In this document: positions 1 to 64,000 of the stretch, in pieces
Layout of the letters: each line of letters opens with the position of its first letter
Position numbering within the stretch: position 1 is the stretch's first letter
DNA from: Leucobacter aridicollis
GTDB taxonomy: Bacteria > Actinomycetota > Actinomycetes > Actinomycetales > Microbacteriaceae
Assembly (NCBI RefSeq): GCF_024399335.1
Contig: NZ_CP075339.1
Coordinates: 558,001 to 622,000, forward strand
DNA: 64,000 bases
Direction: 5' to 3'
Program-made: the position numbers and the translations under genes
The notes under the pieces: generated by a model
Database searches by the model: none
The model's input: only the letters and a program-made list of their open reading frames with translations
Told to the model about the DNA's origin: nothing

Positions 1-848
1 TCGCGATGGTCGTCGACGACATCGTCGTTGTCGGCGCGAAGCCGCTCTTCATGACCGACTACATCGCCTGCGGCAAGGTCGTCCCCGAGCGGATTGCCGA
101 CATCGTTCGCGGCATCGCCGAGGCGTGCGAGGCGACTGGCACCGCCCTCGTCGGCGGCGAAACTGCTGAGCACCCGGGCCTGCTTGGCCCCGACGACTAT
201 GACGTTGCGGGCGCCGCGACGGGCGTTGTCGAGGCTGACCGCATGCTGCACCCCGGTCTCGTGCAGGACGGTGACGTCGTCATTGCGATGGCCGCGTCGG
301 GGCTGCACTCGAACGGCTTCTCGCTCGTGCGCCACATTCTTACTGACAAAGGGATCGGGTACGAGCAGCACTCGGCCGAGCTAGGCGCGAGCTACGGCGA
401 GGCGCTCCTGACTCCGACGGCGCTCTACACCGCGCCGCTGCTTCGCGTACTCGAGGATCCGTCGACGCAGGGCGCGGTTCACTCGCTTAGCCACGTGACA
501 GGCGGCGGTATCGCTGCAAACCTCGCACGCGTGTTGCCTGTTGGTTCGTGGGTTGAGGTCGACCGCTCGAGCTGGTCGCCCCTGCCCGTCTTTAGGCACC
601 TCGCTGACCTCGGCGGTCACACGCTCGAATCGCTTGAGGGGGCATGGAACCTCGGCGTTGGCATGTTCGCAGTCGTCGCCGCGGACAAGGCGCCGCACGT
701 CGCAACAGCCCTCACCGCTGAGGGGCTCGATCCCTGGATTGTTGGCACGGTCTCGACTGCTGCTCGCGATTTCACTGGTTTTGAGCAGGGCGCCAAGGGC
801 GTCGACGGTGGCGCCGTTCGTCTCGTCGGCTCATACAGGGCTGCGTAG
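1..848 (+). CDS. purM: Phosphoribosylformylglycinamidine cyclo-ligase (AIR synthetase), 3' part
   Basis: Cytosolic purine biosynthesis enzyme that closes the imidazole ring of formylglycinamidine ribotide using ATP to give AIR. The gene is cut by the window edge: the frame is open to base 3 and the first visible residues (AMVVDDIVVVGAKPLF) are an internal conserved AIRS stretch. Later family blocks include ALVGGETAEHPG, DYDVAGAATGVVE and the glycine loop HVTGGGIAANL. It ends with TAG and converges on ispF. About 281 residues are visible, so some 70-90 N-terminal residues probably lie outside. Confidence 0.95.
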   Translation, partial: AMVVDDIVVVGAKPLFMTDYIACGKVVPERIADIVRGIAEACEATGTALVGGETAEHPGLLGPDDYDVAGAATGVVEADRMLHPGLVQDGDVVIAMAASGLHSNGFSLVRHILTDKGIGYEQHSAELGASYGEALLTPTALYTAPLLRVLEDPSTQGAVHSLSHVTGGGIAANLARVLPVGSWVEVDRSSWSPLPVFRHLADLGGHTLESLEGAWNLGVGMFAVVAADKAPHVATALTAEGLDPWIVGTVSTAARDFTGFEQGAKGVDGGAVRLVGSYRAA

Positions 849-865
849 GCGAATCAGGGGGCGTG

Positions 866-893
866 GAACCGTCGCGTATTCACGCGAAGGTTC
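866..893. terminator. Possible hairpin between purM and ispF
   Basis: GAACC and GGTTC arms flank a CGCG...CGCG inner stem in the short gap between two convergent genes. There is no T-run, so the terminator role is inferred from position only. Confidence 0.35.
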
Positions 894-925
894 GACGCTC
901 CGCCGCCGAGCGGGTGAGACGCTCG

Positions 926-1411
926 TCAGACCGCCCGCGCGATGAGCGCGGTGGCGATCGCGGCGAGGCCCTCGCCACGGCCAGTGAAGCCGAGCTTGTC
1001 AGTAGTCGTGGCGCTGAGCGATACCGGAGCGCCAACAAGCTCTGACATGACGCGCTGGGCCTCGTCCCTGCGAGGCGAGAACTTTGGCCGGTTGCCAACC
1101 ACCTGCACCGTGACGTTCACCGGCCGAAAGCCGTCGGCCGCGAGCTTCGCCAGCGCGAGCCTCACAAACCCGGTGCTCGCAGCTCCCTCGGTCGCGGGCT
1201 CGTCAACTCCGACGAGGCCGCCGATGTCTCCGAGCCCAGCCGCGCTGAGCAGTGCGTCGACTATCGCGTGGCAGACTGCGTCGCCATCGCTGTGACCCGA
1301 GAGGCCTGGCTCGCCGGGCCACAGGAGGCCGGCGAGGTGAAGTGGGGCCGACTCGTCGTAGGCGTGGACGTCGAAGCCCGATCCCACGCGAATGTCTGGA
1401 AGTGCCGTCAT
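926..1411 (-). CDS. ispF: 2-C-methyl-D-erythritol 2,4-cyclodiphosphate synthase
   Basis: Fifth step of the MEP isoprenoid pathway: converts CDP-methylerythritol 2-phosphate to the cyclodiphosphate with loss of CMP. The 161-residue length is normal. Visible are the metal-binding GFDVHAY block near the N-terminus, SGHSDGDAVCHAIVDALL, and the C-terminal block ATTTDKLGFTGRGEG, which closes the nucleotide site. The start overlaps the end of ispD by 4 bp, so the two are translationally coupled and belong to the same pathway. Confidence 0.96.
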   Translation of the reverse strand: MTALPDIRVGSGFDVHAYDESAPLHLAGLLWPGEPGLSGHSDGDAVCHAIVDALLSAAGLGDIGGLVGVDEPATEGAASTGFVRLALAKLAADGFRPVNVTVQVVGNRPKFSPRRDEAQRVMSELVGAPVSLSATTTDKLGFTGRGEGLAAIATALIARAV

Positions 1412-2184
1412 CGTGCGTCCCTATTCGTGGCAGCGAGCAGCGCCTCAAGCAGGGTGAGGTCGCCAGGTGAAGTGAGTTTGTGTGCGAGGGCTTCGCCAGG
1501 CACCGTGCGGACAGTTCCGCCTGCGCGCTGCACGACCTCGGCGTCGTCTGTCGGCTGGCTGGCTGCGCCTCCCAGGGAACCGGTGCCGAGCCTGTCGTGT
1601 GCGGCGGCGAGAAGCTCCCGCGGGAAACCCTGCGGCGTTTGCACCGCCACGAGCGGCGCCCTGTCAACTGTTTCATGGACGATCGAATCGTCCCCAACGC
1701 GTTTCAGGGTGTCGACGACGGGTAGCGCCGGGATCACGGCGTTACCGGTCCGCCTGACCTCCGCAGCCACTCGCTCGAAGAGCGTGGCAGGGGTGAGCGG
1801 CCGGGCTGCATCATGCACGAGCGCAACATCGACGTACTCGGGGAGTGCGTCGACGCCGAACTTCACTGACTCGTGTCGCTCGCGCCCACCGGGGGTGACC
1901 GAGATCTCCCAGTTTCCGCCAGGCGCGGTTGCCCCAGCGACTTCCCTGAGCGTCTCGTCAGCGAGCTGCTCGGGGACAACGATCACCAGGTGGCCGCCCG
2001 CGGGGAGCGAGGTCACCGTGCTGATGCAGTGCTCGACGAGGGTGCGACCCCCGAGCTCGACGAATGCCTTCGGCTTTCCGGCGCCGAGGCGCTCGCCGCG
2101 CCCGGCCGCGACGAGCACGACGCCGATCCGGGACACCTCGTGCGGATCGCGCGAATTCGTTTGATTGTCTCGGGCACCTGTCAT
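1408..2184 (-). CDS. ispD: 2-C-methyl-D-erythritol 4-phosphate cytidylyltransferase
   Basis: Third step of the MEP pathway: transfers CMP from CTP to methylerythritol 4-phosphate. The nucleotide-binding glycine-rich loop (VLVAAGRGERLGAGKPKAF) lies near residue 25, followed by VHDAARPLTPA and QTPQGFPR. The ATG at 2184 is chosen because a TACGCT box ends exactly 6 nt before it, the leaderless spacing used by many genes here. This gives about 20 poorly conserved residues before the domain. Length 258 residues. Divergent from nusA. Confidence 0.95.
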   Translation of the reverse strand: MTGARDNQTNSRDPHEVSRIGVVLVAAGRGERLGAGKPKAFVELGGRTLVEHCISTVTSLPAGGHLVIVVPEQLADETLREVAGATAPGGNWEISVTPGGRERHESVKFGVDALPEYVDVALVHDAARPLTPATLFERVAAEVRRTGNAVIPALPVVDTLKRVGDDSIVHETVDRAPLVAVQTPQGFPRELLAAAHDRLGTGSLGGAASQPTDDAEVVQRAGGTVRTVPGEALAHKLTSPGDLTLLEALLAATNRDAR

Positions 2185-2190
2185 GCTGCA

Positions 2191-2196
2191 AGCGTA
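2191..2196 (-). promoter_or_regulatory. -10 box for leaderless ispD
   Basis: TACGCT on the minus strand, 6 nt before the ispD ATG, so the predicted first transcribed base is the A of the start codon. No good -35 is visible. Confidence 0.6.
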
Positions 2197-2224
2197 CCGG
2201 GAGGTGTTCCCGCGCCTCGTGAGC

Positions 2225-2230
2225 TATCCT
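2225..2230 (+). promoter_or_regulatory. Possible -10 box for the nusA operon
   Basis: TATCCT lies about 70 nt before the nusA GTG in the 113-bp divergent gap with ispD. It would give a leader of about 60 nt ending in the AGGAGG ribosome binding site at 2287-2292. The -35 is not convincing. Confidence 0.4.
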
Positions 2231-2297
2231 TATTGACTACCCGAGCGGGAAACCGCCGGAACATCTGAATAGACATTTCAATATCCAGGAGGACACC

Positions 2298-3293
2298 GTG
2301 AAGATCGATCTTGCAATGCTGCGAGGGCTCGAACGCGAGAGGGAGATTCCTTTCGAGGAGCTCGCTGAGATTATTGAGCAGGCGATTCAGACTGCATACG
2401 TACGTCACGCAGAGAACCAGGCGCTCCCGGTACCCGCGACTGAAGACGTGCGCGTCTCGCTGGACCGCAAGAACGGTGAGATTTCTGTGCTCGTGCCCGA
2501 GCACGACGACGACGGCAATGTCATCGGCGAAGCCTACGTGACAACCGACGAGTTTGGCCGGGTCGCGTCGAGCGCGGCGAAGCAGGTCATCAACCAGCGC
2601 CTTCGCGATATCTCTGACGACGCTGTCCTTGGCCAGTTCAAGGACAAGGAAGGCCAGGTCGTCTCTGGCGTCATTCAACAGGGCCCGAACCCGCGTATGG
2701 TGCACGTCGACCTCGGCGAGGTCGAGGGAATCATTCCACCCGAGGAGCAGATCCCGGGGGAGGAGTACACGCACGGGGCTCGGATTCGCGTGTACGTGAC
2801 GAGCGTGTCGAAGGGGCTCAAGGGGCCGCAGGTTGTTCTCTCGCGCACCCACCCGGGCCTCGTGCGCAGGCTGTTTGAGCGGGAGGTGCCGGAGCTCGGT
2901 GAAGGCCTCGTGGAGATCGTGTCGCTCGCTCGTGAGGCTGGCCACCGCAGTAAGGTCGCTGTCCGCGCAAAGCAGGCCGGCATCAACGCGAAGGGCACCT
3001 GCATTGGCGAGATGGGTAGCCGCGTCCGCGCGGTAATGAACGAACTCGGCGAAGAGAAGATCGACATTGTCGACTACTCGCCCGAGCTGCCGAAGTTTGT
3101 CGCAAACGCCCTCTCTCCGGCAAAGGTGACTGACGTGTTCATGATCAACGAATCGCTGAAGCAGGTTCGCGCGCTCGTGCCCGACTTCCAGCTGTCGCTG
3201 GCGATCGGCAAGGAAGGGCAAAACGCCCGCCTCGCCGCGAAGCTGACGGGCGCCAAGATTGATATTCAGCCCGACTCGATCATGAACGACTAG
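2298..3293 (+). CDS. nusA: Transcription termination/antitermination factor NusA
   Basis: RNA polymerase-associated factor controlling pausing, termination and antitermination. The GTG start follows an AGGAGG ribosome binding site. Order of domains: N-terminal RNAP-binding domain (about 1-120), S1 RNA-binding domain (GQVVSGVIQQGPNPRMVHVDL, about 121-185), then two KH domains (GINAKGTCIGEMGSRVRAV and LSLAIGKEGQNARLAAKL). At 331 residues it is the short actinobacterial form without the C-terminal acidic repeats of Escherichia coli NusA. First gene of the translation block; rimP, often upstream of nusA, is not adjacent here. Confidence 0.97.
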   Translation: MKIDLAMLRGLEREREIPFEELAEIIEQAIQTAYVRHAENQALPVPATEDVRVSLDRKNGEISVLVPEHDDDGNVIGEAYVTTDEFGRVASSAAKQVINQRLRDISDDAVLGQFKDKEGQVVSGVIQQGPNPRMVHVDLGEVEGIIPPEEQIPGEEYTHGARIRVYVTSVSKGLKGPQVVLSRTHPGLVRRLFEREVPELGEGLVEIVSLAREAGHRSKVAVRAKQAGINAKGTCIGEMGSRVRAVMNELGEEKIDIVDYSPELPKFVANALSPAKVTDVFMINESLKQVRALVPDFQLSLAIGKEGQNARLAAKLTGAKIDIQPDSIMND

Positions 3294-3320
3294 GCCCCGC
3301 GCCACGAAAACCTCGCGTGT

Positions 3321-3356
3321 CCCGGGCAGCGCGGCTGAAAAGCCGCCTGCCTGGGG
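3321..3356 (+). terminator. Interrupted hairpin between nusA and ylxR
   Basis: GCGGCT / AGCCGC around a GAAA tetraloop is extended by GGCAG / CTGCC and an outer CCC / GGG with small bulges. There is no T-run, so it may be an RNA stability or attenuation structure inside the operon rather than a full terminator. Confidence 0.45.
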
Positions 3357-3381
3357 ATGCTCGCAGCGGGAAGCTGGTAAG

Positions 3382-3639
3382 ATGGATCCGATTCGGACTT
3401 GCGTTGCCTGTAGAACACGGGCGGCGCGCGCGGAACTCCTTCGAGTGGTGGTGCGTGACGGTCATCTGATTATTGATGAACGTGCGGTGCTGCCAGGGCG
3501 AGGTGCCTGGGTGCACGAGACCGCAGAATGTATGAATCTTGCAGTGCAGCGTGGGACCTTCACGCGTGCACTTAGAGCGTCGGGGAAACTCGATGGTCAA
3601 TCACTAGAGAACAGGCTGAAAACGCTGATGGACAAGTAA
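3382..3639 (+). CDS. YlxR family (DUF448) RNA-binding protein
   Basis: Small basic protein of 85 residues with the family signature RTCVACRTRAARAELLRVV at the N-terminus and GRGAWVHETAECMNLAVQRGTF in the middle. YlxR proteins sit almost invariably between nusA and infB and are thought to bind RNA or nucleoid; exact function in this organism is unknown. The ATG at 3382 starts the conserved region directly, without a clear ribosome binding site. Confidence 0.9.
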   Translation: MDPIRTCVACRTRAARAELLRVVVRDGHLIIDERAVLPGRGAWVHETAECMNLAVQRGTFTRALRASGKLDGQSLENRLKTLMDK

Positions 3640-3713
3640 TGAGCGGCTCACGATGAGACCCGTCCGTTAATTTTGGTTCTCGCCTGTCTGGCGTGAACCC
3701 AGACAGGAGAAAA

Positions 3714-6479
3714 GTGGCTAACCCACGCGTAAGCGAGATTGCCAAGAAGCTCGGTATCGAGAGCAAGAAGGCAGTCGAAATTCTGAACGATGAACTCAAC
3801 GAGTTCGTCAAGACCCCGTCCTCGACGATCATGCCGCCTACAGTGCGCAAGCTCGAGGCGTTCGTCAAGGATCACCCCGAACTCGTAAAGAGCGACGAGG
3901 GTGCATCCGAGGCTGCCCCTGCAAAGGCCGCAGCCCCGAAGAAGCCAGGTGCGGCGCCGAAGCCCGGCCGTCCCGGCCCGAAGCCCGGCGCACCTGCCCC
4001 GGCAGCTCCGGTTGCTGAGACCCCCGCGGCTCCTGCAGCACCCGCTGCTCCCAAGGCGACCCCCGCTCCGGCAGCCCCGGCAGCGCCCGCTGAGGCCCCG
4101 AAGGGAGAAGCTAGCGCGAAGCCAGGTGCTCCCAAGCCCGGCGGCGCTGCGAAGCCAGGCGCTGCGAAGCCAGGCGCTGCGAAGCCAGGTGGCCCGCGCC
4201 CAGGCAACAACCCGTTCGCGTCAAGCCAGGGCATGGGTATCCCCCGCCCGCCGCGTCCAGGTAACAATCCGTTTGCGTCGAGCCAGGGCATGGGCGGCAA
4301 TCGCCCCAACCCAGGCAATATCCCCCGTCCTTCCGCTCCGCGTCCAGGCGGGCAAGGTGGTCCCGGCGGTCGTCCAGGCGGCCCGCGTCCCGGTGGGGCT
4401 CCGCGTCCCGGTGGGGCTCCGCGCCCCGGTGGCGGTGGCGGCTTCAACCGTCCAGGTGGCGGCGCAGGTGGCCCCGGCGGCGGGTTCGGCGCTCCGCGCC
4501 CAGCAGGCGGGTTCGCAGGCCGTGGCCGTGGCGGTCGTGGCGCTGGCACCGCTGGTGCATTCGGCCGTGGCGGCTCCAAGAGCAAGGCACGCAAGTCGAA
4601 GCGGGCGAAGCGGGCAGAATTCGAGATGCGCGAGGCGCCGTCGCTTGGCGGTGTCAGCGTACCCCGCGGCAATGGCTCGACTCCGATCCGTCTGCGCCGC
4701 GGCGCATCGCTCTCAGACTTCGCGGACAAGATTGATACGAGTGCATCGAACCTCGTGACAGTGTTGTTCCACCTTGGAGAGATGGCAACTGCGACCGAGT
4801 CGCTCGACCAGGCGACCTTCGAGATTCTTGGCGAGGAGCTGGGCTACAAGATTCAGATCGTCTCGCCCGAGGACGAGGATCGCGAGCTCCTTGAAGCCTT
4901 CGACATCGACATCGAGGCTGAGCTTGAAGAAGAGGGCGACGACGTGCTCAAGCCGCGTCCGCCTGTCGTCACCGTTATGGGTCACGTCGACCACGGTAAG
5001 ACCCGCCTGCTTGACGCGATCCGCAAGGAGAACGTCGGCGGTGGCGAGGCCGGCGGCATTACGCAGCACATCGGCGCCTACCAGGTGCACACCGAGCACG
5101 AAGGCGTTGAGCGCGCGCTGACGTTCATCGATACACCGGGTCACGAGGCGTTCACCGCCATGCGTGCACGTGGCGCCCAGGTCACCGATATCGCAATCCT
5201 CGTGGTTGCGGCTGACGACGGCATCATGCCCCAGACGATTGAGGCGCTGAACCACGCGCAGTCGGCGAACGTGCCGATCGTGGTTGCGGTCAACAAGATC
5301 GATAAGGAAGAGGCGAACCCAGACCGGGTGCGTCAGCAGCTCACCGAGTTTGGCCTCGTGTCGGAGGAGTGGGGCGGCGACGTGATGTTCGTCAACGTCT
5401 CGGCGAAGAACAACGTCGGTATCACTGAGCTACTCGAGGCAGTTCTGCTCACCGCTGACGCCGGTCTCGACCTGCGCGCAAACCCAGACAAGGAAGCTCG
5501 TGGCGTAGCGATCGAGGCGAAGCTCGACAAGGGCCGCGGCTCCGTCGCGACAGTGCTCATCCAGTCGGGTACGCTTCGGGTCGGCGATGCGATCGTTGCA
5601 GGCACTGCCTACGGCCGTGTCCGTGCGATGCACGACGAGAACGGGGATCCCGTGCTCGAGGCGCTCCCGTCGCGCCCGGTGTCGGTGCAGGGTCTCTCGT
5701 CAGTGCCCCGCGCAGGTGACAATTTCATCGTCACATCTGAAGACCGCACGGCCCGCCAGATCGCTGAGAAGCGTGAAGCAGCGGAGCGCAACGCGATGCT
5801 CGCGAAGGCTCGCAAGCGCATCAGCCTTGAAGAGTTCACGAAGGCGCTTGAGGACGGCAAGGTTGAGTCGCTCAACCTCATCATCAAGGGCGACGTGTCG
5901 GGTGCCGTTGAGGCGCTCGAGGAATCGCTCATGAAGATCGAGGTGGACGATTCGGTCCAGCTCCGCATCCTGCACCGCGGCGTCGGCGCGATTACCGAGT
6001 CGGACGTGGATCTTGCAACGATCGACAACGCGATCGTCATTGGCTTCAACGTGCGCCCCGACGTCAAGGCTCGCGAGCGTGCTGCGCGCGAGGGCATTGA
6101 TATCCGGTTCTACAACGTCATCTACAACGCCCTTGATGACATTGAGGCATCGCTCACGGGCATGCTCAAGCCGGAATACGAAGAGGTCCAGTCGGGCGTT
6201 GCCGAGATTCGCGAGGTCTTCCGCTCCTCGAAGTTCGGCAACATCGCCGGTGTCATCGTGCGCTCGGGCACCATTACCCGAAACGCGAAGGCACGCGTCA
6301 TCCGCGAGGGTGTCGTTATCGCCGATGGCCTCGCCATCGAGTCGCTGCGTCGTTTCAAGGACGACGTCACGGAGGTCAAGACTGACTTCGAAGCCGGTAT
6401 CGGTCTTGGCAAGTTCAACGACATTCAGGTCGGCGACGAGATTGAGACCACTGAAATGGTCGAGAAACCGCGCGGCTAA
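3714..6479 (+). CDS. infB: Translation initiation factor IF-2
   Basis: GTPase that delivers initiator tRNA to the 30S subunit. GTG 3714 is preferred over in-frame GTG 3693: an AGGAG lies 4-5 nt before it and the protein then begins [14 protein letters not shown], the usual IF-2 N-domain. The next roughly 290 residues are Pro/Ala/Gly-rich and include two [12 protein letters not shown] copies. The G domain starts near residue 423 with GHVDHGKT, then DTPGHEAF and NKID, followed by domains II, III and C2. Length about 921 residues. A strong terminator follows at once. Confidence 0.97.
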
Positions 6480-6494
6480 CACGTCGAGCTGAAC

Positions 6495-6539
6495 GAGGGG
6501 CCGAGGAAGCGATAGCTTCCTCGGCCCCTCGCGTCTTTT
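6495..6539 (+). terminator. Strong intrinsic terminator after infB
   Basis: A 16-bp perfect stem (6495-6510 with 6515-6530) around a GATA loop, followed by GCGTCTTTTC. It separates infB from the next promoter, so rbfA is not simply in the infB transcript. Confidence 0.9.
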
Positions 6540-6557
6540 CGGTGGCGTTTCGAGCCG

Positions 6558-6563
6558 TATGCT
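6558..6563 (+). promoter_or_regulatory. -10 box for leaderless SnoaL-like gene
   Basis: TATGCT ends 6 nt before the ATG at 6570, just downstream of the infB terminator. Confidence 0.6.
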
Positions 6564-6569
6564 CGAAGC

Positions 6570-7025
6570 ATGAACGATTCTGAACTTGTCACCCGTGTCC
6601 GTACCCTCGTCGAGACGATGTATGGCGGCTACATTGGCGGTGACCGCGGTGCGATCGACGCGCTCCTCGATCCTGATCTCACAATGTTTGACTCGGCGAG
6701 CCCTGCGCTCATCAGTGGTATGGACGAGCTGAACGCCGTGAGGGCGGCCCGTGGGACCGACAGTAACGACTCCCAGGAGGCGCGCACTGAGACCGCGCTG
6801 ACAGCAGGGCGCTTCACCGCACGGCGCATCGGCGACGTGATCTCGGCGACCTGGTGGCTTCGCATCGACGCTGTCGACGCGAATGGCAAGCCGGTGATTC
6901 CCGAGGTCGTTCGAAACTCGGCTGTGCTTGTCGATACTGCCGGACCGCTCCGCATCGTGCAGCTGCACGAGGGAGTCGTGCAGCACTTCGGCGGGCCCGA
7001 GATCGCCGGCCTGCCGAACGTGTAA
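6570..7025 (+). CDS. SnoaL/NTF2-like fold protein
   Basis: A 151-residue cytosolic protein without signal or membrane segment. The pattern ETMYGGYIGGDRGAIDALL, then DPDLTMFDS, a middle stretch ending SATWWLRIDAVDANGKPV and a C-terminal strand LRIVQLHEGVVQHF resemble the alpha+beta cone (NTF2/SnoaL, DUF4440-like) fold. Members are small ligand-binding or isomerase-like proteins; no catalytic set can be assigned. It is inserted between infB and rbfA behind its own -10 box. Function unknown. Confidence 0.75.
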   Translation: MNDSELVTRVRTLVETMYGGYIGGDRGAIDALLDPDLTMFDSASPALISGMDELNAVRAARGTDSNDSQEARTETALTAGRFTARRIGDVISATWWLRIDAVDANGKPVIPEVVRNSAVLVDTAGPLRIVQLHEGVVQHFGGPEIAGLPNV

Positions 7026-7063
7026 CCGGTGAATGAGTGCAGTCGCAACGCCCCCGGCGCGGG

Positions 7064-7069
7064 TAGGCT
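7064..7069 (+). promoter_or_regulatory. -10 box for leaderless rbfA
   Basis: TAGGCT ends 6 nt before the rbfA ATG. The same hexamer at the same distance precedes truB (26993-26998). Confidence 0.65.
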
Positions 7070-7075
7070 TAGAAC

Positions 7076-7621
7076 ATGAGTAATCCACGTGCAGGGAAGG
7101 TTGCCGAGCGGATCCACCAGATCATCGCTCGCCGACTCGACAAAGGGCTCCGGGACCCGCGGCTCGGGTTCGTCACGATCACCGAGGTGCGGGTGACAGG
7201 CGACTTGCAGAGCGCGAGCGTGTTCTACACGGTCTACGGTGACGAGGCAACGCAGACCGACACCGCGGCCGCGCTGAAGGCAGCGACAGGCATGCTCCGC
7301 AGCGAGGTTGGCAAGCAGCTTGGCACCAGGCTCACGCCAACGCTCGAGTTCATCCACGACGAACTGCCGTCTTCCGCTGAGCACCTGAACGAGCTGCTCG
7401 CGGAAGCGAAGCGGCGCGACGATGCGGCTCGCGAGCTCGCCGTTGGCGCTACTTACGCTGGCGAAGCAGACCCGTATGAGAAGCCGCGCACTCTCGAAGA
7501 CGCCGTGGAAGCCGACGATTTCGACGATGACGACGACAGCGAAATCGACGATGACTTCGACGAGGAGGACGAGGACGGCCTCGACGAAGAAGAGCTCGAA
7601 GACGACGAGGAACGCGACTAA
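7076..7621 (+). CDS. rbfA: 30S ribosome-binding factor RbfA
   Basis: Assists late 30S maturation and 16S rRNA 5' end processing. Residues 1-115 carry the type II KH-like fold (RVAEXIH-like start [39 protein letters not shown] in two adjacent blocks, [12 protein letters not shown]). The remaining 60 residues form a strongly acidic Asp/Glu tail that makes the protein longer than the usual 120-150 residues. It has its own leaderless promoter and terminator. truB, commonly next in this cluster, lies 19 kb away. Confidence 0.95.
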
Positions 7622-7636
7622 CGCTCCACAGCTCGT

Positions 7637-7668
7637 TCGGCCCCCTGGATGAGTTTCCAGGGGGCCGA
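7637..7668 (+). terminator. Terminator after rbfA
   Basis: A 13-bp perfect stem (7637-7649 with 7656-7668) between convergent rbfA and the Lrp-type gene; symmetrical, with little T-run, so it could serve both strands. Confidence 0.75.
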
Positions 7669-7693
7669 TTGCGTGTGGCGGCGCCGGGCTGAC

Positions 7694-8257
7694 CTACGGG
7701 GCGATCTCGTTTTCCTCGCCCGGTTCGACGTAGCTCGCGATGCGCGAAACGCCAATGACGGTGTCATCTTGCAGCTCGAGTTTCGAGCGGAGCGCGCGCC
7801 CCGCGAAGCCTGCGCGAAGATTCACGCGGTCCCACTGCTCGTCCATGATGAAGACAGTCTCAGTTGACTTGATGCAGTCCCACTTCGCGAGATTTGTCGC
7901 GACGAGCTCGTGGATTGCAGCGACGTCAGCGGCGCGAACGAGCAGCATGCCGTCGTGGCTTCCAGCCGTCACTGCGAAGTACTCGAGTTCTTGGACAGTC
8001 GGGAGACGCTCGCGAAACTCTTGCCACCGCTGCTGTTCGAGCGATACGAACACGAGCGCCGCAACACCGAAGCCGGCTGCGCGGAAGTCGAGCGTTGCTG
8101 TGAAGCCGGTAATGACGCCGGCCTCGACGAGCGCGTCGTAGCGCTGGTACGCATTCGACCGGGAGACCCCGAGTTGCTCTGCCATCGCGGCAATTGACAG
8201 TCGTCCGTCGCGCCGCAGCAGATCGACCATTTGAATGTGGATGTCATCGAGTTGCAT
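7694..8257 (-). CDS. Lrp/AsnC family transcriptional regulator
   Basis: DNA-binding regulator. Residues 1-50 form the AsnC-type helix-turn-helix (MVDLLRRDGRLSIAAMAEQLG, then VSRSNAYQRYDALVEAGVI in the next block). The remainder is a RAM ligand-binding region (VFVSLEQQRWQEF, AVTAGSHDGMLLVRAADVA) plus about 30 extra C-terminal residues; 187 residues is slightly longer than usual. It is divergent from the peptide-type ABC operon, which it probably controls in response to an amino acid or peptide (inference). A GAAAG motif precedes the ATG. Confidence 0.9.
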   Translation of the reverse strand: MQLDDIHIQMVDLLRRDGRLSIAAMAEQLGVSRSNAYQRYDALVEAGVITGFTATLDFRAAGFGVAALVFVSLEQQRWQEFRERLPTVQELEYFAVTAGSHDGMLLVRAADVAAIHELVATNLAKWDCIKSTETVFIMDEQWDRVNLRAGFAGRALRSKLELQDDTVIGVSRIASYVEPGEENEIAP

Positions 8258-8309
8258 TCTGTACTTTCAGTGTCGTTCTGCGCCGTTGCTAGGTGGACCT
8301 TCTGCAAAA

Positions 8310-8321
8310 TATACACGTATA
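8310..8321. promoter_or_regulatory. Dyad, possible Lrp-type operator
   Basis: TATAC-AC-GTATA dyad in the AT-rich 172-bp gap between the regulator and the ABC operon, 33 bp upstream of the operon -35. Its role as regulator site is inferred from symmetry and position. Confidence 0.4.
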
Positions 8322-8353
8322 GTGCGGACATATTTCGTTGTCTGGTTTCCAAG

Positions 8354-8383
8354 TTGACACAATAATCCCGTATCGCGTAATTT
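8354..8383 (+). promoter_or_regulatory. Promoter of the peptide-type ABC operon
   Basis: TTGACA (8354-8359) and TAATTT (8378-8383) with an 18-bp spacer. A GGAAGG ribosome binding site precedes the ATG at 8430. Confidence 0.6.
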
Positions 8384-8429
8384 CTGTACAGAGTTATCCA
8401 AAGAGGGATAGCACGATGGAAGGCCACAA

Positions 8430-10010
8430 ATGAAGCACTCGATGAAGCGCGTTTTCGCCGCGACCGGCCTGGTCGCCGCAGCTGCGCTTGTCCTCTCCGG
8501 CTGTGCCGGGGGCGCAAAACCCGACACCGGTGAAGCAGCAGGAGGCGGCAAGTCAATCGTCGTCGATGCTTCCTTTGACCTGAAGACCGCAGACCCGGGT
8601 CGCCAGTACGAGACGACGGGCTCGATCGTCGCGAAGGCGCTCTACGAGACACTCCTCACGTTCAACGGTGAAGACGTCACCGAGCCAGTCGACGGCCTCG
8701 CAAGCTACGAGATGAACGAGGACAACACAGTCCTGACGCTCACGATGAAGCCCGGCGCGAAGTTCTCTGACGGGTCTGACGTGACTGTCGACGACGCCGT
8801 GTTCTCGCTGACCCGTGTGCAGGGAATCCTCGGAAACCCGTCGTTCCTGCTCGAGGGCGTCAAGGTTGAAAAGACTGGCGACGACACACTGACACTGACC
8901 TCGGAGACTCCGAACCCCGCGCTTCCGTTCATTCTGCCGAACCCGGCGCTTTCGGTCGTCAACCAGGAGGTCGTCGAGGCGAACGGTGGCTCGGCAGACG
9001 AGTCTGACGACGCTGAGGCGTTCCTCAATGGCCAGTCGGCAGGCTCGGGCCCCTACATGCTCGAGTCATTCGACGCTGCGGCGCAGGTCGTCTTCAAGGC
9101 GAACCCCGAGTACACGGGCGACAAGCCTGCGTACGACCGTGTCGTGCTCCGCAACGTCGAGGGCCCCACGCAGAAGCTCAACGTCGAGAAGGGCGAGTCG
9201 CAGGTTGCGCTCGATCTGAACCCTGACCAGGTCGCTGAGCTCGCAAGCGCCGACGTGAAGGTTGTCTCGAACCCGTCGCGCTACATGATCTTCCTGCTGC
9301 TCAACCAGAACCCTGAGATCAGCGAGATCACAAGCAACCCCGACTTCCTGCAGGCAGTCAAGCTCGGGCTCGACTACGACAAGATCGTCAGCCTCGCGGG
9401 CGAGGGCTCGGTGCGACCGGGCGGACCGATCCCGTCGCTCTTTGTCGGTGCGATTGACGCGAAGCAGGGCAACCAGCGCGACGTCGACGCTGCGAAGGCT
9501 GCGCTGAAGAAGTCGGGCTACGCCGGCGAGAAGGTCACCCTGAACTTCCCGAACGACATCACCGTCCAGGGCCTGTCACTGCAGAACGTCGCCGAGGCCG
9601 TACAGGCACAGCTCAGCGAGGTCGGCATCGAGGTCGCTCTCGCTCCCGCTCCTGTCGCGACCGAGCTTGACGCGTACCGCAACGGCACCGAGACGATTGG
9701 TCTGTGGTACTGGGGCCCCGACTTCCCGGACGCTTCGAACTACACGGTGTTCTCGCCGGGTGAGCTCGTTGGGCTCCGCTCAGGCTGGGCTGCTGACGCA
9801 AACCCGAAGGTCACCGAGCTCTCGAACGCGGCAAAGGCTGCGACCGGTGAAGATCGCGCACCCGCCTACGAGGCATGGCAGGACGAGCTGAACGCGAGCG
9901 GCCCCTTCGTGCCGCTGCTGCAGCCCGCGCAGAACGTGGTCACGTCGCCGTCGATCGAGTCGATCACGACGAACCCCGTGTGGACAGTGGATCTTGCCCT
10001 CATCAAGTAA
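8430..10010 (+). CDS. ABC transporter substrate-binding lipoprotein, family 5 (Dpp/Opp/Nik type)
   Basis: Extracellular solute receptor for a peptide- or nickel-type importer. Residues 1-26 form a lipoprotein signal ending VLSGC, so Cys 26 should be lipid-anchored. The family 5 fold follows: SFDLKTADPGRQYETTGSIV, then DGSDVTVDDAVFSLTR, AGSGPYMLESFD, and a late GLWYWGPDFPDASNY. Length 526 residues is typical. It is the first gene of a five-gene operon with two permeases and two ATPases. The solute cannot be set from sequence; short peptides are the best guess. Confidence 0.93.
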   Translation: MKHSMKRVFAATGLVAAAALVLSGCAGGAKPDTGEAAGGGKSIVVDASFDLKTADPGRQYETTGSIVAKALYETLLTFNGEDVTEPVDGLASYEMNEDNTVLTLTMKPGAKFSDGSDVTVDDAVFSLTRVQGILGNPSFLLEGVKVEKTGDDTLTLTSETPNPALPFILPNPALSVVNQEVVEANGGSADESDDAEAFLNGQSAGSGPYMLESFDAAAQVVFKANPEYTGDKPAYDRVVLRNVEGPTQKLNVEKGESQVALDLNPDQVAELASADVKVVSNPSRYMIFLLLNQNPEISEITSNPDFLQAVKLGLDYDKIVSLAGEGSVRPGGPIPSLFVGAIDAKQGNQRDVDAAKAALKKSGYAGEKVTLNFPNDITVQGLSLQNVAEAVQAQLSEVGIEVALAPAPVATELDAYRNGTETIGLWYWGPDFPDASNYTVFSPGELVGLRSGWAADANPKVTELSNAAKAATGEDRAPAYEAWQDELNASGPFVPLLQPAQNVVTSPSIESITTNPVWTVDLALIK

Positions 10011-11082
10011 CAACAGCACCGTCGCGATCCGGACGGCCGAACGTGCCACACGGCGGGGGATCCCCCCGTTCGTGCGGTACGTGGCCGTCCGGCTCGGCCT
10101 GACGGTCCTCCTCATGTTCGGGGTGACTATCGTCACCTTCGTGCTCACCAACCTTGTGCCTGCCGACCCCGTGCAGGCAGCGCTGGGCGAGCAGGCCGCC
10201 GCGAACCCTGAGATCGTCGCGAAGTTCCGCGCCGAGAACGGGCTCGACCAGCCACTCGTCGTGCAGTACTTCACGTACCTCGGCAACGTGCTTCAGGGGA
10301 ACCTCGGCGTCTCAACGCAGACGCGTATGCCCGTCGCTGACGAGCTCGCGGCAGCTTTCCCTGCCACCATTGAGCTCGCGCTGTCTGCGATTGTGTTCTC
10401 AGCAATCATCGGCATCGGCCTTGGGCTGTGGGCAGCGCTCAAGCGCCGCACGTTCGTCGACCAGATCATTCGCGTCGTGAGCCTCATCGGGCTCAGCTGG
10501 CCGACCTTCTGGCTCGCGCTCGTTGTGTACTACGTCTTCTTCTTCGTGCTCGGAATCTTCCCCGGCTCAGGCAGGCTCGATCCGACGGCGATCGCCCCGC
10601 CTCACGTGACGGGGCTCTACACGATTGACTCAATCGTTGCGGGCCAGTGGGGTACGTTCTGGGACGCGCTTTACCACCTCGTGCTTCCGGCTTCCGTGCT
10701 TGCCCTCTACACGATCGGCCTGCTGACACGATTCGCTCGTTCGGCGGTGCTCGAGGTCCTCGACATGGACTACGTGAAGGCCGCAACCGCGAAGGGGCTG
10801 CCGCGGCGCACGGTCGTGTTCGGCTACGTCCTGCGCGGCGCGATGGTGCCGATCATCACGGTGCTCGGCCTCGCGTTCGGATCACTCCTGTCGGGCACAG
10901 TGCTCGTTGAGAAGGTGTATTCCTGGCACGGACTTGGCGAGTACTCGTTCTCTGCAGCTACAAAACTTGACCTGCCAGCAATCATGGGTGTTGGCCTCGT
11001 CGTCGGCATCGTCTACATCGGACTGAACTTCCTCGTCGATGTGCTGTACGGGGTCATCGACCCGAGAGTGAGGGTCTCATGA
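9994..11082 (+). CDS. ABC transporter permease, DppB/OppB type
   Basis: Inner membrane permease with about six hydrophobic segments. The N-terminal anchor (VRLGLTVLLMFGVTIVTFVL) is followed by the family block DPVQAALGEQAA and by the ATPase-contacting loop near DYVKAATAKGLPRRTV. The longest start is TTG 9994, overlapping the previous gene by 17 bp and giving 362 residues. In-frame GTG 10072 would remove 26 residues and begin at VRYVAVRLG, closer to family practice; the GC-rich third positions before it argue mildly for the longer form. Confidence 0.92.
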   Translation: MPSSSNNSTVAIRTAERATRRGIPPFVRYVAVRLGLTVLLMFGVTIVTFVLTNLVPADPVQAALGEQAAANPEIVAKFRAENGLDQPLVVQYFTYLGNVLQGNLGVSTQTRMPVADELAAAFPATIELALSAIVFSAIIGIGLGLWAALKRRTFVDQIIRVVSLIGLSWPTFWLALVVYYVFFFVLGIFPGSGRLDPTAIAPPHVTGLYTIDSIVAGQWGTFWDALYHLVLPASVLALYTIGLLTRFARSAVLEVLDMDYVKAATAKGLPRRTVVFGYVLRGAMVPIITVLGLAFGSLLSGTVLVEKVYSWHGLGEYSFSAATKLDLPAIMGVGLVVGIVYIGLNFLVDVLYGVIDPRVRVS

Positions 11083-11963
11083 GCTCCGACATCTTGACCG
11101 AGCGCGCGAAAAAGCGCCGCTGGCTGAAGATTTCCCCGGCGTTTCGCACACCGCTCGCGCTCACTGGCGTTTCGATTGCGCTGATCTGGCTTGTCATCGC
11201 GATCTTCGCTCCGGCGATTGCTCCCTACGATCCGCTTGCGCAGGCGTTCGAACGCCTGCAGCCGCCGAGCGCTGCGCACCTGTTCGGTACCGACGCTGTC
11301 GGCCGCGACGTGCTCAGCCGAGTGATTAGCGGCGCGCGCATCTCGATGCCGCTCGCGCTTTCGCTCGTCGTCGCATCAATGATCGTTGGTGGCACGCTCG
11401 GCGCCATCGCCGGGTACTTCGGCAAAGCCGTCGACGAAGTGATTATGCGTATCGCTGACCTCGTGTTCGCGTTTCCAACGATCATCCTCGCGATGGTCAT
11501 CACCGCGGCGCTTGGCCCGAGCCTCACGAACGCTGTCATCGCGATGCTCATCGTCTCGTGGCCCGCCTACGCTCGTGTGACAAGGTCGCTCGTGCTCTCC
11601 GCGCGCACTCAGGAGTACGTCATTGCCGGGCGCCTGCTTGGCAACGGCCCGTTCACGTCGCTTCGACGCGACATCCTCCCGAACGTGCTCTCGCCCGTGT
11701 TCGTGCTCGCGATGCTCGACGTGGGAACCGCGATCCTGCTGCTCGCTGGCCTGAGCTTCCTCGGGCTGGGCGCGACCCCGCCGACGCCCGACTGGGGCGC
11801 GATGGTCTCTGACGGTGTGCAGCAGTTCTCGTCGTGGTGGATCGCAGCCTTCCCCGGCCTCGCAATCTTCACGGTCGTCATGGCGTTTAACTTCATTGGG
11901 GATTCGCTGCGCGACTCCCTCGATCCGCGTGCACAGGACGCGGTGCAGGGGAGGGCAATGTGA
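11079..11963 (+). CDS. ABC transporter permease, DppC/OppC type
   Basis: Partner permease of 294 residues. An N-terminal cytoplasmic segment and first membrane helix (LIWLVIAIFAPAIAPYDP) are followed by the family signature HLFGTDAVGRDVLSRVISGAR and five more helices. The loop YVIAGRLLGNGPFTSLRRDI is the coupling region for the ATPases. Its ATG overlaps the stop of the preceding permease by 4 bp, and its own end overlaps the next gene by 4 bp, showing coupled translation. Confidence 0.94.
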   Translation: MSSDILTERAKKRRWLKISPAFRTPLALTGVSIALIWLVIAIFAPAIAPYDPLAQAFERLQPPSAAHLFGTDAVGRDVLSRVISGARISMPLALSLVVASMIVGGTLGAIAGYFGKAVDEVIMRIADLVFAFPTIILAMVITAALGPSLTNAVIAMLIVSWPAYARVTRSLVLSARTQEYVIAGRLLGNGPFTSLRRDILPNVLSPVFVLAMLDVGTAILLLAGLSFLGLGATPPTPDWGAMVSDGVQQFSSWWIAAFPGLAIFTVVMAFNFIGDSLRDSLDPRAQDAVQGRAM

Positions 11964-12844
11964 GCCACTCAACAGTTACACACGACGGCGCACGCGAGGT
12001 GTCGGTCGACGAGGGGCTCGCGATCCGGGATCTCACCGTCGCGATTGGCGAACGCGAGATCCTGCACGGCATCAGCATCGACCTCATCCCGGGCCAGATC
12101 ACCGGCCTCGCCGGCGAATCAGGATCGGGCAAGTCTCTCACCGGGCTTGCAATGCTTGGCCTGCTTCCCGCGAATGCGCGAACGGGCGGCGAGATCCGGT
12201 TCGGTGGGCGCAACGTGCTCACCCTTCCCGAGCGCGAACTCGGCAAGATCCGCGGCCAGGGTATCGGAATGGTGTTCCAGGATCCGACAGCGAGTCTGCA
12301 CCCGATGCTCACCATTGAGCGGCAGCTGACCGATCACCTCCGCGCCCACACCGGGGTGTCGAAGGCCGAAGCTCGCGAGCGTGCGCTCGAGGCGCTCGGC
12401 AAGGTGAAGGTGCCGATGCCCGAGACGGCGCTGAAAAAGTACCCGCACCAGTTCTCTGGCGGGCAGTTGCAGCGCATTGCGATCGCTGTCGCGATTATTT
12501 GCGAGCCGAGCATCCTCATTGCAGACGAACCGACGACGGCGCTTGACGTCACCGTGCAGGCGGGCGTCTTGCGCCTGCTTCGCCAGCTCTGCGACGAGAT
12601 GGGCCTCGCCGTGATGCTCATTACGCACGATCTCGGCGTCATGTCGAGCCTCGCCGACCGCATCTCGGTGCTGCGGCAGGGGGAGATTGTGGAGGAGGGG
12701 ACGCGGTACGACGTGCTGCGAAACCCGCAGCACGAGTACACCCGTGCGCTCATCGACGCGCTCCCAAGCCACGAGGGAGCGGGAGCCGGCCCCGTCGACG
12801 CTGTCGATGCGGCGGGCAACGAACAGGAGGCGGATCATGCCTGA
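11960..12844 (+). CDS. ABC transporter ATP-binding protein, DppD/OppD type
   Basis: Cytosolic ATPase subunit of 294 residues, GTG start in a 4-bp overlap. Walker A is GESGSGKSLT, the Q-loop lies in GMVFQDPTASLHPM, the ABC signature is FSGGQLQRIAIA, and Walker B is ILIADEPTTALDVT followed by the switch His in LITHDLGV. The oligopeptide-transporter C-terminal part starts near EEGTRYDVLRNPQHEYTRAL, but the four-cysteine iron-sulfur motif of some DppD proteins is not seen. Confidence 0.94.
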   Translation: MSHSTVTHDGAREVSVDEGLAIRDLTVAIGEREILHGISIDLIPGQITGLAGESGSGKSLTGLAMLGLLPANARTGGEIRFGGRNVLTLPERELGKIRGQGIGMVFQDPTASLHPMLTIERQLTDHLRAHTGVSKAEARERALEALGKVKVPMPETALKKYPHQFSGGQLQRIAIAVAIICEPSILIADEPTTALDVTVQAGVLRLLRQLCDEMGLAVMLITHDLGVMSSLADRISVLRQGEIVEEGTRYDVLRNPQHEYTRALIDALPSHEGAGAGPVDAVDAAGNEQEADHA

Positions 12845-13658
12845 GCAGAACTCACAGTCAACGAACCCGGCCCTGCTCAGGATCGACTCGCTTTCGGTGC
12901 AGTACAAGCTCCCCGGCAGGGGCGTACTGACCGCGGTGAACGACGTGAGCTTCGAGCTGCCCTCCAAGCGCGTGCTTGGCCTCGTCGGGGAATCTGGCTG
13001 CGGCAAGTCGACGCTTGCCCGCGCGGTGTGCGGCCTCGAGCCGATTCACTCGGGCAGCATTCGCTTCAACGGTGAGCCCATTCGCACGCTCGGGATGCGC
13101 ACGCGCCCGAAGGATCTGCTGCGCATTCAGATGGTGTTCCAGAACCCGTACGCTTCACTGAATCCGCGGCGCACGGTTGGCGCGCAGATCGCCGATGGGC
13201 TGCGTATCAACCCGCAGAAGGACTCCTGGTCTGTCGCTGGTCTCCTCGAAGAGGTTGAGCTGCCGAGCGATGTGCAGAGTCGGTTCCCGCACCAGTTCTC
13301 TGGCGGGCAGCGGCAGCGCATCGCTATCGCTCGCGCAATCGCGTCGGGGCCGCAGCTGCTCATCGGCGACGAGCCCATCGCATCGCTTGACGCGAGCCTC
13401 CAGGCGAAGGTTGCGAGCCTCATGCGGCGACTCGCTCTCGAGTCGGGAGCGTCGATGCTGTTCATCAGCCACGACCTCGCTGTCGTGCGCACAATCGCAG
13501 ATGAAGTTGCGGTCATGAACAAGGGCGAGATTGTCGAGCACGGACCTGTGGAACAGGTGTGGCGTTCGCCGCGGGACCCGTATACGCAGCGCCTACTCGC
13601 GGCGATCCCGGCAGTCGACGGCCTTGGCACACTGCCGGGCCTGCCCGACGCCGCGTAG
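12837..13658 (+). CDS. ABC transporter ATP-binding protein, DppF/OppF type
   Basis: Second ATPase subunit, 273 residues. ATG 12837 is chosen because an AGGAGG lies 6 nt before it; the frame is open further upstream but without a plausible start. Walker A GESGCGKSTLA, Q-loop MVFQNPYASLNP, signature FSGGQRQRIAIA, Walker B LLIGDEPIASLDAS and switch His in FISHDLAV are all present. It overlaps the DppD-type gene by 8 bp and closes the importer operon. Confidence 0.94.
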   Translation: MPEQNSQSTNPALLRIDSLSVQYKLPGRGVLTAVNDVSFELPSKRVLGLVGESGCGKSTLARAVCGLEPIHSGSIRFNGEPIRTLGMRTRPKDLLRIQMVFQNPYASLNPRRTVGAQIADGLRINPQKDSWSVAGLLEEVELPSDVQSRFPHQFSGGQRQRIAIARAIASGPQLLIGDEPIASLDASLQAKVASLMRRLALESGASMLFISHDLAVVRTIADEVAVMNKGEIVEHGPVEQVWRSPRDPYTQRLLAAIPAVDGLGTLPGLPDAA

Positions 13659-13704
13659 CGAAACGGGGCCCGGGCGCCACTGCGCCGCCGGTGGCCCTAC
13701 AGCC

Positions 13705-13763
13705 ACGACACTGCAGGCTTCCTGCCCTGGGGGACACCCCGGGCAGGAAGCCTGCAGTGTCGT
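13705..13763. terminator. Long inverted repeat between ABC operon and DUF805 gene
   Basis: Perfect 23-bp arms (13705-13727 and 13741-13763) are extended inward by GGGG/CCCC after a one-base bulge, leaving a GACA loop. It lies between convergent genes and is nearly symmetrical, which suits a bidirectional terminator, although there is no T-run on either side. Confidence 0.7.
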
Positions 13764-13778
13764 TAAAACCGCCGTGCG

Positions 13779-14441
13779 CTAGAAAGCGCGGTAGAAGCGC
13801 CTGCCCTCGACTCTCGGCGGCAGCGCCAGCAGCACAATGTGGGCGATCCACCCGAATCCCGGAACCAATATCACGAAGAACAGGGGGCCTGGAAGGTTTG
13901 CGTCGTGCAACCGCCGCCAGGTCACCGCAAGCGTCGGCACAATGAGGCCGAGCCCCGCAACGGCAAGCACAAGCCCGAGCATTCCGTTCACGACGGCTGC
14001 AGCCTGGTACGAGGCTCCCGATATGGCGTATGAAGCGGTTTCGATAATGTTTGCGAGAGTGCCCGCGACGAACCACAGTCCGAAGCATGCGAGCATCACC
14101 CACCAGTACTCGCTGCGTGACGCTCGTCCCGAGAACGACGCGTAGTTCTTGAAAAAGCGAACGATTGCCTGCGCGAAGCTCGCGCCGTACAGCGGGCGCG
14201 CCAGATCGTCGGGCGAAGCGGCGCCGTCAAAGGGCTCCCCGGGGCCCGGGATCGCGAACCCTGGCGGCATCGCGGGCGGTGGGGCGTAGGGTGGCGCCTG
14301 CGGTGGCGCGTAGCTGAAGCGCTGCGTCGGCTGCTCCTGCGGCTGCACCGGCTGCACCGGCTGCACCGGCGACGCATAGCGCGGGCGAGTGGGCCCCACC
14401 TCGGACCCGTGATGTTCTGGTGTGCCCGGTGTCTCTGCCAT
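13779..14441 (-). CDS. DUF805 family membrane protein
   Basis: A 220-residue protein. Residues 1-80 are Pro/Gln-rich, including three VQP units encoded by a repeated 9-bp stretch. The DUF805 domain follows with the family motifs FSGRASRSEYW and VTWRRLHDANLPG, and four hydrophobic segments (WWVMLACFGLWFVAGTL, GMLGLVLAVAGLGLIVPTL and two near the end). A GAGAGG ribosome binding site precedes the ATG, with a TAGCAT box at 14471-14476. Molecular role of the family is unknown. Confidence 0.88.
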   Translation of the reverse strand: MAETPGTPEHHGSEVGPTRPRYASPVQPVQPVQPQEQPTQRFSYAPPQAPPYAPPPAMPPGFAIPGPGEPFDGAASPDDLARPLYGASFAQAIVRFFKNYASFSGRASRSEYWWVMLACFGLWFVAGTLANIIETASYAISGASYQAAAVVNGMLGLVLAVAGLGLIVPTLAVTWRRLHDANLPGPLFFVILVPGFGWIAHIVLLALPPRVEGRRFYRAF

Positions 14442-14578
14442 CTGAAGCCTCTCTTCGGAGTGTCTCCCTAGATGCTACGGGGTACTCACCATGCGGGCGC
14501 AGCCAACAGCTCGGCGTGAGGGGCTGCGTGACGCCGCGTGGGGTCGGCGACGAAGCACGCCTCCAACCCCGCGAGCGT

Positions 14579-15706
14579 TCAGACTGACAGCGGATCCGCA
14601 GCGGGAAAGCGGATGATCTGGCGAAGCGCCTCACCGTCTGCGAGCGCGTCCATTGCCTCGTTGATGTCGTCGAGCTCGATTGTCGCCGAGATGAGCGCCT
14701 CAAGCCCGAGCTTGCCCTCTCGCCACAGCTGCGCATAGCGGGGGATATCGCGACTCGGGACGGCTGAACCGAGGTAGCTGCCAATCACTGTGCGGGCCTC
14801 GGCGGTGAGCGTCAGCGGTGAGATCTCGCTTCGCGCGTCAGGGGCAGGAAGCCCGACTGTGACAGTGCGCCCACCCGGGGCTGTGAGCTCGTACGCCGAC
14901 TCAAACGCGCGCGGGTGACCCGCGCACTCGATGACGACCAGAAACCGGATTCCCCGCTCGAGCGCCTCCTGCGGCGTGAGGCACTCGACAGCGCCGGCTG
15001 CGGTTGCGCCGGGAAACTTGCCCGCGTTCGCGTCGATGCCGACGACGGGGTGCCCCTCTGCGACGGCGACGAGAAGCGCCGCCATGCCGACGCCTCCCAG
15101 CCCGACGACAGCTACTGTCTCGCCCGCAGCGGGCTTGCCAGCGTTGACGACCGCGCCGCCGCCAGTGAGCACAGCGCAGCCGAGCAGGGCGGCGATATCG
15201 GCAGGCACATCGTCATCGACTGCGACGACACTGCGCGCATCAACAACGGCGTGGGTCGCGAACCCTGAAACACCGAGGTGGTGGTTGACCGGGGCGCTGC
15301 CGTGGAACAGGCGCACGTCGCCGTTCATGAGCGTGCCCGCGGAGTTCGCGAGTGTGCCGGGTTCGCAGGGGAGCAGTCCGTCGGTCTTGCAGGCTTGGCA
15401 GGCGCCGCAGCGCGGCAGGAACGTCATCACGACCCTGCGCCCCACGAGGCCGTCGTCTGCCGCCGACCCGACTGCCTCTACTCGGCCGGCAGCCTCATGC
15501 CCGAGCAGCATTGGCAGCGGTCGCGGCCTGTTGCCGTCGACAACTGAAAGATCCGAGTGGCAGATGCTTGCGGCTTCGATGCGCACGAGAAGTTCGCCAG
15601 GGCCTGGCGCCTGCAGTTCGAGATCACGGATCTCGATGGGGCGGGAGGCGGCCCAGGGACGGGGGCTGCCTGAGGAAGTGAGGACTGCGCCACGAATATT
15701 CGTCAT
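14579..15706 (-). CDS. Zinc-dependent alcohol dehydrogenase (MDR superfamily)
   Basis: NAD(P)-dependent oxidoreductase of the medium-chain family, 375 residues from ATG 15706, which has an AAGGA 8 nt upstream. The catalytic zinc ligands are in ASICHSDLSVVDG and GHEAAGRVEAVG. A structural zinc lobe is present (CGACQACKTDGLLPC), and the Rossmann loop is VAVVGLGGVGMAALL. The overall pattern resembles class III-like and aryl/mycothiol-era actinobacterial alcohol dehydrogenases; the substrate is not determined. It is divergent from the glycerol-type operon and could supply or consume an alcohol or aldehyde related to it (inference). Confidence 0.9.
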   Translation of the reverse strand: MTNIRGAVLTSSGSPRPWAASRPIEIRDLELQAPGPGELLVRIEAASICHSDLSVVDGNRPRPLPMLLGHEAAGRVEAVGSAADDGLVGRRVVMTFLPRCGACQACKTDGLLPCEPGTLANSAGTLMNGDVRLFHGSAPVNHHLGVSGFATHAVVDARSVVAVDDDVPADIAALLGCAVLTGGGAVVNAGKPAAGETVAVVGLGGVGMAALLVAVAEGHPVVGIDANAGKFPGATAAGAVECLTPQEALERGIRFLVVIECAGHPRAFESAYELTAPGGRTVTVGLPAPDARSEISPLTLTAEARTVIGSYLGSAVPSRDIPRYAQLWREGKLGLEALISATIELDDINEAMDALADGEALRQIIRFPAADPLSV

Positions 15707-15885
15707 TGAGAATTCCTTCGGTTCGGAGACAGACGTACGTGACACTCGGGAGCCGAATAGTAGCGATTCCGCTCACAGTGCTCGCGCACGAAAGAATGAG
15801 ACGCGTGATTCTGGAGGTCTAGAACGCTGAACCCATAGTACGAAACTTGCGGGTCGGAGAAAAGCCCTCGGAATCGTTTTCGGAA

Positions 15886-15915
15886 TTGACGGCGGCGAGC
15901 GTTCGGTGCTAACTT
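15886..15915 (+). promoter_or_regulatory. Candidate promoter of the glycerol-type operon
   Basis: TTGACG (15886-15891) and TAACTT (15910-15915), 18-bp spacer. The predicted start near 15922 coincides with the left edge of the leader hairpin at 15921. Confidence 0.45.
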
Positions 15916-15920
15916 CAGGG

Positions 15921-15993
15921 CAACAGGGCAAGAATCAAAGAATTCCTGGTATGGAGTCTTTGTCTTGCCCTCTTTCTGTTGTGACCCCTTGCC
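15921..15993 (+). promoter_or_regulatory. Structured leader with competing hairpins upstream of MFS gene
   Basis: CAACAG, GGGCAAG and CAAAGA on the left (15921-15941) pair in order with TCTTTG, CTTGCCC and CTGTTG on the right (15957-15981), interrupted by small internal loops. The central GGCAAG (15927-15932) can instead pair with a second CTTGCC at 15988-15993, so two exclusive structures are possible. The right arm is pyrimidine-rich. Because the operon encodes a GlpP-type antiterminator, a regulated attenuator is a reasonable inference. Confidence 0.5.
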
Positions 15994-15997
15994 AGGT

Positions 15998-16013
15998 ATG
16001 ACAGAGAGGTCAT
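15998..16013 (+). promoter_or_regulatory. Small hairpin presenting the MFS ribosome binding site
   Basis: ATGAC / GTCAT arms enclose AGAGAG; the GAGAGG ribosome binding site (16004-16009) lies in the loop and the right arm edge, 8 nt before ATG 16018. It may tune initiation. Confidence 0.4.
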
Positions 16014-16017
16014 TTTC

Positions 16018-17439
16018 ATGGCAACACAGATACTTCGCGGGATCGGCGATGTCGTCTCGTACATCGACTCGCGTACGCAGATTCGCGGCCGTGCCGGCTG
16101 GATCTGGTGGCTCGCCCTCGGCGGGCTCTTCCTTGACGCTTTCTCGAACTCGGCGCTCTCTGCGGGCCTCGGCCCCATGACGAAGGACCTTGAGCTCAGC
16201 GCGGGCCAGATCGCACTGCTCACCTCGATGGCGTCCTGGGTCGCACTCGTGTTCAACCCGATCGGCGGCTGGCTCGCAGACCGCTTTGGCCGCGTCGGCC
16301 CGTTGCTCGTCGCGAAGGTACTCGCAATGGCGGGTGCGTTCATCGCTGCCTTCGCTCCGAGCTTCGAGTTGGTCGTGGCCGGTCGTTTCTTTGTCGGCGC
16401 CGCATACGGCATCGACTTCGCGATCGCTATGGCCCTCCTCGCGGAGTTCACCCCAGCTCGGTTCCGCGCGCGGATCAACACGTGGCAGGGCATCTGGTAC
16501 ACCGCAGTATCGTCGAACCTCATCCTCGCGATCGGCTTCCACAACATGAATGTTGGCGATTCGATTTGGCGCTATGCCGTCGGCACAGCCGGCATCGTCG
16601 CGCTGCTGCTCTTCATCGCCCAGGCGGTGAAGCTCGTCGAGAGCCCGAGCTGGTACGCGCGAAAGGGCAGGCTCGATGAGGCCGCGCGATCGATGACCAA
16701 GATCTACGGCGAAAAGTTCGAAGCGGCTCCCGAGGCCGAGCGCATCCCCATGGAAGGCGTTGCGACCAAGGGCATTGGCAACGTCGCGCTCATCTTCCGC
16801 GGCATCTACCTGCCGCGCACGATCCTCGCGTCGACGGTGCAGATGGGCCAGTCGCTGCAGTACTTCGCCGTCGGCTGGTACCTCCCGATCATCTCGATCG
16901 CAATCTTTGGCGAGGGCGACTTCGTGCTCGCCACGGTTGGCACGCTCGTCTTCAACGCGTTCGGCATCATCGGCGGCTTCACCTCGCCGCTCATCGCGAA
17001 GAAGCTCGGCCTTCGCCGCGCCTCGGCGATCGGCTTCTCGCTCGTGTTCGTGATGCTCGTCATTCTCGGCCTCGCATTCAACACGATGCCGCTGTGGCTC
17101 GCGTTCATCGTGCCGTCGCTGTTCATCCTGTTCCACTCGGGCGGGCCCGGCGCGAACGGTAAGAGCCTCTCGACACTGTCGTTCCGCAGTGAGCTGCGTG
17201 CGACAGCCAACGGCTTCATCGGCGCGATCGGCAGCCTCGGCGCGGCCCTCGGCCTCGTCGTGTTCCCGATCCTTAAGGAAGATCTCGGGCTCGGCCCGAC
17301 GTTCCTCATCCTCTCGGCAGTGCCGTTCGTCGCGGCAGTTATCTGCTGGGTGATCAAGTGGGAGCCGAGCCGCGCTGACTTCAACCCGGACGAGGAGCCC
17401 GAGGCCCCGCAGTTCCGCGACGCAGTCACCACTCGCTAA
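16018..17439 (+). CDS. MFS transporter, metabolite:H+ symporter type
   Basis: Inner membrane carrier, 473 residues with about twelve hydrophobic segments. The family motif between helices 2 and 3 is GGWLADRFGRVGPLL; the end of the first half reads ESPSWYARKGRLDEA, which resembles the sugar-porter/organic-acid branch. A cytoplasmic middle loop (about 215-255) separates the halves. It is the first gene of the operon with a kinase and a GlpD-like dehydrogenase, so glycerol, a polyol or a glycerol derivative is the likely cargo (inference). Confidence 0.9.
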   Translation: MATQILRGIGDVVSYIDSRTQIRGRAGWIWWLALGGLFLDAFSNSALSAGLGPMTKDLELSAGQIALLTSMASWVALVFNPIGGWLADRFGRVGPLLVAKVLAMAGAFIAAFAPSFELVVAGRFFVGAAYGIDFAIAMALLAEFTPARFRARINTWQGIWYTAVSSNLILAIGFHNMNVGDSIWRYAVGTAGIVALLLFIAQAVKLVESPSWYARKGRLDEAARSMTKIYGEKFEAAPEAERIPMEGVATKGIGNVALIFRGIYLPRTILASTVQMGQSLQYFAVGWYLPIISIAIFGEGDFVLATVGTLVFNAFGIIGGFTSPLIAKKLGLRRASAIGFSLVFVMLVILGLAFNTMPLWLAFIVPSLFILFHSGGPGANGKSLSTLSFRSELRATANGFIGAIGSLGAALGLVVFPILKEDLGLGPTFLILSAVPFVAAVICWVIKWEPSRADFNPDEEPEAPQFRDAVTTR

Positions 17440-17463
17440 GACAACGACGCAAAGGAGTACGCG

Positions 17464-18990
17464 GTGAAACAGGCAATACTCGCAATCGACGAGGGCACAA
17501 CTGGCACCCGTGCCGCCTGGGTGACCGCCGACGGTGACGTGGGCGGACTCACCTACGAACGGTTGTCGGTGAGTTCCCCACGCCCCGGGGTCGTGGCACA
17601 GAGCGCTAGCGAGATCCTCGAGAAAACGATCCGTACGCTGCGCGCCGCATACGCTTCGGCGCAGGAGCACAGGCTGCATGTCACAGCAGTCGCCATCGCG
17701 ACGCAGCGCGCAACCGCGACGCTGTGGGACACCGCGACGGGTGAGCCCGTCGCGCCATCGATGGTGTGGCAGGACACCCAGTACGCGGCGGATCTCGCAG
17801 CGCTCTCGGATGAGTGGGACGCTCGGCTGTGGCCGAGCATCGGCCGCCCCACAGGCGTGCGCAACGTGTACCTGTGGGCAGCACGGGTGCTCGCAGACCC
17901 GCAGCAGGCGCGCGCACGGGAATGCCAGGCACGGAGCACCCTCGCGTTCGGCACCGTCGACACCTGGCTGCTGTGGTCGCTGTCGAACAGGCGTGAACTC
18001 GTCGCCACGGCAACGAACGCGGTGAGTTCGGGGGCCTACCGCCTCGCAGACCACAGCTACCACACCGAGTTCATCGAGGCGCTCGGCTTCCCACTCGAGC
18101 TGCTGCCAGAACTGCGCGACGACGTCTCAGACTTCGGAACGCTCCGCCCCGAGATTCTCGGCGTCGAACTGCCGATCGTTGCGGCTGCGGGAGACCAGCA
18201 CGCTGCAATGGTTGGGCTCGGTGTCATCGACAAGGGCGACGTAATGTGTGTGCACGGCACCGGGTCGTTCGTCGACCTGAACCTCGGCACGCACCTGCCC
18301 GAAAACGACGGTCGCTATCAGGGCGCGTTGAGCCTCGTTGCCTGGCGCGAAGCCGGTATCTCCCGCTACTCGATCGAGACTTTTACCTCGACGACAGGCT
18401 CCGCCATCGACTGGCTCGTCGACAAGCTGCGCCTGTTCGACTCGGGCAAACACATCAGTGAGCTTGCCGCCAACGGGCGCATGGGGTCCGTGCACTCGGT
18501 GCCGGCGCTCACGGGTGTTCGCATGCCGAGCGTGAACGCTGGCGTCGGCGCCCTTATTGGTGGTCTCACAATGTCGACAACCCGCGAGGACGTCGCGCTC
18601 GCCGTGCTTGAGGGCATCGCCCAGTCGGTCGGCTGGAGCATTGATGCCGATAAAGAGGTTGCCGGCGTCGAGATCGGCAAGGTCAACATCGGCGGTGGGC
18701 TTTCGAGCTCCGACCCGCTTGTGCAGTTGCAGGCCGATCTCACGGGTGTGCCGCACCACCGGTTCCGCGACACGGATAAGGCGTCGCTGCGCGGCGCGGC
18801 ATTCCTCGGCGGGGTGAGCCTCGGCGTGTGGGACTCGCTCGCAGACACCCGTGAGCTGCTTGGCACCCCAGACGTGTTTGAACCCCAGATGAGCCCCGAT
18901 GAGCGCGAGGAACGTGTCGCCCTGTGGCGGCAACGCGTGCTCACCGAGATGGAGCTCGCAGACGCAAGAAAGGAATCGACTAGGGAATGA
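17464..18990 (+). CDS. FGGY family carbohydrate kinase (glycerol kinase-like)
   Basis: ATP-dependent kinase of 508 residues with GTG start preceded by AAAGGAG. The N-terminal phosphate loop is AIDEGTTGTRAAW, as in glycerol kinases; the family blocks GDQHAAMVGLGV, MCVHGTGSFVDLN and NIGGGLSSSDPLVQLQADL are present. The glycerol kinase motif WQD is seen in PSMVWQDTQYA. It lies before a GlpD-like gene and overlaps it by 4 bp, so glycerol or a close polyol is a likely substrate, although other FGGY substrates are not excluded. Confidence 0.88.
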   Translation: MKQAILAIDEGTTGTRAAWVTADGDVGGLTYERLSVSSPRPGVVAQSASEILEKTIRTLRAAYASAQEHRLHVTAVAIATQRATATLWDTATGEPVAPSMVWQDTQYAADLAALSDEWDARLWPSIGRPTGVRNVYLWAARVLADPQQARARECQARSTLAFGTVDTWLLWSLSNRRELVATATNAVSSGAYRLADHSYHTEFIEALGFPLELLPELRDDVSDFGTLRPEILGVELPIVAAAGDQHAAMVGLGVIDKGDVMCVHGTGSFVDLNLGTHLPENDGRYQGALSLVAWREAGISRYSIETFTSTTGSAIDWLVDKLRLFDSGKHISELAANGRMGSVHSVPALTGVRMPSVNAGVGALIGGLTMSTTREDVALAVLEGIAQSVGWSIDADKEVAGVEIGKVNIGGGLSSSDPLVQLQADLTGVPHHRFRDTDKASLRGAAFLGGVSLGVWDSLADTRELLGTPDVFEPQMSPDEREERVALWRQRVLTEMELADARKESTRE

Positions 18991-20660
18991 GATTTCCTGA
19001 AAAACGCGCAAATACAGAGCGCCAGAGCCTGTCCCCAGTGGAGGCTCCCGCGCTCAGCAGAGCGAACGCAGTTCGCCGCATGGAGGACGCGACCTTTGAC
19101 GTCGTCATCGTTGGCGGCGGCATCACGGGGGCATACGCTGCGCTCGACGCGGCCCTCCGTGGGCTGAGCGTCGCGCTCATTGAGAAAGACGACTTCGCCT
19201 CGGGCACATCGAGCAAGTCCTCGAAGATGATCCACGGCGGGCTTCGCTACATCGAGCAGGGCAACCTGCCGCTCGTGCGCCACTCGCTGCTCGAGCGCCA
19301 GCGGCTTCGCCGCAACGCCGGCCACCTCGTGCAGCGCCTCCCGTTCCTGTTCCCCGTGCTCTCGGAAGACGGCGTCTTCGACCGCAGGCTCGCCTCGGGC
19401 TTCGAAGCGCTGCTCTGGACCTACGACTTTGCGGGCGGGTGGCGCGAGGGCGTACTGCACCAAAAGCTCTCGAAGGAGGAGGTGCTCGCGCAGAGCCCCC
19501 TGTTTGTCGCAGACAAGCTCGAGGGCGGCTTCATGTACTACGACTCGCGCGCTGACGACGCACGGTTGACGCTGAACATCGCACGCACCGCGGCCTTTCA
19601 CGGCGCTGCGATTGCGAATTACGCGAAGGCAACCGACGTGATGCGCGACGGCGGCAAGGTCTCAGGCGTCGTCGCTGAGATCGACGGCGGCGAGGTGCAG
19701 ATTCGTGGCCGCTCGGTTGTCATGGCTGTCGGCTCCTGGCTGCGCGACTGGGACGGCACGAGGCCCGGAACCGACAAGCCAAACATCCGCCCGGCGAAGG
19801 GCGTGCACGTGTCGGTGCCGTGGTCGAAGATACAGAACTCGTGCACGATTACGATCCCGATCCCGGGCCGTACCCGCCGCGCCACAATCACCCGCTGGGG
19901 CGATACTGCGCTGCTCGGCACGACCGACGAGGACTACACGGGCGACCTCGATGCCGCGCGCTGCACGCATGAAGAAATGAACTTCCTGCTCGACGGCGCC
20001 ATGCACGCGCTGCGCACCGAGATCAAGCCGGAAGACGTGCTCGGCTCGATCGCCGGCACCCGACCCCTCGTCGCGGCGGCGGGCGGGAAGACGCTCGACG
20101 TGAAGCGCAACCACGAGATCCGCACGGACTCAGACGGCCTCGTCACGGTCGTCGGCGGCAAGCTCACGACCTCGCGCCACATGGCCGAGCAGACTGTCGA
20201 CGCGGTACTCAAGGTCCTCGGCGAACGCGCAAAGTGCCGCACGAAAAAGGCGTACTTGCTTGGCGCTGCAGGCTACGACGGCCAGGCCGCCACGGCATCC
20301 GGCGGGCTGCCGGCTCACCTCGCCGAACGCTTCGGCACCGAGTCCAGGTTCATCTCGCAGATGATCGCCGCGGACCCCGCGCTCACCGCACCCGTCGTCG
20401 AAGGGCTGCCGTACATCGAAGCAGAGGTCATCTTCGCGGCCCGCTACGAGATGGCGCACACAGTCGATGACGTGCTCAGCCGCCGCACTCGCTCGCGCCT
20501 CATGGCGCGCGACGCCTCGGGCGTCGCGGCTGGCAGGGTCGGCGAGATCCTCGGCCGAGAACTCGGGCTGAGCGACTCAGAGATTGCGGCGCAGGTCACG
20601 AATTACAACGAACAGATCCAGATAGAAAAAGCAGTGCTGATGGGAGGCACATCGTCATGA
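18987..20660 (+). CDS. glpD: FAD-dependent glycerol-3-phosphate dehydrogenase/oxidase
   Basis: Membrane-associated flavoprotein expected to oxidise glycerol 3-phosphate to dihydroxyacetone phosphate. The ADP-binding loop VVIVGGGITGAYAALDA (about residue 35) and the GlpD signatures GTSSKSSKMIHGGLRYIEQG and GSIAGTRPLV are visible; the C-terminal DAO_C domain follows from about 390. Length 557 residues is typical. The start has about 35 extra residues before the FAD loop, and its ATG overlaps the kinase stop by 4 bp. Confidence 0.92.
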   Translation: MRFPEKRANTERQSLSPVEAPALSRANAVRRMEDATFDVVIVGGGITGAYAALDAALRGLSVALIEKDDFASGTSSKSSKMIHGGLRYIEQGNLPLVRHSLLERQRLRRNAGHLVQRLPFLFPVLSEDGVFDRRLASGFEALLWTYDFAGGWREGVLHQKLSKEEVLAQSPLFVADKLEGGFMYYDSRADDARLTLNIARTAAFHGAAIANYAKATDVMRDGGKVSGVVAEIDGGEVQIRGRSVVMAVGSWLRDWDGTRPGTDKPNIRPAKGVHVSVPWSKIQNSCTITIPIPGRTRRATITRWGDTALLGTTDEDYTGDLDAARCTHEEMNFLLDGAMHALRTEIKPEDVLGSIAGTRPLVAAAGGKTLDVKRNHEIRTDSDGLVTVVGGKLTTSRHMAEQTVDAVLKVLGERAKCRTKKAYLLGAAGYDGQAATASGGLPAHLAERFGTESRFISQMIAADPALTAPVVEGLPYIEAEVIFAARYEMAHTVDDVLSRRTRSRLMARDASGVAAGRVGEILGRELGLSDSEIAAQVTNYNEQIQIEKAVLMGGTSS

Positions 20661-22189
20661 TGAGTCGGGAAGCGGTTCGCCGCGGATACAACAAGAGGAA
20701 CTACGTCGTCGGGGCACACACCCCTCCCGGCTGGGCCCCTGAAACTGTCACAACCGAGCAGCTGAGCGGATCGCTGCAGGCAGACGTCGTGGCGGTGCCC
20801 GAGACAGTTGTCGAGCAGCTGCGCGGCATCGCAGTAGCTGTCACAAACGACGCGGCAGACATCGTCGCGAACACCCGCGACTGGTGGGCGCGCACAATGA
20901 TCGCAGAGACGGGCGGGGAGCCAGCGATCATCGAGGGCGTATTCGTCGAGGTTGATTCGGTCGAACAAATTCAGCAGGTCATGCGCCTCGCGAACGAGCA
21001 CGGCATCCCCGTGACAGTGTCGGCTGGCCGCTCGAACGTCACCGGCGCGGCCCTGCCGCTGCGCGGCGGCATCGTGCTCGACGTCTGCCGCCTGAACCGG
21101 GAGCTCGATTTCGACGCCGAGAGCCAGATCGTCACCGTCGAAGCAGGTATGTTCGGCGACGTGTTCGAGGAGCTCGTACAAGAGAAGTACGGCATGACGA
21201 GCGGCCACTGGCCCTCCTCCTTTGGAATCAGCACAGTCGGCGGCTGGGTTGCCTGCCGCGGGGCGGGCCAGCTCTCGACCCGCTACGGCAAGATTGAGGA
21301 CATGGTTGCCGGCCTCGAGGTCGTGCTCGCAGACGGCTCGCTCATCACGGTTGGCGCCGCCGGCCGCTCCGCTGTTGGCAGCGACCTGCAGCAGCTGTTC
21401 GTCGGCTCGGAGGGCACGCTCGGCGTGATCACCTCGGTGAAGCTCAAGCTTCACCGGCTCCCCGACTACACGAAGGCGATCGCGTTCGGGTTCCCCTCGT
21501 TCAAGGTGGGCCTCGACGTCTGCCGCGAGATCCTGCAGCGCGGGGCCACCCCCGCGGCGCTACGCCTGTACGACGAGCTCGAGAGCGGTCTGCAGTTCGA
21601 TATGCCCGAGCAGAACGTGATCCTCATCGCCGACGAGGGCGACCCGAAAATCGTCGATGCGGTCATCGCGATCTCCGAAGAGGTGTGCCGCCAGTACGAG
21701 GGAGTCGAGCTCGACGGCGACGCACTGCTCGAACGCTGGTACGAGACGCGCTACCTCACGGGCAAGAGCGCCGAGGGCTTTAAGCGCAGCGCCGGCTTTG
21801 TGGCTGACACCCTCGAGATGAGCGGCGCATGGTCGGCGCTGTCTGACGTGTACAACGAGGTCGTTGAGGCTGTGCAGGCGCTGCCAGGCACGCTCCGTGC
21901 CTCGGCGCACCAGTCGCACGCATATACGGATGCCGGTTGCGTCTACTTCTCGTTCCGTGGCGAGGTCGAAGACCCCGCGAACCGTGCCGAGTGGTACCGC
22001 GCGGCCTGGGACGCGGCAAACGAGGTCATCGTGCGCCACCAGACGACGCTCAGCCACCACCACGGCGTCGGTCTCGTGCGTGCGCCCTACATGGCCGAAT
22101 CGCTCGGTGCCGGGCTCGACGTGCTGCGAGCGATCAAGGCTACGCTTGACCCCAAGGGCATTCTGAACCCCGGAAAGCTAGGGCTCTAA
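20657..22189 (+). CDS. FAD-binding oxidase, alkyl-DHAP synthase-like
   Basis: Flavoprotein of the vanillyl-alcohol-oxidase fold, 510 residues. FAD-binding blocks GRSNVTGAALPLRGGIVL and GHWPSSFGISTVGGWV with RYGKIEDMVAGLEVVLADG are clear. Near the C-terminus LSHHHGVGLVRAPYM carries the triple-His loop known from alkylglycerone-phosphate synthases. In bacteria such homologues often act as oxidases of unknown substrate. Translation is coupled to the GlpD-like gene (4-bp overlap), so a glycerol phosphate-derived substrate is suggested (inference). Confidence 0.88.
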   Translation: MMSREAVRRGYNKRNYVVGAHTPPGWAPETVTTEQLSGSLQADVVAVPETVVEQLRGIAVAVTNDAADIVANTRDWWARTMIAETGGEPAIIEGVFVEVDSVEQIQQVMRLANEHGIPVTVSAGRSNVTGAALPLRGGIVLDVCRLNRELDFDAESQIVTVEAGMFGDVFEELVQEKYGMTSGHWPSSFGISTVGGWVACRGAGQLSTRYGKIEDMVAGLEVVLADGSLITVGAAGRSAVGSDLQQLFVGSEGTLGVITSVKLKLHRLPDYTKAIAFGFPSFKVGLDVCREILQRGATPAALRLYDELESGLQFDMPEQNVILIADEGDPKIVDAVIAISEEVCRQYEGVELDGDALLERWYETRYLTGKSAEGFKRSAGFVADTLEMSGAWSALSDVYNEVVEAVQALPGTLRASAHQSHAYTDAGCVYFSFRGEVEDPANRAEWYRAAWDAANEVIVRHQTTLSHHHGVGLVRAPYMAESLGAGLDVLRAIKATLDPKGILNPGKLGL

Positions 22190-22194
22190 CTCCT

Positions 22195-22818
22195 ATGACC
22201 GCTTCAAGGCGTGAGGCACAGATCGATCCGGTGCGTCGCGCGCGCCTGAAAGAACTCGTTGGCCTGCATACACGGCCGGTGATTGCGTCGGTTCTCGACC
22301 GCCCACACCTTGAAGCGTTCATCGAGTCGTCGGCGCAATTCTGCTTCCTCGCGCAGACCGACCTCATCGAGCTCGAAGCGGCGATCGCGCGAATCCACGA
22401 GCGGCCCCGCAAAGTCGTGTTCGTGAACATCGACTCGATCGTCGGTCTCGCGCAGGATCGCGGCGGCGTTGACTACCTGGCCCGGCTCGGCGCGGACGGC
22501 CTCCTGACGACCCGCGGATCGCTGATCCCGCGGGCCCAGGAGGCCGGCCTGCTGACAGTGCAGAAGCTATTCATCACCGATCGCTCAAACATTCAGCGTG
22601 GCGTCGCCGCGGTGCACGGGGCGAAGCCTGACCTGTTGCAGCTCATGCCAGCCCCTGTGCTTCCGTTCGTGGCAGGCCACGAGATCATGCGCATTCGGCC
22701 GGTCGTGGCCTCCGGGTTTGTGACATCTCCTACCGAGGTCGAGGCGGCGCTGTCACACGGGGCCGTCGGGGTCTCGACGAGCACTCCAAAGCTCTGGGAG
22801 TACGAGCGCGCGGGTTAG
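22195..22818 (+). CDS. Glycerol-3-phosphate-responsive antiterminator, GlpP family
   Basis: Predicted cytosolic RNA-binding regulator of 207 residues. The GlpP pattern is visible in order: RPVIASVLDRPHLEAFI, a block ending KVVFVNIDSIVGLAQDRGGV with DYLARLGADGLLTTRGSLI, QEAGLLTVQKLFITD, and PDLLQLMPAPVLPF. In Bacillus subtilis GlpP with glycerol 3-phosphate prevents termination in glp leaders. Here the gene lies inside the operon it may regulate through the leader at 15921-15993. It starts 5 bp after the flavoprotein stop. Confidence 0.88.
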   Translation: MTASRREAQIDPVRRARLKELVGLHTRPVIASVLDRPHLEAFIESSAQFCFLAQTDLIELEAAIARIHERPRKVVFVNIDSIVGLAQDRGGVDYLARLGADGLLTTRGSLIPRAQEAGLLTVQKLFITDRSNIQRGVAAVHGAKPDLLQLMPAPVLPFVAGHEIMRIRPVVASGFVTSPTEVEAALSHGAVGVSTSTPKLWEYERAG

Positions 22819-22872
22819 CCGCCCACACCCTGAATCTGTCCCCAAATACGTCCCCACTCGAAGGAGACCACA

Positions 22873-23160
22873 GTGTTTACAGTCATCGCCCGCTACTTCG
22901 CCTCACCCGAGACCGCAGACGAGGTCGCGGCGCTGCTGCCGCAGCTCGCCGCCGGCAGCCGCACGGAGCCAGGCAACATCTCGTACACGATCACGCGTGA
23001 TCTCGAGCGCCCCGAAGAGTTTGTGATTGTCGAGGAGTACGCCTCGGCAGCCGACTTTGCGGCGCACCGCGAGACCGAACACTTCACGCAGATTGGGCTC
23101 GGCACGATCATTCCGCTGCTCGTTGAGCGCAAGGTCGTGACGCTCACGCCTGCGGAGTAG
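22873..23160 (+). CDS. Antibiotic biosynthesis monooxygenase domain protein (quinol monooxygenase-like)
   Basis: A 95-residue ferredoxin-like ABM domain: FTVIARYFASPETADEVAAL, then TEPGNISYTITRDLERPEEF, and FVIVEEYASAADFAAHRETE with HF next. Homologues such as YgiN oxidise quinols or act as small cofactor-free monooxygenases. GTG start with a GAAGGAG upstream. Last gene of the glycerol-type operon; its job there is unknown. Confidence 0.85.
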   Translation: MFTVIARYFASPETADEVAALLPQLAAGSRTEPGNISYTITRDLERPEEFVIVEEYASAADFAAHRETEHFTQIGLGTIIPLLVERKVVTLTPAE

Positions 23161-23166
23161 GCCGCA

Positions 23167-23217
23167 GGCGTATACCCGGGTGAGGCCCTGACCACGGCCT
23201 CCACCCGGGTATACGCC
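23167..23217. terminator. Bidirectional inverted repeat after the glycerol-type operon
   Basis: Arms 23167-23187 and 23196-23217 match except for one bulged G, with an 8-nt loop. Between convergent genes. Confidence 0.75.
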
Positions 23218-23226
23218 GGCACGCAG

Positions 23227-25599
23227 CTAGTTTGTGCGCATGCGGCGGGCGGCGAGCAGTGCGCCTCCAGCGCCGAGCGCGACGACAGCGAGCACACCGA
23301 CGCCCGCGAGCACGGCTGATCCCGTGTTGGCAAGCGGGTCACCGTTTGCCGTGTTCCCCTGGGTCGCTCCTGTGCCCGGTGTATCCGGGCTGTCGGTGCC
23401 TGGCGTTGTCCCAGGGTCCGTGCCCGTGCCGGTTTCAGGGTCGGTAGAGGTTTGCCATGCTGTCAGCGCTGCGGTGAGCTCGTCGGTTGCGGCGTCGAGT
23501 GCGCTCTGTGGAACATTCAGCGTCCCTTGGATCTCTTCTGCCTCGGCAAGTTCGGCGCGGAGTTTCAGCTCGGTCTCGTCGCCCGAGGCGGTTACTCGGG
23601 CCTGAGTCGTCGCAGCAGCGTCGATCGCGGCGTGTGCTTTGGCGATCGCCGCGGCAAGACCGCCGCGGTCAACGGGCACGAGGTGCGCGGCGAGTTCCTG
23701 AGTCGCGTCTGCGATTGCCCACGCTGCCGCATCCGCCGCATCCTGCGTTGTGGGCGCGGCTTCGATCCGCGACCGCAGCTCTGCCGCGGCGAGTTTCGCG
23801 GCGGAGACATCTGCTACGACGACGTCGAAGTCAGCGGGCTCAGCGGGCGACAGCACGCCGAGAACTCGCTCGACCCTCTCGACGACAGCGGTCGCCGCGG
23901 TGGTTGCGCGCTCGATCCCGCTGCGGTCGATGTCGCCGGCGGTGAATGCGAAGCTGCGCGGGGCGCTCGCGTTTCCGTAGGAGTCGTACGCCGTCAGCGT
24001 CGCCTCGTAGCTGCGGCCAGACTCGAGCGTGCGGTCAATCGGCTGGCCGACCCTGTCGCCCGCGCGCACGGCAAGCGGAATGTCGAGTACTGCGGGCTTC
24101 GGGGCGACAACGTAGTCGGAGTAGATCCTCCCGTTCGCAGGCACAAGCGTGGTTGTCGCGCCACTCTGAGCATCCTTCACCACGAGGGTGTACTCAGAGG
24201 TGAACTGATCATCGCCGGCCTGGGGGAGCCGCAGCACAGGCCCACTCTCGGTCTGACGCACTGTCGGCTGCTCTTCGCCCCAGGTCGGCGCGACCGCGTT
24301 GCGGTTCGCCTTGGTGTACGTGAATTTCGCCTGAGTCTCGGCCGGGGTCGCGCCCCGGGCGATTGTCCAGGTCGGGCCGGCGAGCGAACCGGAAGAGTTG
24401 AAGGGTGGCTTCTCCTGGAAGCTCCAGACGCCCTCGTCAGTGTAGGTGCGGCCTGGGTCGGCCGCGTAGTTAATCCTGTCGATCTCAATGCGGTCCGCGT
24501 AGACGTCGACGACGACTGACTGGGCAGTCGGGATCGTCGCGTCGCGGGCGAGGCCCGGGCCGAACGCCTGGAACTTCCCATCGTTTTCCCCGTATGACAT
24601 CGACCCCTCGTTGACCGAGGTGAAGTCCTCTTGGTGGATCGAACGCTCGTCGGTGATGTTCAGGTGGGAGTGCCCCGAGAAGTAGACGACCTGTGGGAAA
24701 TCGCTGAGGTTCTGCTTCAGGCCGGAGTTGGATGCCTGCGCGCCGTCCCAAACTGTCGCCGGGATCGGCCTATGGCCGAACACGAAGATCGGCTGGCCCT
24801 GAGTGGCGGGATCCTTCGAGAGCGCGTCGAGCCTGCCGTACAGCCAGTTCGCCTGTGCGATATTCCAGGCTTCGGTGTTCACTACGAAGGCGGGGAAGCC
24901 GCCAATCTCCGCTTCGTAGTAGCCGGTTTCGCCTGGGAACCAGGCGTCAGGGTACTGCTCGGCCATGCGGTAGACACGGTCGTCGTGGTTGCCGAACGAC
25001 ATCATGATCTTTGTGTCAGTCATGCCTGTGCGCGCGAGGTTCTGTTCGAGCATGGTGCGCGGGTACTGATGGTCTGACGCGGTGTTGAAGTGGTTGTCGT
25101 TGATCTGGTCACCGTTTGAGATGATCGCGTCGGGGCTCGGCATAATGCGCCGTAGCGTGTCGAAGTAGCCCGTCCACTTGTCCCACGACGGACCGGTTCC
25201 CGTTGAGAGATGGATGTCACTCATAACGGCGAACTGCGAGAGTGGCTCCTCAGCAGACTTCACGAGAATGCCCCGGATGGTCGGGAGGCTCTCGGCACGG
25301 TCGGTGAACGCGACCGCGGTGACGTTCGAGGTGCGTTCGACTGCGATTGGGCCGGTAGCCAGCTGGCTCTTTCGGGTCGGGTGGGTGCCGTCAAGGGTGT
25401 AACGGATTTCCGCGCCGGCCTGGGCGGTGAAGGTAATGCTTTGTGGGCCGACGTAGCGGCCGCTCTCGAGGCTCGCCGCGGGTGCTGCGACTTCGCTCTG
25501 GGTGACCGCTGCTGCAGCGGTCGCAGTGGGAAGCGCGGCTTGCACTCCAAGAAGCGCGACGCCCGCGAGCGCTAGCCCCGCAAATCTGCCGATTGACAT
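23227..25599 (-). CDS. Cell-wall-anchored metallophosphoesterase
   Basis: Secreted 790-residue phosphoesterase. A signal peptide covers residues 1-31 (AGVALLGVQAALPTATAAAA). A chitobiase C-terminal-like beta domain follows (about 45-115). The calcineurin-like metal site is complete: SDIH (127-130), NGDQINDN, SFGNHDDR, FVFGHRPIP and FSGHSHLN. A helical, alanine-rich spacer (about 560-720) leads to LANTG at 756, a hydrophobic stretch and the basic tail ARRMRTN, a sortase-type anchor. Substrate unknown; extracellular phosphodiester or nucleotide is plausible. GAGAGGA ribosome binding site. Confidence 0.92.
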   Translation of the reverse strand: MSIGRFAGLALAGVALLGVQAALPTATAAAAVTQSEVAAPAASLESGRYVGPQSITFTAQAGAEIRYTLDGTHPTRKSQLATGPIAVERTSNVTAVAFTDRAESLPTIRGILVKSAEEPLSQFAVMSDIHLSTGTGPSWDKWTGYFDTLRRIMPSPDAIISNGDQINDNHFNTASDHQYPRTMLEQNLARTGMTDTKIMMSFGNHDDRVYRMAEQYPDAWFPGETGYYEAEIGGFPAFVVNTEAWNIAQANWLYGRLDALSKDPATQGQPIFVFGHRPIPATVWDGAQASNSGLKQNLSDFPQVVYFSGHSHLNITDERSIHQEDFTSVNEGSMSYGENDGKFQAFGPGLARDATIPTAQSVVVDVYADRIEIDRINYAADPGRTYTDEGVWSFQEKPPFNSSGSLAGPTWTIARGATPAETQAKFTYTKANRNAVAPTWGEEQPTVRQTESGPVLRLPQAGDDQFTSEYTLVVKDAQSGATTTLVPANGRIYSDYVVAPKPAVLDIPLAVRAGDRVGQPIDRTLESGRSYEATLTAYDSYGNASAPRSFAFTAGDIDRSGIERATTAATAVVERVERVLGVLSPAEPADFDVVVADVSAAKLAAAELRSRIEAAPTTQDAADAAAWAIADATQELAAHLVPVDRGGLAAAIAKAHAAIDAAATTQARVTASGDETELKLRAELAEAEEIQGTLNVPQSALDAATDELTAALTAWQTSTDPETGTGTDPGTTPGTDSPDTPGTGATQGNTANGDPLANTGSAVLAGVGVLAVVALGAGGALLAARRMRTN

Positions 25600-25720
25600 G
25601 GATTCCTCTCTTTCGTGCGCCGCGTGAGACGCTCAGGTATCCAAGTTGTCTATACAGCGTGGCCGCAGCTCGACGGCAGCGTGACGGTGCCATGAATTCT
25701 GCTTCACTCGTGGTTCACCG

Positions 25721-25808
25721 CCCCGCTCGGATTATCTCCCCCGGAGAGTTGGCAGTTGTGGTCACTTGGCGAGCGCCCAAGCGACCACAACTGCCAACCC
25801 GAGCGGGG
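25721..25808. repeat. Nested inverted repeat downstream of mutY
   Basis: Inner arms of 22 bp (25748-25769 and 25777-25798, one mismatch) are enclosed by outer perfect 10-bp arms CCCCGCTCGG (25721-25730) and CCGAGCGGGG (25799-25808). The outer left arm is separated from the inner one by 17 unpaired bases, the outer right arm touches it directly. It could end mutY transcription. Confidence 0.75.
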
Positions 25809-25813
25809 TCGGA

Positions 25814-26020
25814 GGCTGGCGAGGAGGCCGGGAGGCCGGGAGGCTGGGAGGCCGGCTGGGAGGCAGGTGGGGGAGGCCGGCGAGGAGGCTGGGAGGCCTG
25901 CGAGGAAGGCCGGGTGGCAGGTGAGGAAGGCCGGGTGGCAGGTGAGGAAGGCCGGGTGGCAGGTGAGGAAGGCAGGGCGGCAGGTGAGGGAGGCAGGGCG
26001 GACGGCCACAGCTGAGGGAG
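25814..26020. repeat. G-rich tandem repeats after mutY
   Basis: Purine-rich degenerate repeats; from about 25901 to 26004 they settle into a 21-bp period (core GAAGGCCGGGTGGCAG), about five units with changes in the last two. The mutY stop lies just beyond. Not part of a supported gene. Together with the nested repeat this fills the 426-bp gap. Confidence 0.8.
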
Positions 26021-26025
26021 GCCGG

Positions 26026-26946
26026 CTAAGGGAGGCGGAGCCCGCCCTCGAACTCGACGACGAGCCCATCGGCGATGAGTGAGTCGAGGGCCCGTTGCGG
26101 CTGGGCCTCGTCGCGCGCTTCGCCAACGCGGCCCCCCTCGGCTGCGGCCGCGAGCGCCGCCGCAGGATCGACGGCCTCCGTCGCGCCGCGGAGAAGCTGC
26201 ATGATTTTGCCACGCGCCTGCCTGTCACTGCCCTCGAACGATGCCTGCTTGGGTCGCTTTGTTGGCGCATTGTCTGGGTAGCCAGCGCCCCGCCACTCGC
26301 AGAGCTCGGCGATGGGGCATTCGCCGCACTTCGGCGCCCGGGCCGTGCACACAGTCGCGCCGAGCTCCATTGCTGCAGCGTTGAACACCGCCGCCGCGTC
26401 GCGCTCGGCTGGCAGCAACGCGGTCATGTCGTCGAGGTCGCGCGGGGCCGGCATGCCTGCCGCAGCCTTGCCGTGCACGGCGCGCGCGATCACGCGGCGG
26501 GTGTTGGTGTCGACGACTGGGTGCGTGTCACCAAACGCGAAGACCGCGACCGCCCGTGCCGTATACGGGCCGATTCCGGTGAGCGCGAGCAGCTTGTCGA
26601 TGTCGGCGGGCACCTGGTCGCCGTGCCGTTCGGCAATCTCGACTGCGGCCCGGTGGAGCCAGAGCGCACGACGCGGGTAGCCAAGCCGTTTCCACGCCCG
26701 CACTGCCTCGCCAGGTTCGTCGGCGGCGAGCGCAGAGGGGGTGGGCCAGCGATCCATCCACTCGAGCCAGTGCGGTATGACCCGCTCCACCTGGGTCTGT
26801 TGCGACATGAACTCGGAGACGAGGATGCCCCACGCCGACGTCTCGGGCGCGCGCCACGGCAGATCTCGCGCTGCAGTGCCAAACCAGTCGATGAGGGCGT
26901 GGCTCATGGCCGACTGTTTCGCCGCTGGCTCCCGAAGACTTCCCAC
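26026..26946 (-). CDS. mutY: A/G-specific adenine glycosylase
   Basis: Base-excision enzyme removing adenine opposite 8-oxoguanine. The catalytic Glu region is VSEFMSQQTQVERVIPHW; helix-hairpin-helix LLALTGIGPYTARAVAVFAF and the catalytic Asp in HPVVDTNTRRV follow. The 4Fe-4S cluster ligands are CTARAPKCGECPIAELC. At 306 residues it lacks the C-terminal NUDIX-like domain of Escherichia coli MutY, as in other short actinobacterial forms. GTG 26946 is supported by a TAGACT box 6 nt before it, opposite the truB promoter. Confidence 0.94.
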   Translation of the reverse strand: MGSLREPAAKQSAMSHALIDWFGTAARDLPWRAPETSAWGILVSEFMSQQTQVERVIPHWLEWMDRWPTPSALAADEPGEAVRAWKRLGYPRRALWLHRAAVEIAERHGDQVPADIDKLLALTGIGPYTARAVAVFAFGDTHPVVDTNTRRVIARAVHGKAAAGMPAPRDLDDMTALLPAERDAAAVFNAAAMELGATVCTARAPKCGECPIAELCEWRGAGYPDNAPTKRPKQASFEGSDRQARGKIMQLLRGATEAVDPAAALAAAAEGGRVGEARDEAQPQRALDSLIADGLVVEFEGGLRLP

Positions 26947-26952
26947 CCCTCG

Positions 26953-26958
26953 AGTCTA
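26953..26958 (-). promoter_or_regulatory. -10 box for leaderless mutY
   Basis: TAGACT on the minus strand, 6 nt before the mutY GTG. Confidence 0.6.
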
Positions 26959-26992
26959 CGAGGCGGCGCGGTGTCGGGCCGTCCACCGGCGT

Positions 26993-26998
26993 TAGGCT
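26993..26998 (+). promoter_or_regulatory. -10 box for leaderless truB
   Basis: TAGGCT, 6 nt before the truB GTG; divergent from the mutY box 35 bp away. Confidence 0.65.
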
Positions 26999-27004
26999 TG
27001 GGGG

Positions 27005-28006
27005 GTGAAGTTTGCAGATATGCCGCAGGGCGCGATCTTGCTCGTTGACAAGGTTGAGGGCTGGACGAGCCACGACGTTGTCGCCAAGAGCCGTCGGGCT
27101 CTCGGCACCAAGAAGGTCGGCCACGCCGGCACCCTCGACCCGATGGCGACGGGGTTGCTCGTGCTCGGTGCGGGTCCGGCGACACGGCTACTGACGCACC
27201 TCGTCGGGCTCGACAAGACATATACGACCACGATCCGGCTGGGGCTCTCGACTGTCACCGACGACCGCGAGGGAGAGATCACTGCTGCGGCCCCGGCGGG
27301 TCTCGTCGCTGAGGTATTCGCGAATCAGGATCGCATCACCGCCGGCGTCACAGACCTCACCGGGCCGATTGAGCAGGCGCCGAGCGCTGTGAGCGCGATC
27401 CGTGTCGACGGCAAGCGTGCTTACGATCGCGTGCGCGCGGGCGAGGACGTCGTGCTGAAGAAGCGCCCGGTCACGATTCACGGGTTTGATATTGGCGAGC
27501 CGCGGATCCTGACAGTGCCGGGACCAGGAGGCGAGCCCGTCGAGGTCATCGACTTAGACGCTGTCGTGCGCTGCTCAACTGGAACGTACGTGCGCGCGCT
27601 CGCACGCGACCTCGGCGAGAAACTGGGAGTCGGCGGCCACCTCACCGCGCTCAGGCGCACCGCCGTCGGGCCGTTCTCTGTTGATGCGGCGACGCCGCAC
27701 GCACAACTCGTCGGCGATGGCACGGTTGCCGGTGACCCCGGCGTTCTGTACCCGCCGGCGGATATCGCGCGCAGGCTGTTCACAGTGCTTGAACTCGACG
27801 CCGAGGAAGCGAAGGATCTCGCGAACGGGAAGCGGCTGAGTGTCGATCCTGAACGGCACGCGCCCGCCCCGCTCGTCGCGGCGATCTTCCCCGGCAGCGA
27901 TTCGGATGCGGCGGGAGACAGACTTGTGGGCCTTGTCGAGATCAAGGGCGGGCGCAGCCGCGTCATCACCAACTTCCCGTCACAAGAAACCGGAGGGGCA
28001 GCATGA
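27005..28006 (+). CDS. truB: tRNA pseudouridine(55) synthase
   Basis: Converts U55 in the T loop of tRNAs to pseudouridine. The catalytic Asp motif is HAGTLDPMATGLLVL (about residue 40-50), preceded by LVDKVEGWTSHDVV; later blocks are YTTTIRLGLSTVTDDREGE and CSTGTYVRALARDLGEKLG. A C-terminal PUA-like extension brings it to 333 residues. The GTG at 27005 is supported by the leaderless -10; an ATG five codons later is the alternative. It usually follows rbfA but here lies 19 kb from it. Confidence 0.95.
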   Translation: MKFADMPQGAILLVDKVEGWTSHDVVAKSRRALGTKKVGHAGTLDPMATGLLVLGAGPATRLLTHLVGLDKTYTTTIRLGLSTVTDDREGEITAAAPAGLVAEVFANQDRITAGVTDLTGPIEQAPSAVSAIRVDGKRAYDRVRAGEDVVLKKRPVTIHGFDIGEPRILTVPGPGGEPVEVIDLDAVVRCSTGTYVRALARDLGEKLGVGGHLTALRRTAVGPFSVDAATPHAQLVGDGTVAGDPGVLYPPADIARRLFTVLELDAEEAKDLANGKRLSVDPERHAPAPLVAAIFPGSDSDAAGDRLVGLVEIKGGRSRVITNFPSQETGGAA

Positions 28007-28359
28007 TCGCCTGGTTCAGCTACGTCACGATCGCTGTCTCGTTGGTCGCCGCAGTGATGTGCGCGGTGCAGGGGCTGCGCAAGCAAGCCCCGAACGACTA
28101 CACGATGGGGGCGACGGCGCTCGTCGCGGTACTGCTCGTCGTGCAGGTTGTGATCTCGATCGTCGCGCCGTTGGCTGGCAACGCGCCTGTCGGTGACCCG
28201 CTTGAGTTCTGGATGTACCTCATCGTCGCCCTCGCGCTTCCCATCGGTGCGGGCTTTTGGGCGCTCATCGACCGCACACGGTTCGCGAACCTCGTGCTCG
28301 CGGTTGTTGGGCTGTCTGTCGCGGTCATGACGTATCGCATGCTCGTGATCTGGGGATAG
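28003..28359 (+). CDS. Small membrane protein, unknown
   Basis: A 118-residue hydrophobic protein with about four predicted membrane segments (for example YVTIAVSLVAAVMCAVQGL and a pair near 80-115), overlapping the truB stop by 4 bp. No domain is recognised. It is followed by a second small four-helix protein; both sit between truB and ribF and may work together. Confidence 0.75.
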   Translation: MIAWFSYVTIAVSLVAAVMCAVQGLRKQAPNDYTMGATALVAVLLVVQVVISIVAPLAGNAPVGDPLEFWMYLIVALALPIGAGFWALIDRTRFANLVLAVVGLSVAVMTYRMLVIWG

Positions 28360-28367
28360 TGGGCGAG

Positions 28368-28373
28368 TACACT
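28368..28373 (+). promoter_or_regulatory. -10 box for leaderless membrane protein gene
   Basis: TACACT, 6 nt before GTG 28380; this spacing decides the start among several GTG/ATG candidates. Confidence 0.55.
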
Positions 28374-28379
28374 CAAAGG

Positions 28380-28811
28380 GTGAGTAACGTGGCAACTAGT
28401 GCAGAGACAGAGCAGCGCAGCGAGAAGATGAGCGGGCTTGGGCGGGTGCTCATCACCGTCTACATCATCCTCGCGATGGCGGCGACGTTCCGCTCGGTCT
28501 ACCAGATCATGACGAAGTTCGACGAGGCTCCGCTCGCCTACATCCTGTCTGCAGTGTCTGGTGTCGTGTATATCGTCGCGACGATTGCGCTCATTCGCCG
28601 GGGCCGTGGCATCTGGCGGCCAATCGCCTGGGCTGCGCTGCTGTTCGAACTCGTCGGCGTACTCGTCGTTGGCACCCTGAGCATCACGATGCCGCAGCTC
28701 TTCGGGCACCCGTCAGTCTGGTCGTTCTTCGGCCAGGGCTACGGCTTCATCCCGCTCGTACTCCCGATTCTCGGCCTCATCTGGCTCTCCAAAGAGAAGC
28801 AGACAGTCTGA
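28380..28811 (+). CDS. Integral membrane protein, unknown
   Basis: A 143-residue protein with a short polar N-terminus and four hydrophobic segments (RVLITVYIILAMAATFRSVY, a second near 60-80, WAALLFELVGVLVVGTLSI and GFIPLVLPILGLIWL). GTG 28380 is chosen by the leaderless -10; GTG 28389 and ATG 28428 are alternatives. It ends one base into ribF (TGATG). No function is known to me, but the layout of four helices with a conserved GxxRP-like loop is typical of actinobacterial uncharacterised membrane proteins beside ribF. Confidence 0.75.
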   Translation: MSNVATSAETEQRSEKMSGLGRVLITVYIILAMAATFRSVYQIMTKFDEAPLAYILSAVSGVVYIVATIALIRRGRGIWRPIAWAALLFELVGVLVVGTLSITMPQLFGHPSVWSFFGQGYGFIPLVLPILGLIWLSKEKQTV

Positions 28812-29761
28812 TGCAGCTATTCAGCGCTATCGACGAACTCCAGCCGGAGAACTTCTCCACTGGCTCGGTCGTCGCCGTCGGCAAGTTCGACGGCGTGCAC
28901 CGTGGACACCAGGCAATCATCTCGTCGCTGCTGCGCACGGCGCGAGCTGAGGGGCTCCACTCTGTCGTGTTCACCTTCGCGAACAATCCACTGAGCCTGC
29001 TGCGGCCAGAAATCTGCCCGCAGCCGCTCGCTAGCAGGGCCCAACGCCTCGAACTCGTAGAGAACGCTGGCGTCGACACTTGTGTCATGGTGCAGTTCGA
29101 CGAGGCGTTCGCGTCGATCCCAGCGACTGAGTTCGTCGAACGGGTCCTCGTTGGCCAGCTGAATGTGCGCCATGTGCTCCTTGGCGAAGACTTCCACTTC
29201 GGGCACCGTGGCCTCGGCGACGCGGCACTTCTGCGCGAGCTCGGGCCGAAGTTCGGTTTCACCGTTGAGGTCGTCGCGAGTGTTGGCGACGACGAAGACG
29301 CGGCCGTGTCCTCAACGATGATCCGCGATGCGGTGCTGTCCGGTGACCTTGTGGCCGCGCGCGCAATGCTTGGTAGGTGCCACGCGGTGCGCGGCGAGGT
29401 CGTACATGGCGACGCCCGCGGCCGCGAACTCGGCTTTCCGACAGCGAACCTCGGCGGGACCGTCGAGGGGCTTGTTCCCGCGCACGGCGTCTACGCGGGA
29501 TCTGTCGTTATCGACGGGCGCGAACACGACGCTGCGATTTCGGTCGGTGTGAACCTCACCTTCGAGCCTGAGGGGGAGCCGCGAGTGGAAGCGTACGTGC
29601 TCGACTTTGCTGGCGACCTGTACGGCAAGCAAATGGAGGTGCGGTTCGCGAAGCGGATTCGCGAGATGCTGCCGTTTAGCTCCGTCGAGGCGCTCATCGA
29701 ACGGATGCACGAGGACGTGGCTGAAACCCGCGAGATCCTCGCTGCTGTCCGCGAGGGCTGA
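28811..29761 (+). CDS. ribF: Bifunctional riboflavin kinase/FAD synthetase
   Basis: Makes FMN and FAD from riboflavin and ATP. N-terminal adenylyltransferase lobe: VVAVGKFDGVHRGHQAII, VLLGEDFHFGHRGLGD and SSTMIRDAVLSGDLVAA. C-terminal flavokinase lobe: VVHGDARGRELGFPTANLG, PAHGVYAGSVVIDG and VEAYVLDFAGDLYGKQMEV. Length 316 residues is standard. Start and previous stop share one base. Normal member of the truB-ribF cluster; its product supplies FAD for flavoproteins such as those of the glycerol-type operon. Confidence 0.96.
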   Translation: MQLFSAIDELQPENFSTGSVVAVGKFDGVHRGHQAIISSLLRTARAEGLHSVVFTFANNPLSLLRPEICPQPLASRAQRLELVENAGVDTCVMVQFDEAFASIPATEFVERVLVGQLNVRHVLLGEDFHFGHRGLGDAALLRELGPKFGFTVEVVASVGDDEDAAVSSTMIRDAVLSGDLVAARAMLGRCHAVRGEVVHGDARGRELGFPTANLGGTVEGLVPAHGVYAGSVVIDGREHDAAISVGVNLTFEPEGEPRVEAYVLDFAGDLYGKQMEVRFAKRIREMLPFSSVEALIERMHEDVAETREILAAVREG

Positions 29762-29984
29762 CGTCCGAGGGCTGAACAGAGAGCGAAGTTCGCGCTTCCC
29801 GGGCGCGCCCACAAGCATCGGGTGGTAAGATCGGGGCATAGTCGAGAGACGTGTGACTCGAATCCCGTGCAACGTGCGGCTCAGATTCTAGACGCTCGAC
29901 CGGCTTCGCCCCGAATACGGTAGGGGCGCATGCTACGTGTCGCCCCAGTTCGGTGCGTCACGCACAGATCCTCCAGGAGAGCAA

Positions 29985-32126
29985 TTGGCAAGCAGCACTG
30001 CCACCCGCCAGCCCGCAAAGCGTCAGCGTTCCGGCGGAGCGCGTAAGCACGCGCACAACGAGGGCATCATCCCGCTCCTCGCGCGCGCTGTGCGCGAGGT
30101 CGAAGCGTCCGCTCAGCGCGGCAAGGCGAGCCCGCAGAACCGTACGAAGTTCCAGGTCATCGCTCTGCTGATGCGCGAGGAGCGCGCTCGAGTGAAGACC
30201 GAGGAGGGCGTCAGTGACACCGAGCGTGCCGAGACGCTCAAGCGCCTTGACGGTGTCGCCGCGATCCTCGCAAAGACTGCCGCCCGAGACACGAGCCTCA
30301 TTACGCTGCTCGAACCCGGAGCGACCATCACCGATGCGACTCGGCAGCTCAAGCGAAAGATGCTCGTGCAGGCCGGTATCGAGGTCCCCGAGGAAGCGCC
30401 CGCAGAGGCAGAACCCGCGAAGACCCTCGTGCCGCCGGAGCTCGCAGAGCGCCAGGTCGAGCCCGCGCGGATTCACTCTCGCATGCTCGCAAACCCCTTC
30501 CTCGCGCCCTCGCTCGAGGCGCCCAAGCAGCCGACACCGGTCGTGCGTCTCGCGAACTGGGAACTTCTCAACCCGCTCCTCAAAGCATTCGAACAGGGCG
30601 GCGGCGGGGCAGCCTGCATGGAGCTCCCTGAGGCGCCCGTGCCCGACAGGCTCGCCCCTGCCGGGCTTGAGCTTATGCCCCACCAGGCGCGCTTCCTCGC
30701 AAGCGTTCGCGAGGGCCACCGCAGCTTCCTGCTTGCCGACGAGCCCGGCCTCGGAAAGACGGCGCAGTCCGTGCTCGCCGCCTCCGTCGCAGACGCGTAC
30801 CCGATGCTCGTCGTCGTACCAAACGTCGTGAAGATGAACTGGGCGCGTGAGGTTGAGCGCTGGACCCCGCAACGGCGTGTCACAGTCATCCACGGCGACG
30901 GCGAAAAGATGGACGCGTTCGCAGACGTCTTCGTGGTGAACTACGACATTCTCGACAGGCACCTCAGCTGGATCTCGCGCTTCGGGTTCAAGAGCATGGT
31001 CGTCGACGAGGCTCACATGATCAAGAACACGCATTCACAGCGCTCGCGCAACGTGCTCACGATCGCCGAGAGTATCCGGGAACGCACGCGCGGGTCCCAG
31101 CCGCTGCTGGTCGCACTGACAGGTACCCCGCTCATCAACGAGGTTGATGACTTCCGCGCCATCTGGCGCTTCCTCGGCTGGACCGACGCTGACAAGCCTG
31201 GGCCCGAGCTGATGGCCAAGCTTGAGAACAACGGCTGGACGCCGGCCGACCCGCCATTCTACCCTGAGGCGCGCCAGAGCGTCATTGAGATGGGAATCGT
31301 GCGTCGACGCAAGATCGACGTTGCTCAGGATCTCCCCGCGAAGCGCGTCGTTGATCTTCCAGTAGAACTCGACGACGAGGCGGGTCGCGGGATCCGCGCC
31401 GCCGAGGCGAAGCTCGCCCAGAAGCTGTACGACCGTTTCGCCACGGTCAAGGCTGGCAAGCTCGGGCAGAAGCTCTCGGACGAGGCGATCATTCGGATGG
31501 TCGCGGCTCAGGAGCTCGAAGAGTCGAACGCTTCTGCTGACGGGCTCAATGTCTTCACGATGGTGCGCGAGATCGGCATCGCCAAGGCTGGCCTCGCCGT
31601 TGACTACACCGCGCAGCTCGCGCGATCGGTCGGCAAGGTCGTGTTCTTCGCGAAGCACATCGACGTCATGGACCGCGCCGAAGCGCAGCTCGCCGAGGCA
31701 GGCCTGAAGACGATCTCGATTCGAGGCGAGCAGAGCTCGACGTTCAGGCAGGAGCAGATCGACGCGTTCAACAACGACCCCGAGGTCTCGGTTGCGGTGT
31801 GCTCGCTGACCGCGGCAGGCGTCGGCGTGAACCTGCAGGCCTCCTCAAACGTTGTGCTCGCCGAGCTGAGCTGGACGGATGCGGAGCAGACACAGGCGAT
31901 TGACCGCGTCCACCGCATCGGGCAGGAAGAACCCGTCACCGCCTGGCGTATCATCGCGGCGCAGACGATCGACGCCCGTATCGCGGAGCTCATCGACGGC
32001 AAGGCGGGCCTCGCGGCACGGGCACTCGACGGTGCGCCGGCGGCAGAGGAGAACGCCGATCCCGTGCAGCTGCTTGCGCTCATGAGTGTTCTGTCGCGCG
32101 CGGTCTCGGCGGCGGAGAACGACTGA
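29985..32126 (+). CDS. SNF2-type DEAD/DEAH helicase
   Basis: Superfamily 2 DNA translocase, about 713 residues from TTG 29985, which has AGGAGA 4 nt upstream; in-frame GTG 29937 lacks a ribosome binding site and would add 16 residues. A basic N-terminal region of unknown fold (about 1-210) precedes the ATPase core: Walker A in FLLADEPGLGKTAQSV (about 245-260), DEAH in MVVDEAHMIKN, LTGTPLIN. The second lobe ends with motif VI QAIDRVHRIGQEEPV. No nuclease or zinc-finger domain is recognisable. Its place after ribF replaces the rpsO-pnp pair found in other bacteria. Confidence 0.9.
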   Translation: MASSTATRQPAKRQRSGGARKHAHNEGIIPLLARAVREVEASAQRGKASPQNRTKFQVIALLMREERARVKTEEGVSDTERAETLKRLDGVAAILAKTAARDTSLITLLEPGATITDATRQLKRKMLVQAGIEVPEEAPAEAEPAKTLVPPELAERQVEPARIHSRMLANPFLAPSLEAPKQPTPVVRLANWELLNPLLKAFEQGGGGAACMELPEAPVPDRLAPAGLELMPHQARFLASVREGHRSFLLADEPGLGKTAQSVLAASVADAYPMLVVVPNVVKMNWAREVERWTPQRRVTVIHGDGEKMDAFADVFVVNYDILDRHLSWISRFGFKSMVVDEAHMIKNTHSQRSRNVLTIAESIRERTRGSQPLLVALTGTPLINEVDDFRAIWRFLGWTDADKPGPELMAKLENNGWTPADPPFYPEARQSVIEMGIVRRRKIDVAQDLPAKRVVDLPVELDDEAGRGIRAAEAKLAQKLYDRFATVKAGKLGQKLSDEAIIRMVAAQELEESNASADGLNVFTMVREIGIAKAGLAVDYTAQLARSVGKVVFFAKHIDVMDRAEAQLAEAGLKTISIRGEQSSTFRQEQIDAFNNDPEVSVAVCSLTAAGVGVNLQASSNVVLAELSWTDAEQTQAIDRVHRIGQEEPVTAWRIIAAQTIDARIAELIDGKAGLAARALDGAPAAEENADPVQLLALMSVLSRAVSAAEND

Positions 32127-32206
32127 GTTCTCAGGCGCGCGGGGCCTGGCTGTTCCGCGCGCCAAAATGGCGCGAATCTATGTGTCTGTAGCATTCGTGC
32201 CACCGC

Positions 32207-32212
32207 TAGCAT
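32207..32212 (+). promoter_or_regulatory. -10 box for leaderless pfkA
   Basis: TAGCAT, 7 nt before ATG 32220. It overlaps an upstream in-frame ATG (32211), making that start unlikely. Confidence 0.55.
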
Positions 32213-32219
32213 GGTGACC

Positions 32220-33254
32220 ATGCGTATTGGTGTGCTCTGCTCGGGCGGCGATAGCCCGGGCATGAATGCTGCGATTCGTGGCGCCGTGCTTCGCGGCGTC
32301 GACGTTCACGGCTTCGAGATGATCGGCTTCATCGACGGCTGGCGAGGCTTCCACGACGGCGAGTTCGTCGAGCTTGACCGCCCGACAGTGCGTGGCCTAT
32401 CGCCGCTCGGCGGCGTCTTCATCGGAACGAGTCGTGTTCCACCGTGGGAGGCCCCAGTCACGCCAGAGGCGCTCGACGCGCTGAGCGCAAAGATGGCGGG
32501 CTACGGTCTCGACGGACTCATGCTCATCGGCGGCAACGGAACCCAAACCGTGTCTTCGATCCTGTGGGACGCAGGTATCAACGTCGTCGGCCTCCCGAAG
32601 ACGATCGACAACGACCTCGCGGGCACCGACTACACCTTCGGTTTTGACACCGCAGTGTCGATCGCTTCCGAAGCCATCGACAGGCTCCGAACGACTGGAG
32701 ACTCCCACCGCCGCTGCATGGTGCTTGAGGTCATGGGCCGCGACGCCGGGTGGATTGCGTTGCACGCGGGCATGGCGGGTGGAGCGCAGGCGATGCTGCT
32801 TCCCGAGTTCCCCGAGAGCCTCGAACAGGTGTGCGCCTGGGTCGCCAACGTGCGCGACCGCGGTCGTTCCGCGCTCGTCGTTGTCGCTGAGGGGTTCAAA
32901 CTTGAGGGTTCAGATGACGCCGTCACTCGCGATGGGCTCGATGGCTTTGGCCGCCCGCGCCTCGGGGGCGTCGCCGACATGCTCGCGCCCCTGATCGAAG
33001 AGCGCACAGGTATCGAGACGCGCTCGACGGTGCTCGGGCACGTGCAGCGAGGCGGCTCGCCCACGGCGTTTGACCGCGTGCTCGCGACGCGCTCAGGCAT
33101 CGCCGCTGCCGACGCAGTGCTTGCCGGGGACTGGGGCAAGATGGCTGGCCTTCGCGGCGACCGGATTGAACTCGTGCCCTTCTCAGAGGCCGTCGGCAAG
33201 TTGAAGACGGTGCCGGAGGCTCGCTACGCGGAGGTCCGCCTCAACTTCGGCTGA
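32220..33254 (+). CDS. pfkA: 6-phosphofructokinase
   Basis: Glycolytic enzyme phosphorylating fructose 6-phosphate. ATG 32220 gives the standard start MRIGVLCSGGDSPGMNAAI and 344 residues. The nucleotide block is LIGGNGTQT and the substrate block GLPKTIDNDLAGTDYTFGFD, with VMGRDAGWIALHAG after it. Compared with the Escherichia coli ATP enzyme, the Asp of GGDGS is Asn, the following Gly is kept (ATP type), and PGTIDND is PKTIDND (Lys is usual in PPi and some atypical ATP enzymes). The phosphoryl donor is therefore not certain. Confidence 0.92.
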   Translation: MRIGVLCSGGDSPGMNAAIRGAVLRGVDVHGFEMIGFIDGWRGFHDGEFVELDRPTVRGLSPLGGVFIGTSRVPPWEAPVTPEALDALSAKMAGYGLDGLMLIGGNGTQTVSSILWDAGINVVGLPKTIDNDLAGTDYTFGFDTAVSIASEAIDRLRTTGDSHRRCMVLEVMGRDAGWIALHAGMAGGAQAMLLPEFPESLEQVCAWVANVRDRGRSALVVVAEGFKLEGSDDAVTRDGLDGFGRPRLGGVADMLAPLIEERTGIETRSTVLGHVQRGGSPTAFDRVLATRSGIAAADAVLAGDWGKMAGLRGDRIELVPFSEAVGKLKTVPEARYAEVRLNFG

Positions 33255-33677
33255 CCTGCGCCCGGCCTGCGCCCTGCGGCCTTGCGGCATGGCGCGGCAT
33301 GGCGCGGCCCGTGGCCCGCGGCCTTGCTGCCATGCGGCCCCGCGCGGCCTGCGGCCCGCGGCCTGCCCGGCGCGGCCTTCATCTCGCCCCGCCGCCTCGG
33401 CCCGACCCCACCAGCCCAAGGGACAGCCCGATGTACACAGTTCCCACAGAAGCACACGACTTCTACGCGCAGAAGTCGTGTTCTTCTGTGGGAACCGTGT
33501 ACAGCCGGGTCTGGCTCGCTGCAAGGGCCGGGATGGACCGGGTGGAGGATCGGGTCTGACCTGGTCTGGTCTGGTCTGGTCTGGCGGAGGGTCGGCTCGG
33601 ACGGGTCCGCTGCAAGGGCCGAGCTGGGCGGAGGATCGGGTCGGGCCGGCTGCAAGGGCTGCGCCGGGCTTCGCTGA
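33255..33677. repeat. Repeat-rich gap between pfkA and the AbiEi-like gene
   Basis: No gene is supported in this 423-bp gap. It contains GCGGC-type low-complexity sequence (33285-33380), a 33-bp inverted repeat (33432-33503), a CTGGT pentamer run (33561-33584) and three scattered copies of CTGCAAGGGC with flanking similarity. Confidence 0.75.
33432..33503. terminator. 33-bp inverted repeat between convergent genes
   Basis: Arms 33432-33464 and 33471-33503 match at 31 of 33 positions around ACGCGC. It is the longest hairpin in the window, AT-richer than its surroundings; a bidirectional terminator or a mobile small repeat element. Confidence 0.7.
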
Positions 33678-34760
33678 CTAAGGTAGGCCCTTCAAGAACG
33701 CGGTTACGCGCGGACCCCAGCGCTCGTTCGGCTCCCCAGGCACCCGCACCCCGTGCGCTGCCAAGAGTGCTCCGAAGCGTTCACGCGAGAACGCCTCGGC
33801 GGAGCCCCACCGGATGGGGCGCAAACCGGTGGTGCCCGAGATCCAGTCGGTGCGGCGTTTCTCGGCGAGGACGATCTCTGCCGGGGTCTGTCCGCGGAGC
33901 ATTGCAGTGTCCAAGTATTTCTGTTTGCCGTCTGCTTCTCCCCAGAAGCCCGTACCTGTCAGCCGGAAATCGAGAAAGACCTCGCCCCGACCTGCACCGC
34001 GCACCCCGACCTGCAGGTCAACGTCGACGCCGAGCTCCACGAACCGTAGCCGCGAGAGGCTTTCAAGCGGCGAGTCTGCTCGCGGATCAGCCAACACGGC
34101 GACGGCTTCAATGGCTCGACTGCCTGGCCTGCCGCGCAGCGACTCGGAGCGCCGAAGCATCCCATCGCGCCAGGCGTGCACCGTGGCGGCATCTATCAGC
34201 CGCCCGACCCGCGCTATCTCACTGAGGTGCGTGTCTGCGCTTGCGAGCGCGATCGTGAACGGGCCTGCACGTGCGAGGTCAGCGATTGTTCGGTCGGCCG
34301 TCGTCCGTCGAAACCTTTCGCAGCTGTCGACGTCGCTCGCCGCAAGCTCGGCGCGATGGCGAACGACCGTGGAGCTCGGTGATGAGGGGCGCGTACGGGA
34401 CACAGTGACTTCCACGACCCGCGAGTTCGAGCCTGGACCCGCAGACGTCTGCCGACGTCCCGCGTCACGCAGCCACCGAGACAGCGCCGGGAACCCATGG
34501 AGCAGGGCAGCACTGCCATGGGAGAACACCGGGGGCCTCTGAGCGCTGCCGTGCGCGGCGAGCAGTGCCGCCAGATGTCGCGTCTCAGCCGACGCTGACT
34601 CCCAGAAGCTGCCAGAAATGTACCAGCCTTGGCGCAGCCGAACGAGTGACGAATTTCGAGTGGCGGCCGCGATGTCGCGCTCACTGACACCCGAGCGTCG
34701 CAGCTCAGCGGCACGGAGCAACTGGCCTGCGACGGCTTCGATCTGTCGAGAGGATGGCAC
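33678..34760 (-). CDS. AbiEi-type N-terminal domain protein with PD-(D/E)XK-like C-terminus
   Basis: A 360-residue cytosolic protein. The N-terminal part (SGVSERDIAAATRNSSLVRLR followed by QGWYI) resembles the winged-helix domain of AbiEi antitoxins/regulators. The C-terminal part has ADSPLESLSRLRFVELG, then VFLDFRLTGTGFWGEADG with KQKY, giving the E...D...ExDGK spacing of the DUF559/Vsr-like nuclease fold. GTG start; a CAGACT box sits 6 nt upstream. No AbiEii toxin gene is adjacent, so it is an orphan. Function unknown; defence or regulatory roles are guesses. Confidence 0.7.
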   Translation of the reverse strand: MPSSRQIEAVAGQLLRAAELRRSGVSERDIAAATRNSSLVRLRQGWYISGSFWESASAETRHLAALLAAHGSAQRPPVFSHGSAALLHGFPALSRWLRDAGRRQTSAGPGSNSRVVEVTVSRTRPSSPSSTVVRHRAELAASDVDSCERFRRTTADRTIADLARAGPFTIALASADTHLSEIARVGRLIDAATVHAWRDGMLRRSESLRGRPGSRAIEAVAVLADPRADSPLESLSRLRFVELGVDVDLQVGVRGAGRGEVFLDFRLTGTGFWGEADGKQKYLDTAMLRGQTPAEIVLAEKRRTDWISGTTGLRPIRWGSAEAFSRERFGALLAAHGVRVPGEPNERWGPRVTAFLKGLP

Positions 34761-34814
34761 TCGGATAGTCTGACCGAGTTATCGGCCCTCCGAGGGGATA
34801 CCCACAGGCGGCGC

Positions 34815-34888
34815 GCGATGCCGGGGAAGCTGGGGTGGTGTTGACGAGGCTGCGATGCCGGGGAAGTGGGGGTGCTGTTGACGAAGCC
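34815..34888. repeat. 37-bp direct repeat
   Basis: Two adjacent 37-bp copies beginning GCGATGCCGGGGAAG (34815 and 34852), with a decayed third start near 34889. It lies in the 233-bp gap before the mycoredoxin gene. Confidence 0.65.
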
Positions 34889-34940
34889 CCAATGCCATGG
34901 GCTGCGGTGTGGCGGACGACGTCAGTGACGCCGGGATGAC

Positions 34941-34981
34941 CGATGAAGCCCCGAGGCCAGACAGGCGCCGGGGCTTCATCG
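34941..34981 (-). terminator. Terminator of mycoredoxin gene
   Basis: 13-bp arms (34941-34953 and 34969-34981) just past the stop codon of the mycoredoxin gene on the minus strand. Confidence 0.75.
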
Positions 34982-34993
34982 ACGAGGGGCGGG

Positions 34994-35269
34994 TTACAGC
35001 CCCAACTTGGCCTTCACGTCGTTCAGCGAGGGGTTTGTTGCGGTCGTACCGTCGGGGTAGACAACCGTCGGAACTGTCTGGTTGCCGCCGTTGACCTGCT
35101 CGACGAGCTCTGGCGTTCCCGGGGTGTTCTCGATATCAACCTCGGTGAAGCCGATGCCGGTGGCCGAGAGCATCGTCTTGAGGCGCTTGCAGTACCCACA
35201 CCACTCGGTCGAGAACATCGTGATGGCCCCCGCCTCGGGGGTGAAATCTGAAATCTGTGCGGTGCTCAT
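34994..35269 (-). CDS. Mycoredoxin (glutaredoxin-like)
   Basis: A 91-residue thioredoxin-fold protein expected to reduce mycothiol mixed disulfides. The redox site is FSTEWCGYCKRL near residue 22, the CGYC form of mycoredoxins; TVPTVVYPDG carries the cis-proline, and the C-terminal helix is SLNDVKAKLGL. ATG 35269 is chosen because GAGGAG precedes it; the frame is open further upstream without conservation. Consistent with mca in the same window, showing a mycothiol-using organism. Confidence 0.9.
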   Translation of the reverse strand: MSTAQISDFTPEAGAITMFSTEWCGYCKRLKTMLSATGIGFTEVDIENTPGTPELVEQVNGGNQTVPTVVYPDGTTATNPSLNDVKAKLGL

Positions 35270-35510
35270 TGCACGCTCCTCACTCTGGTTGCCAGCGGCT
35301 TCGCCTGTCCACTCCAACATACGCTGCTGACGCGATATTCCTGCGGTGAGAGCGCGAAGATGAACGGAAGGTGAACGACCAGGGTCTAGCTTGACCGAAC
35401 CATTGCGAGGTGCCAACATTTAGTTAGCGCGCGCGTGAACGGCACGTAAACCGTTGTGAGCGAGCACGCGATGAAACTCATCAATTTCTAACGCCGAACG
35501 GAAGGCGCCG

Positions 35511-36854
35511 GTGGAATTCACCCTCATCGTGCTGCTAGTTATTGCGCTGGCACTCTTCTTTGACTTTACGAACGGCTTTCACGACACAGCCAATGCGATG
35601 GCAACTCCCATCGCCACTGGTGCGCTCAAGCCGAAGACCGCCGTGCTACTTGCGGCAGTTCTCAACCTCATCGGGGCATTCCTGTCGACGGAGGTCGCCA
35701 AGACGATCTCTGGCGGTCTGATTCGCGAGGGCTCTGACGGCGGGGTGCTGATCAGCCCCGAGATGGTTTTCGCCGGCCTCATTGGCGCGATCGTCTGGAA
35801 CCTCGTGACGTGGCTCTACGGCCTTCCGTCGAGCTCGTCTCACGCCCTGTTCGGTGGCCTCATTGGTGCCGCGGTTGTTGGTGCGGGTTTCTCGGCGATT
35901 GATGGCGGCGTCTTCATGTCGAAGATTCTGCTGCCTGCCCTCGCGGCTCCACTCACCGCAGGCCTTGTCGCGTTCGCCGCCACTCGAGTCGCCTACGCGA
36001 TCACCCGCCGCCATGACGGCCGCAAGGACGGCCGCGGCCGGTTCAGGTACGCCCAGATCGCGTCGTCGTCGCTGATCGCTCTCGCGCACGGCACGAACGA
36101 CGCACAGAAGACGATGGGCGTCATCACGCTCACCCTTGTCGCCGCCGGTTTGCAGGATCCCGGTACGGGGCCGCACTTCTGGGTCATCGCAACGTGTGCG
36201 ATTGCGATCGCGCTCGGCACCTACTCGGGCGGTTGGCGAATCATCCGCACCCTTGGCGCGGGCCTCACTGACGTGAAGCCTGCGCAGGGCTTCGCGGCTG
36301 AGACGTCGACGGCTGCAACCATCCTCGCGTCCAGCCACCTCGGGTTCGCGCTCTCCACGACCCAGGTCGCATCGGGCTCCGTCATTGGTTCGGGTCTCGG
36401 GCGCAAGGGGTCGACGGTCCGTTGGCGGACTGTGGGTCGTATCGCTTCGGGCTGGCTCTTTACGCTTCCTGCAGCCGCGATCGTTGGTGCTGTCGCCGCC
36501 CTGATCGCACACCTCGGCACCTGGGGCATCATTCTTGACGCTGTGCTGGGCCTGTTCTTCATTCTGTTCATCTTCTGGCGTTCGCGCCGCAACAAGGTTG
36601 ACGCGGGCAACGCGATCGCCGTGCCCGACGTCGCCGAGTCTGGTTATGCCGTGCGCATGGGCAAGGGCCGTGTCAAGAAGGTTCCGACGAAGACCGGCAC
36701 TGTTCCGCCGCTCACGCCTGTCGCGCAGTCGGCGGTGCGCTCTGACAAGGCGAAGCGCGCGGCCGAGAAGGCAAGGCGCGAGGCCGAGAAGGCTGCTCGG
36801 AAGGCAGCAAAGAAGGCCGCGGCTCAGAAGCAGCGCGAGGGAGGCAACGCATGA
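35511..36854 (+). CDS. Inorganic phosphate transporter, PiT family
   Basis: Low-affinity phosphate:H+ (or metal-phosphate) symporter in the membrane, 447 residues, GTG start with a GGAAGG upstream. Both inverted PiT signature repeats are visible: DFTNGFHDTANAMATPIATG near the N-terminus and ALAHGTNDAQKTMGVI in the second half. About ten hydrophobic segments end at residue 365; the last 65 residues are a highly charged Lys/Ala/Arg tail. It overlaps the next small gene by 4 bp. Confidence 0.93.
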   Translation: MEFTLIVLLVIALALFFDFTNGFHDTANAMATPIATGALKPKTAVLLAAVLNLIGAFLSTEVAKTISGGLIREGSDGGVLISPEMVFAGLIGAIVWNLVTWLYGLPSSSSHALFGGLIGAAVVGAGFSAIDGGVFMSKILLPALAAPLTAGLVAFAATRVAYAITRRHDGRKDGRGRFRYAQIASSSLIALAHGTNDAQKTMGVITLTLVAAGLQDPGTGPHFWVIATCAIAIALGTYSGGWRIIRTLGAGLTDVKPAQGFAAETSTAATILASSHLGFALSTTQVASGSVIGSGLGRKGSTVRWRTVGRIASGWLFTLPAAAIVGAVAALIAHLGTWGIILDAVLGLFFILFIFWRSRRNKVDAGNAIAVPDVAESGYAVRMGKGRVKKVPTKTGTVPPLTPVAQSAVRSDKAKRAAEKARREAEKAARKAAKKAAAQKQREGGNA

Positions 36855-37153
36855 GTGATATCAACTGGTTGGCGTTTCTCACGGTGTTCGGCGCCGCGCT
36901 GTTTTCGGCAGTGTTCGTTGTCGCCCTGTACTCGCTTGGTATTCGCTTCTTGGCGACGCCTCCCAAGCCCGCACGCAGGCCTGACGGATCGATCGAGCCC
37001 GTCGGCCCGGACCGCGACGACGAGGACGACGACATTGACGAGGAGGCTGGCCGTCCGCTGTGGGCGACAATCGCCGCCAACACGTGCTTCGCTCTGTCGG
37101 TCGTCGCTGTGCTCGTCGGCATCTACCTGATTGTGCCCGCGCTTCACGGCTAG
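36851..37153 (+). CDS. Small membrane protein coupled to the phosphate transporter
   Basis: A 100-residue protein with two hydrophobic segments (FLTVFGAALFSAVFVVALYS and CFALSVVAVLVGIYLIVPAL) separated by an acidic linker rich in Asp. The ATG overlaps the transporter stop by 4 bp, a pairing that suggests an accessory role. No domain recognised. Confidence 0.78.
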   Translation: MSDINWLAFLTVFGAALFSAVFVVALYSLGIRFLATPPKPARRPDGSIEPVGPDRDDEDDDIDEEAGRPLWATIAANTCFALSVVAVLVGIYLIVPALHG

Positions 37154-37168
37154 CCCGCACACAGCGAA

Positions 37169-37205
37169 CTGCGCCCCTGGTCCTGTTGAAGGCCCAGGGG
37201 CGCAG
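37169..37205 (+). terminator. Terminator after the phosphate transporter operon
   Basis: 12-bp arms CTGCGCCCCTGG / CCAGGGGCGCAG (37169-37180, 37194-37205). The -10 box of the next gene begins two bases later. Confidence 0.75.
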
Positions 37206-37207
37206 AC

Positions 37208-37213
37208 TATTCT
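37208..37213 (+). promoter_or_regulatory. -10 box for leaderless aldehyde dehydrogenase gene
   Basis: TATTCT, 6 nt before ATG 37220. Confidence 0.55.
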
Positions 37214-37219
37214 GGGCGC

Positions 37220-38623
37220 ATGAGCTTTACCGCAATTGATCGCATCCCAGGGATCGTGGCTGGTCTTCGCTACACGTTCGACCAGGGGGTGACGCGCCCC
37301 GAGTCGTGGCGGTGCGAGCAACTGACGCGGCTGCGCGACCTGCTGCTCGAGCGCGGCGCCGACTTTGAGCGTGCACTTTTCGAAGATCTTGGCAAGGCAG
37401 GCACCGAGGCGCAGCTCACGGAGATCGGGTTCTTAGTTGCAGAGATCGATCATGCGCTCTCGCACCTGGGGAGGTGGATCCGGCCGCGCCGTGTTGGGCT
37501 CCCGTTGGCGCTGCAGCCCGCTCTGGGGAAGGTGGTTCCAGAGCCGCTCGGCGTCGTGCTGGTGATTGCGCCGTGGAACTACCCGCTCATGCTCGCGCTG
37601 TCACCGGTGATTGGTGCACTCGCCGCGGGCAACTCGGTCGTGATTAAGCCGAGCGAGCTCGCGCCCGCGACGGCCGAACTCATCTCCCGGGTTATCCCAG
37701 ACACGCTCGACAAGCGCGCGGTCGCGGTTGTCGAGGGGGCGGTGCCCGAGACCACAGCGCTCCTCGCCGAGCGATTCGATCACATCTTTTACACGGGCAA
37801 CGGCAAGGTCGGCAGGATCGTCGCCCGCGCTGCCGCAGAGAACCTCACCCCCGTCACGCTCGAGCTCGGCGGGAAGTCGCCCGCCTACGTCGATGATTCG
37901 GTCCCGCTCGATGAGGCGGCGAAGCGTCTCGTGTGGGGCAAGTTCATGAACGTCGGGCAGACCTGCGTCGCCCCCGACTACGTGATCGGTTCACGTGAGG
38001 TGCTTGCGAGGCTCGCGCCGCTGCTCGCCGACGCCATTCACGAGTTGTATGGATCGGCGGCACAGCAGAACCCCGACTACGGGCGGGTCGTGAACCGTGC
38101 CCAGTTCGACAGGCTTGTCGGTTACCTCGCTGATGGTGAGGCAGCCGTCGGCGGTCACTACGACGCTGAAGCGCTGCACATCGACCCGACGGTGCTCACC
38201 GGTGTTTCACGTGAAGCGCGAGTGATGCAGGAGGAGATCTTCGGGCCGATCCTTCCGCTCGTCGAGGTTTCCGATCTCGACGATGCACTTGCCTTCGTCA
38301 CGGGTAGGGACAAGCCGCTCGCCGCCTACGTCTTCAGCGATGATTCAGACGTTCGCAGGCGGTGGGAGCGCGAGACGAGTTCTGGCGCCCTCGCGTTCGG
38401 CGTTCCGGTGATGCACCTCACCGCTCCCGAACTGCCGTTCGGCGGGGTCGGCGAGAGCGGTATGGGCGCCTATCACGGTGAGCTCTCGTTCCGAGTGTTC
38501 AGCCACGAGAAGGCTGTGCTCGCGAAGCCGCTGCGGCCCGACACTCTCGCGGCGACTGTCATGCCCCCATATACCGCCGCGAAGGATGGCGTCGCGCGGA
38601 AGTGGCTGCGGAAGCTCCTCTAG
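37220..38623 (+). CDS. Aldehyde dehydrogenase family protein (class 3-like)
   Basis: NAD(P)-dependent oxidation of aldehydes to acids; 467 residues. The cofactor region has VIAPWNYPLMLALSPVIGAL and GNSVVIKPSELAP; the active-site blocks are LELGGKSPAYV (Glu) and GQTCVAPDYV (catalytic Cys). The short length and the C-terminal membrane-proximal pattern PPYTAAKDGVARKWLRKLL match the class 3/fatty aldehyde branch rather than the 500-residue betaine type. Single-gene unit with its own promoter. Confidence 0.93.
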   Translation: MSFTAIDRIPGIVAGLRYTFDQGVTRPESWRCEQLTRLRDLLLERGADFERALFEDLGKAGTEAQLTEIGFLVAEIDHALSHLGRWIRPRRVGLPLALQPALGKVVPEPLGVVLVIAPWNYPLMLALSPVIGALAAGNSVVIKPSELAPATAELISRVIPDTLDKRAVAVVEGAVPETTALLAERFDHIFYTGNGKVGRIVARAAAENLTPVTLELGGKSPAYVDDSVPLDEAAKRLVWGKFMNVGQTCVAPDYVIGSREVLARLAPLLADAIHELYGSAAQQNPDYGRVVNRAQFDRLVGYLADGEAAVGGHYDAEALHIDPTVLTGVSREARVMQEEIFGPILPLVEVSDLDDALAFVTGRDKPLAAYVFSDDSDVRRRWERETSSGALAFGVPVMHLTAPELPFGGVGESGMGAYHGELSFRVFSHEKAVLAKPLRPDTLAATVMPPYTAAKDGVARKWLRKLL

Positions 38624-38676
38624 TGGGTGCGAGGGGTTCCTGGCCGCTCACCCACATACGTGCATATGGCGATCAG

Positions 38677-38682
38677 TAGACT
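38677..38682 (+). promoter_or_regulatory. -10 box for leaderless AI-2E-family gene
   Basis: TAGACT, 6 nt before GTG 38689. Confidence 0.6.
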
Positions 38683-38688
38683 GTGCAC

Positions 38689-39891
38689 GTGGAAGAGCCA
38701 AACAAGACCCCGGACGCGGTGTCGCCGACTGAGCGTGCCGAACAGGAGCTGCCGCTTGGCATCCGGGTCGCCGCCGCGTGGTCCTGGCGCCTCATCATTA
38801 TTGTTGTTGCCGCCGGCGCCCTGATCTGGGGCATCGTGCAGGTGCGGATCATTGTGATTCCGCTGCTCATTGCGATCCTCCTCACTGCGCTACTCAACCC
38901 CGTTGTTGATTGGTTCATCAGGCGCGGGCTTCCCCGCTGGTCTGGCGTTGTCGGCGCGCTTGGCGTGTTCATCGCGGCGCTGTGGGTGCTCATCTGGCTT
39001 ATCGTGACGCAGCTGCGCGACGGCTTCGGGGATTTCTCGAAGCGCTCGGTGGAAGTCTGGAACGAGATCCTCGATTGGGTGCAGCACAACACCCTCGGGA
39101 TCCCTGTCGACCAGCTCGACGACCTGATGAACCAGGCGCTGCAACTGCTCGAGAACAACCAGGGCACACTGTGGACGGGCGCGCTCGGCGTTGCAACGAC
39201 CGCAACCCAGGTCGCCACGGGCCTGCTGCTCACGATCTTCTCACTCATCTTCCTGCTGATTGATGGCAAACGCATTTGGTATTGGGTTGTCGGCTTCGCC
39301 CCTGCCCGAGCGCACGCGGCGTTTGACGCCGCTGGCCGCGCCGGCTGGGTGTCTGTCGGGCAGTACGTGCGCGTGCAGATCTTTGTCGCCTTCGTCGATG
39401 CTGTCGGTATCGGGCTCGGGGCGACGATCCTGGGGGTGCCGTTTGCGATCCCTGTCGCGATCCTCGTCTTCCTTGGTTCGTTCATTCCGTTCCTCGGCGC
39501 GATCGTGACTGGCGCGCTTGCCGCGTTCATCGCGCTCGTCTACAACGGCCCCGTGACCGCGCTCATCATGCTTGGCGTCGTCGTGCTCGTGAACCAGATC
39601 GAGGGCCACGTGCTGCAGCCGCTGGTGATGGGCAATGCGGTTCGGGTGCACCCGCTCGGCGTCGTACTTGCCGTGACGACGGGTACTCTGCTCGCTGGGA
39701 TCCCTGGCGCACTGTTTGCGGTGCCGATCGCGGCCGCGGCGAACACGATAGTGAGCGTGCTCGTGAAACGACAGTGGGAGTCAGGTACGGACCCGGCGGC
39801 GGAGTTCCATCGAAAAGACCAGGTCCATCGCGTCGCGAGAGCGCGCGCAAAAGAAGCAGCGAAACACGCGCGGAAAGGAAACATCGCATGA
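38689..39891 (+). CDS. AI-2E family transporter (PerM-like permease), first copy
   Basis: A 400-residue membrane protein with about seven to eight hydrophobic segments: a first pair (LIIIVVAAGALIWGIVQVRI), a long polar middle section (about 110-170), then the family region GQYVRVQIFVAFVDAVGIGL, FLGSFIPFLGAIVTGALAAF and VNQIEGHVLQPLVMGNAV. Members include putative AI-2 exporters and Na+/H+ antiporters, so the name does not prove AI-2 export. GTG 38689 is set by the leaderless -10; GTG 38683 is 6 nt earlier. Coupled to ilvA by a 4-bp overlap. Confidence 0.9.
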   Translation: MEEPNKTPDAVSPTERAEQELPLGIRVAAAWSWRLIIIVVAAGALIWGIVQVRIIVIPLLIAILLTALLNPVVDWFIRRGLPRWSGVVGALGVFIAALWVLIWLIVTQLRDGFGDFSKRSVEVWNEILDWVQHNTLGIPVDQLDDLMNQALQLLENNQGTLWTGALGVATTATQVATGLLLTIFSLIFLLIDGKRIWYWVVGFAPARAHAAFDAAGRAGWVSVGQYVRVQIFVAFVDAVGIGLGATILGVPFAIPVAILVFLGSFIPFLGAIVTGALAAFIALVYNGPVTALIMLGVVVLVNQIEGHVLQPLVMGNAVRVHPLGVVLAVTTGTLLAGIPGALFAVPIAAAANTIVSVLVKRQWESGTDPAAEFHRKDQVHRVARARAKEAAKHARKGNIA

Positions 39892-41132
39892 GCGACGCCT
39901 ACACGGCCCCAACGCTTGAAGACTTTGAGCGAGCCCTTGAGCGGGTGCATCGAATTACGCAGCGCACGCCGCTTGAGACGTCACGATTCCTTGCTGGGAT
40001 CAGTGGTGCGCCGCAGGTGTACCTGAAGTGCGAGAACCTGCAGCGCACCGGAGCGTACAAGCTTCGTGGCGCGTACAACCGCCTGCTGCAGCTCACTGAG
40101 GAGGAGCGGGCGCGCGGCGTCGTCGCGGCCTCGGCCGGCAACCACGCTCAGGGTGTCGCGTTCGCCGCACGCGAGCTCGGGATCAAGGCAACTATTTTCA
40201 TGCCGAAGGGCGTCGCCCTGCCCAAGCTGCAGGCGACCCGCAACTATGGCGCAGAGGTGCAGCTTGCGGGTGACATCTTTGACGAGACAGCCGTGGCCGC
40301 TCAGGAGTTCGTCCGGGAGACTGGCGCTGTCTTTATCGCGCCGTTTGATGATCATGCTGTGATCGAGGGGCAGGGGACTGTCGCGCTCGAGATTCTCGAG
40401 ACGGCTCCCGAAGTCGAGACAATTATCGTGCCGATCGGTGGTGGCGGCCTGATCTCTGGCGTTGCCGCCGCCGCAAAGCAGTGGGCAGCGAAGCACGGCA
40501 GACCGATGCGGATCATCGGTGTGCAGGCCGAGAATGCTGCGCCGTTCCCGGTCTCGCTTGCGGCTGGCGAGCCCGTCACCGTGAAGACGTCGCCGACGAT
40601 CGCGGACGGTATCGCAGTCGCGAGACCAGGATCGCGGAACTTCGAGGCGGTGCGCGAGTACGTCGACGAGATCGTCACTGTGAGCGATGACGACATCGCC
40701 CGCGCGATCGTGCTGCTGCTCGAACGTGCGAAGCTCGTCGTTGAGCCAGCAGGCGCCTCGGGTGTCGCGGCGATCATCGCCGACAAGGTGCAACTCACTG
40801 GCCCGACCTCGGTGATCCTGTCTGGCGGCAACATCGACCCGCTGCTGCTGCAGCGCGTTATCGGCCACGGCCTTGCCGCCTCGGCGCGCTACACGAAGTT
40901 GCGCATTCTGTTGCCCGACGTTCCCGGGCAGCTCGTGCGGACTGCCTCGATCGTTGCCGAGCAGAACGCGAACGTTGTCGAGGTCATTCACACGCGCCAC
41001 GCGACCGAACTCCCGGTCAGCGAAGTCGAACTTGAGCTGCACATTGAGACCCGCGGCGCGGAGCACGGCGAGGCTGTCGCTCAGGCGCTCCGCGATCAGG
41101 GCTACCAGGTGCGAGTCGGCGAACGCTACTGA
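39888..41132 (+). CDS. ilvA: Threonine ammonia-lyase (single ACT domain type)
   Basis: PLP enzyme converting threonine to 2-oxobutanoate, the first step to isoleucine. PLP lysine in RTGAYKLRGAYNRLL, phosphate-binding IVPIGGGGLISGVAAA, and PAGASGVAAI are visible. One C-terminal ACT domain (about 335-414: LPDVPGQLVRTASIVAEQNA) makes it the short TdcB/IlvA-1C form (414 residues) rather than the two-ACT biosynthetic enzyme. ATG 39888 overlaps the upstream permease gene by 4 bp and follows AAAGGAAAC. Confidence 0.93.
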   Translation: MSDAYTAPTLEDFERALERVHRITQRTPLETSRFLAGISGAPQVYLKCENLQRTGAYKLRGAYNRLLQLTEEERARGVVAASAGNHAQGVAFAARELGIKATIFMPKGVALPKLQATRNYGAEVQLAGDIFDETAVAAQEFVRETGAVFIAPFDDHAVIEGQGTVALEILETAPEVETIIVPIGGGGLISGVAAAAKQWAAKHGRPMRIIGVQAENAAPFPVSLAAGEPVTVKTSPTIADGIAVARPGSRNFEAVREYVDEIVTVSDDDIARAIVLLLERAKLVVEPAGASGVAAIIADKVQLTGPTSVILSGGNIDPLLLQRVIGHGLAASARYTKLRILLPDVPGQLVRTASIVAEQNANVVEVIHTRHATELPVSEVELELHIETRGAEHGEAVAQALRDQGYQVRVGERY

Positions 41133-41140
41133 CACGAGGT

Positions 41141-41190
41141 ATAAACGTCAGTGCCCGGGAGCTGGATAGCTCCCGGGCACTGACGTTTAT
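41141..41190. terminator. Bidirectional terminator between ilvA and greA
   Basis: Perfect 23-bp arms (41141-41163 and 41168-41190) around GGAT with AT-rich outer ends (ATAAAC / GTTTAT), giving a T-rich end on both strands. Confidence 0.88.
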
Positions 41191-41204
41191 GTGGACTGTG
41201 CGTG

Positions 41205-41687
41205 TTACGCGTAAGTGTCGACTGCGAGCACCTTCACGGGAATCTCCTTGCCGTTGGGTGCCGTGTAGCTCGCCTCTTCGCCGACCTTCAGCCCGAGAAT
41301 GGCAGCGCCGAGCGGGCTCTCAGCACTGTACACGTCGAGGTCAGAGCCGTCTGCGAGGTTGCGGTTTCCGAGGAGGAACCGCTCTTCGTCACCAAACACC
41401 TCTGCGGTCACGACTGTGCCGACAACGACGACGCCGTTGGCCTCTGGAGCTTCGCCGACCGTCGCGTGCTTGAGGAGCTCGGTAAGGTCGCGGATACGCG
41501 CTTCCATCTTGCCCTGCTCGTCTTTCGCGGCGTGGTAGCCGCCGTTCTCCTTGAGGTCCCCCTCCTCGCGAGCCGCCTCGATGCGGGCCGCGATGTCCTT
41601 TCGGCCCGCGCCGGAGAGTGCGTCGAGCTCGGACTGCAGGCGGTCGAATGCCTCCTGCGTGAGCCAGGTCTGCGTGGTCTCGGCCAT
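41205..41687 (-). CDS. greA: Transcription elongation factor GreA
   Basis: Stimulates transcript cleavage by backtracked RNA polymerase. The coiled-coil N-terminus carries LTQEAFDRLQSELDAL and a block ending EEGDLKENGGYHAAKDEQG with the acidic tip residues; the C-terminal FKBP-like domain includes ESPLGAAILGLKVGEEASYT. Length 160 residues is usual. The minus-strand start follows a weak AGGAC region. Confidence 0.96.
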   Translation of the reverse strand: MAETTQTWLTQEAFDRLQSELDALSGAGRKDIAARIEAAREEGDLKENGGYHAAKDEQGKMEARIRDLTELLKHATVGEAPEANGVVVVGTVVTAEVFGDEERFLLGNRNLADGSDLDVYSAESPLGAAILGLKVGEEASYTAPNGKEIPVKVLAVDTYA

Positions 41688-41807
41688 GGTGTCCTCGTTC
41701 CTTGGGGGAAGGTTCGCCCACCGAGGGAGAGCGAACCCGCTGATCTATGACGAACGCCCCGTCGAGCAGGGCGTACGGCACAAGGGTATCAGTGCAGGTT
41801 GTGCTGG

Positions 41808-42230
41808 CTAGCGTTCGACGGGCCAGCACGCCTTCGCGTGGGCCGCCGTCGCCGGCCCCAGCGTGACGATGTCAACGCTGACGGTCTGGGAGCGGCCATC
41901 GATAACGGGAAGGTCTACGATCTTCCACCCGACGGTTGCTTTCGACGTGTTGAGCGCCTCGACGGCGCAGCTGACGGCAACGCCGGGGTCGGCGTTCACC
42001 TCGAACTTGGTGCTCGCGCTGAAGGCGTCGCCAGGGCCGCCCTCGTTGTGGAGTGTGAAACCGATGTTCTGGAACTCGGTGGTGCTCTGCCGCCAGTTTC
42101 CGAACGCGATGACGAGTAGCCCGACCAGAATTGCGACCGAGGCGAGCGACCAGCCGATACGCCGATCCCACCGCTTGGAGCGGCTCGCGCCGTAGCGGTC
42201 GGCTACGGTGTCGCTGGCGGTTTCGGTCAC
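41808..42230 (-). CDS. DUF4307 membrane-anchored protein
   Basis: A 140-residue actinobacterial protein: the family start ADRYGASRSKRWDRR is followed by a single membrane segment (SLASVAILVGLLVIAFG) and an external beta-rich domain with a Cys in VSCAVEALNTSKATVGWKIV and a second in KACWPVER. GTG 42230 is chosen since GGAGG lies 6 nt upstream. The divergent mca gene is its usual neighbour in Actinobacteria. Role unknown. Confidence 0.85.
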   Translation of the reverse strand: MTETASDTVADRYGASRSKRWDRRIGWSLASVAILVGLLVIAFGNWRQSTTEFQNIGFTLHNEGGPGDAFSASTKFEVNADPGVAVSCAVEALNTSKATVGWKIVDLPVIDGRSQTVSVDIVTLGPATAAHAKACWPVER

Positions 42231-42254
42231 GGGGAACCTCCGGTGTGTGCTGGC

Positions 42255-42262
42255 TAGACTAG
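42255..42262. promoter_or_regulatory. Overlapping divergent -10 boxes, mca / DUF4307
   Basis: TAGACT (42255-42260, plus strand) lies inside CTAGACTAG, and the opposite strand reads TAGTCT over 42257-42262, so one short AT-rich patch can serve both directions. Confidence 0.5.
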
Positions 42263-42314
42263 TCCCGTGCCAGCGTATCGGGATCGCATGATCGCTGCAT
42301 GTGAAAGGACGCCC

Positions 42315-43184
42315 ATGACGCTCAGATTGATCGCCGTACACGCGCATCCCGACGACGAATCGAGCAAGGGAGCAGGCACCTACGCCCACTACCTTGACCG
42401 GGGCGTCGAGGTGCTGATCGTGAGCTGCACGGGTGGAGAGCGCGGCGACGTGCTCAACGAGCTAGCGGCCCGCGACCCGCGGAGCCGCCGCGATCTCGCC
42501 GGCCTGCGACGCAGCGAGATGGCCCGCGCACAGGAAATCATCGGCTTCGAGCACACGTGGCTCGGCTACGAGGATTCGGGGCTTCCAGGCGAGGGGGAGG
42601 ATATCCCCTCAGGATCGTTCGCCGACGTGCCGAAGGAAGTGTCGGCCGAGGCACTCGTGCGCGTGGTTCGCGCGTTCAAGCCGCACGTGATGATCACCTA
42701 CAACGAACAGGGCGGATACCCGCACCCAGACCACATCCGCACCCACGAGATCAGCATGATTGCGTGGGAGCGTTCGGGAGACGCGAGCGCGTACCCGGAT
42801 GCCGGCGAGCCGTGGGAGATCGGAAAGATGTACTACGAAGACATCTTCAACTCTGAGCGGGTGAAAGCGATCCGTGCGTGGCTCGTGGAGAACGACCCGG
42901 AATCCCCGGTACTGACGCGCATCGATGAGATGAGCGAATGGCTGCTGCGGCGTGGCTACACCGGAACCGCTCGCGTGAATGTTGGCCCGTTCCTCGACAA
43001 GCGCGACGACGCGCTCCGAGCGCACGCGAGCCAGGTGTCGCCCGACAGCTCGTTCTTCTTCTGGCCGAACGAGGTTCAGCTGCAGGCGTGGCCGTTTGAG
43101 GATTACAGGCTGGCGGGCTCCAGAGTCGAGACCAGCGAGTTTGAAGCAGATCTGTTTGAAGGAATTGAGGAGAACGCACGATGA
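42315..43184 (+). CDS. mca: Mycothiol S-conjugate amidase
   Basis: Zinc hydrolase of the LmbE/PIG-L family that cleaves mycothiol conjugates in detoxification. The metal motif is AVHAHPDDESSKGAG, with YNEQGGYPHPDHIRTHEIS later giving the third ligand. The substrate-linked C-terminal block FFFWPNEVQLQAWPFEDYRL is typical of Mca rather than MshB. ATG 42315 has AAAGGA upstream and yields 289 residues. The -10 box would also allow a leaderless start at GTG 42267 in the same frame, adding 16 residues. Confidence 0.93.
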   Translation: MTLRLIAVHAHPDDESSKGAGTYAHYLDRGVEVLIVSCTGGERGDVLNELAARDPRSRRDLAGLRRSEMARAQEIIGFEHTWLGYEDSGLPGEGEDIPSGSFADVPKEVSAEALVRVVRAFKPHVMITYNEQGGYPHPDHIRTHEISMIAWERSGDASAYPDAGEPWEIGKMYYEDIFNSERVKAIRAWLVENDPESPVLTRIDEMSEWLLRRGYTGTARVNVGPFLDKRDDALRAHASQVSPDSSFFFWPNEVQLQAWPFEDYRLAGSRVETSEFEADLFEGIEENAR

Positions 43185-43507
43185 GTGTTGTTTCGAGCGT
43201 GGCGCTTGCCGCTCAGTCATTTGTTGCCGAGGCTGTCATCGCGATCGCCGCGAAAGACGGCGAGACGTTTGACCCAGACAAGGTCACGCCTGGCCCCGAG
43301 GGGTTCATTGCGACCGCAGTATTCGCGGCCGCCGTTATCGCGCTCGGGTTTCTGCTCGTGAAGCGCCTGCGCCGTAACACCTACCGCCACGAGATCCGCG
43401 AGGACATCGCGGCGGAGCTCGCCGAGAGTGGGAACGCTGATGGTGCGGGGTCCGAGAACAACGCACGCGGTGATGGGAACGACGGATCCCGCAGCACTGG
43501 AGCCTAG
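43181..43507 (+). CDS. Small membrane protein downstream of mca
   Basis: A 108-residue protein with one strong membrane segment ([19 protein letters not shown]) after a short external part, and a basic then acidic cytoplasmic tail. The ATG overlaps the mca stop by 4 bp. A small membrane protein in this position also follows mca in mycobacteria (Rv1083), so a functional link to mycothiol metabolism is possible. Confidence 0.78.
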
Positions 43508-43511
43508 CTGC

Positions 43512-45347
43512 ATGACGGGCGTTGTGCGCGACCCCCAGGAGATCCTTTCGGGGGTCTTTGGGTACAGCGAGTTCCGCGGCGAGCAGGAGGCGATCATTCG
43601 CCACGTTGTTGCTGGCGGGGACGCGGTCGTGCTCATGCCAACTGGCGGCGGCAAGTCGCTGTGCTACCAGATCCCGGCGATCGCCCGCGCGGGCACCGGC
43701 ATTGTGCTGTCGCCGCTCGTGGCCCTTATGCACGATCAGGTGATGGCGCTGCAGCTCGCTGGGGTGCGCGCCGCGGCGCTGAACTCGTCGCTCGCGCAGG
43801 AGGAGCGGCGGGCCGTCGAAGCCGCCTACCTCAACGGCGAGCTCGACGTGCTCTATCTCGCGCCAGAGCAGCTTGCGGTGCCAGGCACCGTCGATTTTCT
43901 GAAGCGGGGAACTGTCGCCCTGTTCGCGATCGACGAGGCACACTGCGTATCGCAGTGGGGCCACGACTTTCGGCCCGACTACCTGCGGCTCGGCGCCCTC
44001 GCAACTGAATGGCCAGACGTGCCGCGGATCGCGCTCACGGCGACCGCGACGCCCGAGACTCACCGGGAGATCACTGAGCGGTTGTTCCTCGCGGACGCCC
44101 GCCACTTCGTGTCGAGCTTTGACCGCGCGAACATCCGCTACCAGATCGTGCCGAAGCAAAATGTGCGCTCGCAGCTGCTCGCGTTTATTCGAGCGGAGCA
44201 CCAGGGTGAAGCCGGAATCGTGTACGCGCTGAGTCGCAAACGGGTCGAGCAGACGGCGGCCGCATTGCGGGATGCCGGAATCGACGCCGTTGCGTATCAC
44301 GCTGGTTTGCCCGCAGACGTGCGACTCGATGCTCAGACCCGGTTCCTTCGCGAGGACGGCGTGGTTGTAGTCGCGACGATCGCATTTGGGATGGGCATCG
44401 ACAAGCCCGATGTTCGGTTTGTCGCACACATCGATCTACCGAAGTCCGTCGAAGGCTATTACCAGGAGACTGGCCGAGCCGGGCGTGACGGAGCGCCCTC
44501 TGAGGCCTGGCTCGCGTACGGCCTCGCCGACGTCGTGCAACAGCGCCAGTTCATTGATTCGGGTGACGGAGACCAGGCGACCCGGGCCAATCAGACCCGC
44601 CATCTCGATCACATGCTCGCGCTGTGCGAGAGCGTCACCTGCAGGCGCAGGTACCTGCTCGGCTACTTCGGCGAGCTCGACGCCCCCGAAAGCTGCGGCA
44701 ACTGTGACGTCTGCCTGGACCCGCCGAAGCTCTGGGACGCGACGGTTCCCTCGCAGATGCTGCTGTCGACGATCATCCGTACGCAGAACGAGCGCGGGCG
44801 CACATACGCTGCCGGTCAGCACATCGACGTCCTTCGCGGAGTGGGGTCCGAGCGCGTCAGCCAGATGCGGCTTGACGAGCTCTCAACCTGGGGCATTGGA
44901 ACCGAGTGGACAGTCGCGCAGTGGCGCGGCGTCGTGCGTCACCTTGTCGCAATTGGGCTGCTCGAAGCTCGGGGCGAATGGGGAGTGCTCTGGCCGAGCG
45001 AGGCAGCGAAGCCGGTGCTCCGCGGGGAAGAAAAGGTGCTGATGCGCGAGGAAGTCATCGCGCGAGCGACATCGACGCGGCCGAGCAGCGGGGCGAAGCG
45101 TTCTGCAGCCGCAGCGGATCTCACGGCCGAGCAGGCCGAGGTGTTCGAGCGGCTACGGGCGTGGCGTGCCGCCGAGGCGAAGGAGCAGGGCGTGCCTGGG
45201 TATGTCGTGTTTGGGGATGTGACGCTCGCGGCGCTCGCCACCCATCAGCCAACAACTGACGATGGGTTGCTCGCAATCTCAGGCATCGGGCAGGTCAAGC
45301 TTGAACGCTATGGAGATGCGGTGCTCAGGGTGCTCGCCGGCGAGTAG
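43512..45347 (+). CDS. recQ: ATP-dependent DNA helicase RecQ
   Basis: 3'-5' helicase for recombination and fork repair. Helicase lobe motifs: [13 protein letters not shown] (0), [16 protein letters not shown] (Walker A), [19 protein letters not shown] (DEAH) and [19 protein letters not shown] (VI). The RecQ zinc site is in [11 protein letters not shown] and CGNCDVC; a winged helix and a C-terminal HRDC domain follow ([19 protein letters not shown]). ATG 43512 gives 611 residues and avoids overlap; ATG 43473 is also possible. Confidence 0.95.
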
Positions 45348-45367
45348 CCGTCGGCTGCGCCCGCGCG

Positions 45368-46186
45368 CTACTGCAGATAGATGGGGTCGAGCGCGAGCAG
45401 CAGTGCAGCTGTCCAGTGACACAGAAATGCGATCACCGTGAGCGAGTGGAAGATCTCGTGGAACCCGAACACCCCAGGCACCGGGTTGGGCTTCTTGAAT
45501 CCGTAGACGACTGAGCCCGCTGTGTAGAGCAGGCCGCCCACGATCACGAGTACCATCGCGGCGAGGTTCGCGTGCGCGATGTCGACGATGTACATCATTG
45601 CCGCCCAGCCGAGCAGCAGGTAGAGCGGAACGTACATCCAGCGCGGCGCGCCGATCCAGAACACCCTGAAGCCGATTCCGAGGAGCGCTCCCGCCCATAC
45701 GAGCACGAGCAGCAGGATCCCCTTCTCAGGGGGAAGCGCGAGCAGCGCGATCGGGGTGTACGTGCCAGCGATGAGCATGAAGATGTTCGCGTGGTCGAGC
45801 CTACGGAACAGCTGCTTCGTCGTGGGCTTCCAGTTGATGCGGTGGTAGAGCGCAGAGACGCCGAAGAGCAGCATGCTTGTGAGCATGAAGACAGCCGATG
45901 CCCACTTCGCGAGTGCGCCGTGCGCGAGCGAGATGAGCACGATGCCTCCCGCGACGGCGATGGGAAACGTGCCAGCGTGGATCCAGCCGCGCCAGCGTGG
46001 CTTTACCTCGTCGGTAGACGCCTCGTCGTCGCCGCCGTGCTCGGCTTCGTGTTCGAGTGCGTCGTCGAGGAGCGGCAGGGCGAACCTGTCGGTGCCCTGG
46101 TCAGCCTCACTCTCGGGCACAGGTGAGGCGGTGTCTCGGGGATCTAGCGGCGCGCCCACCGCATCCTCTGCATCGGAAACGGTCAT
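45368..46186 (-). CDS. trhA: Hemolysin III / TrhA family membrane protein
   Basis: PAQR-like seven-helix membrane protein of 272 residues. The acidic N-terminal 90 residues are followed by the family motifs SALYHRINW, RRLDHANIFMLIAGTYTPI and FGFHEIFHSLTVIAFLCHW, holding the Ser, Asp and three His that form a zinc-type site. Bacterial members affect membrane lipid homeostasis. ATG 46186 is set by the TACACT box 6 nt upstream. It converges on recQ with only 20 bp between stops. Confidence 0.92.
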   Translation of the reverse strand: MTVSDAEDAVGAPLDPRDTASPVPESEADQGTDRFALPLLDDALEHEAEHGGDDEASTDEVKPRWRGWIHAGTFPIAVAGGIVLISLAHGALAKWASAVFMLTSMLLFGVSALYHRINWKPTTKQLFRRLDHANIFMLIAGTYTPIALLALPPEKGILLLVLVWAGALLGIGFRVFWIGAPRWMYVPLYLLLGWAAMMYIVDIAHANLAAMVLVIVGGLLYTAGSVVYGFKKPNPVPGVFGFHEIFHSLTVIAFLCHWTAALLLALDPIYLQ

Positions 46187-46192
46187 GCCCTG

Positions 46193-46198
46193 AGTGTA
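46193..46198 (-). promoter_or_regulatory. -10 box for leaderless trhA
   Basis: TACACT on the minus strand, 6 nt before ATG 46186. Confidence 0.6.
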
Positions 46199-46296
46199 TG
46201 GTCCCAACAGATCTCGCGGGGTATATATGTAGGCTACCCCCACTTGTCGCGCGGCTGGGCTGATGAAACACCCGGGCCCAGGCGGCGGCACATCGC

Positions 46297-46302
46297 TAGA
46301 CT
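46297..46302 (+). promoter_or_regulatory. -10 box for leaderless uppS
   Basis: TAGACT, 6 nt before GTG 46309. Confidence 0.6.
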
Positions 46303-46308
46303 ACCCAG

Positions 46309-47094
46309 GTGACCCCCCAGCCCAAACCGCCGCGCACCGGCCTGCTGTACCGCCTGTACCAGCAGCGTCTGCGGCGTGAGATCGTCGACGCGCGCGTGCC
46401 GCACCACGTTGCTGTCATCGTCGACGGGAATCGGCGCTGGGCGAAGCAGCGGCTGCAAGAGCGTGCGGCGTTTGGGCATCGAGCTGGCGCCCGCAAGGTT
46501 CCCGAGTTTCTCGGCTGGTGCGAGAACGCGGGCGTGAAGGTCGTGACGCTCTACCTGCTCTCAGCCGACAACCTGAACGCCAGGGGCAGCGACGAGCTCG
46601 AGGATCTCTTTGGGATCATTGCCGAACTTGCCACCGAGCTCGCCCGCAACCCTGCCTGGCGGGTGCAGCATGTCGGCTCGTGTGATGGGCTCGCCCCGGA
46701 GCTCGCGACGGCTCTAGCGGCGGCGGAGGAACGCACGCGGGGAAACACTGGCCTGCACGTCAACCTCGCAGTTGGGTACGGTGGCCGCAGTGAGATCGCG
46801 GCGGCGGTGCGCAGCGTCATTGAGGCGCATCAGGAGGATGGCGGTACCCTCGAGAACCTTGCCGAGACCCTGACCCCCGACAAGATCGGTGAGCACCTGT
46901 GGACGCGGGGACAGGCCGATCCGGATCTTGTCATTCGCACGTCGGGTGAGCAGCGCATCTCGGATTTCATGATTTGGCAGTCGGCGCACTCGGAGTTCTA
47001 CTTCGTCGAGGCACTGTATCCCGACCTGCGCGAGGTCGACTTCCTCCGCGCGTTGCGCGACTACTCTGCTCGCCAGCGCAGGCTCGGCGGCTAG
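46309..47094 (+). CDS. uppS: Isoprenyl transferase (cis-prenyltransferase, UPP synthase)
   Basis: Elongates farnesyl diphosphate to the long cis-polyprenyl carrier for cell wall synthesis. Catalytic Asp in VAVIVDGNRRWAKQR, then FGHRAGARKVPEFLGWCENA, LYLLSADNLNARGSDEL and the C-terminal LVIRTSGEQRISDFMIWQSA with SEFYFVEALYPDLREVDF. Length 261 residues. It uses the product lines of ispD/ispF. Single-gene unit with leaderless promoter. Confidence 0.95.
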   Translation: MTPQPKPPRTGLLYRLYQQRLRREIVDARVPHHVAVIVDGNRRWAKQRLQERAAFGHRAGARKVPEFLGWCENAGVKVVTLYLLSADNLNARGSDELEDLFGIIAELATELARNPAWRVQHVGSCDGLAPELATALAAAEERTRGNTGLHVNLAVGYGGRSEIAAAVRSVIEAHQEDGGTLENLAETLTPDKIGEHLWTRGQADPDLVIRTSGEQRISDFMIWQSAHSEFYFVEALYPDLREVDFLRALRDYSARQRRLGG

Positions 47095-47122
47095 CCCACT
47101 GCCACAGACCTGCCGCGCCCGG

Positions 47123-47128
47123 TAGCCT
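47123..47128 (+). promoter_or_regulatory. -10 box for leaderless amidohydrolase gene
   Basis: TAGCCT, 6 nt before ATG 47135. Confidence 0.6.
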
Positions 47129-47134
47129 TGGCGC

Positions 47135-48436
47135 ATGACGACTGAGACAGTGCTTCGCGCCGACTCCATGCTCACGCCGGCCGGGACGGTGGCCCCCGCA
47201 GAGCTCGCCTTCGATGAGACGGGGCGCATCAGCTACGCCGGGCCGCCGCGCGCCGAAAGCGTTGTGACGCATGACCTCGCGGGCCATGCGCTCATGCCGG
47301 GGCTCACCAACGGTCATACCCACTCGGCCATGACCCTCCAGCGAGGCGTGTCAGACGACGAGAGTTTCATGCAGTGGCTCGCGACCGTGCAGGGCATCGA
47401 GCAGCGGCTCACCCACGACGATCTCGTCGCGGGGCTCGAGCTTGCGCTGCTCGAGATGATTGAGACAGGGACTGTCGCGTTCGCTGACATGTATTACTGG
47501 GATGAGGCGCTCATCGAGCGAGTTCGCGCTGCCGGCATGCGCGTGTTTGCGGCGCTAGCGTGCAGTGCGAGCGACCACGTTGCCTACCCAACTGTCTCTC
47601 CGATGACGGGGGCCGAGGTGCTCGACGAGGTCGAACGGCTCGCAGACCGCTACCGCGAGGACCCACTCGTGCGGGTAGGCTTCGGGCCCCACGCCCCCTA
47701 CACGTGCACACCCGAGTTTCTGCGCGAGGTGCGGGAGCGGGCGCTCGCCGGCAACATTCCGATCCACACTCACGTCTCGGAGTCGGCTGCCGAGGTCGCG
47801 CAGATTCGAGAGCAGTACGGGAAAACGCCTGGAGATCATCTCGCATCGCTCGACTTCTTCGACGCTGAGGTGCACGCCGCGCACTGTGTGCACCTCACCG
47901 AGGGCGAGATCTCGACGTTTGCCGAGACCGGCACTTCCATCAGCCACAACCCTGTCTCGAACCTCAAGCTTGGCAACGGTATCGCCCCGTTTCCCGAGAT
48001 GATCGGCGCTGGCCTCGCGCTCGCGATCGGCACTGACTCGGTCGCGAGTAACAACTCGCTTGACCTGTTCGAGGAGTTGAAGCACGCAACGATTCTGCAC
48101 CGGGGGGCTCGCCAGGACGCGGCGGCAGTGCTCGGTCCGCAGGTGCTCGACATTGCGACGAGGGGTGGCGCCGCTGCAATCGGGTTCGCTGATTCGGGGG
48201 TACTCGAAGCAGGCAAGTTCGCCGATGTCGTCGCGGTCGATCTTCGCGGCACAGCGGCTGCGCCACTCGCGCCAGAGTCCCTCGTGGCGCATCTCGTCTA
48301 TGGTGCGACCGGAAGGGACGTGCGGCATGTCTTCATCGGAGGCCGTCACGTCTATGCAGACGGGGAGCACCTCACGCTTGATGCCGAGGGTGTACGCGAG
48401 CGCGCGCGGGTCGCGCGAGCCCGGCTCGTGTCGTAG
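47135..48436 (+). CDS. Amidohydrolase, MTA/SAH deaminase (MtaD)-like
   Basis: Metal-dependent deaminase of the TIM-barrel amidohydrolase family, 433 residues. Metal ligands: MPGLTNGHTHSAMTL, PIHTHVSESAAEVAQI, VHAAHCVHLTEGEI and LAIGTDSVASNNSLDLFEEL. The block VGFGPHAPYTCTPEFL is typical of 5-methylthioadenosine/S-adenosylhomocysteine deaminases and related guanine/TRZ-type enzymes. If it deaminates SAH, it would compete with the nucleosidase-LuxS route downstream (inference). The substrate is otherwise not proven. Confidence 0.85.
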   Translation: MTTETVLRADSMLTPAGTVAPAELAFDETGRISYAGPPRAESVVTHDLAGHALMPGLTNGHTHSAMTLQRGVSDDESFMQWLATVQGIEQRLTHDDLVAGLELALLEMIETGTVAFADMYYWDEALIERVRAAGMRVFAALACSASDHVAYPTVSPMTGAEVLDEVERLADRYREDPLVRVGFGPHAPYTCTPEFLREVRERALAGNIPIHTHVSESAAEVAQIREQYGKTPGDHLASLDFFDAEVHAAHCVHLTEGEISTFAETGTSISHNPVSNLKLGNGIAPFPEMIGAGLALAIGTDSVASNNSLDLFEELKHATILHRGARQDAAAVLGPQVLDIATRGGAAAIGFADSGVLEAGKFADVVAVDLRGTAAAPLAPESLVAHLVYGATGRDVRHVFIGGRHVYADGEHLTLDAEGVRERARVARARLVS

Positions 48437-48461
48437 CTAGCGGTCGGCAGTTCGAATCGTA

Positions 48462-48493
48462 GAAAGCTCCCTCGCCAAGGCGGGGGAGCTTTC
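48462..48493 (+). terminator. Terminator after amidohydrolase gene
   Basis: GAAAGCTCCC (48462-48471) pairs with GGGAGCTTTC (48484-48493), with an inner CGCC/GGCG extension. Confidence 0.8.
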
Positions 48494-48573
48494 GCGTTAC
48501 TCACTCCAAGCGGCTGAGTAGCGACTGAGTATCAGGGGGTCACCGTGCGGTGATGAACGATTGATGATTTTTC

Positions 48574-48602
48574 TTCACGCCTGAGAATTTCGTGTATAGA
48601 AT
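48574..48602 (+). promoter_or_regulatory. Promoter of surface-protein operon
   Basis: TTCACG (48574-48579) and TAGAAT (48597-48602) with a 17-bp spacer in an AT-rich patch of about 100 bp that stands out from the GC-rich surroundings. The leader would be about 90 nt. Confidence 0.55.
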
Positions 48603-48701
48603 CCCAATTAACTTGCTGTTTGTTGCCTTGCTATTTCGCTTGCGGTCGCCGTGAGTGACTGCGGTTTCCGCGAATCTGCTGTGGCTACATGAGCAGATTG
48701 G

Positions 48702-49271
48702 ATGGGGGACATGACCGCAACGAAGCATCATAGCCACGGCGTTGCCGAAGCTGACGATTCACCGGGCGTCGTCGACGAGGCGCGTCCCGAGAGCATCGAC
48801 GCTGGCACGCAGTCTGACGACTCGACTGCGACCGGTACTCAGTGCCGCACCAGGCGAGCAGTCATAGCGGGCGCCCTCGGGATCGGGCTCGTCGCGGGCG
48901 GTGGGATCTGGCTCGCCCTCCCACACGGCACAACCGACCCCCGCCTGCCAGCTGGATTTCCGACAACACAAGAGGTGCCAATCGCCGCGGGCGAGGTGAC
49001 TACCTCGATACTCATCGGCTCGCAATGGCAGGTCGATTTGCATGTCGATGACTATGAGGCGCAGCTCGCCGCCATCGAAGACCTGCAAGGAGCCGGTTTT
49101 GCGCTCAAGGGCCAGCAGGGCTCTGGGCCAATCGGAACTGTGAGCGCGTTGAGTAGCGAAAGCCACTCAGCGCGCGTTGAGTTTGGACAAGACCACGACG
49201 GCAACTTCACAGTGAAGTACGTCGTCTCGGAGAGCCAGGGCGCTCCCCAGAACGAAGGGAACGCGAAGTGA
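48702..49271 (+). CDS. Membrane-anchored protein preceding the giant surface protein
   Basis: A 189-residue protein: acidic, Thr/Ser-rich cytoplasmic N-terminus (about 1-48), a Cys-Arg-Thr-Arg-Arg boundary, one membrane segment (AVIAGALGIGLVAGGGIWLA) and an external domain of about 115 residues without recognised family. The start may be ATG 48702 or ATG 48711. Its stop overlaps the giant gene start by 4 bp, so the two products are made together; a role in export or display of the surface protein is an inference. Confidence 0.8.
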   Translation: MGDMTATKHHSHGVAEADDSPGVVDEARPESIDAGTQSDDSTATGTQCRTRRAVIAGALGIGLVAGGGIWLALPHGTTDPRLPAGFPTTQEVPIAAGEVTTSILIGSQWQVDLHVDDYEAQLAAIEDLQGAGFALKGQQGSGPIGTVSALSSESHSARVEFGQDHDGNFTVKYVVSESQGAPQNEGNAK

Positions 49272-52200
49272 GGATCACACATTCGGCAGGCACCCAGAGC
49301 TCCGGGCACCCGCATCGACGCCGAGAACAGCGAGCGCGCACCAGGCGGCAGCGGTTGGCCGGGGTCATCGTCGCGGCGCTTCTCGGCACCTCCGCCGCGG
49401 CGTTCGGACCGCTCGCGGTAGCGAGCCCGGCGCTCGCCGCCGGTACGCCCCACGGTGAGGTCGTCGGCATCGTCGAGTGGCCCGCAGACGCTGACCTCCA
49501 CGCAGGTGGTGTGTGGGGCGGCGGCGACTTCAACCTGATCGTCGGAACGACAGGCACTCCGACCACGGCGATCAAGCGGTTCAACGTGAACGCCGCTGGA
49601 GGCCCGACAGGGACTCGCAACTCGTACAACCTTGGAGTCAGCGCGCACGCGGTGAACCCGGGCATCTATGCGACTGCGGGGTTGAACCTCGGCGGACGCT
49701 CAGCGGCATCGCCTGAGGCGCTCGCCCACTACGGCTTTGCGAACACGGTCTGGGTGGACTGGAGTCCGTCGACTGACAACGGCTCTGGCGAGAAGGGGAA
49801 GACATACTCGATCGAGATCCCGTCTCCCACGGTTGCCGAGGCCAACGCGGCCGGAAAACCGATTCACCGTGACTTCACCAACTCCTCGTGCGGTATGGAA
49901 GTGAACCCATACACGAGTGAGCTCGTCATTCTGAACAACTGTACGGCGAACGAAAACCGCGTGCAGTACCTCGTACTGAACCCAGGACCAGACGGCGATC
50001 CGTTGACGATGGAAGACAACAGCTTCGATTGGTTTGTCGCCAACCCCCTCACCGCCAACGGTGGCGCGGTCAGTGACATGACGATCGATGCGCTCGGCAA
50101 CGTTTACAACTTCCTCTCGCCCGCAGTCGGGAGCGGCAGCATTGTGCGAACCGACGCCCAGACGGGGGCGGTTGCCACAGTCGGAACGTGGAATCAAGGG
50201 CCGTCAGAGCCTACCGGCATATACGAGTGGGTCTCCCTCGCGTTCCTCGACGGGAAAATGGTCGTACCGACGGGAAATATCAACTCAGGCCAGAAGCTGT
50301 TTGCAGTCGACCCGCTCACGGGCAAGGCCGAGGCGATTCCTGGCTACACGCCCGGACTTCTCAACCGCAACTACGTGAACTATGACGGAGCTGGTGTCGA
50401 GGGGGCCGTCGGCCTGCAGGGCAAGGTCGTAGACGTGAACGGGACCGGGCTCGCGAACCAGACGGTGGCGATTTACCAAGACAACGGCGATGGAACCGCG
50501 ACGCTACAGGGCTCCCGGCCAACTGACGCGAACGGCGAGTATGCAGCGCTGCTGAACTGGTCAAACGGCGTTGGCTACGTGCGCGTCGTGCAGCCGCAGC
50601 TCACGACTGGCGCCGGCGCAACTGCTGAGGCCAAGAACGGTGAGGTCGTTGCCGCAGAGGTCGCAACCCTTGTGAACGACAACACGAACTCGATCGAAGT
50701 GTTGAACGAGGGCAACAACGGCGTGAACCCGCCGCTTGGAACCCCGCTCACCACAACGATCAGCGTTGCTGACACCGACGACCTCGTGAAGATCACGGGC
50801 AACAACGCGTCGGTGTTCTACACCGCAGACTTCACCGTCGCATTCGCTGGCTCGACCGCCGACCTCTCTCGGAACAGCCTGCTCAGCACAGACGCCACCG
50901 CGGGCAACGGGCCTCAGCACCTCAACGTTGCAGGGGATTCAAGCGGAGACCTGAGACTCGGCGCAACGAACGGCGAATATACTGTCGGCGCGACAGACAA
51001 CAGCCACGCGAGCGATGATGGTGTGTTCTTGAACCTCGCGGGCGACACTCCGCTCGCGAAAGACCAGCTGTTCGCCAGCGGCCAGACCTACCCGATGCGT
51101 GCGGTGAGCGAGGGCGCGCAGGCGGCGAACGCGAAGGTAGGGGCGTGGCTCTCAGCCGCGGGCGCCCAGAACGCGAACCCGCGAGGTGCGTTCGGCGACG
51201 GAGTGTTCGGGACAGGAGCGACAGTCGATTTTGACCTCGTCTTCCCGTCGACCGCGGGCTTCTCGACGCTGCGCGTCAACTCCTCGCTCGCAGACGTCAC
51301 GAAGCCAGACAACACGCTCGGCGAGTACGCGGCGACGGCCGCCACCTCAGGTACTAAGCCGTGGACGACGCCTGGCGAGGTCGAAGACTACGACGTCAAG
51401 ACGGTCTCCTCGGTCGTTCGTGTGTCAGCCGAGAGCAGCGTCACAGGGTCGTACGCCTACACGCTGACGGGCGTGTCTACGACTGCGCCCTCGACGACAA
51501 CTGCTGAGGTCGTTGTGAGTGACGCGGGTGAGACCACACCGTCGAGCACGGTGCACGAAGGCACTGTTGGCACCGACGTCGTTGTCAGCCCGACAGCGAC
51601 ACCGGCCGGAACTGTGCTCAAGTCGGCAAAGATCATCAATGCGCTCACGGGCGACGAGATCGGAGAGGCGACATTCACCTCGGCTGGTGTCGTGACGATT
51701 CCCGGAACTGCAGTCACGATGGGCTCCGACATCCGCGTGATCCTCACCTACAGCGAGGATCCATCCGCCGAGGACTCGACCCTTGAGCTCGCGCCCGCGA
51801 CCGCCGAGGCAAACGGCACGAGTTCGATCACCGCAACCGTGACAGTTGTTGGCGGTGTCTCTGGTGAGCCGCTCGCGGGCCAGGTCGTGAAGATCGTTGC
51901 GGATCCGGCAAACGCCGACGTGACAGTGTCGAACGTCACCGACAACGGGGACGGGACCTACACAGCGACGATTACAAGCTCGGTGCCAGGCACGTATCCG
52001 ATCGCCGCGACTGTTGAGATCGCCGGAAGCGACGAAGCGGTCTCGGGCTCGCCCGCAGACGCGGTCTTCACCGCCGGTGCACCGAGCGCAACCGAATCGG
52101 TATGGGAGATCGACAAGACGGGCCCCCTTCAGGCGGGGAGCGGCGCGGGCAGCACCTACACCGCAACCGCGACGGTGAAGGACGCAACCGGAAACGCTGT

Positions 52201-55200
52201 CGGTGCCGGGGTCGACGTGAGCTTCACCGTGCCCGCTGGGGTCAACGGGTTCACGGAAGAAACCGTTGTCGTCGTTCCGACTGACGCGAGCGGGGTCGCA
52301 AGCCTCGCGCTTGTCAGCTCTGTAGCTGGCGAGTATGTCTTCACTGCCGGACTCGGAGCTGAGCAGATCGGCGCAAGCGAGACGCGGGCGTGGACCGCGG
52401 CGGCAGCTGATACTGCGCATTCCGATTTCTCGGTGACGAGCGGGGTGAAGACTGCTGATGGGACCGCGCAGCACGTGTTGACTGCCGCGGTCGCGGATGA
52501 GTTTGACAACCCGGTTTCGGGTGAAGAAGTGACATTCACGCTCCCTGCGGGGGCTGAGTATGCGGGAACGACCGCGGGCACCTGGGTGTCAGGAACGACC
52601 GGAACGATTGTTGTTGCGACCGACGCTGCGGGTGCCGCGGCGATCGGGGTGACCTCGACGGCGGCAGCCACGTATTCGGTTGCCGGTGCGATCGGGGCCG
52701 GAGCGCTTCCGGGTTCGCCGGCCGATATCGAGTTCGGGGCTGGTGAGGTTGATGCTTCCGCTTCGAGCTGGGAGATCACGCCGGCTGGCCCGATTGCGGC
52801 TGGCGGGACCTACACGGTCACGGTGACCGCGAAGGATAGCTCGGGTAATCCTGTTGCCGGTGCTGACGTCGCGCTCACTCTTCCGGCCGATGTCACCATC
52901 GTTAGTGGCGGTGCTGCGACTGGAACTTCGGGTGCAGACGGCACTGTCGTTTTCGAGATCACGTCGACTGTGAAGGGCAGTCACGATGTCTCTGCAACGA
53001 TCGGTGGTGACCCGGTTGGTGGGGCAGGGGCTGGTACCAAGTCTGTCGAGTTCACCGCGGCGGCAGCTGATACTGCGCATTCCGATTTCTCGGTGACGAG
53101 CGGGGTGAAGACTGCTGATGGGACCGCGCAGCACGTGTTGACTGCCGCGGTCGCGGATGAGTTTGACAACCCGGTTTCGGGTGAAGAAGTGACATTCACG
53201 CTCCCTGCGGGGGCTGAGTATGCGGGAACGACCGCGGGCACCTGGGTGTCAGGAACGACCGGAACGATTGTTGTTGCGACCGACGCTGCGGGTGCCGCGG
53301 CGATCGGGGTGACCTCGACGGCGGCAGCCACGTATTCGGTTGCCGGTGCGATCGGGGCCGGAGCGCTTCCGGGTTCGCCGGCCGATATCGAGTTCGGGGC
53401 TGGTGAGGTTGATGCTTCCGCTTCGAGCTGGGAGATCACGCCGGCTGGCCCGATTGCGGCTGGTGGAACGTACACGGTCACGGTGACCGCGAAGGATAGC
53501 TCGGGTAATCCTGTTGCCGGTGCTGACGTCGCGCTCACTCTTCCGGCCGATGTCACCATCGTTAGTGGCGGTGCTGCGACTGGAACTTCGGGTGCAGACG
53601 GCACTGTCGTTTTCGAGATCACGTCGACTGTGAAGGGCAGTCACGATGTCTCTGCAACGATCGGTGGTGACCCGGTTGGTGGGGCAGGGGCTGGTACCAA
53701 GTCTGTCGAGTTCACCGCGGCGGCACCTGACGCTTCTCAGTCAGCCATGACCGCAACTACTGGTGTCGTTACCGCGGATGGTACCGCGAGTCACAAGGCG
53801 ACAGCGACAGTCAAGGACAGCTACGGAAATACTGTCGGAGCCGGTGTCACGGTGACGTTCACCTTCCCGGCGGACGTTGTGGGGGCCGGTGGCGCCTCGC
53901 CGCAGACAGTCGTCACGGACGCCGACGGAAAAGCAGCGCTTCAGCTGACCTCTGTGGTCGCCGGCACGTACGAGGTCGCGGCCACGATCGACGTTGCCGG
54001 CACGGCGACAGCGATCTCAGGATCGCCCGTGTCAGTTGAGTTCGGATCAGGCGGGGCTTCGGCAGCGAACTCCACCTGGGAGATCACTCCGGCTTACGGA
54101 ACTGTGGCAGCCGGCGGCACCTACACCGCCAAAGTGACTGTGCGCGACGCGACTGACAACCTCGTCGAGGGTGAAGTCGTCACGTTTGAATTCCCCTCAG
54201 GCGTGAACGGGACTGGCGTGACGAGCGGGACAGCGACAACAGGCGCAGACGGTGTAGCCTCGTTCGAGCTCACCTCTGAGACAGCATGGGTTGACTTCCC
54301 AATCGCTGCACTCGTCGCAGGAACTGCTGTAGACCCAGCGACGATCCCGATCCAGTTCACTGCTGGCTCAGCGAGCCTCGAAACCTCGACGATTGTGGTC
54401 GATCCCACAACCATAGACGTCGGGTCTGAGCCGCCGGGGACCGCAACGGTCACCGTGCAGCTCAAGGATGCCTTCGGCAACGATGTCCACGACAACACTG
54501 CGACTGTCGTCATCGAGACGAGCGTAGGTACGATCACCGCGACGGCTGCTGCCGGGTCTGACACAGGCAGCTACACGGCTGAACTCTCGGGCACGACGGC
54601 TGACCTGGTAGACGGTCAGGCAACCACTGCTGATCTCTCGTTCACGGTTGACGGAGCGGAAGCAACTGCAACCGCAAGTGCGAAGCTCATCGACGATACG
54701 GCCCCGCTCGCGCCCACGGTCGACTCGACCGATGGTGGCGTGGTGACCGGTACCGCCGAACCCGGATCGACGGTTGTCATTCGTGACCCAGATACGGGCG
54801 ACGTGCTGTGCGAGACGACGGCTGACCCGACAACTGGTGCCTTTGCGTGTGGCTCGGCAGACCAGCCGCTTCCACCAGGCAAGCACGAGGTTGTCGCAGT
54901 GGACCCGGGAGGCAACGAGTCTCCGTCAACGCCCATTACAGTGGCAAAGCCCCCCGTCGTCGATTCGACTGATGGTGGTGTCGTGACTGGTGAGGGTGAG
55001 CCTGGTGACACGATCGAGGTGCGCGATCCCGATACTGGCGAGGTGCTGTGCTCCACCGTTGTGAAGCCTGACGGCACATTCGAGTGTGGCCCGATTGAGG
55101 GCGGCGGCGACCTGGAGGTCGTGCAGATCGATCCGGAGGGGAACGAGTCGGCCCCGATTGAGATCACGGTGACGAAGCCGCCGAAGGTTGACTCCACCGA

Positions 55201-57421
55201 CGGTGGTGTGATCACCGGTGAGGGTGAGCCTGGTGACACGATCGAGGTCCGCGATCCCGATACTGGCGAGGTGCTGTGCTCCACCGTTGTGAAGCCTGAC
55301 GGCACATTCGAGTGTGGCCCGATTGAGGGCGGCGGCGACCTGGAGGTCGTGCAGATCGATCCGGAGGGGAACGAGTCGGCCCCGATTGAGATCACGGTGA
55401 CGAAGCCGCCGAAGGTTGACTCCACCGACGGTGGTGTGATCACCGGTGAGGGTGAGCCCGGCGACACGATCGAGGTCCGCGATCCGGACACGGGCGAGGT
55501 GCTGTGCTCCACCGTTGTGAAGCCTGACGGCACATTCGAGTGCGGCCCGATTGAGGGCGGCGGCGACCTGGAGGTTGTGCAGATTGACCCGGATGGGAAC
55601 GAGTCGGCGCCGATTGAGATCACGGTGACGAAGCCGCCGAAGGTTGACTCCACCGACGGTGGTGTGATCACCGGTGAGGGTGAGCCCGGCGACACGATCG
55701 AGGTCCGCGATCCGGACACGGGCGAGGTGCTGTGCTCCACCGTTGTGAAGCCTGACGGCACATTCGAGTGTGGCCCGATTGAGGGCGGCGGCGACCTGGA
55801 GGTCGTGCAGATCGATCCGGAGGGGAACGAGTCGGCCCCGATTGAGATCACGGTGACGAAGCCGCCGAAGGTTGACTCCACCGACGGTGGTGTGATCACC
55901 GGTGAGGGTGAGCCCGGCGACACGATCGAGGTCCGCGATCCGGACACGGGCGAGGTGCTGTGCTCCACCGTTGTGAAGCCTGACGGCACATTCGAGTGCG
56001 GCCCGATTGAGGGCGGCGGCGACCTGGAGGTTGTGCAGATTGACCCGGATGGGAACGAGTCGGCGCCGATTGAGATCACGGTGACGAAGCCGCCGAAGGT
56101 TGACTCCACCGACGGTGGTGTGATCACCGGTGAGGGTGAGCCCGGCGACACGATCGAGGTCCGCGATCCGGACACGGGCGAGGTGCTGTGCTCCACCGTT
56201 GTGAAGCCTGACGGCACATTCGAGTGTGGCCCGATTGAGGGCGGCGGCGACCTGGAGGTTGTGCAGATCGACCCCGATGGGAACGAGTCCGCTCCGATCG
56301 AGATCACGGTGACGAAGCCACCGAAGGTTGACTCCACCGATGGTGGTGTCGTGACCGGTGAGGGTGAGCCTGGTGACACGATCGAGGTGCGTGACCCGGA
56401 CACTGGTGAGGTGCTCTGCTCGACGACGGTGAAGCCTGACGGGTCGTTCGAGTGTGGCCCGATTAAGGGCGGCGGCGACCTGGAGGTTGTGCAGATTGAC
56501 CCGGATGGGAACGAGTCGGCGCCGATTGAGATCACGGTGACGAAGCCGCCGAAGGTTGACTCCACCGACGGTGGTGTCGTGACTGGTGAGGGTGAGCCTG
56601 GTGACACGATCGAGGTCCGCGATCCGGACACGGGTGAGGTGCTGTGTTCCACGACGGTGAAGCCTGACGGCACCTTCGAATGTGGCCCGATCGGTGACGG
56701 CTCATTTGAAGTTGTGCAGATCGATCCAGACGGCAACGAGTCGGCCCCGGTGCAGGTCATCGTGGATACAACTCCGCCGGCGCCCCCAGTTGTCAACCCG
56801 ACTGACGGCAAGACTGTCGGCGGCACCGCTGAGCCGGGGTCAACAGTGACAGTGAAGGATAAGGACGGCAACGTCGTCTGTGAGACTGTCGCAGCGGCAG
56901 ATGGCAAGTGGAGCTGCACGCTCGAGCCACCTGTGCAGCCGGGCACGTCACTGTCAGTCACCGCTACGGATTCGCACGGCAACGTTTCGGAGCCGACAGT
57001 GATCCAGGTCGGCAGCCCCTGGATGGAGCTGTCAGCCAAGACGCTGAAGCGCGGCGAGACTCTCGTCATCACTGGCCACTGGTTCGCGCCTGGCGAGAGT
57101 GTCGCGGGGTCGATCAAATCTGAAACCGTCGAGCTCGGTACTCAGGTCGCGAACGAGAACGGCGAGGTTGTGTTCGAATTCAAGATCCCAGCTGACTTCG
57201 AACTCGGCGACCACACCGCGTTCCTTGACGGGGCAGACTCCGAGCTCCTGCAGCTCCCGTTCGAGGTTGTTGCGGTGACGCCGCCGAAGCCTGACCCGGG
57301 CCTGCCGGGCACTGGCGGACAGCTGCCGTTCATCGGCGGCGCGGCGGCACTCCTGCTTCTCGCAGGCGGCGCGACTGCTCTCATCCTCCGGAGGCGGTCG
57401 GGTGCACGGGAATCGGCCTAG
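49268..57421 (+). CDS. Giant LPXTG-anchored surface protein with Ig-like repeats
   Basis: A 2717-residue secreted protein, GTG start in a 4-bp overlap. Arg-rich N-terminus and signal segment (about 28-58, ending PALAAG). Residues 60-395 form a domain I do not recognise, then a CnaB-like unit (about 400-460) and a GEVED domain ending GEVEDYDV near 703. From about 835 to 1790 lie invasin/Big-1-like beta domains, including two 220-residue copies (1043-1262, 1263-1482). Eight 76-residue repeats occupy 1895-2500, flanked by two divergent relatives. LPGTG at 2679, a hydrophobic helix and RRRSGARESA form the sortase signal. Likely adhesin or cell-surface stalk. Confidence 0.9.
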   Translation: MRITHSAGTQSSGHPHRRREQRARTRRQRLAGVIVAALLGTSAAAFGPLAVASPALAAGTPHGEVVGIVEWPADADLHAGGVWGGGDFNLIVGTTGTPTTAIKRFNVNAAGGPTGTRNSYNLGVSAHAVNPGIYATAGLNLGGRSAASPEALAHYGFANTVWVDWSPSTDNGSGEKGKTYSIEIPSPTVAEANAAGKPIHRDFTNSSCGMEVNPYTSELVILNNCTANENRVQYLVLNPGPDGDPLTMEDNSFDWFVANPLTANGGAVSDMTIDALGNVYNFLSPAVGSGSIVRTDAQTGAVATVGTWNQGPSEPTGIYEWVSLAFLDGKMVVPTGNINSGQKLFAVDPLTGKAEAIPGYTPGLLNRNYVNYDGAGVEGAVGLQGKVVDVNGTGLANQTVAIYQDNGDGTATLQGSRPTDANGEYAALLNWSNGVGYVRVVQPQLTTGAGATAEAKNGEVVAAEVATLVNDNTNSIEVLNEGNNGVNPPLGTPLTTTISVADTDDLVKITGNNASVFYTADFTVAFAGSTADLSRNSLLSTDATAGNGPQHLNVAGDSSGDLRLGATNGEYTVGATDNSHASDDGVFLNLAGDTPLAKDQLFASGQTYPMRAVSEGAQAANAKVGAWLSAAGAQNANPRGAFGDGVFGTGATVDFDLVFPSTAGFSTLRVNSSLADVTKPDNTLGEYAATAATSGTKPWTTPGEVEDYDVKTVSSVVRVSAESSVTGSYAYTLTGVSTTAPSTTTAEVVVSDAGETTPSSTVHEGTVGTDVVVSPTATPAGTVLKSAKIINALTGDEIGEATFTSAGVVTIPGTAVTMGSDIRVILTYSEDPSAEDSTLELAPATAEANGTSSITATVTVVGGVSGEPLAGQVVKIVADPANADVTVSNVTDNGDGTYTATITSSVPGTYPIAATVEIAGSDEAVSGSPADAVFTAGAPSATESVWEIDKTGPLQAGSGAGSTYTATATVKDATGNAVGAGVDVSFTVPAGVNGFTEETVVVVPTDASGVASLALVSSVAGEYVFTAGLGAEQIGASETRAWTAAAADTAHSDFSVTSGVKTADGTAQHVLTAAVADEFDNPVSGEEVTFTLPAGAEYAGTTAGTWVSGTTGTIVVATDAAGAAAIGVTSTAAATYSVAGAIGAGALPGSPADIEFGAGEVDASASSWEITPAGPIAAGGTYTVTVTAKDSSGNPVAGADVALTLPADVTIVSGGAATGTSGADGTVVFEITSTVKGSHDVSATIGGDPVGGAGAGTKSVEFTAAAADTAHSDFSVTSGVKTADGTAQHVLTAAVADEFDNPVSGEEVTFTLPAGAEYAGTTAGTWVSGTTGTIVVATDAAGAAAIGVTSTAAATYSVAGAIGAGALPGSPADIEFGAGEVDASASSWEITPAGPIAAGGTYTVTVTAKDSSGNPVAGADVALTLPADVTIVSGGAATGTSGADGTVVFEITSTVKGSHDVSATIGGDPVGGAGAGTKSVEFTAAAPDASQSAMTATTGVVTADGTASHKATATVKDSYGNTVGAGVTVTFTFPADVVGAGGASPQTVVTDADGKAALQLTSVVAGTYEVAATIDVAGTATAISGSPVSVEFGSGGASAANSTWEITPAYGTVAAGGTYTAKVTVRDATDNLVEGEVVTFEFPSGVNGTGVTSGTATTGADGVASFELTSETAWVDFPIAALVAGTAVDPATIPIQFTAGSASLETSTIVVDPTTIDVGSEPPGTATVTVQLKDAFGNDVHDNTATVVIETSVGTITATAAAGSDTGSYTAELSGTTADLVDGQATTADLSFTVDGAEATATASAKLIDDTAPLAPTVDSTDGGVVTGTAEPGSTVVIRDPDTGDVLCETTADPTTGAFACGSADQPLPPGKHEVVAVDPGGNESPSTPITVAKPPVVDSTDGGVVTGEGEPGDTIEVRDPDTGEVLCSTVVKPDGTFECGPIEGGGDLEVVQIDPEGNESAPIEITVTKPPKVDSTDGGVITGEGEPGDTIEVRDPDTGEVLCSTVVKPDGTFECGPIEGGGDLEVVQIDPEGNESAPIEITVTKPPKVDSTDGGVITGEGEPGDTIEVRDPDTGEVLCSTVVKPDGTFECGPIEGGGDLEVVQIDPDGNESAPIEITVTKPPKVDSTDGGVITGEGEPGDTIEVRDPDTGEVLCSTVVKPDGTFECGPIEGGGDLEVVQIDPEGNESAPIEITVTKPPKVDSTDGGVITGEGEPGDTIEVRDPDTGEVLCSTVVKPDGTFECGPIEGGGDLEVVQIDPDGNESAPIEITVTKPPKVDSTDGGVITGEGEPGDTIEVRDPDTGEVLCSTVVKPDGTFECGPIEGGGDLEVVQIDPDGNESAPIEITVTKPPKVDSTDGGVVTGEGEPGDTIEVRDPDTGEVLCSTTVKPDGSFECGPIKGGGDLEVVQIDPDGNESAPIEITVTKPPKVDSTDGGVVTGEGEPGDTIEVRDPDTGEVLCSTTVKPDGTFECGPIGDGSFEVVQIDPDGNESAPVQVIVDTTPPAPPVVNPTDGKTVGGTAEPGSTVTVKDKDGNVVCETVAAADGKWSCTLEPPVQPGTSLSVTATDSHGNVSEPTVIQVGSPWMELSAKTLKRGETLVITGHWFAPGESVAGSIKSETVELGTQVANENGEVVFEFKIPADFELGDHTAFLDGADSELLQLPFEVVAVTPPKPDPGLPGTGGQLPFIGGAAALLLLAGGATALILRRRSGARESA
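52394..53713. repeat. 660-bp tandem duplication inside the giant gene
   Basis: Copy 1 is 52394-53053, copy 2 is 53054-53713. Line-by-line reading finds only three differences, all near 52804-52810 versus 53464-53470 and all synonymous. A partial third unit starts with the same 18 bases at 53714 before diverging. Confidence 0.95.
54950..56767. repeat. Eight 228-bp repeats in the giant gene
   Basis: Units begin at 54950, 55178, 55406, 55634, 55862, 56090, 56318 and 56546; the last is 222 bp. Each encodes PP(K/V)VDSTDGGV(I/V)TG, EPGDTIEVRDPDTGEVLCST, DG(T/S)FECGPI and IDP(E/D)GNESAP, with Cys at unit positions 34 and 46. Units are mosaics at DNA level: unit 4 matches unit 3 in its first half and unit 2 in its second. 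Confidence 0.95.
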
Positions 57422-57426
57422 GAAGT

Positions 57427-57469
57427 AAGATGCGCAGCGTCGGAACACTGTTCCGACGCTGCGCATCTT
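57427..57469. terminator. Bidirectional terminator between giant gene and luxS
   Basis: Perfect 20-bp arms (57427-57446 and 57450-57469) around ACT, AAGATG / CATCTT at the outer ends. Confidence 0.85.
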
Positions 57470-57520
57470 GCTGCCAGTGGGGGAGCGGGTCGCCACTCAC
57501 CGCGGCCGCGCGCGTGCTGG

Positions 57521-58012
57521 TTACGCGATGACGCTGCGGTCGAACGCGTCGACGCTGATGCCCTGTTCGAGCACCTGCTTCGACCATTCCTTGGCAGAGT
57601 GCAGGCTGTGATCTCGGTAGTTGCCGCAGCTCTCGGCGGTGGTGCCAGGCACGTCTTCCCACTCGACCTTCTCGACGAGGTCGGTCAGCGAGGACTTGAT
57701 AGCCGACGCGACCTCCGCTGAGCTTGGCTCACCCCACACGATCATGTGGAAGCCCGTCCGGCAGCCGAAGGGCGAAATGTCGATGAGGCCGTCGAACCGT
57801 GTGCGCAGGAGCGCGGCGATTGTGTGCTCGATGGTGTGGAGACCGGCTGTCGGGATCTCGCCGGCGTTTGGCTGCACGAGGCGAATGTCAAAGTTCGAGA
57901 TCGCGTCGCCCTTCGGGCCGCGTTCGACGCCGATGAGTCTGACGTACGGCGCGAGCACCTTCGTGTGGTCAAGGGCGAAACTCTCTACTGCGGCAAGCTC
58001 AACGTCACTCAT
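57521..58012 (-). CDS. luxS: S-ribosylhomocysteine lyase
   Basis: Iron/zinc enzyme splitting S-ribosylhomocysteine to homocysteine and DPD, the AI-2 precursor. Metal ligands in [17 protein letters not shown] and [17 protein letters not shown]; the catalytic Cys in [15 protein letters not shown]. Length 163 residues is typical. A TACACT box sits 6 nt before the ATG on the minus strand, confirming the start. It completes the nucleosidase-LuxS route with the gene at 58853. Confidence 0.97.
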
Positions 58013-58018
58013 GCCGCA

Positions 58019-58024
58019 AGTGTA
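58019..58024 (-). promoter_or_regulatory. -10 box for leaderless luxS
   Basis: TACACT on the minus strand, 6 nt before ATG 58012. Confidence 0.6.
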
Positions 58025-58105
58025 GCCTCGCGGGTGGGGCGCGCAGCCGAATGTGACGCGCAGCTACGGGGCGACCGGAGTAGCACCCAGGAGGTGGGAA
58101 CGCAC

Positions 58106-58140
58106 ATGCCCCGCCGATCCGGTCAGGATCGACGGGGCAT
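58106..58140 (-). terminator. Terminator after the 87-residue protein gene
   Basis: 15-bp arms (58106-58120, 58126-58140) with one mismatch, GGTCA loop. Placed between two minus-strand genes, so it probably isolates luxS from the gene upstream. Confidence 0.7.
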
Positions 58141-58201
58141 TTCAAGCGGTTGCGCGGCTACGCGGCTGCGTCGCTACACGACCGGTGGTTGATCGGCTCG
58201 A

Positions 58202-58465
58202 CTACGCGGCGCGGCTGAGCGCGATGCGCGCGTTGGTGCCGGCTGCTTCGACAGCGACGTCCCAGCCTGCCTTGTCCAGTCGGACGAGGTCACGGCGGGC
58301 GTCTGCGAGTGTGTCGGTCTCGACAACGTAGAGCGTGCGGCCCGCGCTGCGGTACACGGAGCGGTGTTGTGCCCACGCGGGAATCCGCATCTTTGCGCCT
58401 TCGCCGAGCGAGTGGTACGGAGTACGCGGCGCTGGGCGGATGGGGGTGATGTTCTGCGTATGCAT
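58202..58465 (-). CDS. Small basic protein, unknown
   Basis: An 87-residue protein starting at ATG 58465, which has AAAGGACC upstream; the longer open frame has no start signal. It contains PAWAQHRSVYRSAGRTLYVV and DTLADARRDLVRLDKAGWDV, giving a predicted beta-alpha-beta arrangement with no signal or membrane segment. No family recognised. Confidence 0.6.
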   Translation of the reverse strand: MHTQNITPIRPAPRTPYHSLGEGAKMRIPAWAQHRSVYRSAGRTLYVVETDTLADARRDLVRLDKAGWDVAVEAAGTNARIALSRAA

Positions 58466-58852
58466 AGTGATAGGTCCTTTCGAAGCCGCGTAGTCGTCAT
58501 GACGAGCGGCGGTAATGAGCACGCTGTGCTGAGTGCAGACACATGTGCGTGCTTGGCCTCGATTGAGGCGGTCGATCCATGCGGATCTTGGTGAGCTGCT
58601 GCGCACTTCGCTGGAATGAAGACTGGCCCTGCACTGGACGAAATCGCGGTCGCTTGCAAGCTCTGTTGAATATCTTAGAACAAGTCTTCGAAAAACACCA
58701 GTGATGATTTCGCTTCGCTTGCGCAGCCCGCGCAAATCAGCGGCTGACTTTGCGCGATAGCCTTGGTTTCCGGGGCTTGCGATCGCGCCTGAGAGCACCG
58801 CTCGAAGCCCCCGCGCTGCAGCGTTTCGCCGCTTTGACTATGAGGAGACTTC
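58466..58852. other. 387-bp divergent gap, no gene seen
   Basis: Lies between the small minus-strand gene and the nucleosidase. An AT-rich patch at 58665-58700 (TTGAATATCTTAGAAC) is the likely promoter zone; no RNA gene or repeat was recognised. An AGGAG lies 8 nt before ATG 58853. Confidence 0.5.
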
Positions 58853-59407
58853 ATGACAGCCAACCGTACCTTGCTCGTGTTTGCCCACGGTGACGAGGCG
58901 TCTGCCTTCGCTGACGTGCCGCACCTGGTGACCGGCGTCGGCAAGATCAATGCTGCTGTGTCGCTCGCCAAGGAGCTTAGCGTCGGCGACGTGGGGCGCG
59001 TCGTCGTGCTCGGAACCGCAGGCGTCGTTGGGGAGGACACAGATCGGCTGTCTCTCGACACTGTGTACCAGGTGACCGCGCTCGTGCAGCACGACTTTTC
59101 GTTGCCGTCTGCGACTCTCATTCCGGGTGGGGATGTGCTGCTTGAGGAGACCGCCACCATGGCGACTGGGGACCAGTTTGTGAAGGACGACGCGCAGCGT
59201 GCCCACATTGCCGGCCTCGGTGCTCAACTCGTCGACATGGAGGGGTATGCCTACGGGGCACTGTGCGCCCGGTTTGAGGTGCCGCTGCAGGTGTTTAAGG
59301 TTCCGTCCGACTTTGCTGACAGCTCGACTACCGACGAGGAGTGGGACGAGATTGTTTTCACGAAGAGCCGCCAGCTGCGCGCGTTCTGGGAGGACCGTCT
59401 GCGCTAG
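58853..59407 (+). CDS. 5'-methylthioadenosine/S-adenosylhomocysteine nucleosidase-like protein
   Basis: Removes adenine from SAH or methylthioadenosine, making S-ribosylhomocysteine for LuxS. The 184-residue protein is shorter than Escherichia coli Pfs (232) but keeps the core: TLLVFAHGDEASAF (Glu equivalent to Glu12), LVTGVGKINAAVSLA, RVVVLGTAGVVG, VDMEGYAYGALCARF (substrate Glu) and KVPSDFADSS (catalytic Asp). AGGAG ribosome binding site. Specificity is inferred from the fold and the nearby luxS. Confidence 0.85.
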   Translation: MTANRTLLVFAHGDEASAFADVPHLVTGVGKINAAVSLAKELSVGDVGRVVVLGTAGVVGEDTDRLSLDTVYQVTALVQHDFSLPSATLIPGGDVLLEETATMATGDQFVKDDAQRAHIAGLGAQLVDMEGYAYGALCARFEVPLQVFKVPSDFADSSTTDEEWDEIVFTKSRQLRAFWEDRLR

Positions 59408-59479
59408 GCGCCAAACCGCACGCCCATATGCGGGTTCCACGGCTGCCTGGTCCGCGAGGGCTGGCACCCGGTCAAGCGG

Positions 59480-59749
59480 TCATGCGTGCAACTGGTTGGG
59501 GGCGAGTGGGCGCAGTTCGACCCGATGCGCGCCGCAGCGAGCGCAGCGCACGTAGCGCACGATGCCCTCTGACGTCGAATGGTGCGACTCCGTGCGCCAC
59601 GAGTGTTCGTGTGCGCGGCGGGCTTGTTCGGCTGTGTGCGAGGTCTGTGGGGCGCCTGAGCCGTTGGCGACAGGTTGAGTGCCAGGTTCGGCGGAAGTCG
59701 CGTGCGGGGTGGTACCGGGCTGGCGAGTGATTGGTGCGGTGGTGCTCAT
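59480..59749 (-). CDS. Small zinc-ribbon-like protein
   Basis: An 89-residue protein with a disordered Thr/Pro/Ala-rich first half and a conserved end HEHSWRTESHHSTSEGIVRY followed by VRCARCGAHRVEL. The CxxC plus nearby His residues suggest one metal site. ATG 59749 has a CACGCT box 6 nt upstream, a weak match to the leaderless pattern. Divergent from the CGNR gene 25 bp away. Confidence 0.62.
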   Translation of the reverse strand: MSTTAPITRQPGTTPHATSAEPGTQPVANGSGAPQTSHTAEQARRAHEHSWRTESHHSTSEGIVRYVRCARCGAHRVELRPLAPNQLHA

Positions 59750-59774
59750 GAGACAAGCGTGATGTAATGCCCTT

Positions 59775-60290
59775 ATGCATCTCAACCCTTACGGCACCTA
59801 CGCTGTGCTGCTCGCGGCTTCGCTCGCCAACGACTGGCCGGTGGATCGCTCAGGGATCGAGGAGCGAACGCGCGAGTTCGGCATGACGATGCGCTTCGCC
59901 GTGGATGACGGAGACCATGCAGCGGTACGTGCCGTGATCGATGAATGGCTCAGAGTTGTCGACGCCGAGAACCCAGAGCGCCGCGCCGAGATTCTCAATC
60001 GGCAGATGGCCGACGCGGCCGCGTTTCCGCAGCTCGTGAACCACGACGGCGAGGGCTGGCACCTCCACTACCGCGACGACAGGCAATCACTCCCAGGGGT
60101 ACTGCGCTCAGTGATCCCTGTCGGAACGGCCCTGCATCTCACGACGCGCGGAGTCACCCGACTTGGACGATGCGCGGCGGAACCGTGCACCCACGTGGTC
60201 GTCGATGTGACCCGCAATGGCAGGCAGCGCTACTGCTCGGTGCGGTGCGCAAACCGCGCGGCGGTTCGGCGGCATCGCGCCCGCGGCTAA
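59775..60290 (+). CDS. CGNR zinc-finger / ABATE domain protein
   Basis: Putative stress-type transcriptional regulator, 171 residues. An all-helical N-terminal ABATE-like region (LNPYGTYAVLLAASLANDWP, then VIDEWLRVVDAENPERRAEI) leads to a C-terminal zinc finger: RCAAEPCTHVVVDVTRNGRQ followed by RYCSVRCANRAAVRRHR, in which the CGNR motif is replaced by CANR. Target genes unknown. Confidence 0.85.
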   Translation: MHLNPYGTYAVLLAASLANDWPVDRSGIEERTREFGMTMRFAVDDGDHAAVRAVIDEWLRVVDAENPERRAEILNRQMADAAAFPQLVNHDGEGWHLHYRDDRQSLPGVLRSVIPVGTALHLTTRGVTRLGRCAAEPCTHVVVDVTRNGRQRYCSVRCANRAAVRRHRARG

Positions 60291-60348
60291 ACCCGGCGCA
60301 CGTAGCTAGCGAAGGATCTGCCGATGGCACACCGTGCTCCGGCCGCAG

Positions 60349-61488
60349 CTAGTCGGCGGCTGGTCTACCGGATTCGGCGGTGAGGTTGTCGCCAGAAAGC
60401 CATCGCAGCCACCCCATGTTCGGGTCGCGCTCAAGGATGAGCGCGCGGACGAGGAGCGTCAGCGGGATCGCAAGGATGGCGCCGAGCGGTCCGATGATGA
60501 ACGTCCAGAAGAGCACTGACACAAAGCTGAGCGTCAGGCTCAAGCTCACGGCGTCGCTGACGAACTTGGGCTGGATGAGCACCTGGAGCAGCACGTTCGC
60601 GACTGCATAGACCGCGACCACCGCGAGCATCAGCGGCCACCCACCGACAACGAGCGCGAGAATTGCGGGCGGCACGAGGCCGAGCACGAAGCCGATGTTC
60701 GGAACGAAGTTCGTAACGAACGAGAGGATGGCCCACACGAGGGGAGCTGGGATGCCGAGTGCCCAGAGGGCGAGACCATCGACGACCGCGACGAGGAGAC
60801 CGAACGCCGCGTTCACGACGTAGTAGCGGCGCACGTTGCTGTTGAAGTTTGCGAAGCGCCGCACGCGAGGGCCGGCCGACGGCCCAAACTCTCGCGTGGC
60901 CCGTGCGAAGCGGCCGGCGTCGGCAGCCATGAATATCGCGTAGGCGAAGATGAAGAACAGCGCCGTCAGCACGCCAAGGATACTGCTACCAAGCGATGTC
61001 GCGTACTGGACAATCGTTGACGGCGTGAGCACCGAGGTGATGGCGTCGGTGAACTGATCGCTCAGGCCCAGCGAGGTGAAAAACTCGAAGAGCGCGTCGG
61101 CAGTTGCCCGCAGGTCTGCGCTGTAGGCGATGACGAGCTGCGTGAACTCGGCAGTCGCGAACGCAAGCATGGCGGCGAGCACAAGCAGGATCGCCCATGA
61201 GAGCGCAACGACGACCGATGTCGACACCCAGCTCGGCACGCCGCGGCGGTCGAGCGGGCGCCGCACCGGCGAACAGATGATGACGATCACCGCTGCGAGG
61301 GCGAGCGGGCCAATCACCTCGCGCGCAAACGACACCCCAGCGAGCACGATGACGGCTGCCGCGAGACCGAGCAGCACGGTGAGCGAAGGGGGTATGCCAG
61401 TGTGTGTGCGTACCGGCGCCAGGGAGGCTGGCGTCTCCGCGTGTGCGGGCGAGGCGCTGGGATGAGGCTGGTGCGCAGCGTCGTTCAT
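60349..61488 (-). CDS. AI-2E family transporter, second copy
   Basis: A 379-residue membrane protein with about seven helices. Start region SLTVLLGLAAAVIVLAGVSF, polar middle part about 120-190, then YYVVNAAFGLLVAVVDGLAL, FVTNFVPNIGFVLGLVPPAI and VLLQVLIQPKFVSDAVSLSL; the last helices are typical of PerM-like permeases. Divergent in sequence from the first copy at 38689. ATG 61488 is confirmed by the TACGCT box. Proximity to luxS fits AI-2 export but proves nothing. Confidence 0.9.
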   Translation of the reverse strand: MNDAAHQPHPSASPAHAETPASLAPVRTHTGIPPSLTVLLGLAAAVIVLAGVSFAREVIGPLALAAVIVIICSPVRRPLDRRGVPSWVSTSVVVALSWAILLVLAAMLAFATAEFTQLVIAYSADLRATADALFEFFTSLGLSDQFTDAITSVLTPSTIVQYATSLGSSILGVLTALFFIFAYAIFMAADAGRFARATREFGPSAGPRVRRFANFNSNVRRYYVVNAAFGLLVAVVDGLALWALGIPAPLVWAILSFVTNFVPNIGFVLGLVPPAILALVVGGWPLMLAVVAVYAVANVLLQVLIQPKFVSDAVSLSLTLSFVSVLFWTFIIGPLGAILAIPLTLLVRALILERDPNMGWLRWLSGDNLTAESGRPAAD

Positions 61489-61494
61489 GCACTC

Positions 61495-61500
61495 AGCGTA
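61495..61500 (-). promoter_or_regulatory. -10 box for leaderless second AI-2E-family gene
   Basis: TACGCT on the minus strand, 6 nt before ATG 61488. Confidence 0.6.
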
Positions 61501-61559
61501 ATGGAAGTTACGCCGGCTGCGTCAGGAAAGCGGCTACTCGGCGAGATGAGAAATTGCGG

Positions 61560-62537
61560 CTACGACCACTTGGGCCGCGGTGGCTGCCACTCGCCGATCT
61601 TCGCGAAGAGCTCGGCCGGCTCGGTCGCGACGATCAGTGCGCCCCTTGCCTCAGGCTTTGAGAACCCAGCGTCGACCATCGCGTCGATCGCGCCCATGAG
61701 CGGCTGCCAGTATCCCTCGATGTCGTAGAGCGCCACAGGCTTCGTGTGGATGCCGAGCGTCACCCACGTCCACACCTCGAAGATCTCCTCGAGGGTTCCT
61801 GGGCCACCCGGAAGCGCGACGAAGGCATCGGTGAGTTCAGCCATTCGGCGCTTGCGATCTGGCATCGACGCAACGACCTCAAGACGGGTGAGCCCCGTGT
61901 GTCCGGTCTCGCCGTTGAGCAGCGCTTCCGTGATGACGCCGAACGCGCTGCCTCCTGCGTCGAGCACGGCGTCGGCAACAGTGCCCATGAGGCCGACCTT
62001 GCCGCCACCGTAGACGAGTTCGATGCCCGCTCGCGCCATCGCACCGCCGAATTCGCGCGCACCAGTGGCGAAGGCGTCGGAGTTACCGAACGCCGACCCT
62101 GTGAACACCGCAAGGCGCTGCGCTGGGCGTTCGGGTCGTGCGAGGGCTGGGAAGATGTGCTCGATGTTGAGCGGCGCCATCGCGGGGTTCTCTTCGTGTG
62201 GGTCTGCCCATTCGAGATGTTCAATCTCGGCGAGTGGGCGGTCAACCGCGACGTAGGGATGCTCGAACACGTGCGCGATGACGTCGCGCTCGGGCTCGTT
62301 GGCGGCTGGGGAGCGGAACTGCCCGAGGCCGCGAAGACGGAGCGGATCGAGTTCCACTCCGAGTTCCTCTCGGAACTCGCGGATTGCGGTGTCTCGGGGA
62401 TCCTCGCCGGTCTCCGGTTTTCCGCCGGGAAGCATGAGCGAATCGGTTCCGCGCTTTCTGACGTTGAGGACCCTGCCCTCAGCGTCGCGAATGACGACAG
62501 CGCTGACCCGAATGGGCTCGGCTAGGTGTTCGGCCAA
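61560..62537 (-). CDS. Nudix hydrolase-LOG family fusion
   Basis: A two-domain cytosolic protein of about 325 residues. The N-terminal half is a Nudix domain with a perfect box (GKPETGEDPRDTAI then REFREELGV). The C-terminal half is a TIGR00730/LOG nucleotide-phosphoribohydrolase domain: AVFTGSAFGNSDAFATGA, LVYGGGKVGLMGTVADAVLD, SMPDRKRRM and ALPGGPGTLEEIFEVWTW. TTG 62537 is chosen because AGGAG lies 8 nt upstream; this overlaps the gene before it by 16 bp. LOG enzymes release the base from nucleoside monophosphates, so a nucleotide clean-up role is inferred. Confidence 0.88.
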   Translation of the reverse strand: MAEHLAEPIRVSAVVIRDAEGRVLNVRKRGTDSLMLPGGKPETGEDPRDTAIREFREELGVELDPLRLRGLGQFRSPAANEPERDVIAHVFEHPYVAVDRPLAEIEHLEWADPHEENPAMAPLNIEHIFPALARPERPAQRLAVFTGSAFGNSDAFATGAREFGGAMARAGIELVYGGGKVGLMGTVADAVLDAGGSAFGVITEALLNGETGHTGLTRLEVVASMPDRKRRMAELTDAFVALPGGPGTLEEIFEVWTWVTLGIHTKPVALYDIEGYWQPLMGAIDAMVDAGFSKPEARGALIVATEPAELFAKIGEWQPPRPKWS

Positions 62538-62833
62538 TCGACGATCTCCTCGTACTCGGGGTGCTTCTTCAGCCACGCCGACACGTAGGGGCAATACGGA
62601 ACGATGCGCATTCCAGCGGCGCGCGTGTCAGCCATGGCTTCAGTGACAAGCGTACCGGCGAGGCCGCGGCCGCCGAACTCGGGGCTGACCTCGGTGTGAA
62701 CGAACGCGCGGGCGTTGCCGCGAGCTGGCACCCGGTACTCAGTGAAGCCGGCGAGCGTCTCGCCGAGGTAGATGGCGTACCGTACGTCGTCGGGCTCGTG
62801 CGCGACTCGTACCTGCTCTGGTGCTTCGGACAT
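62522..62833 (-). CDS. GNAT-like acetyltransferase domain with its own start
   Basis: A 103-residue unit of the small YidJ/NAT-DUF type: IYLGETLAGFTEYRVPARG, then VHTEVSPEFGGRGLAGTLVT and RIVPYCPYVSAWLKKHPEYE. It is in frame with the pirin gene and no stop separates them, but ATG 62833 is preceded by GAGGAGG at 5 nt spacing, so it can be translated alone. Acceptor substrate unknown. Confidence 0.8.
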   Translation of the reverse strand: MSEAPEQVRVAHEPDDVRYAIYLGETLAGFTEYRVPARGNARAFVHTEVSPEFGGRGLAGTLVTEAMADTRAAGMRIVPYCPYVSAWLKKHPEYEEIVDWPNT

Positions 62834-63925
62834 GGGCGCCTCCTCGGAAGACTGTTGCGATTGTGAACTTGAAGTTGCGCCGCTGTTTGCCGTTGCGAGC
62901 GTCACTGTTGTGGCAGGAAGCGGGCCGAGCTTGCTCCGCGGCACCAGCCGCGCTGTCGGCAGCTCTGGTGCGGGAAGTGGTGGCTCTGGCTCGTCATCTG
63001 GCAGTCCGAACCGATCAGCGGCGTCGGGTTTCCGGGTGCTGATCGTCTCCTGCCACGCGTCGCGTGCGGCGGCGACCTCCTCGTGGGAGCCGCCGATGAA
63101 GTTCCACCACATTACGAGCTCGTCCTCGAATGGCGCGCCACCGATGAGGAGGAGGTGTGCGCCGTCTGCTCCAGCGGTGATCGTGAGCTCAGCGCACCCG
63201 GCAGCGGCAAAGCCGAGGTCATTTGCGCGGAGCGATGTACCTTCGGCCTTGTCAGGTGAGAGCGTTGCCGAGCCGGTGTCAACGAGCAGACCGTGCTCGT
63301 GGGTCGGCTCAACTTCGAGAGTGAGGCTCGTTCCCGCCTCGAGGGTGAGCTCGGCCCCAACGAGCGGCGTGTGTGTCTCGACGGGGGAGTGCTGCCCGAG
63401 CAGCGAGCCGAGGAACACCTGAGCCGTGTAGCCGTCGCCGGTGAGAAGCGGTGGCACGTAGTGGTCGAACCGCTTTGCGATGCCGCGCGCGTGTGCGGGG
63501 AGCGCGATCCAGAGCTGTGCGCCGTGCAGCAGTGTGGTGTCGGGGGTTGAACGCTCGGAGTGGCTGATTCCTGAGCCAGCGGTCATGAGATTCAGCTCGC
63601 CGGGGCGAACCATCGCGTGGTTGCCCGCGCTGTCGCGGTGCTCGATGGTGCCCGAAAAGAGCCAACTCGCGGTCTACAGTCCCGTGTGGGGATGTGCGCG
63701 AACCTGCATGCCGCCTGACTCTGCGACATCATCGGGGCCGTAGTGGTCGAGAAAGCACCAGGCGCCGATGAGGCTGCGACCCCGCTGGGGGAGTGTGCGG
63801 CGCACCGGCATGCCTCGGAGGCCGCCAAGCGGCACCTCCCTCGGTTCAAGTACCTCTACAGCGCCCGCGGTGCCTGGGCCTGCAGCGCAGACAGTTTCTT
63901 CGGGCTGTGCCTCAAGATTGCTCAT
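62522..63925 (-). pseudogene. Pirin family gene with GNAT extension, interrupted by an in-frame amber codon
   Basis: Cupin-fold pirin. ATG 63925 has AAGGAG upstream. The frame reads RTLPQRGRSLIGAWCFLDHY and GGMQVRAHPHTGL, then TAG at 63674-63676, and goes on in the same frame as TASWLFSGTIEHRDSAGNHA, MVRPGELNLMTAGSGISHSE and GGAPFEDELVMWWNFIGGSH to the pirin end near PELPTARLVPR. Pirins have Gln (CAG) where the TAG stands, so one C-to-T change explains it. After a linker of about 35 residues the frame continues into the GNAT unit. Metal ligands (His pairs before the stop and H in SGISHSE) are kept. A sequencing error, recent inactivation or readthrough cannot be told apart here. Confidence 0.85.
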
Positions 63926-64000
63926 GATTGTGCTCCTTTTGGAGATCCTAACCCTTGGGCACCGGGGGGCCCAACCAGAGGAGTACAAGGAACACAATCA

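Follow-up and report, generated by a model that had tools for sequence, protein, structure and literature searches.

A lone in-frame amber codon, probably a very recent nonsense mutation, in the sole pirin gene of a Leucobacter strain, and a candidate internal start for the fused GNAT domain

Analysis of a 64,000-nucleotide stretch of the Leucobacter aridicollis genome (the window) revealed a gene in which two pirin domains are followed by a GNAT acetyltransferase domain, and in which the reading frame is interrupted once, by an amber codon in the first pirin domain. The sequence-only reading of this DNA had taken the gene to encode pirin only; the pirin domains are indeed present, but the GNAT extension had been overlooked. 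The features of the locus are as follows:

62522..63925, minus strand: pirin-GNAT gene of 467 codons including the amber, followed by a terminal TAG; intact full-length homologues exist
63933..63938, minus strand: AAGGAG, an intact Shine-Dalgarno-like motif 7 nt upstream of the pirin ATG, identified by eye
63674..63676, minus strand: in-frame amber TAG at codon 84, from the sequence and its alignment to relatives
63506..63808, minus strand: Pirin domain (PF02678) over residues 40-140, interrupted by the amber; the match has E 9.1e-29 when the stop is read as X
63047..63355, minus strand: Pirin_C domain (PF05726), residues 191-293, Pfam match
62839..62845, minus strand: GAGGAGG at the pirin/GNAT joint, resembling a Shine-Dalgarno motif and followed after 5 nt by an in-frame ATG
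62831..62833, minus strand: ATG at residue 365, candidate internal start for a stand-alone GNAT
62546..62782, minus strand: GNAT domain (PF14542), residues 382-460, Pfam match

The amber codon shares its frame with the ATG at 63925-63923 and with the pirin blocks downstream, and translation from 63925 yields 83 residues before the stop is reached. No frame damage was found in the gene besides the TAG at codon 84, and comparison with the orthologue in the intact sister genome G005 gave a single end-to-end alignment with four gap positions and no frameshift; the second TAG is the terminator of this same gene. These results bear out the earlier claims that a lone amber interrupts an otherwise intact pirin gene and that the frame and the downstream pirin blocks are preserved on either side of it. 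With X in place of the stop, the Pirin match, which spans the site, scored 100.1 bits against a curated cut-off of 26.1 and Pirin_C scored 57.3 bits against 27, and the GNAT domain, which is free of stops, scored 87.8 bits against a cut-off of 30. The 83-residue piece upstream of the amber matched no Pfam family on its own, and the piece downstream retains half of Pirin, plus Pirin_C and GNAT.

The pirin-GNAT gene is preceded on the same strand by a DUF3817 protein gene, which ends 22 nt short of the pirin ATG, and is followed by a single ORF (61560-62594 of the window) in which NUDIX and Lysine_decarbox (LOG-like) domains are combined. As listed, this ORF begins within the end of the GNAT gene, so its true start probably lies further in. 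Elsewhere in the window, about 9 kb (48430-57518) found no match in the G005 stretches, which are collinear with the rest, and a 2717-aa ORF within it (49268-57421) shows weak similarity (23%) to an ORF of 2967 aa next to the G005 pirin. About 600 bases past the window end, a divergent 3010-aa ORF (L144:2617-11649) carries a VWA domain and DUF11 repeats and has an LPxTG-like end (LPVTGAQLG), which we take to mark it as perhaps a sortase-anchored surface protein.

The position of the amber also bears on the metal site. PMC11304471 gives the iron ligands of human pirin as His56, His58, His101 and Glu103. Aligned via P0003, which is collinear with the Leucobacter gene across that part, these ligands correspond to H78, H80, H122 and E124, and the resulting H, H, H, E set is conserved in 152 of 153 homologues among the matches listed. 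Amber 84 sits between H80 and H122 and thus places the two ligand pairs on separate polypeptides, so that the broken frame does not supply all four ligands in one polypeptide. Because the amber falls between the pairs, neither fragment would be expected to hold the pirin metal site.

Comparison with relatives, which the sequence-only reading had called for, indicated that, among the genes compared, the stop occurs in the present one only. Of 109 other loci, 90 have Gln at the position of codon 84, the remaining 19 have Ala, and none carries a stop there (81 Gln and 18 Ala in the 99 loci left after duplicates were merged); in 153 homologous proteins among the matches listed, it is Gln in 148, Ser in four and Ala in one. 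In close relatives the family residue is therefore Gln, as had been proposed, with Ala and Ser tolerated as well. The nearest intact copies are those of the ENA protein P0002 (94% identical), G005 (87%) and G019 (81%), and of the 38 Leucobacter genomes in which Pirin was matched, only one, that of the present strain, has a stop inside the match. A search with the downstream fragment likewise revealed no second copy of the amber allele, the best of at least 120 matches listed being P0002 at 92%. The earlier reading had also held that finding the two parts as separate genes in relatives would speak against a broken gene. A gene split at codon 84 was ruled out, since none of the 109 other loci is divided there; where relatives do have separate genes, the boundary lies near codon 330-350 and separates pirin from GNAT.

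Estimates of selection showed no sign of decay beyond the stop itself. Relative to G005, dN/dS was 0.058 in codons 1-83 and 0.143 in codons 85-300; the linker (301-380) gave a value of 0.164 and the GNAT codons (381-467) one of 0.083. When single-base codon changes were assigned to lineages with G019 as the outgroup, at sites where sister and outgroup agree, the synonymous to nonsynonymous counts were 47:9 in the present gene and 45:7 in intact G005, and thus a nonsynonymous excess is absent on the present lineage. Within codons 85-300, the counts were 18 and 6 in the present gene versus 18 and 3 in G005, a slightly higher nonsynonymous number but too few changes to tell. With G005 as the outgroup and codon 84 excluded, the present protein has eight unique residues and P0002 has 11, of which residues 1-300 contain one in each of these 94% identical proteins. 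With both types of count close to those of intact relatives, pirin was under selection until recently on the present lineage, a pattern compatible with a newly arisen mutation, with an assembly error or with full-length expression that still continues.

The sequence-only reading had left three explanations standing: a very recent nonsense mutation, a sequencing error and a read-through site. The probable explanation, in our view, is that a nonsense mutation arose very recently in the sole pirin gene of this strain, given that close relatives have intact orthologues and the stop is found in the present gene only. The main rival is a single-base sequencing or assembly error, in which case the living strain keeps an intact gene. 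The gene is well kept on both sides of the site with no sign of decay on its lineage, one wrong base would be enough, and, with the assembly sequence of one isolate standing for the species, such an error would yield an identical picture. Yet the assembly proved clean where it was tested. Domain matches were checked for ABC_tran (150 of 202 candidates scored, with 151 reported), BPD_transp_1 (82) and MFS_1 (64), these being counts of matches rather than genes, since some genes give two; stops were flagged in three of the 296 listed matches, all MFS and all overrunning the end of their own gene, so that no true internal stop was left among the 296 after checking. A GNAT-like match with two stops overruns the start of its gene. 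The window was also compared with the syntenic stretches of G005, counting hits above 55% identity: of the 44 G005 ORFs with a hit, six met stops on the window side and all stayed in one piece, while five further ORFs had no hit and one had a weak hit. In three of the flagged ORFs (in the 2172, 8659 and 25707 regions) the stops precede the likely start of the window's own gene, and two others (7486-6560 and 13210-12137, at 74% and 70% identity) were judged by overlap to be antisense to other ORFs, leaving pirin as the sole real break among the six, although how the other five were sorted is a matter of judgement. Together, the G005 comparison and the domain-match checks led us to reject both a poor assembly and decay by nonsense mutations across the genome. 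A clean genome lowers the probability of a one-base error without bringing it to zero, and we regard such an error as unlikely, though a serious contender. A restriction or methylation hotspot at the site was also considered; the one palindrome counted in the window occurred 41 times versus 21.9 expected from base content and offered nothing useful.

Read-through, programmed or tolerated, in which some ribosomes insert an amino acid at the UAG to give a full-length protein, would account for the intact frame and the selection beyond the amber, and the occurrence of Gln, Ala and Ser at position 84 suggests that an inserted residue might be tolerated. The stop is not conserved in any of the 109 other loci, however, and neither a suppressor tRNA nor a stimulatory RNA structure was found: none of 49 tRNA matches has a CUA anticodon (a family search of the genome with every anticodon read, which tRNAs missed by that search would escape), and the fold of the 100 nt after the amber was no better than that of shuffled sequences (z −0.74, versus −0.53 for almost the equivalent 100 nt of intact G005, in a pseudoknot-free model). 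Moreover, the same gene is itself terminated by another TAG, and we hold read-through to be very improbable. Reassignment of TAG as a sense codon has the amber site in its favour and nothing further. It is contradicted by the use of TAG as a terminator, since of 38 coding-like ORFs picked mechanically in the window 15 end in TAG (15 in TGA and eight in TAA), by the lack of a cognate tRNA among the 49, by the 296 listed domain matches with no internal TAG after checking, and by the release factors. The genome encodes an RF1-type and an RF2-type factor, and both frames are open; the factor at C1:2680515-2681093 carries the PVT motif of RF1, and the other carries SPF as in RF2. Recoding of TAG is thus excluded in practice, and the chance that it explains this site is negligible. 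In sum, recent nonsense is the best supported of the three earlier explanations and read-through is disfavoured; the amber looks like an ordinary loss-of-function mutation or a one-base error rather than a new reading of the code. The tRNA search also returned two extra low-scoring tRNA-Cys (GCA) genes (L167:77-148 and L168:82-152, at 47.4 and 43.9 bits), which are alike by eye and unusual; a further tRNA-Cys scores 66 bits.

The pirin/GNAT joint contains signals that could allow the GNAT domain to be made on its own. The GAGGAGG motif that precedes the ATG at residue 365 likewise precedes an ATG in G005, a GTG in G019 and a TTG in G035. An in-frame start codon with a Shine-Dalgarno motif of at least five bases was present at the joint in 13 of 15 distinct fused ORFs, the present one included, and absent in two (L006 and L007). 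Start-like codons were accompanied by such a motif in 15 of 28 cases within the joint interval versus 11 of 295 elsewhere (Fisher p 8e-12, for 15 ORFs that are related to one another); the interval, 85-130 codons before the ORF end, was chosen after the joint sequences had been viewed, and some of the joint hits are weak GTG starts (L008, L023 and L048). Fused ORFs with this combination include L003, L004, L005, L038, L042, L049 and L088. From these motifs, separate translation of GNAT from the joint start is plausible rather than proved, and their recurrence suggests a GNAT-only second product from fused pirin-GNAT ORFs. We tentatively raise the idea, which we think somewhat less likely to be right than wrong, that fused genes are two-product genes that retained the old GNAT ribosome binding site and start and so give both the fusion and free GNAT, with the present amber acting as a natural GNAT-only switch.

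The distribution of pirin in the genus provides a context for its loss. The present genome, a single 3.60 Mb contig, has no second Pirin match at E 0.001, and a Pirin match was found in 38 of 54 Leucobacter genomes searched (the present one included) but was absent in 16, among them 13 of 45 near-complete ones. Because other Leucobacter genomes have no Pirin match, we infer that pirin is dispensable in the genus. The arrangement with GNAT also varies: the 110 loci scanned, including the present gene and duplicates, comprise 20 fused loci, 44 with separate genes and 46 without a GNAT nearby, and removal of duplicates left 15 fused loci (the present one included) and 39 separate.

Thus, we propose that a fresh nonsense mutation at codon 84 ends pirin translation after 83 residues and that, with the ligand pairs on different polypeptides, no working pirin would be made. 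Ribosomes would probably reload at the GAGGAGG-ATG (62845-62831) and make the GNAT acetyltransferase alone. The GNAT half is probably spared by the amber because this signal stands at the joint, as it does in most fused ORFs. Free GNAT would then resemble that of relatives in which GNAT is a separate gene, and loss of pirin would be tolerated because pirin appears dispensable in the genus. The stop itself, another fresh null allele or an error in the sequence, is of little import in a gene that is dispensable; the joint is the useful part. If the two-product reading is true, the gene can lose pirin function without losing GNAT. More generally, if the internal start is kept in fused genes, a nonsense mutation in the first domain would leave the second active, and annotation of these genes as one "bifunctional" protein overlooks a second product.

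Comparison with known proteins places the gene among familiar systems. The H-x-H ... H-x-E pattern of human pirin (PDB 1j1l) aligns at residues 78, 80, 122 and 124, but in human pirin no stop separates the ligand pairs, unlike in the present gene. The chains of PDB 1j1l and of the bacterial pirin family protein PDB 6d0g (290 and 318 residues) are too short for an additional GNAT. A literature search on pirin-GNAT fusions returned nothing related by title or abstract, which is no proof of absence in print. The closest counterparts are proteins annotated as bifunctional pirin family protein/GNAT family N-acetyltransferase in Leucobacter komagatae and Streptomyces, which have the same Pirin, Pirin_C and PF14542 domains; the L. 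komagatae protein (476 aa) is of similar length and 71% identical to the present gene, and P0002, at 94% identity, also shares the domain set. The present gene differs from these proteins in its amber at residue 84, and the GAGGAGG-ATG at its joint may permit separate GNAT synthesis. Recent nonsense-allele pseudogenes form a general class in bacteria, characterized, like the present gene, by one stop, an intact frame and no clear relaxation of selection. Within that class the present gene is nothing special, except that its second domain may escape the stop through a start of its own.
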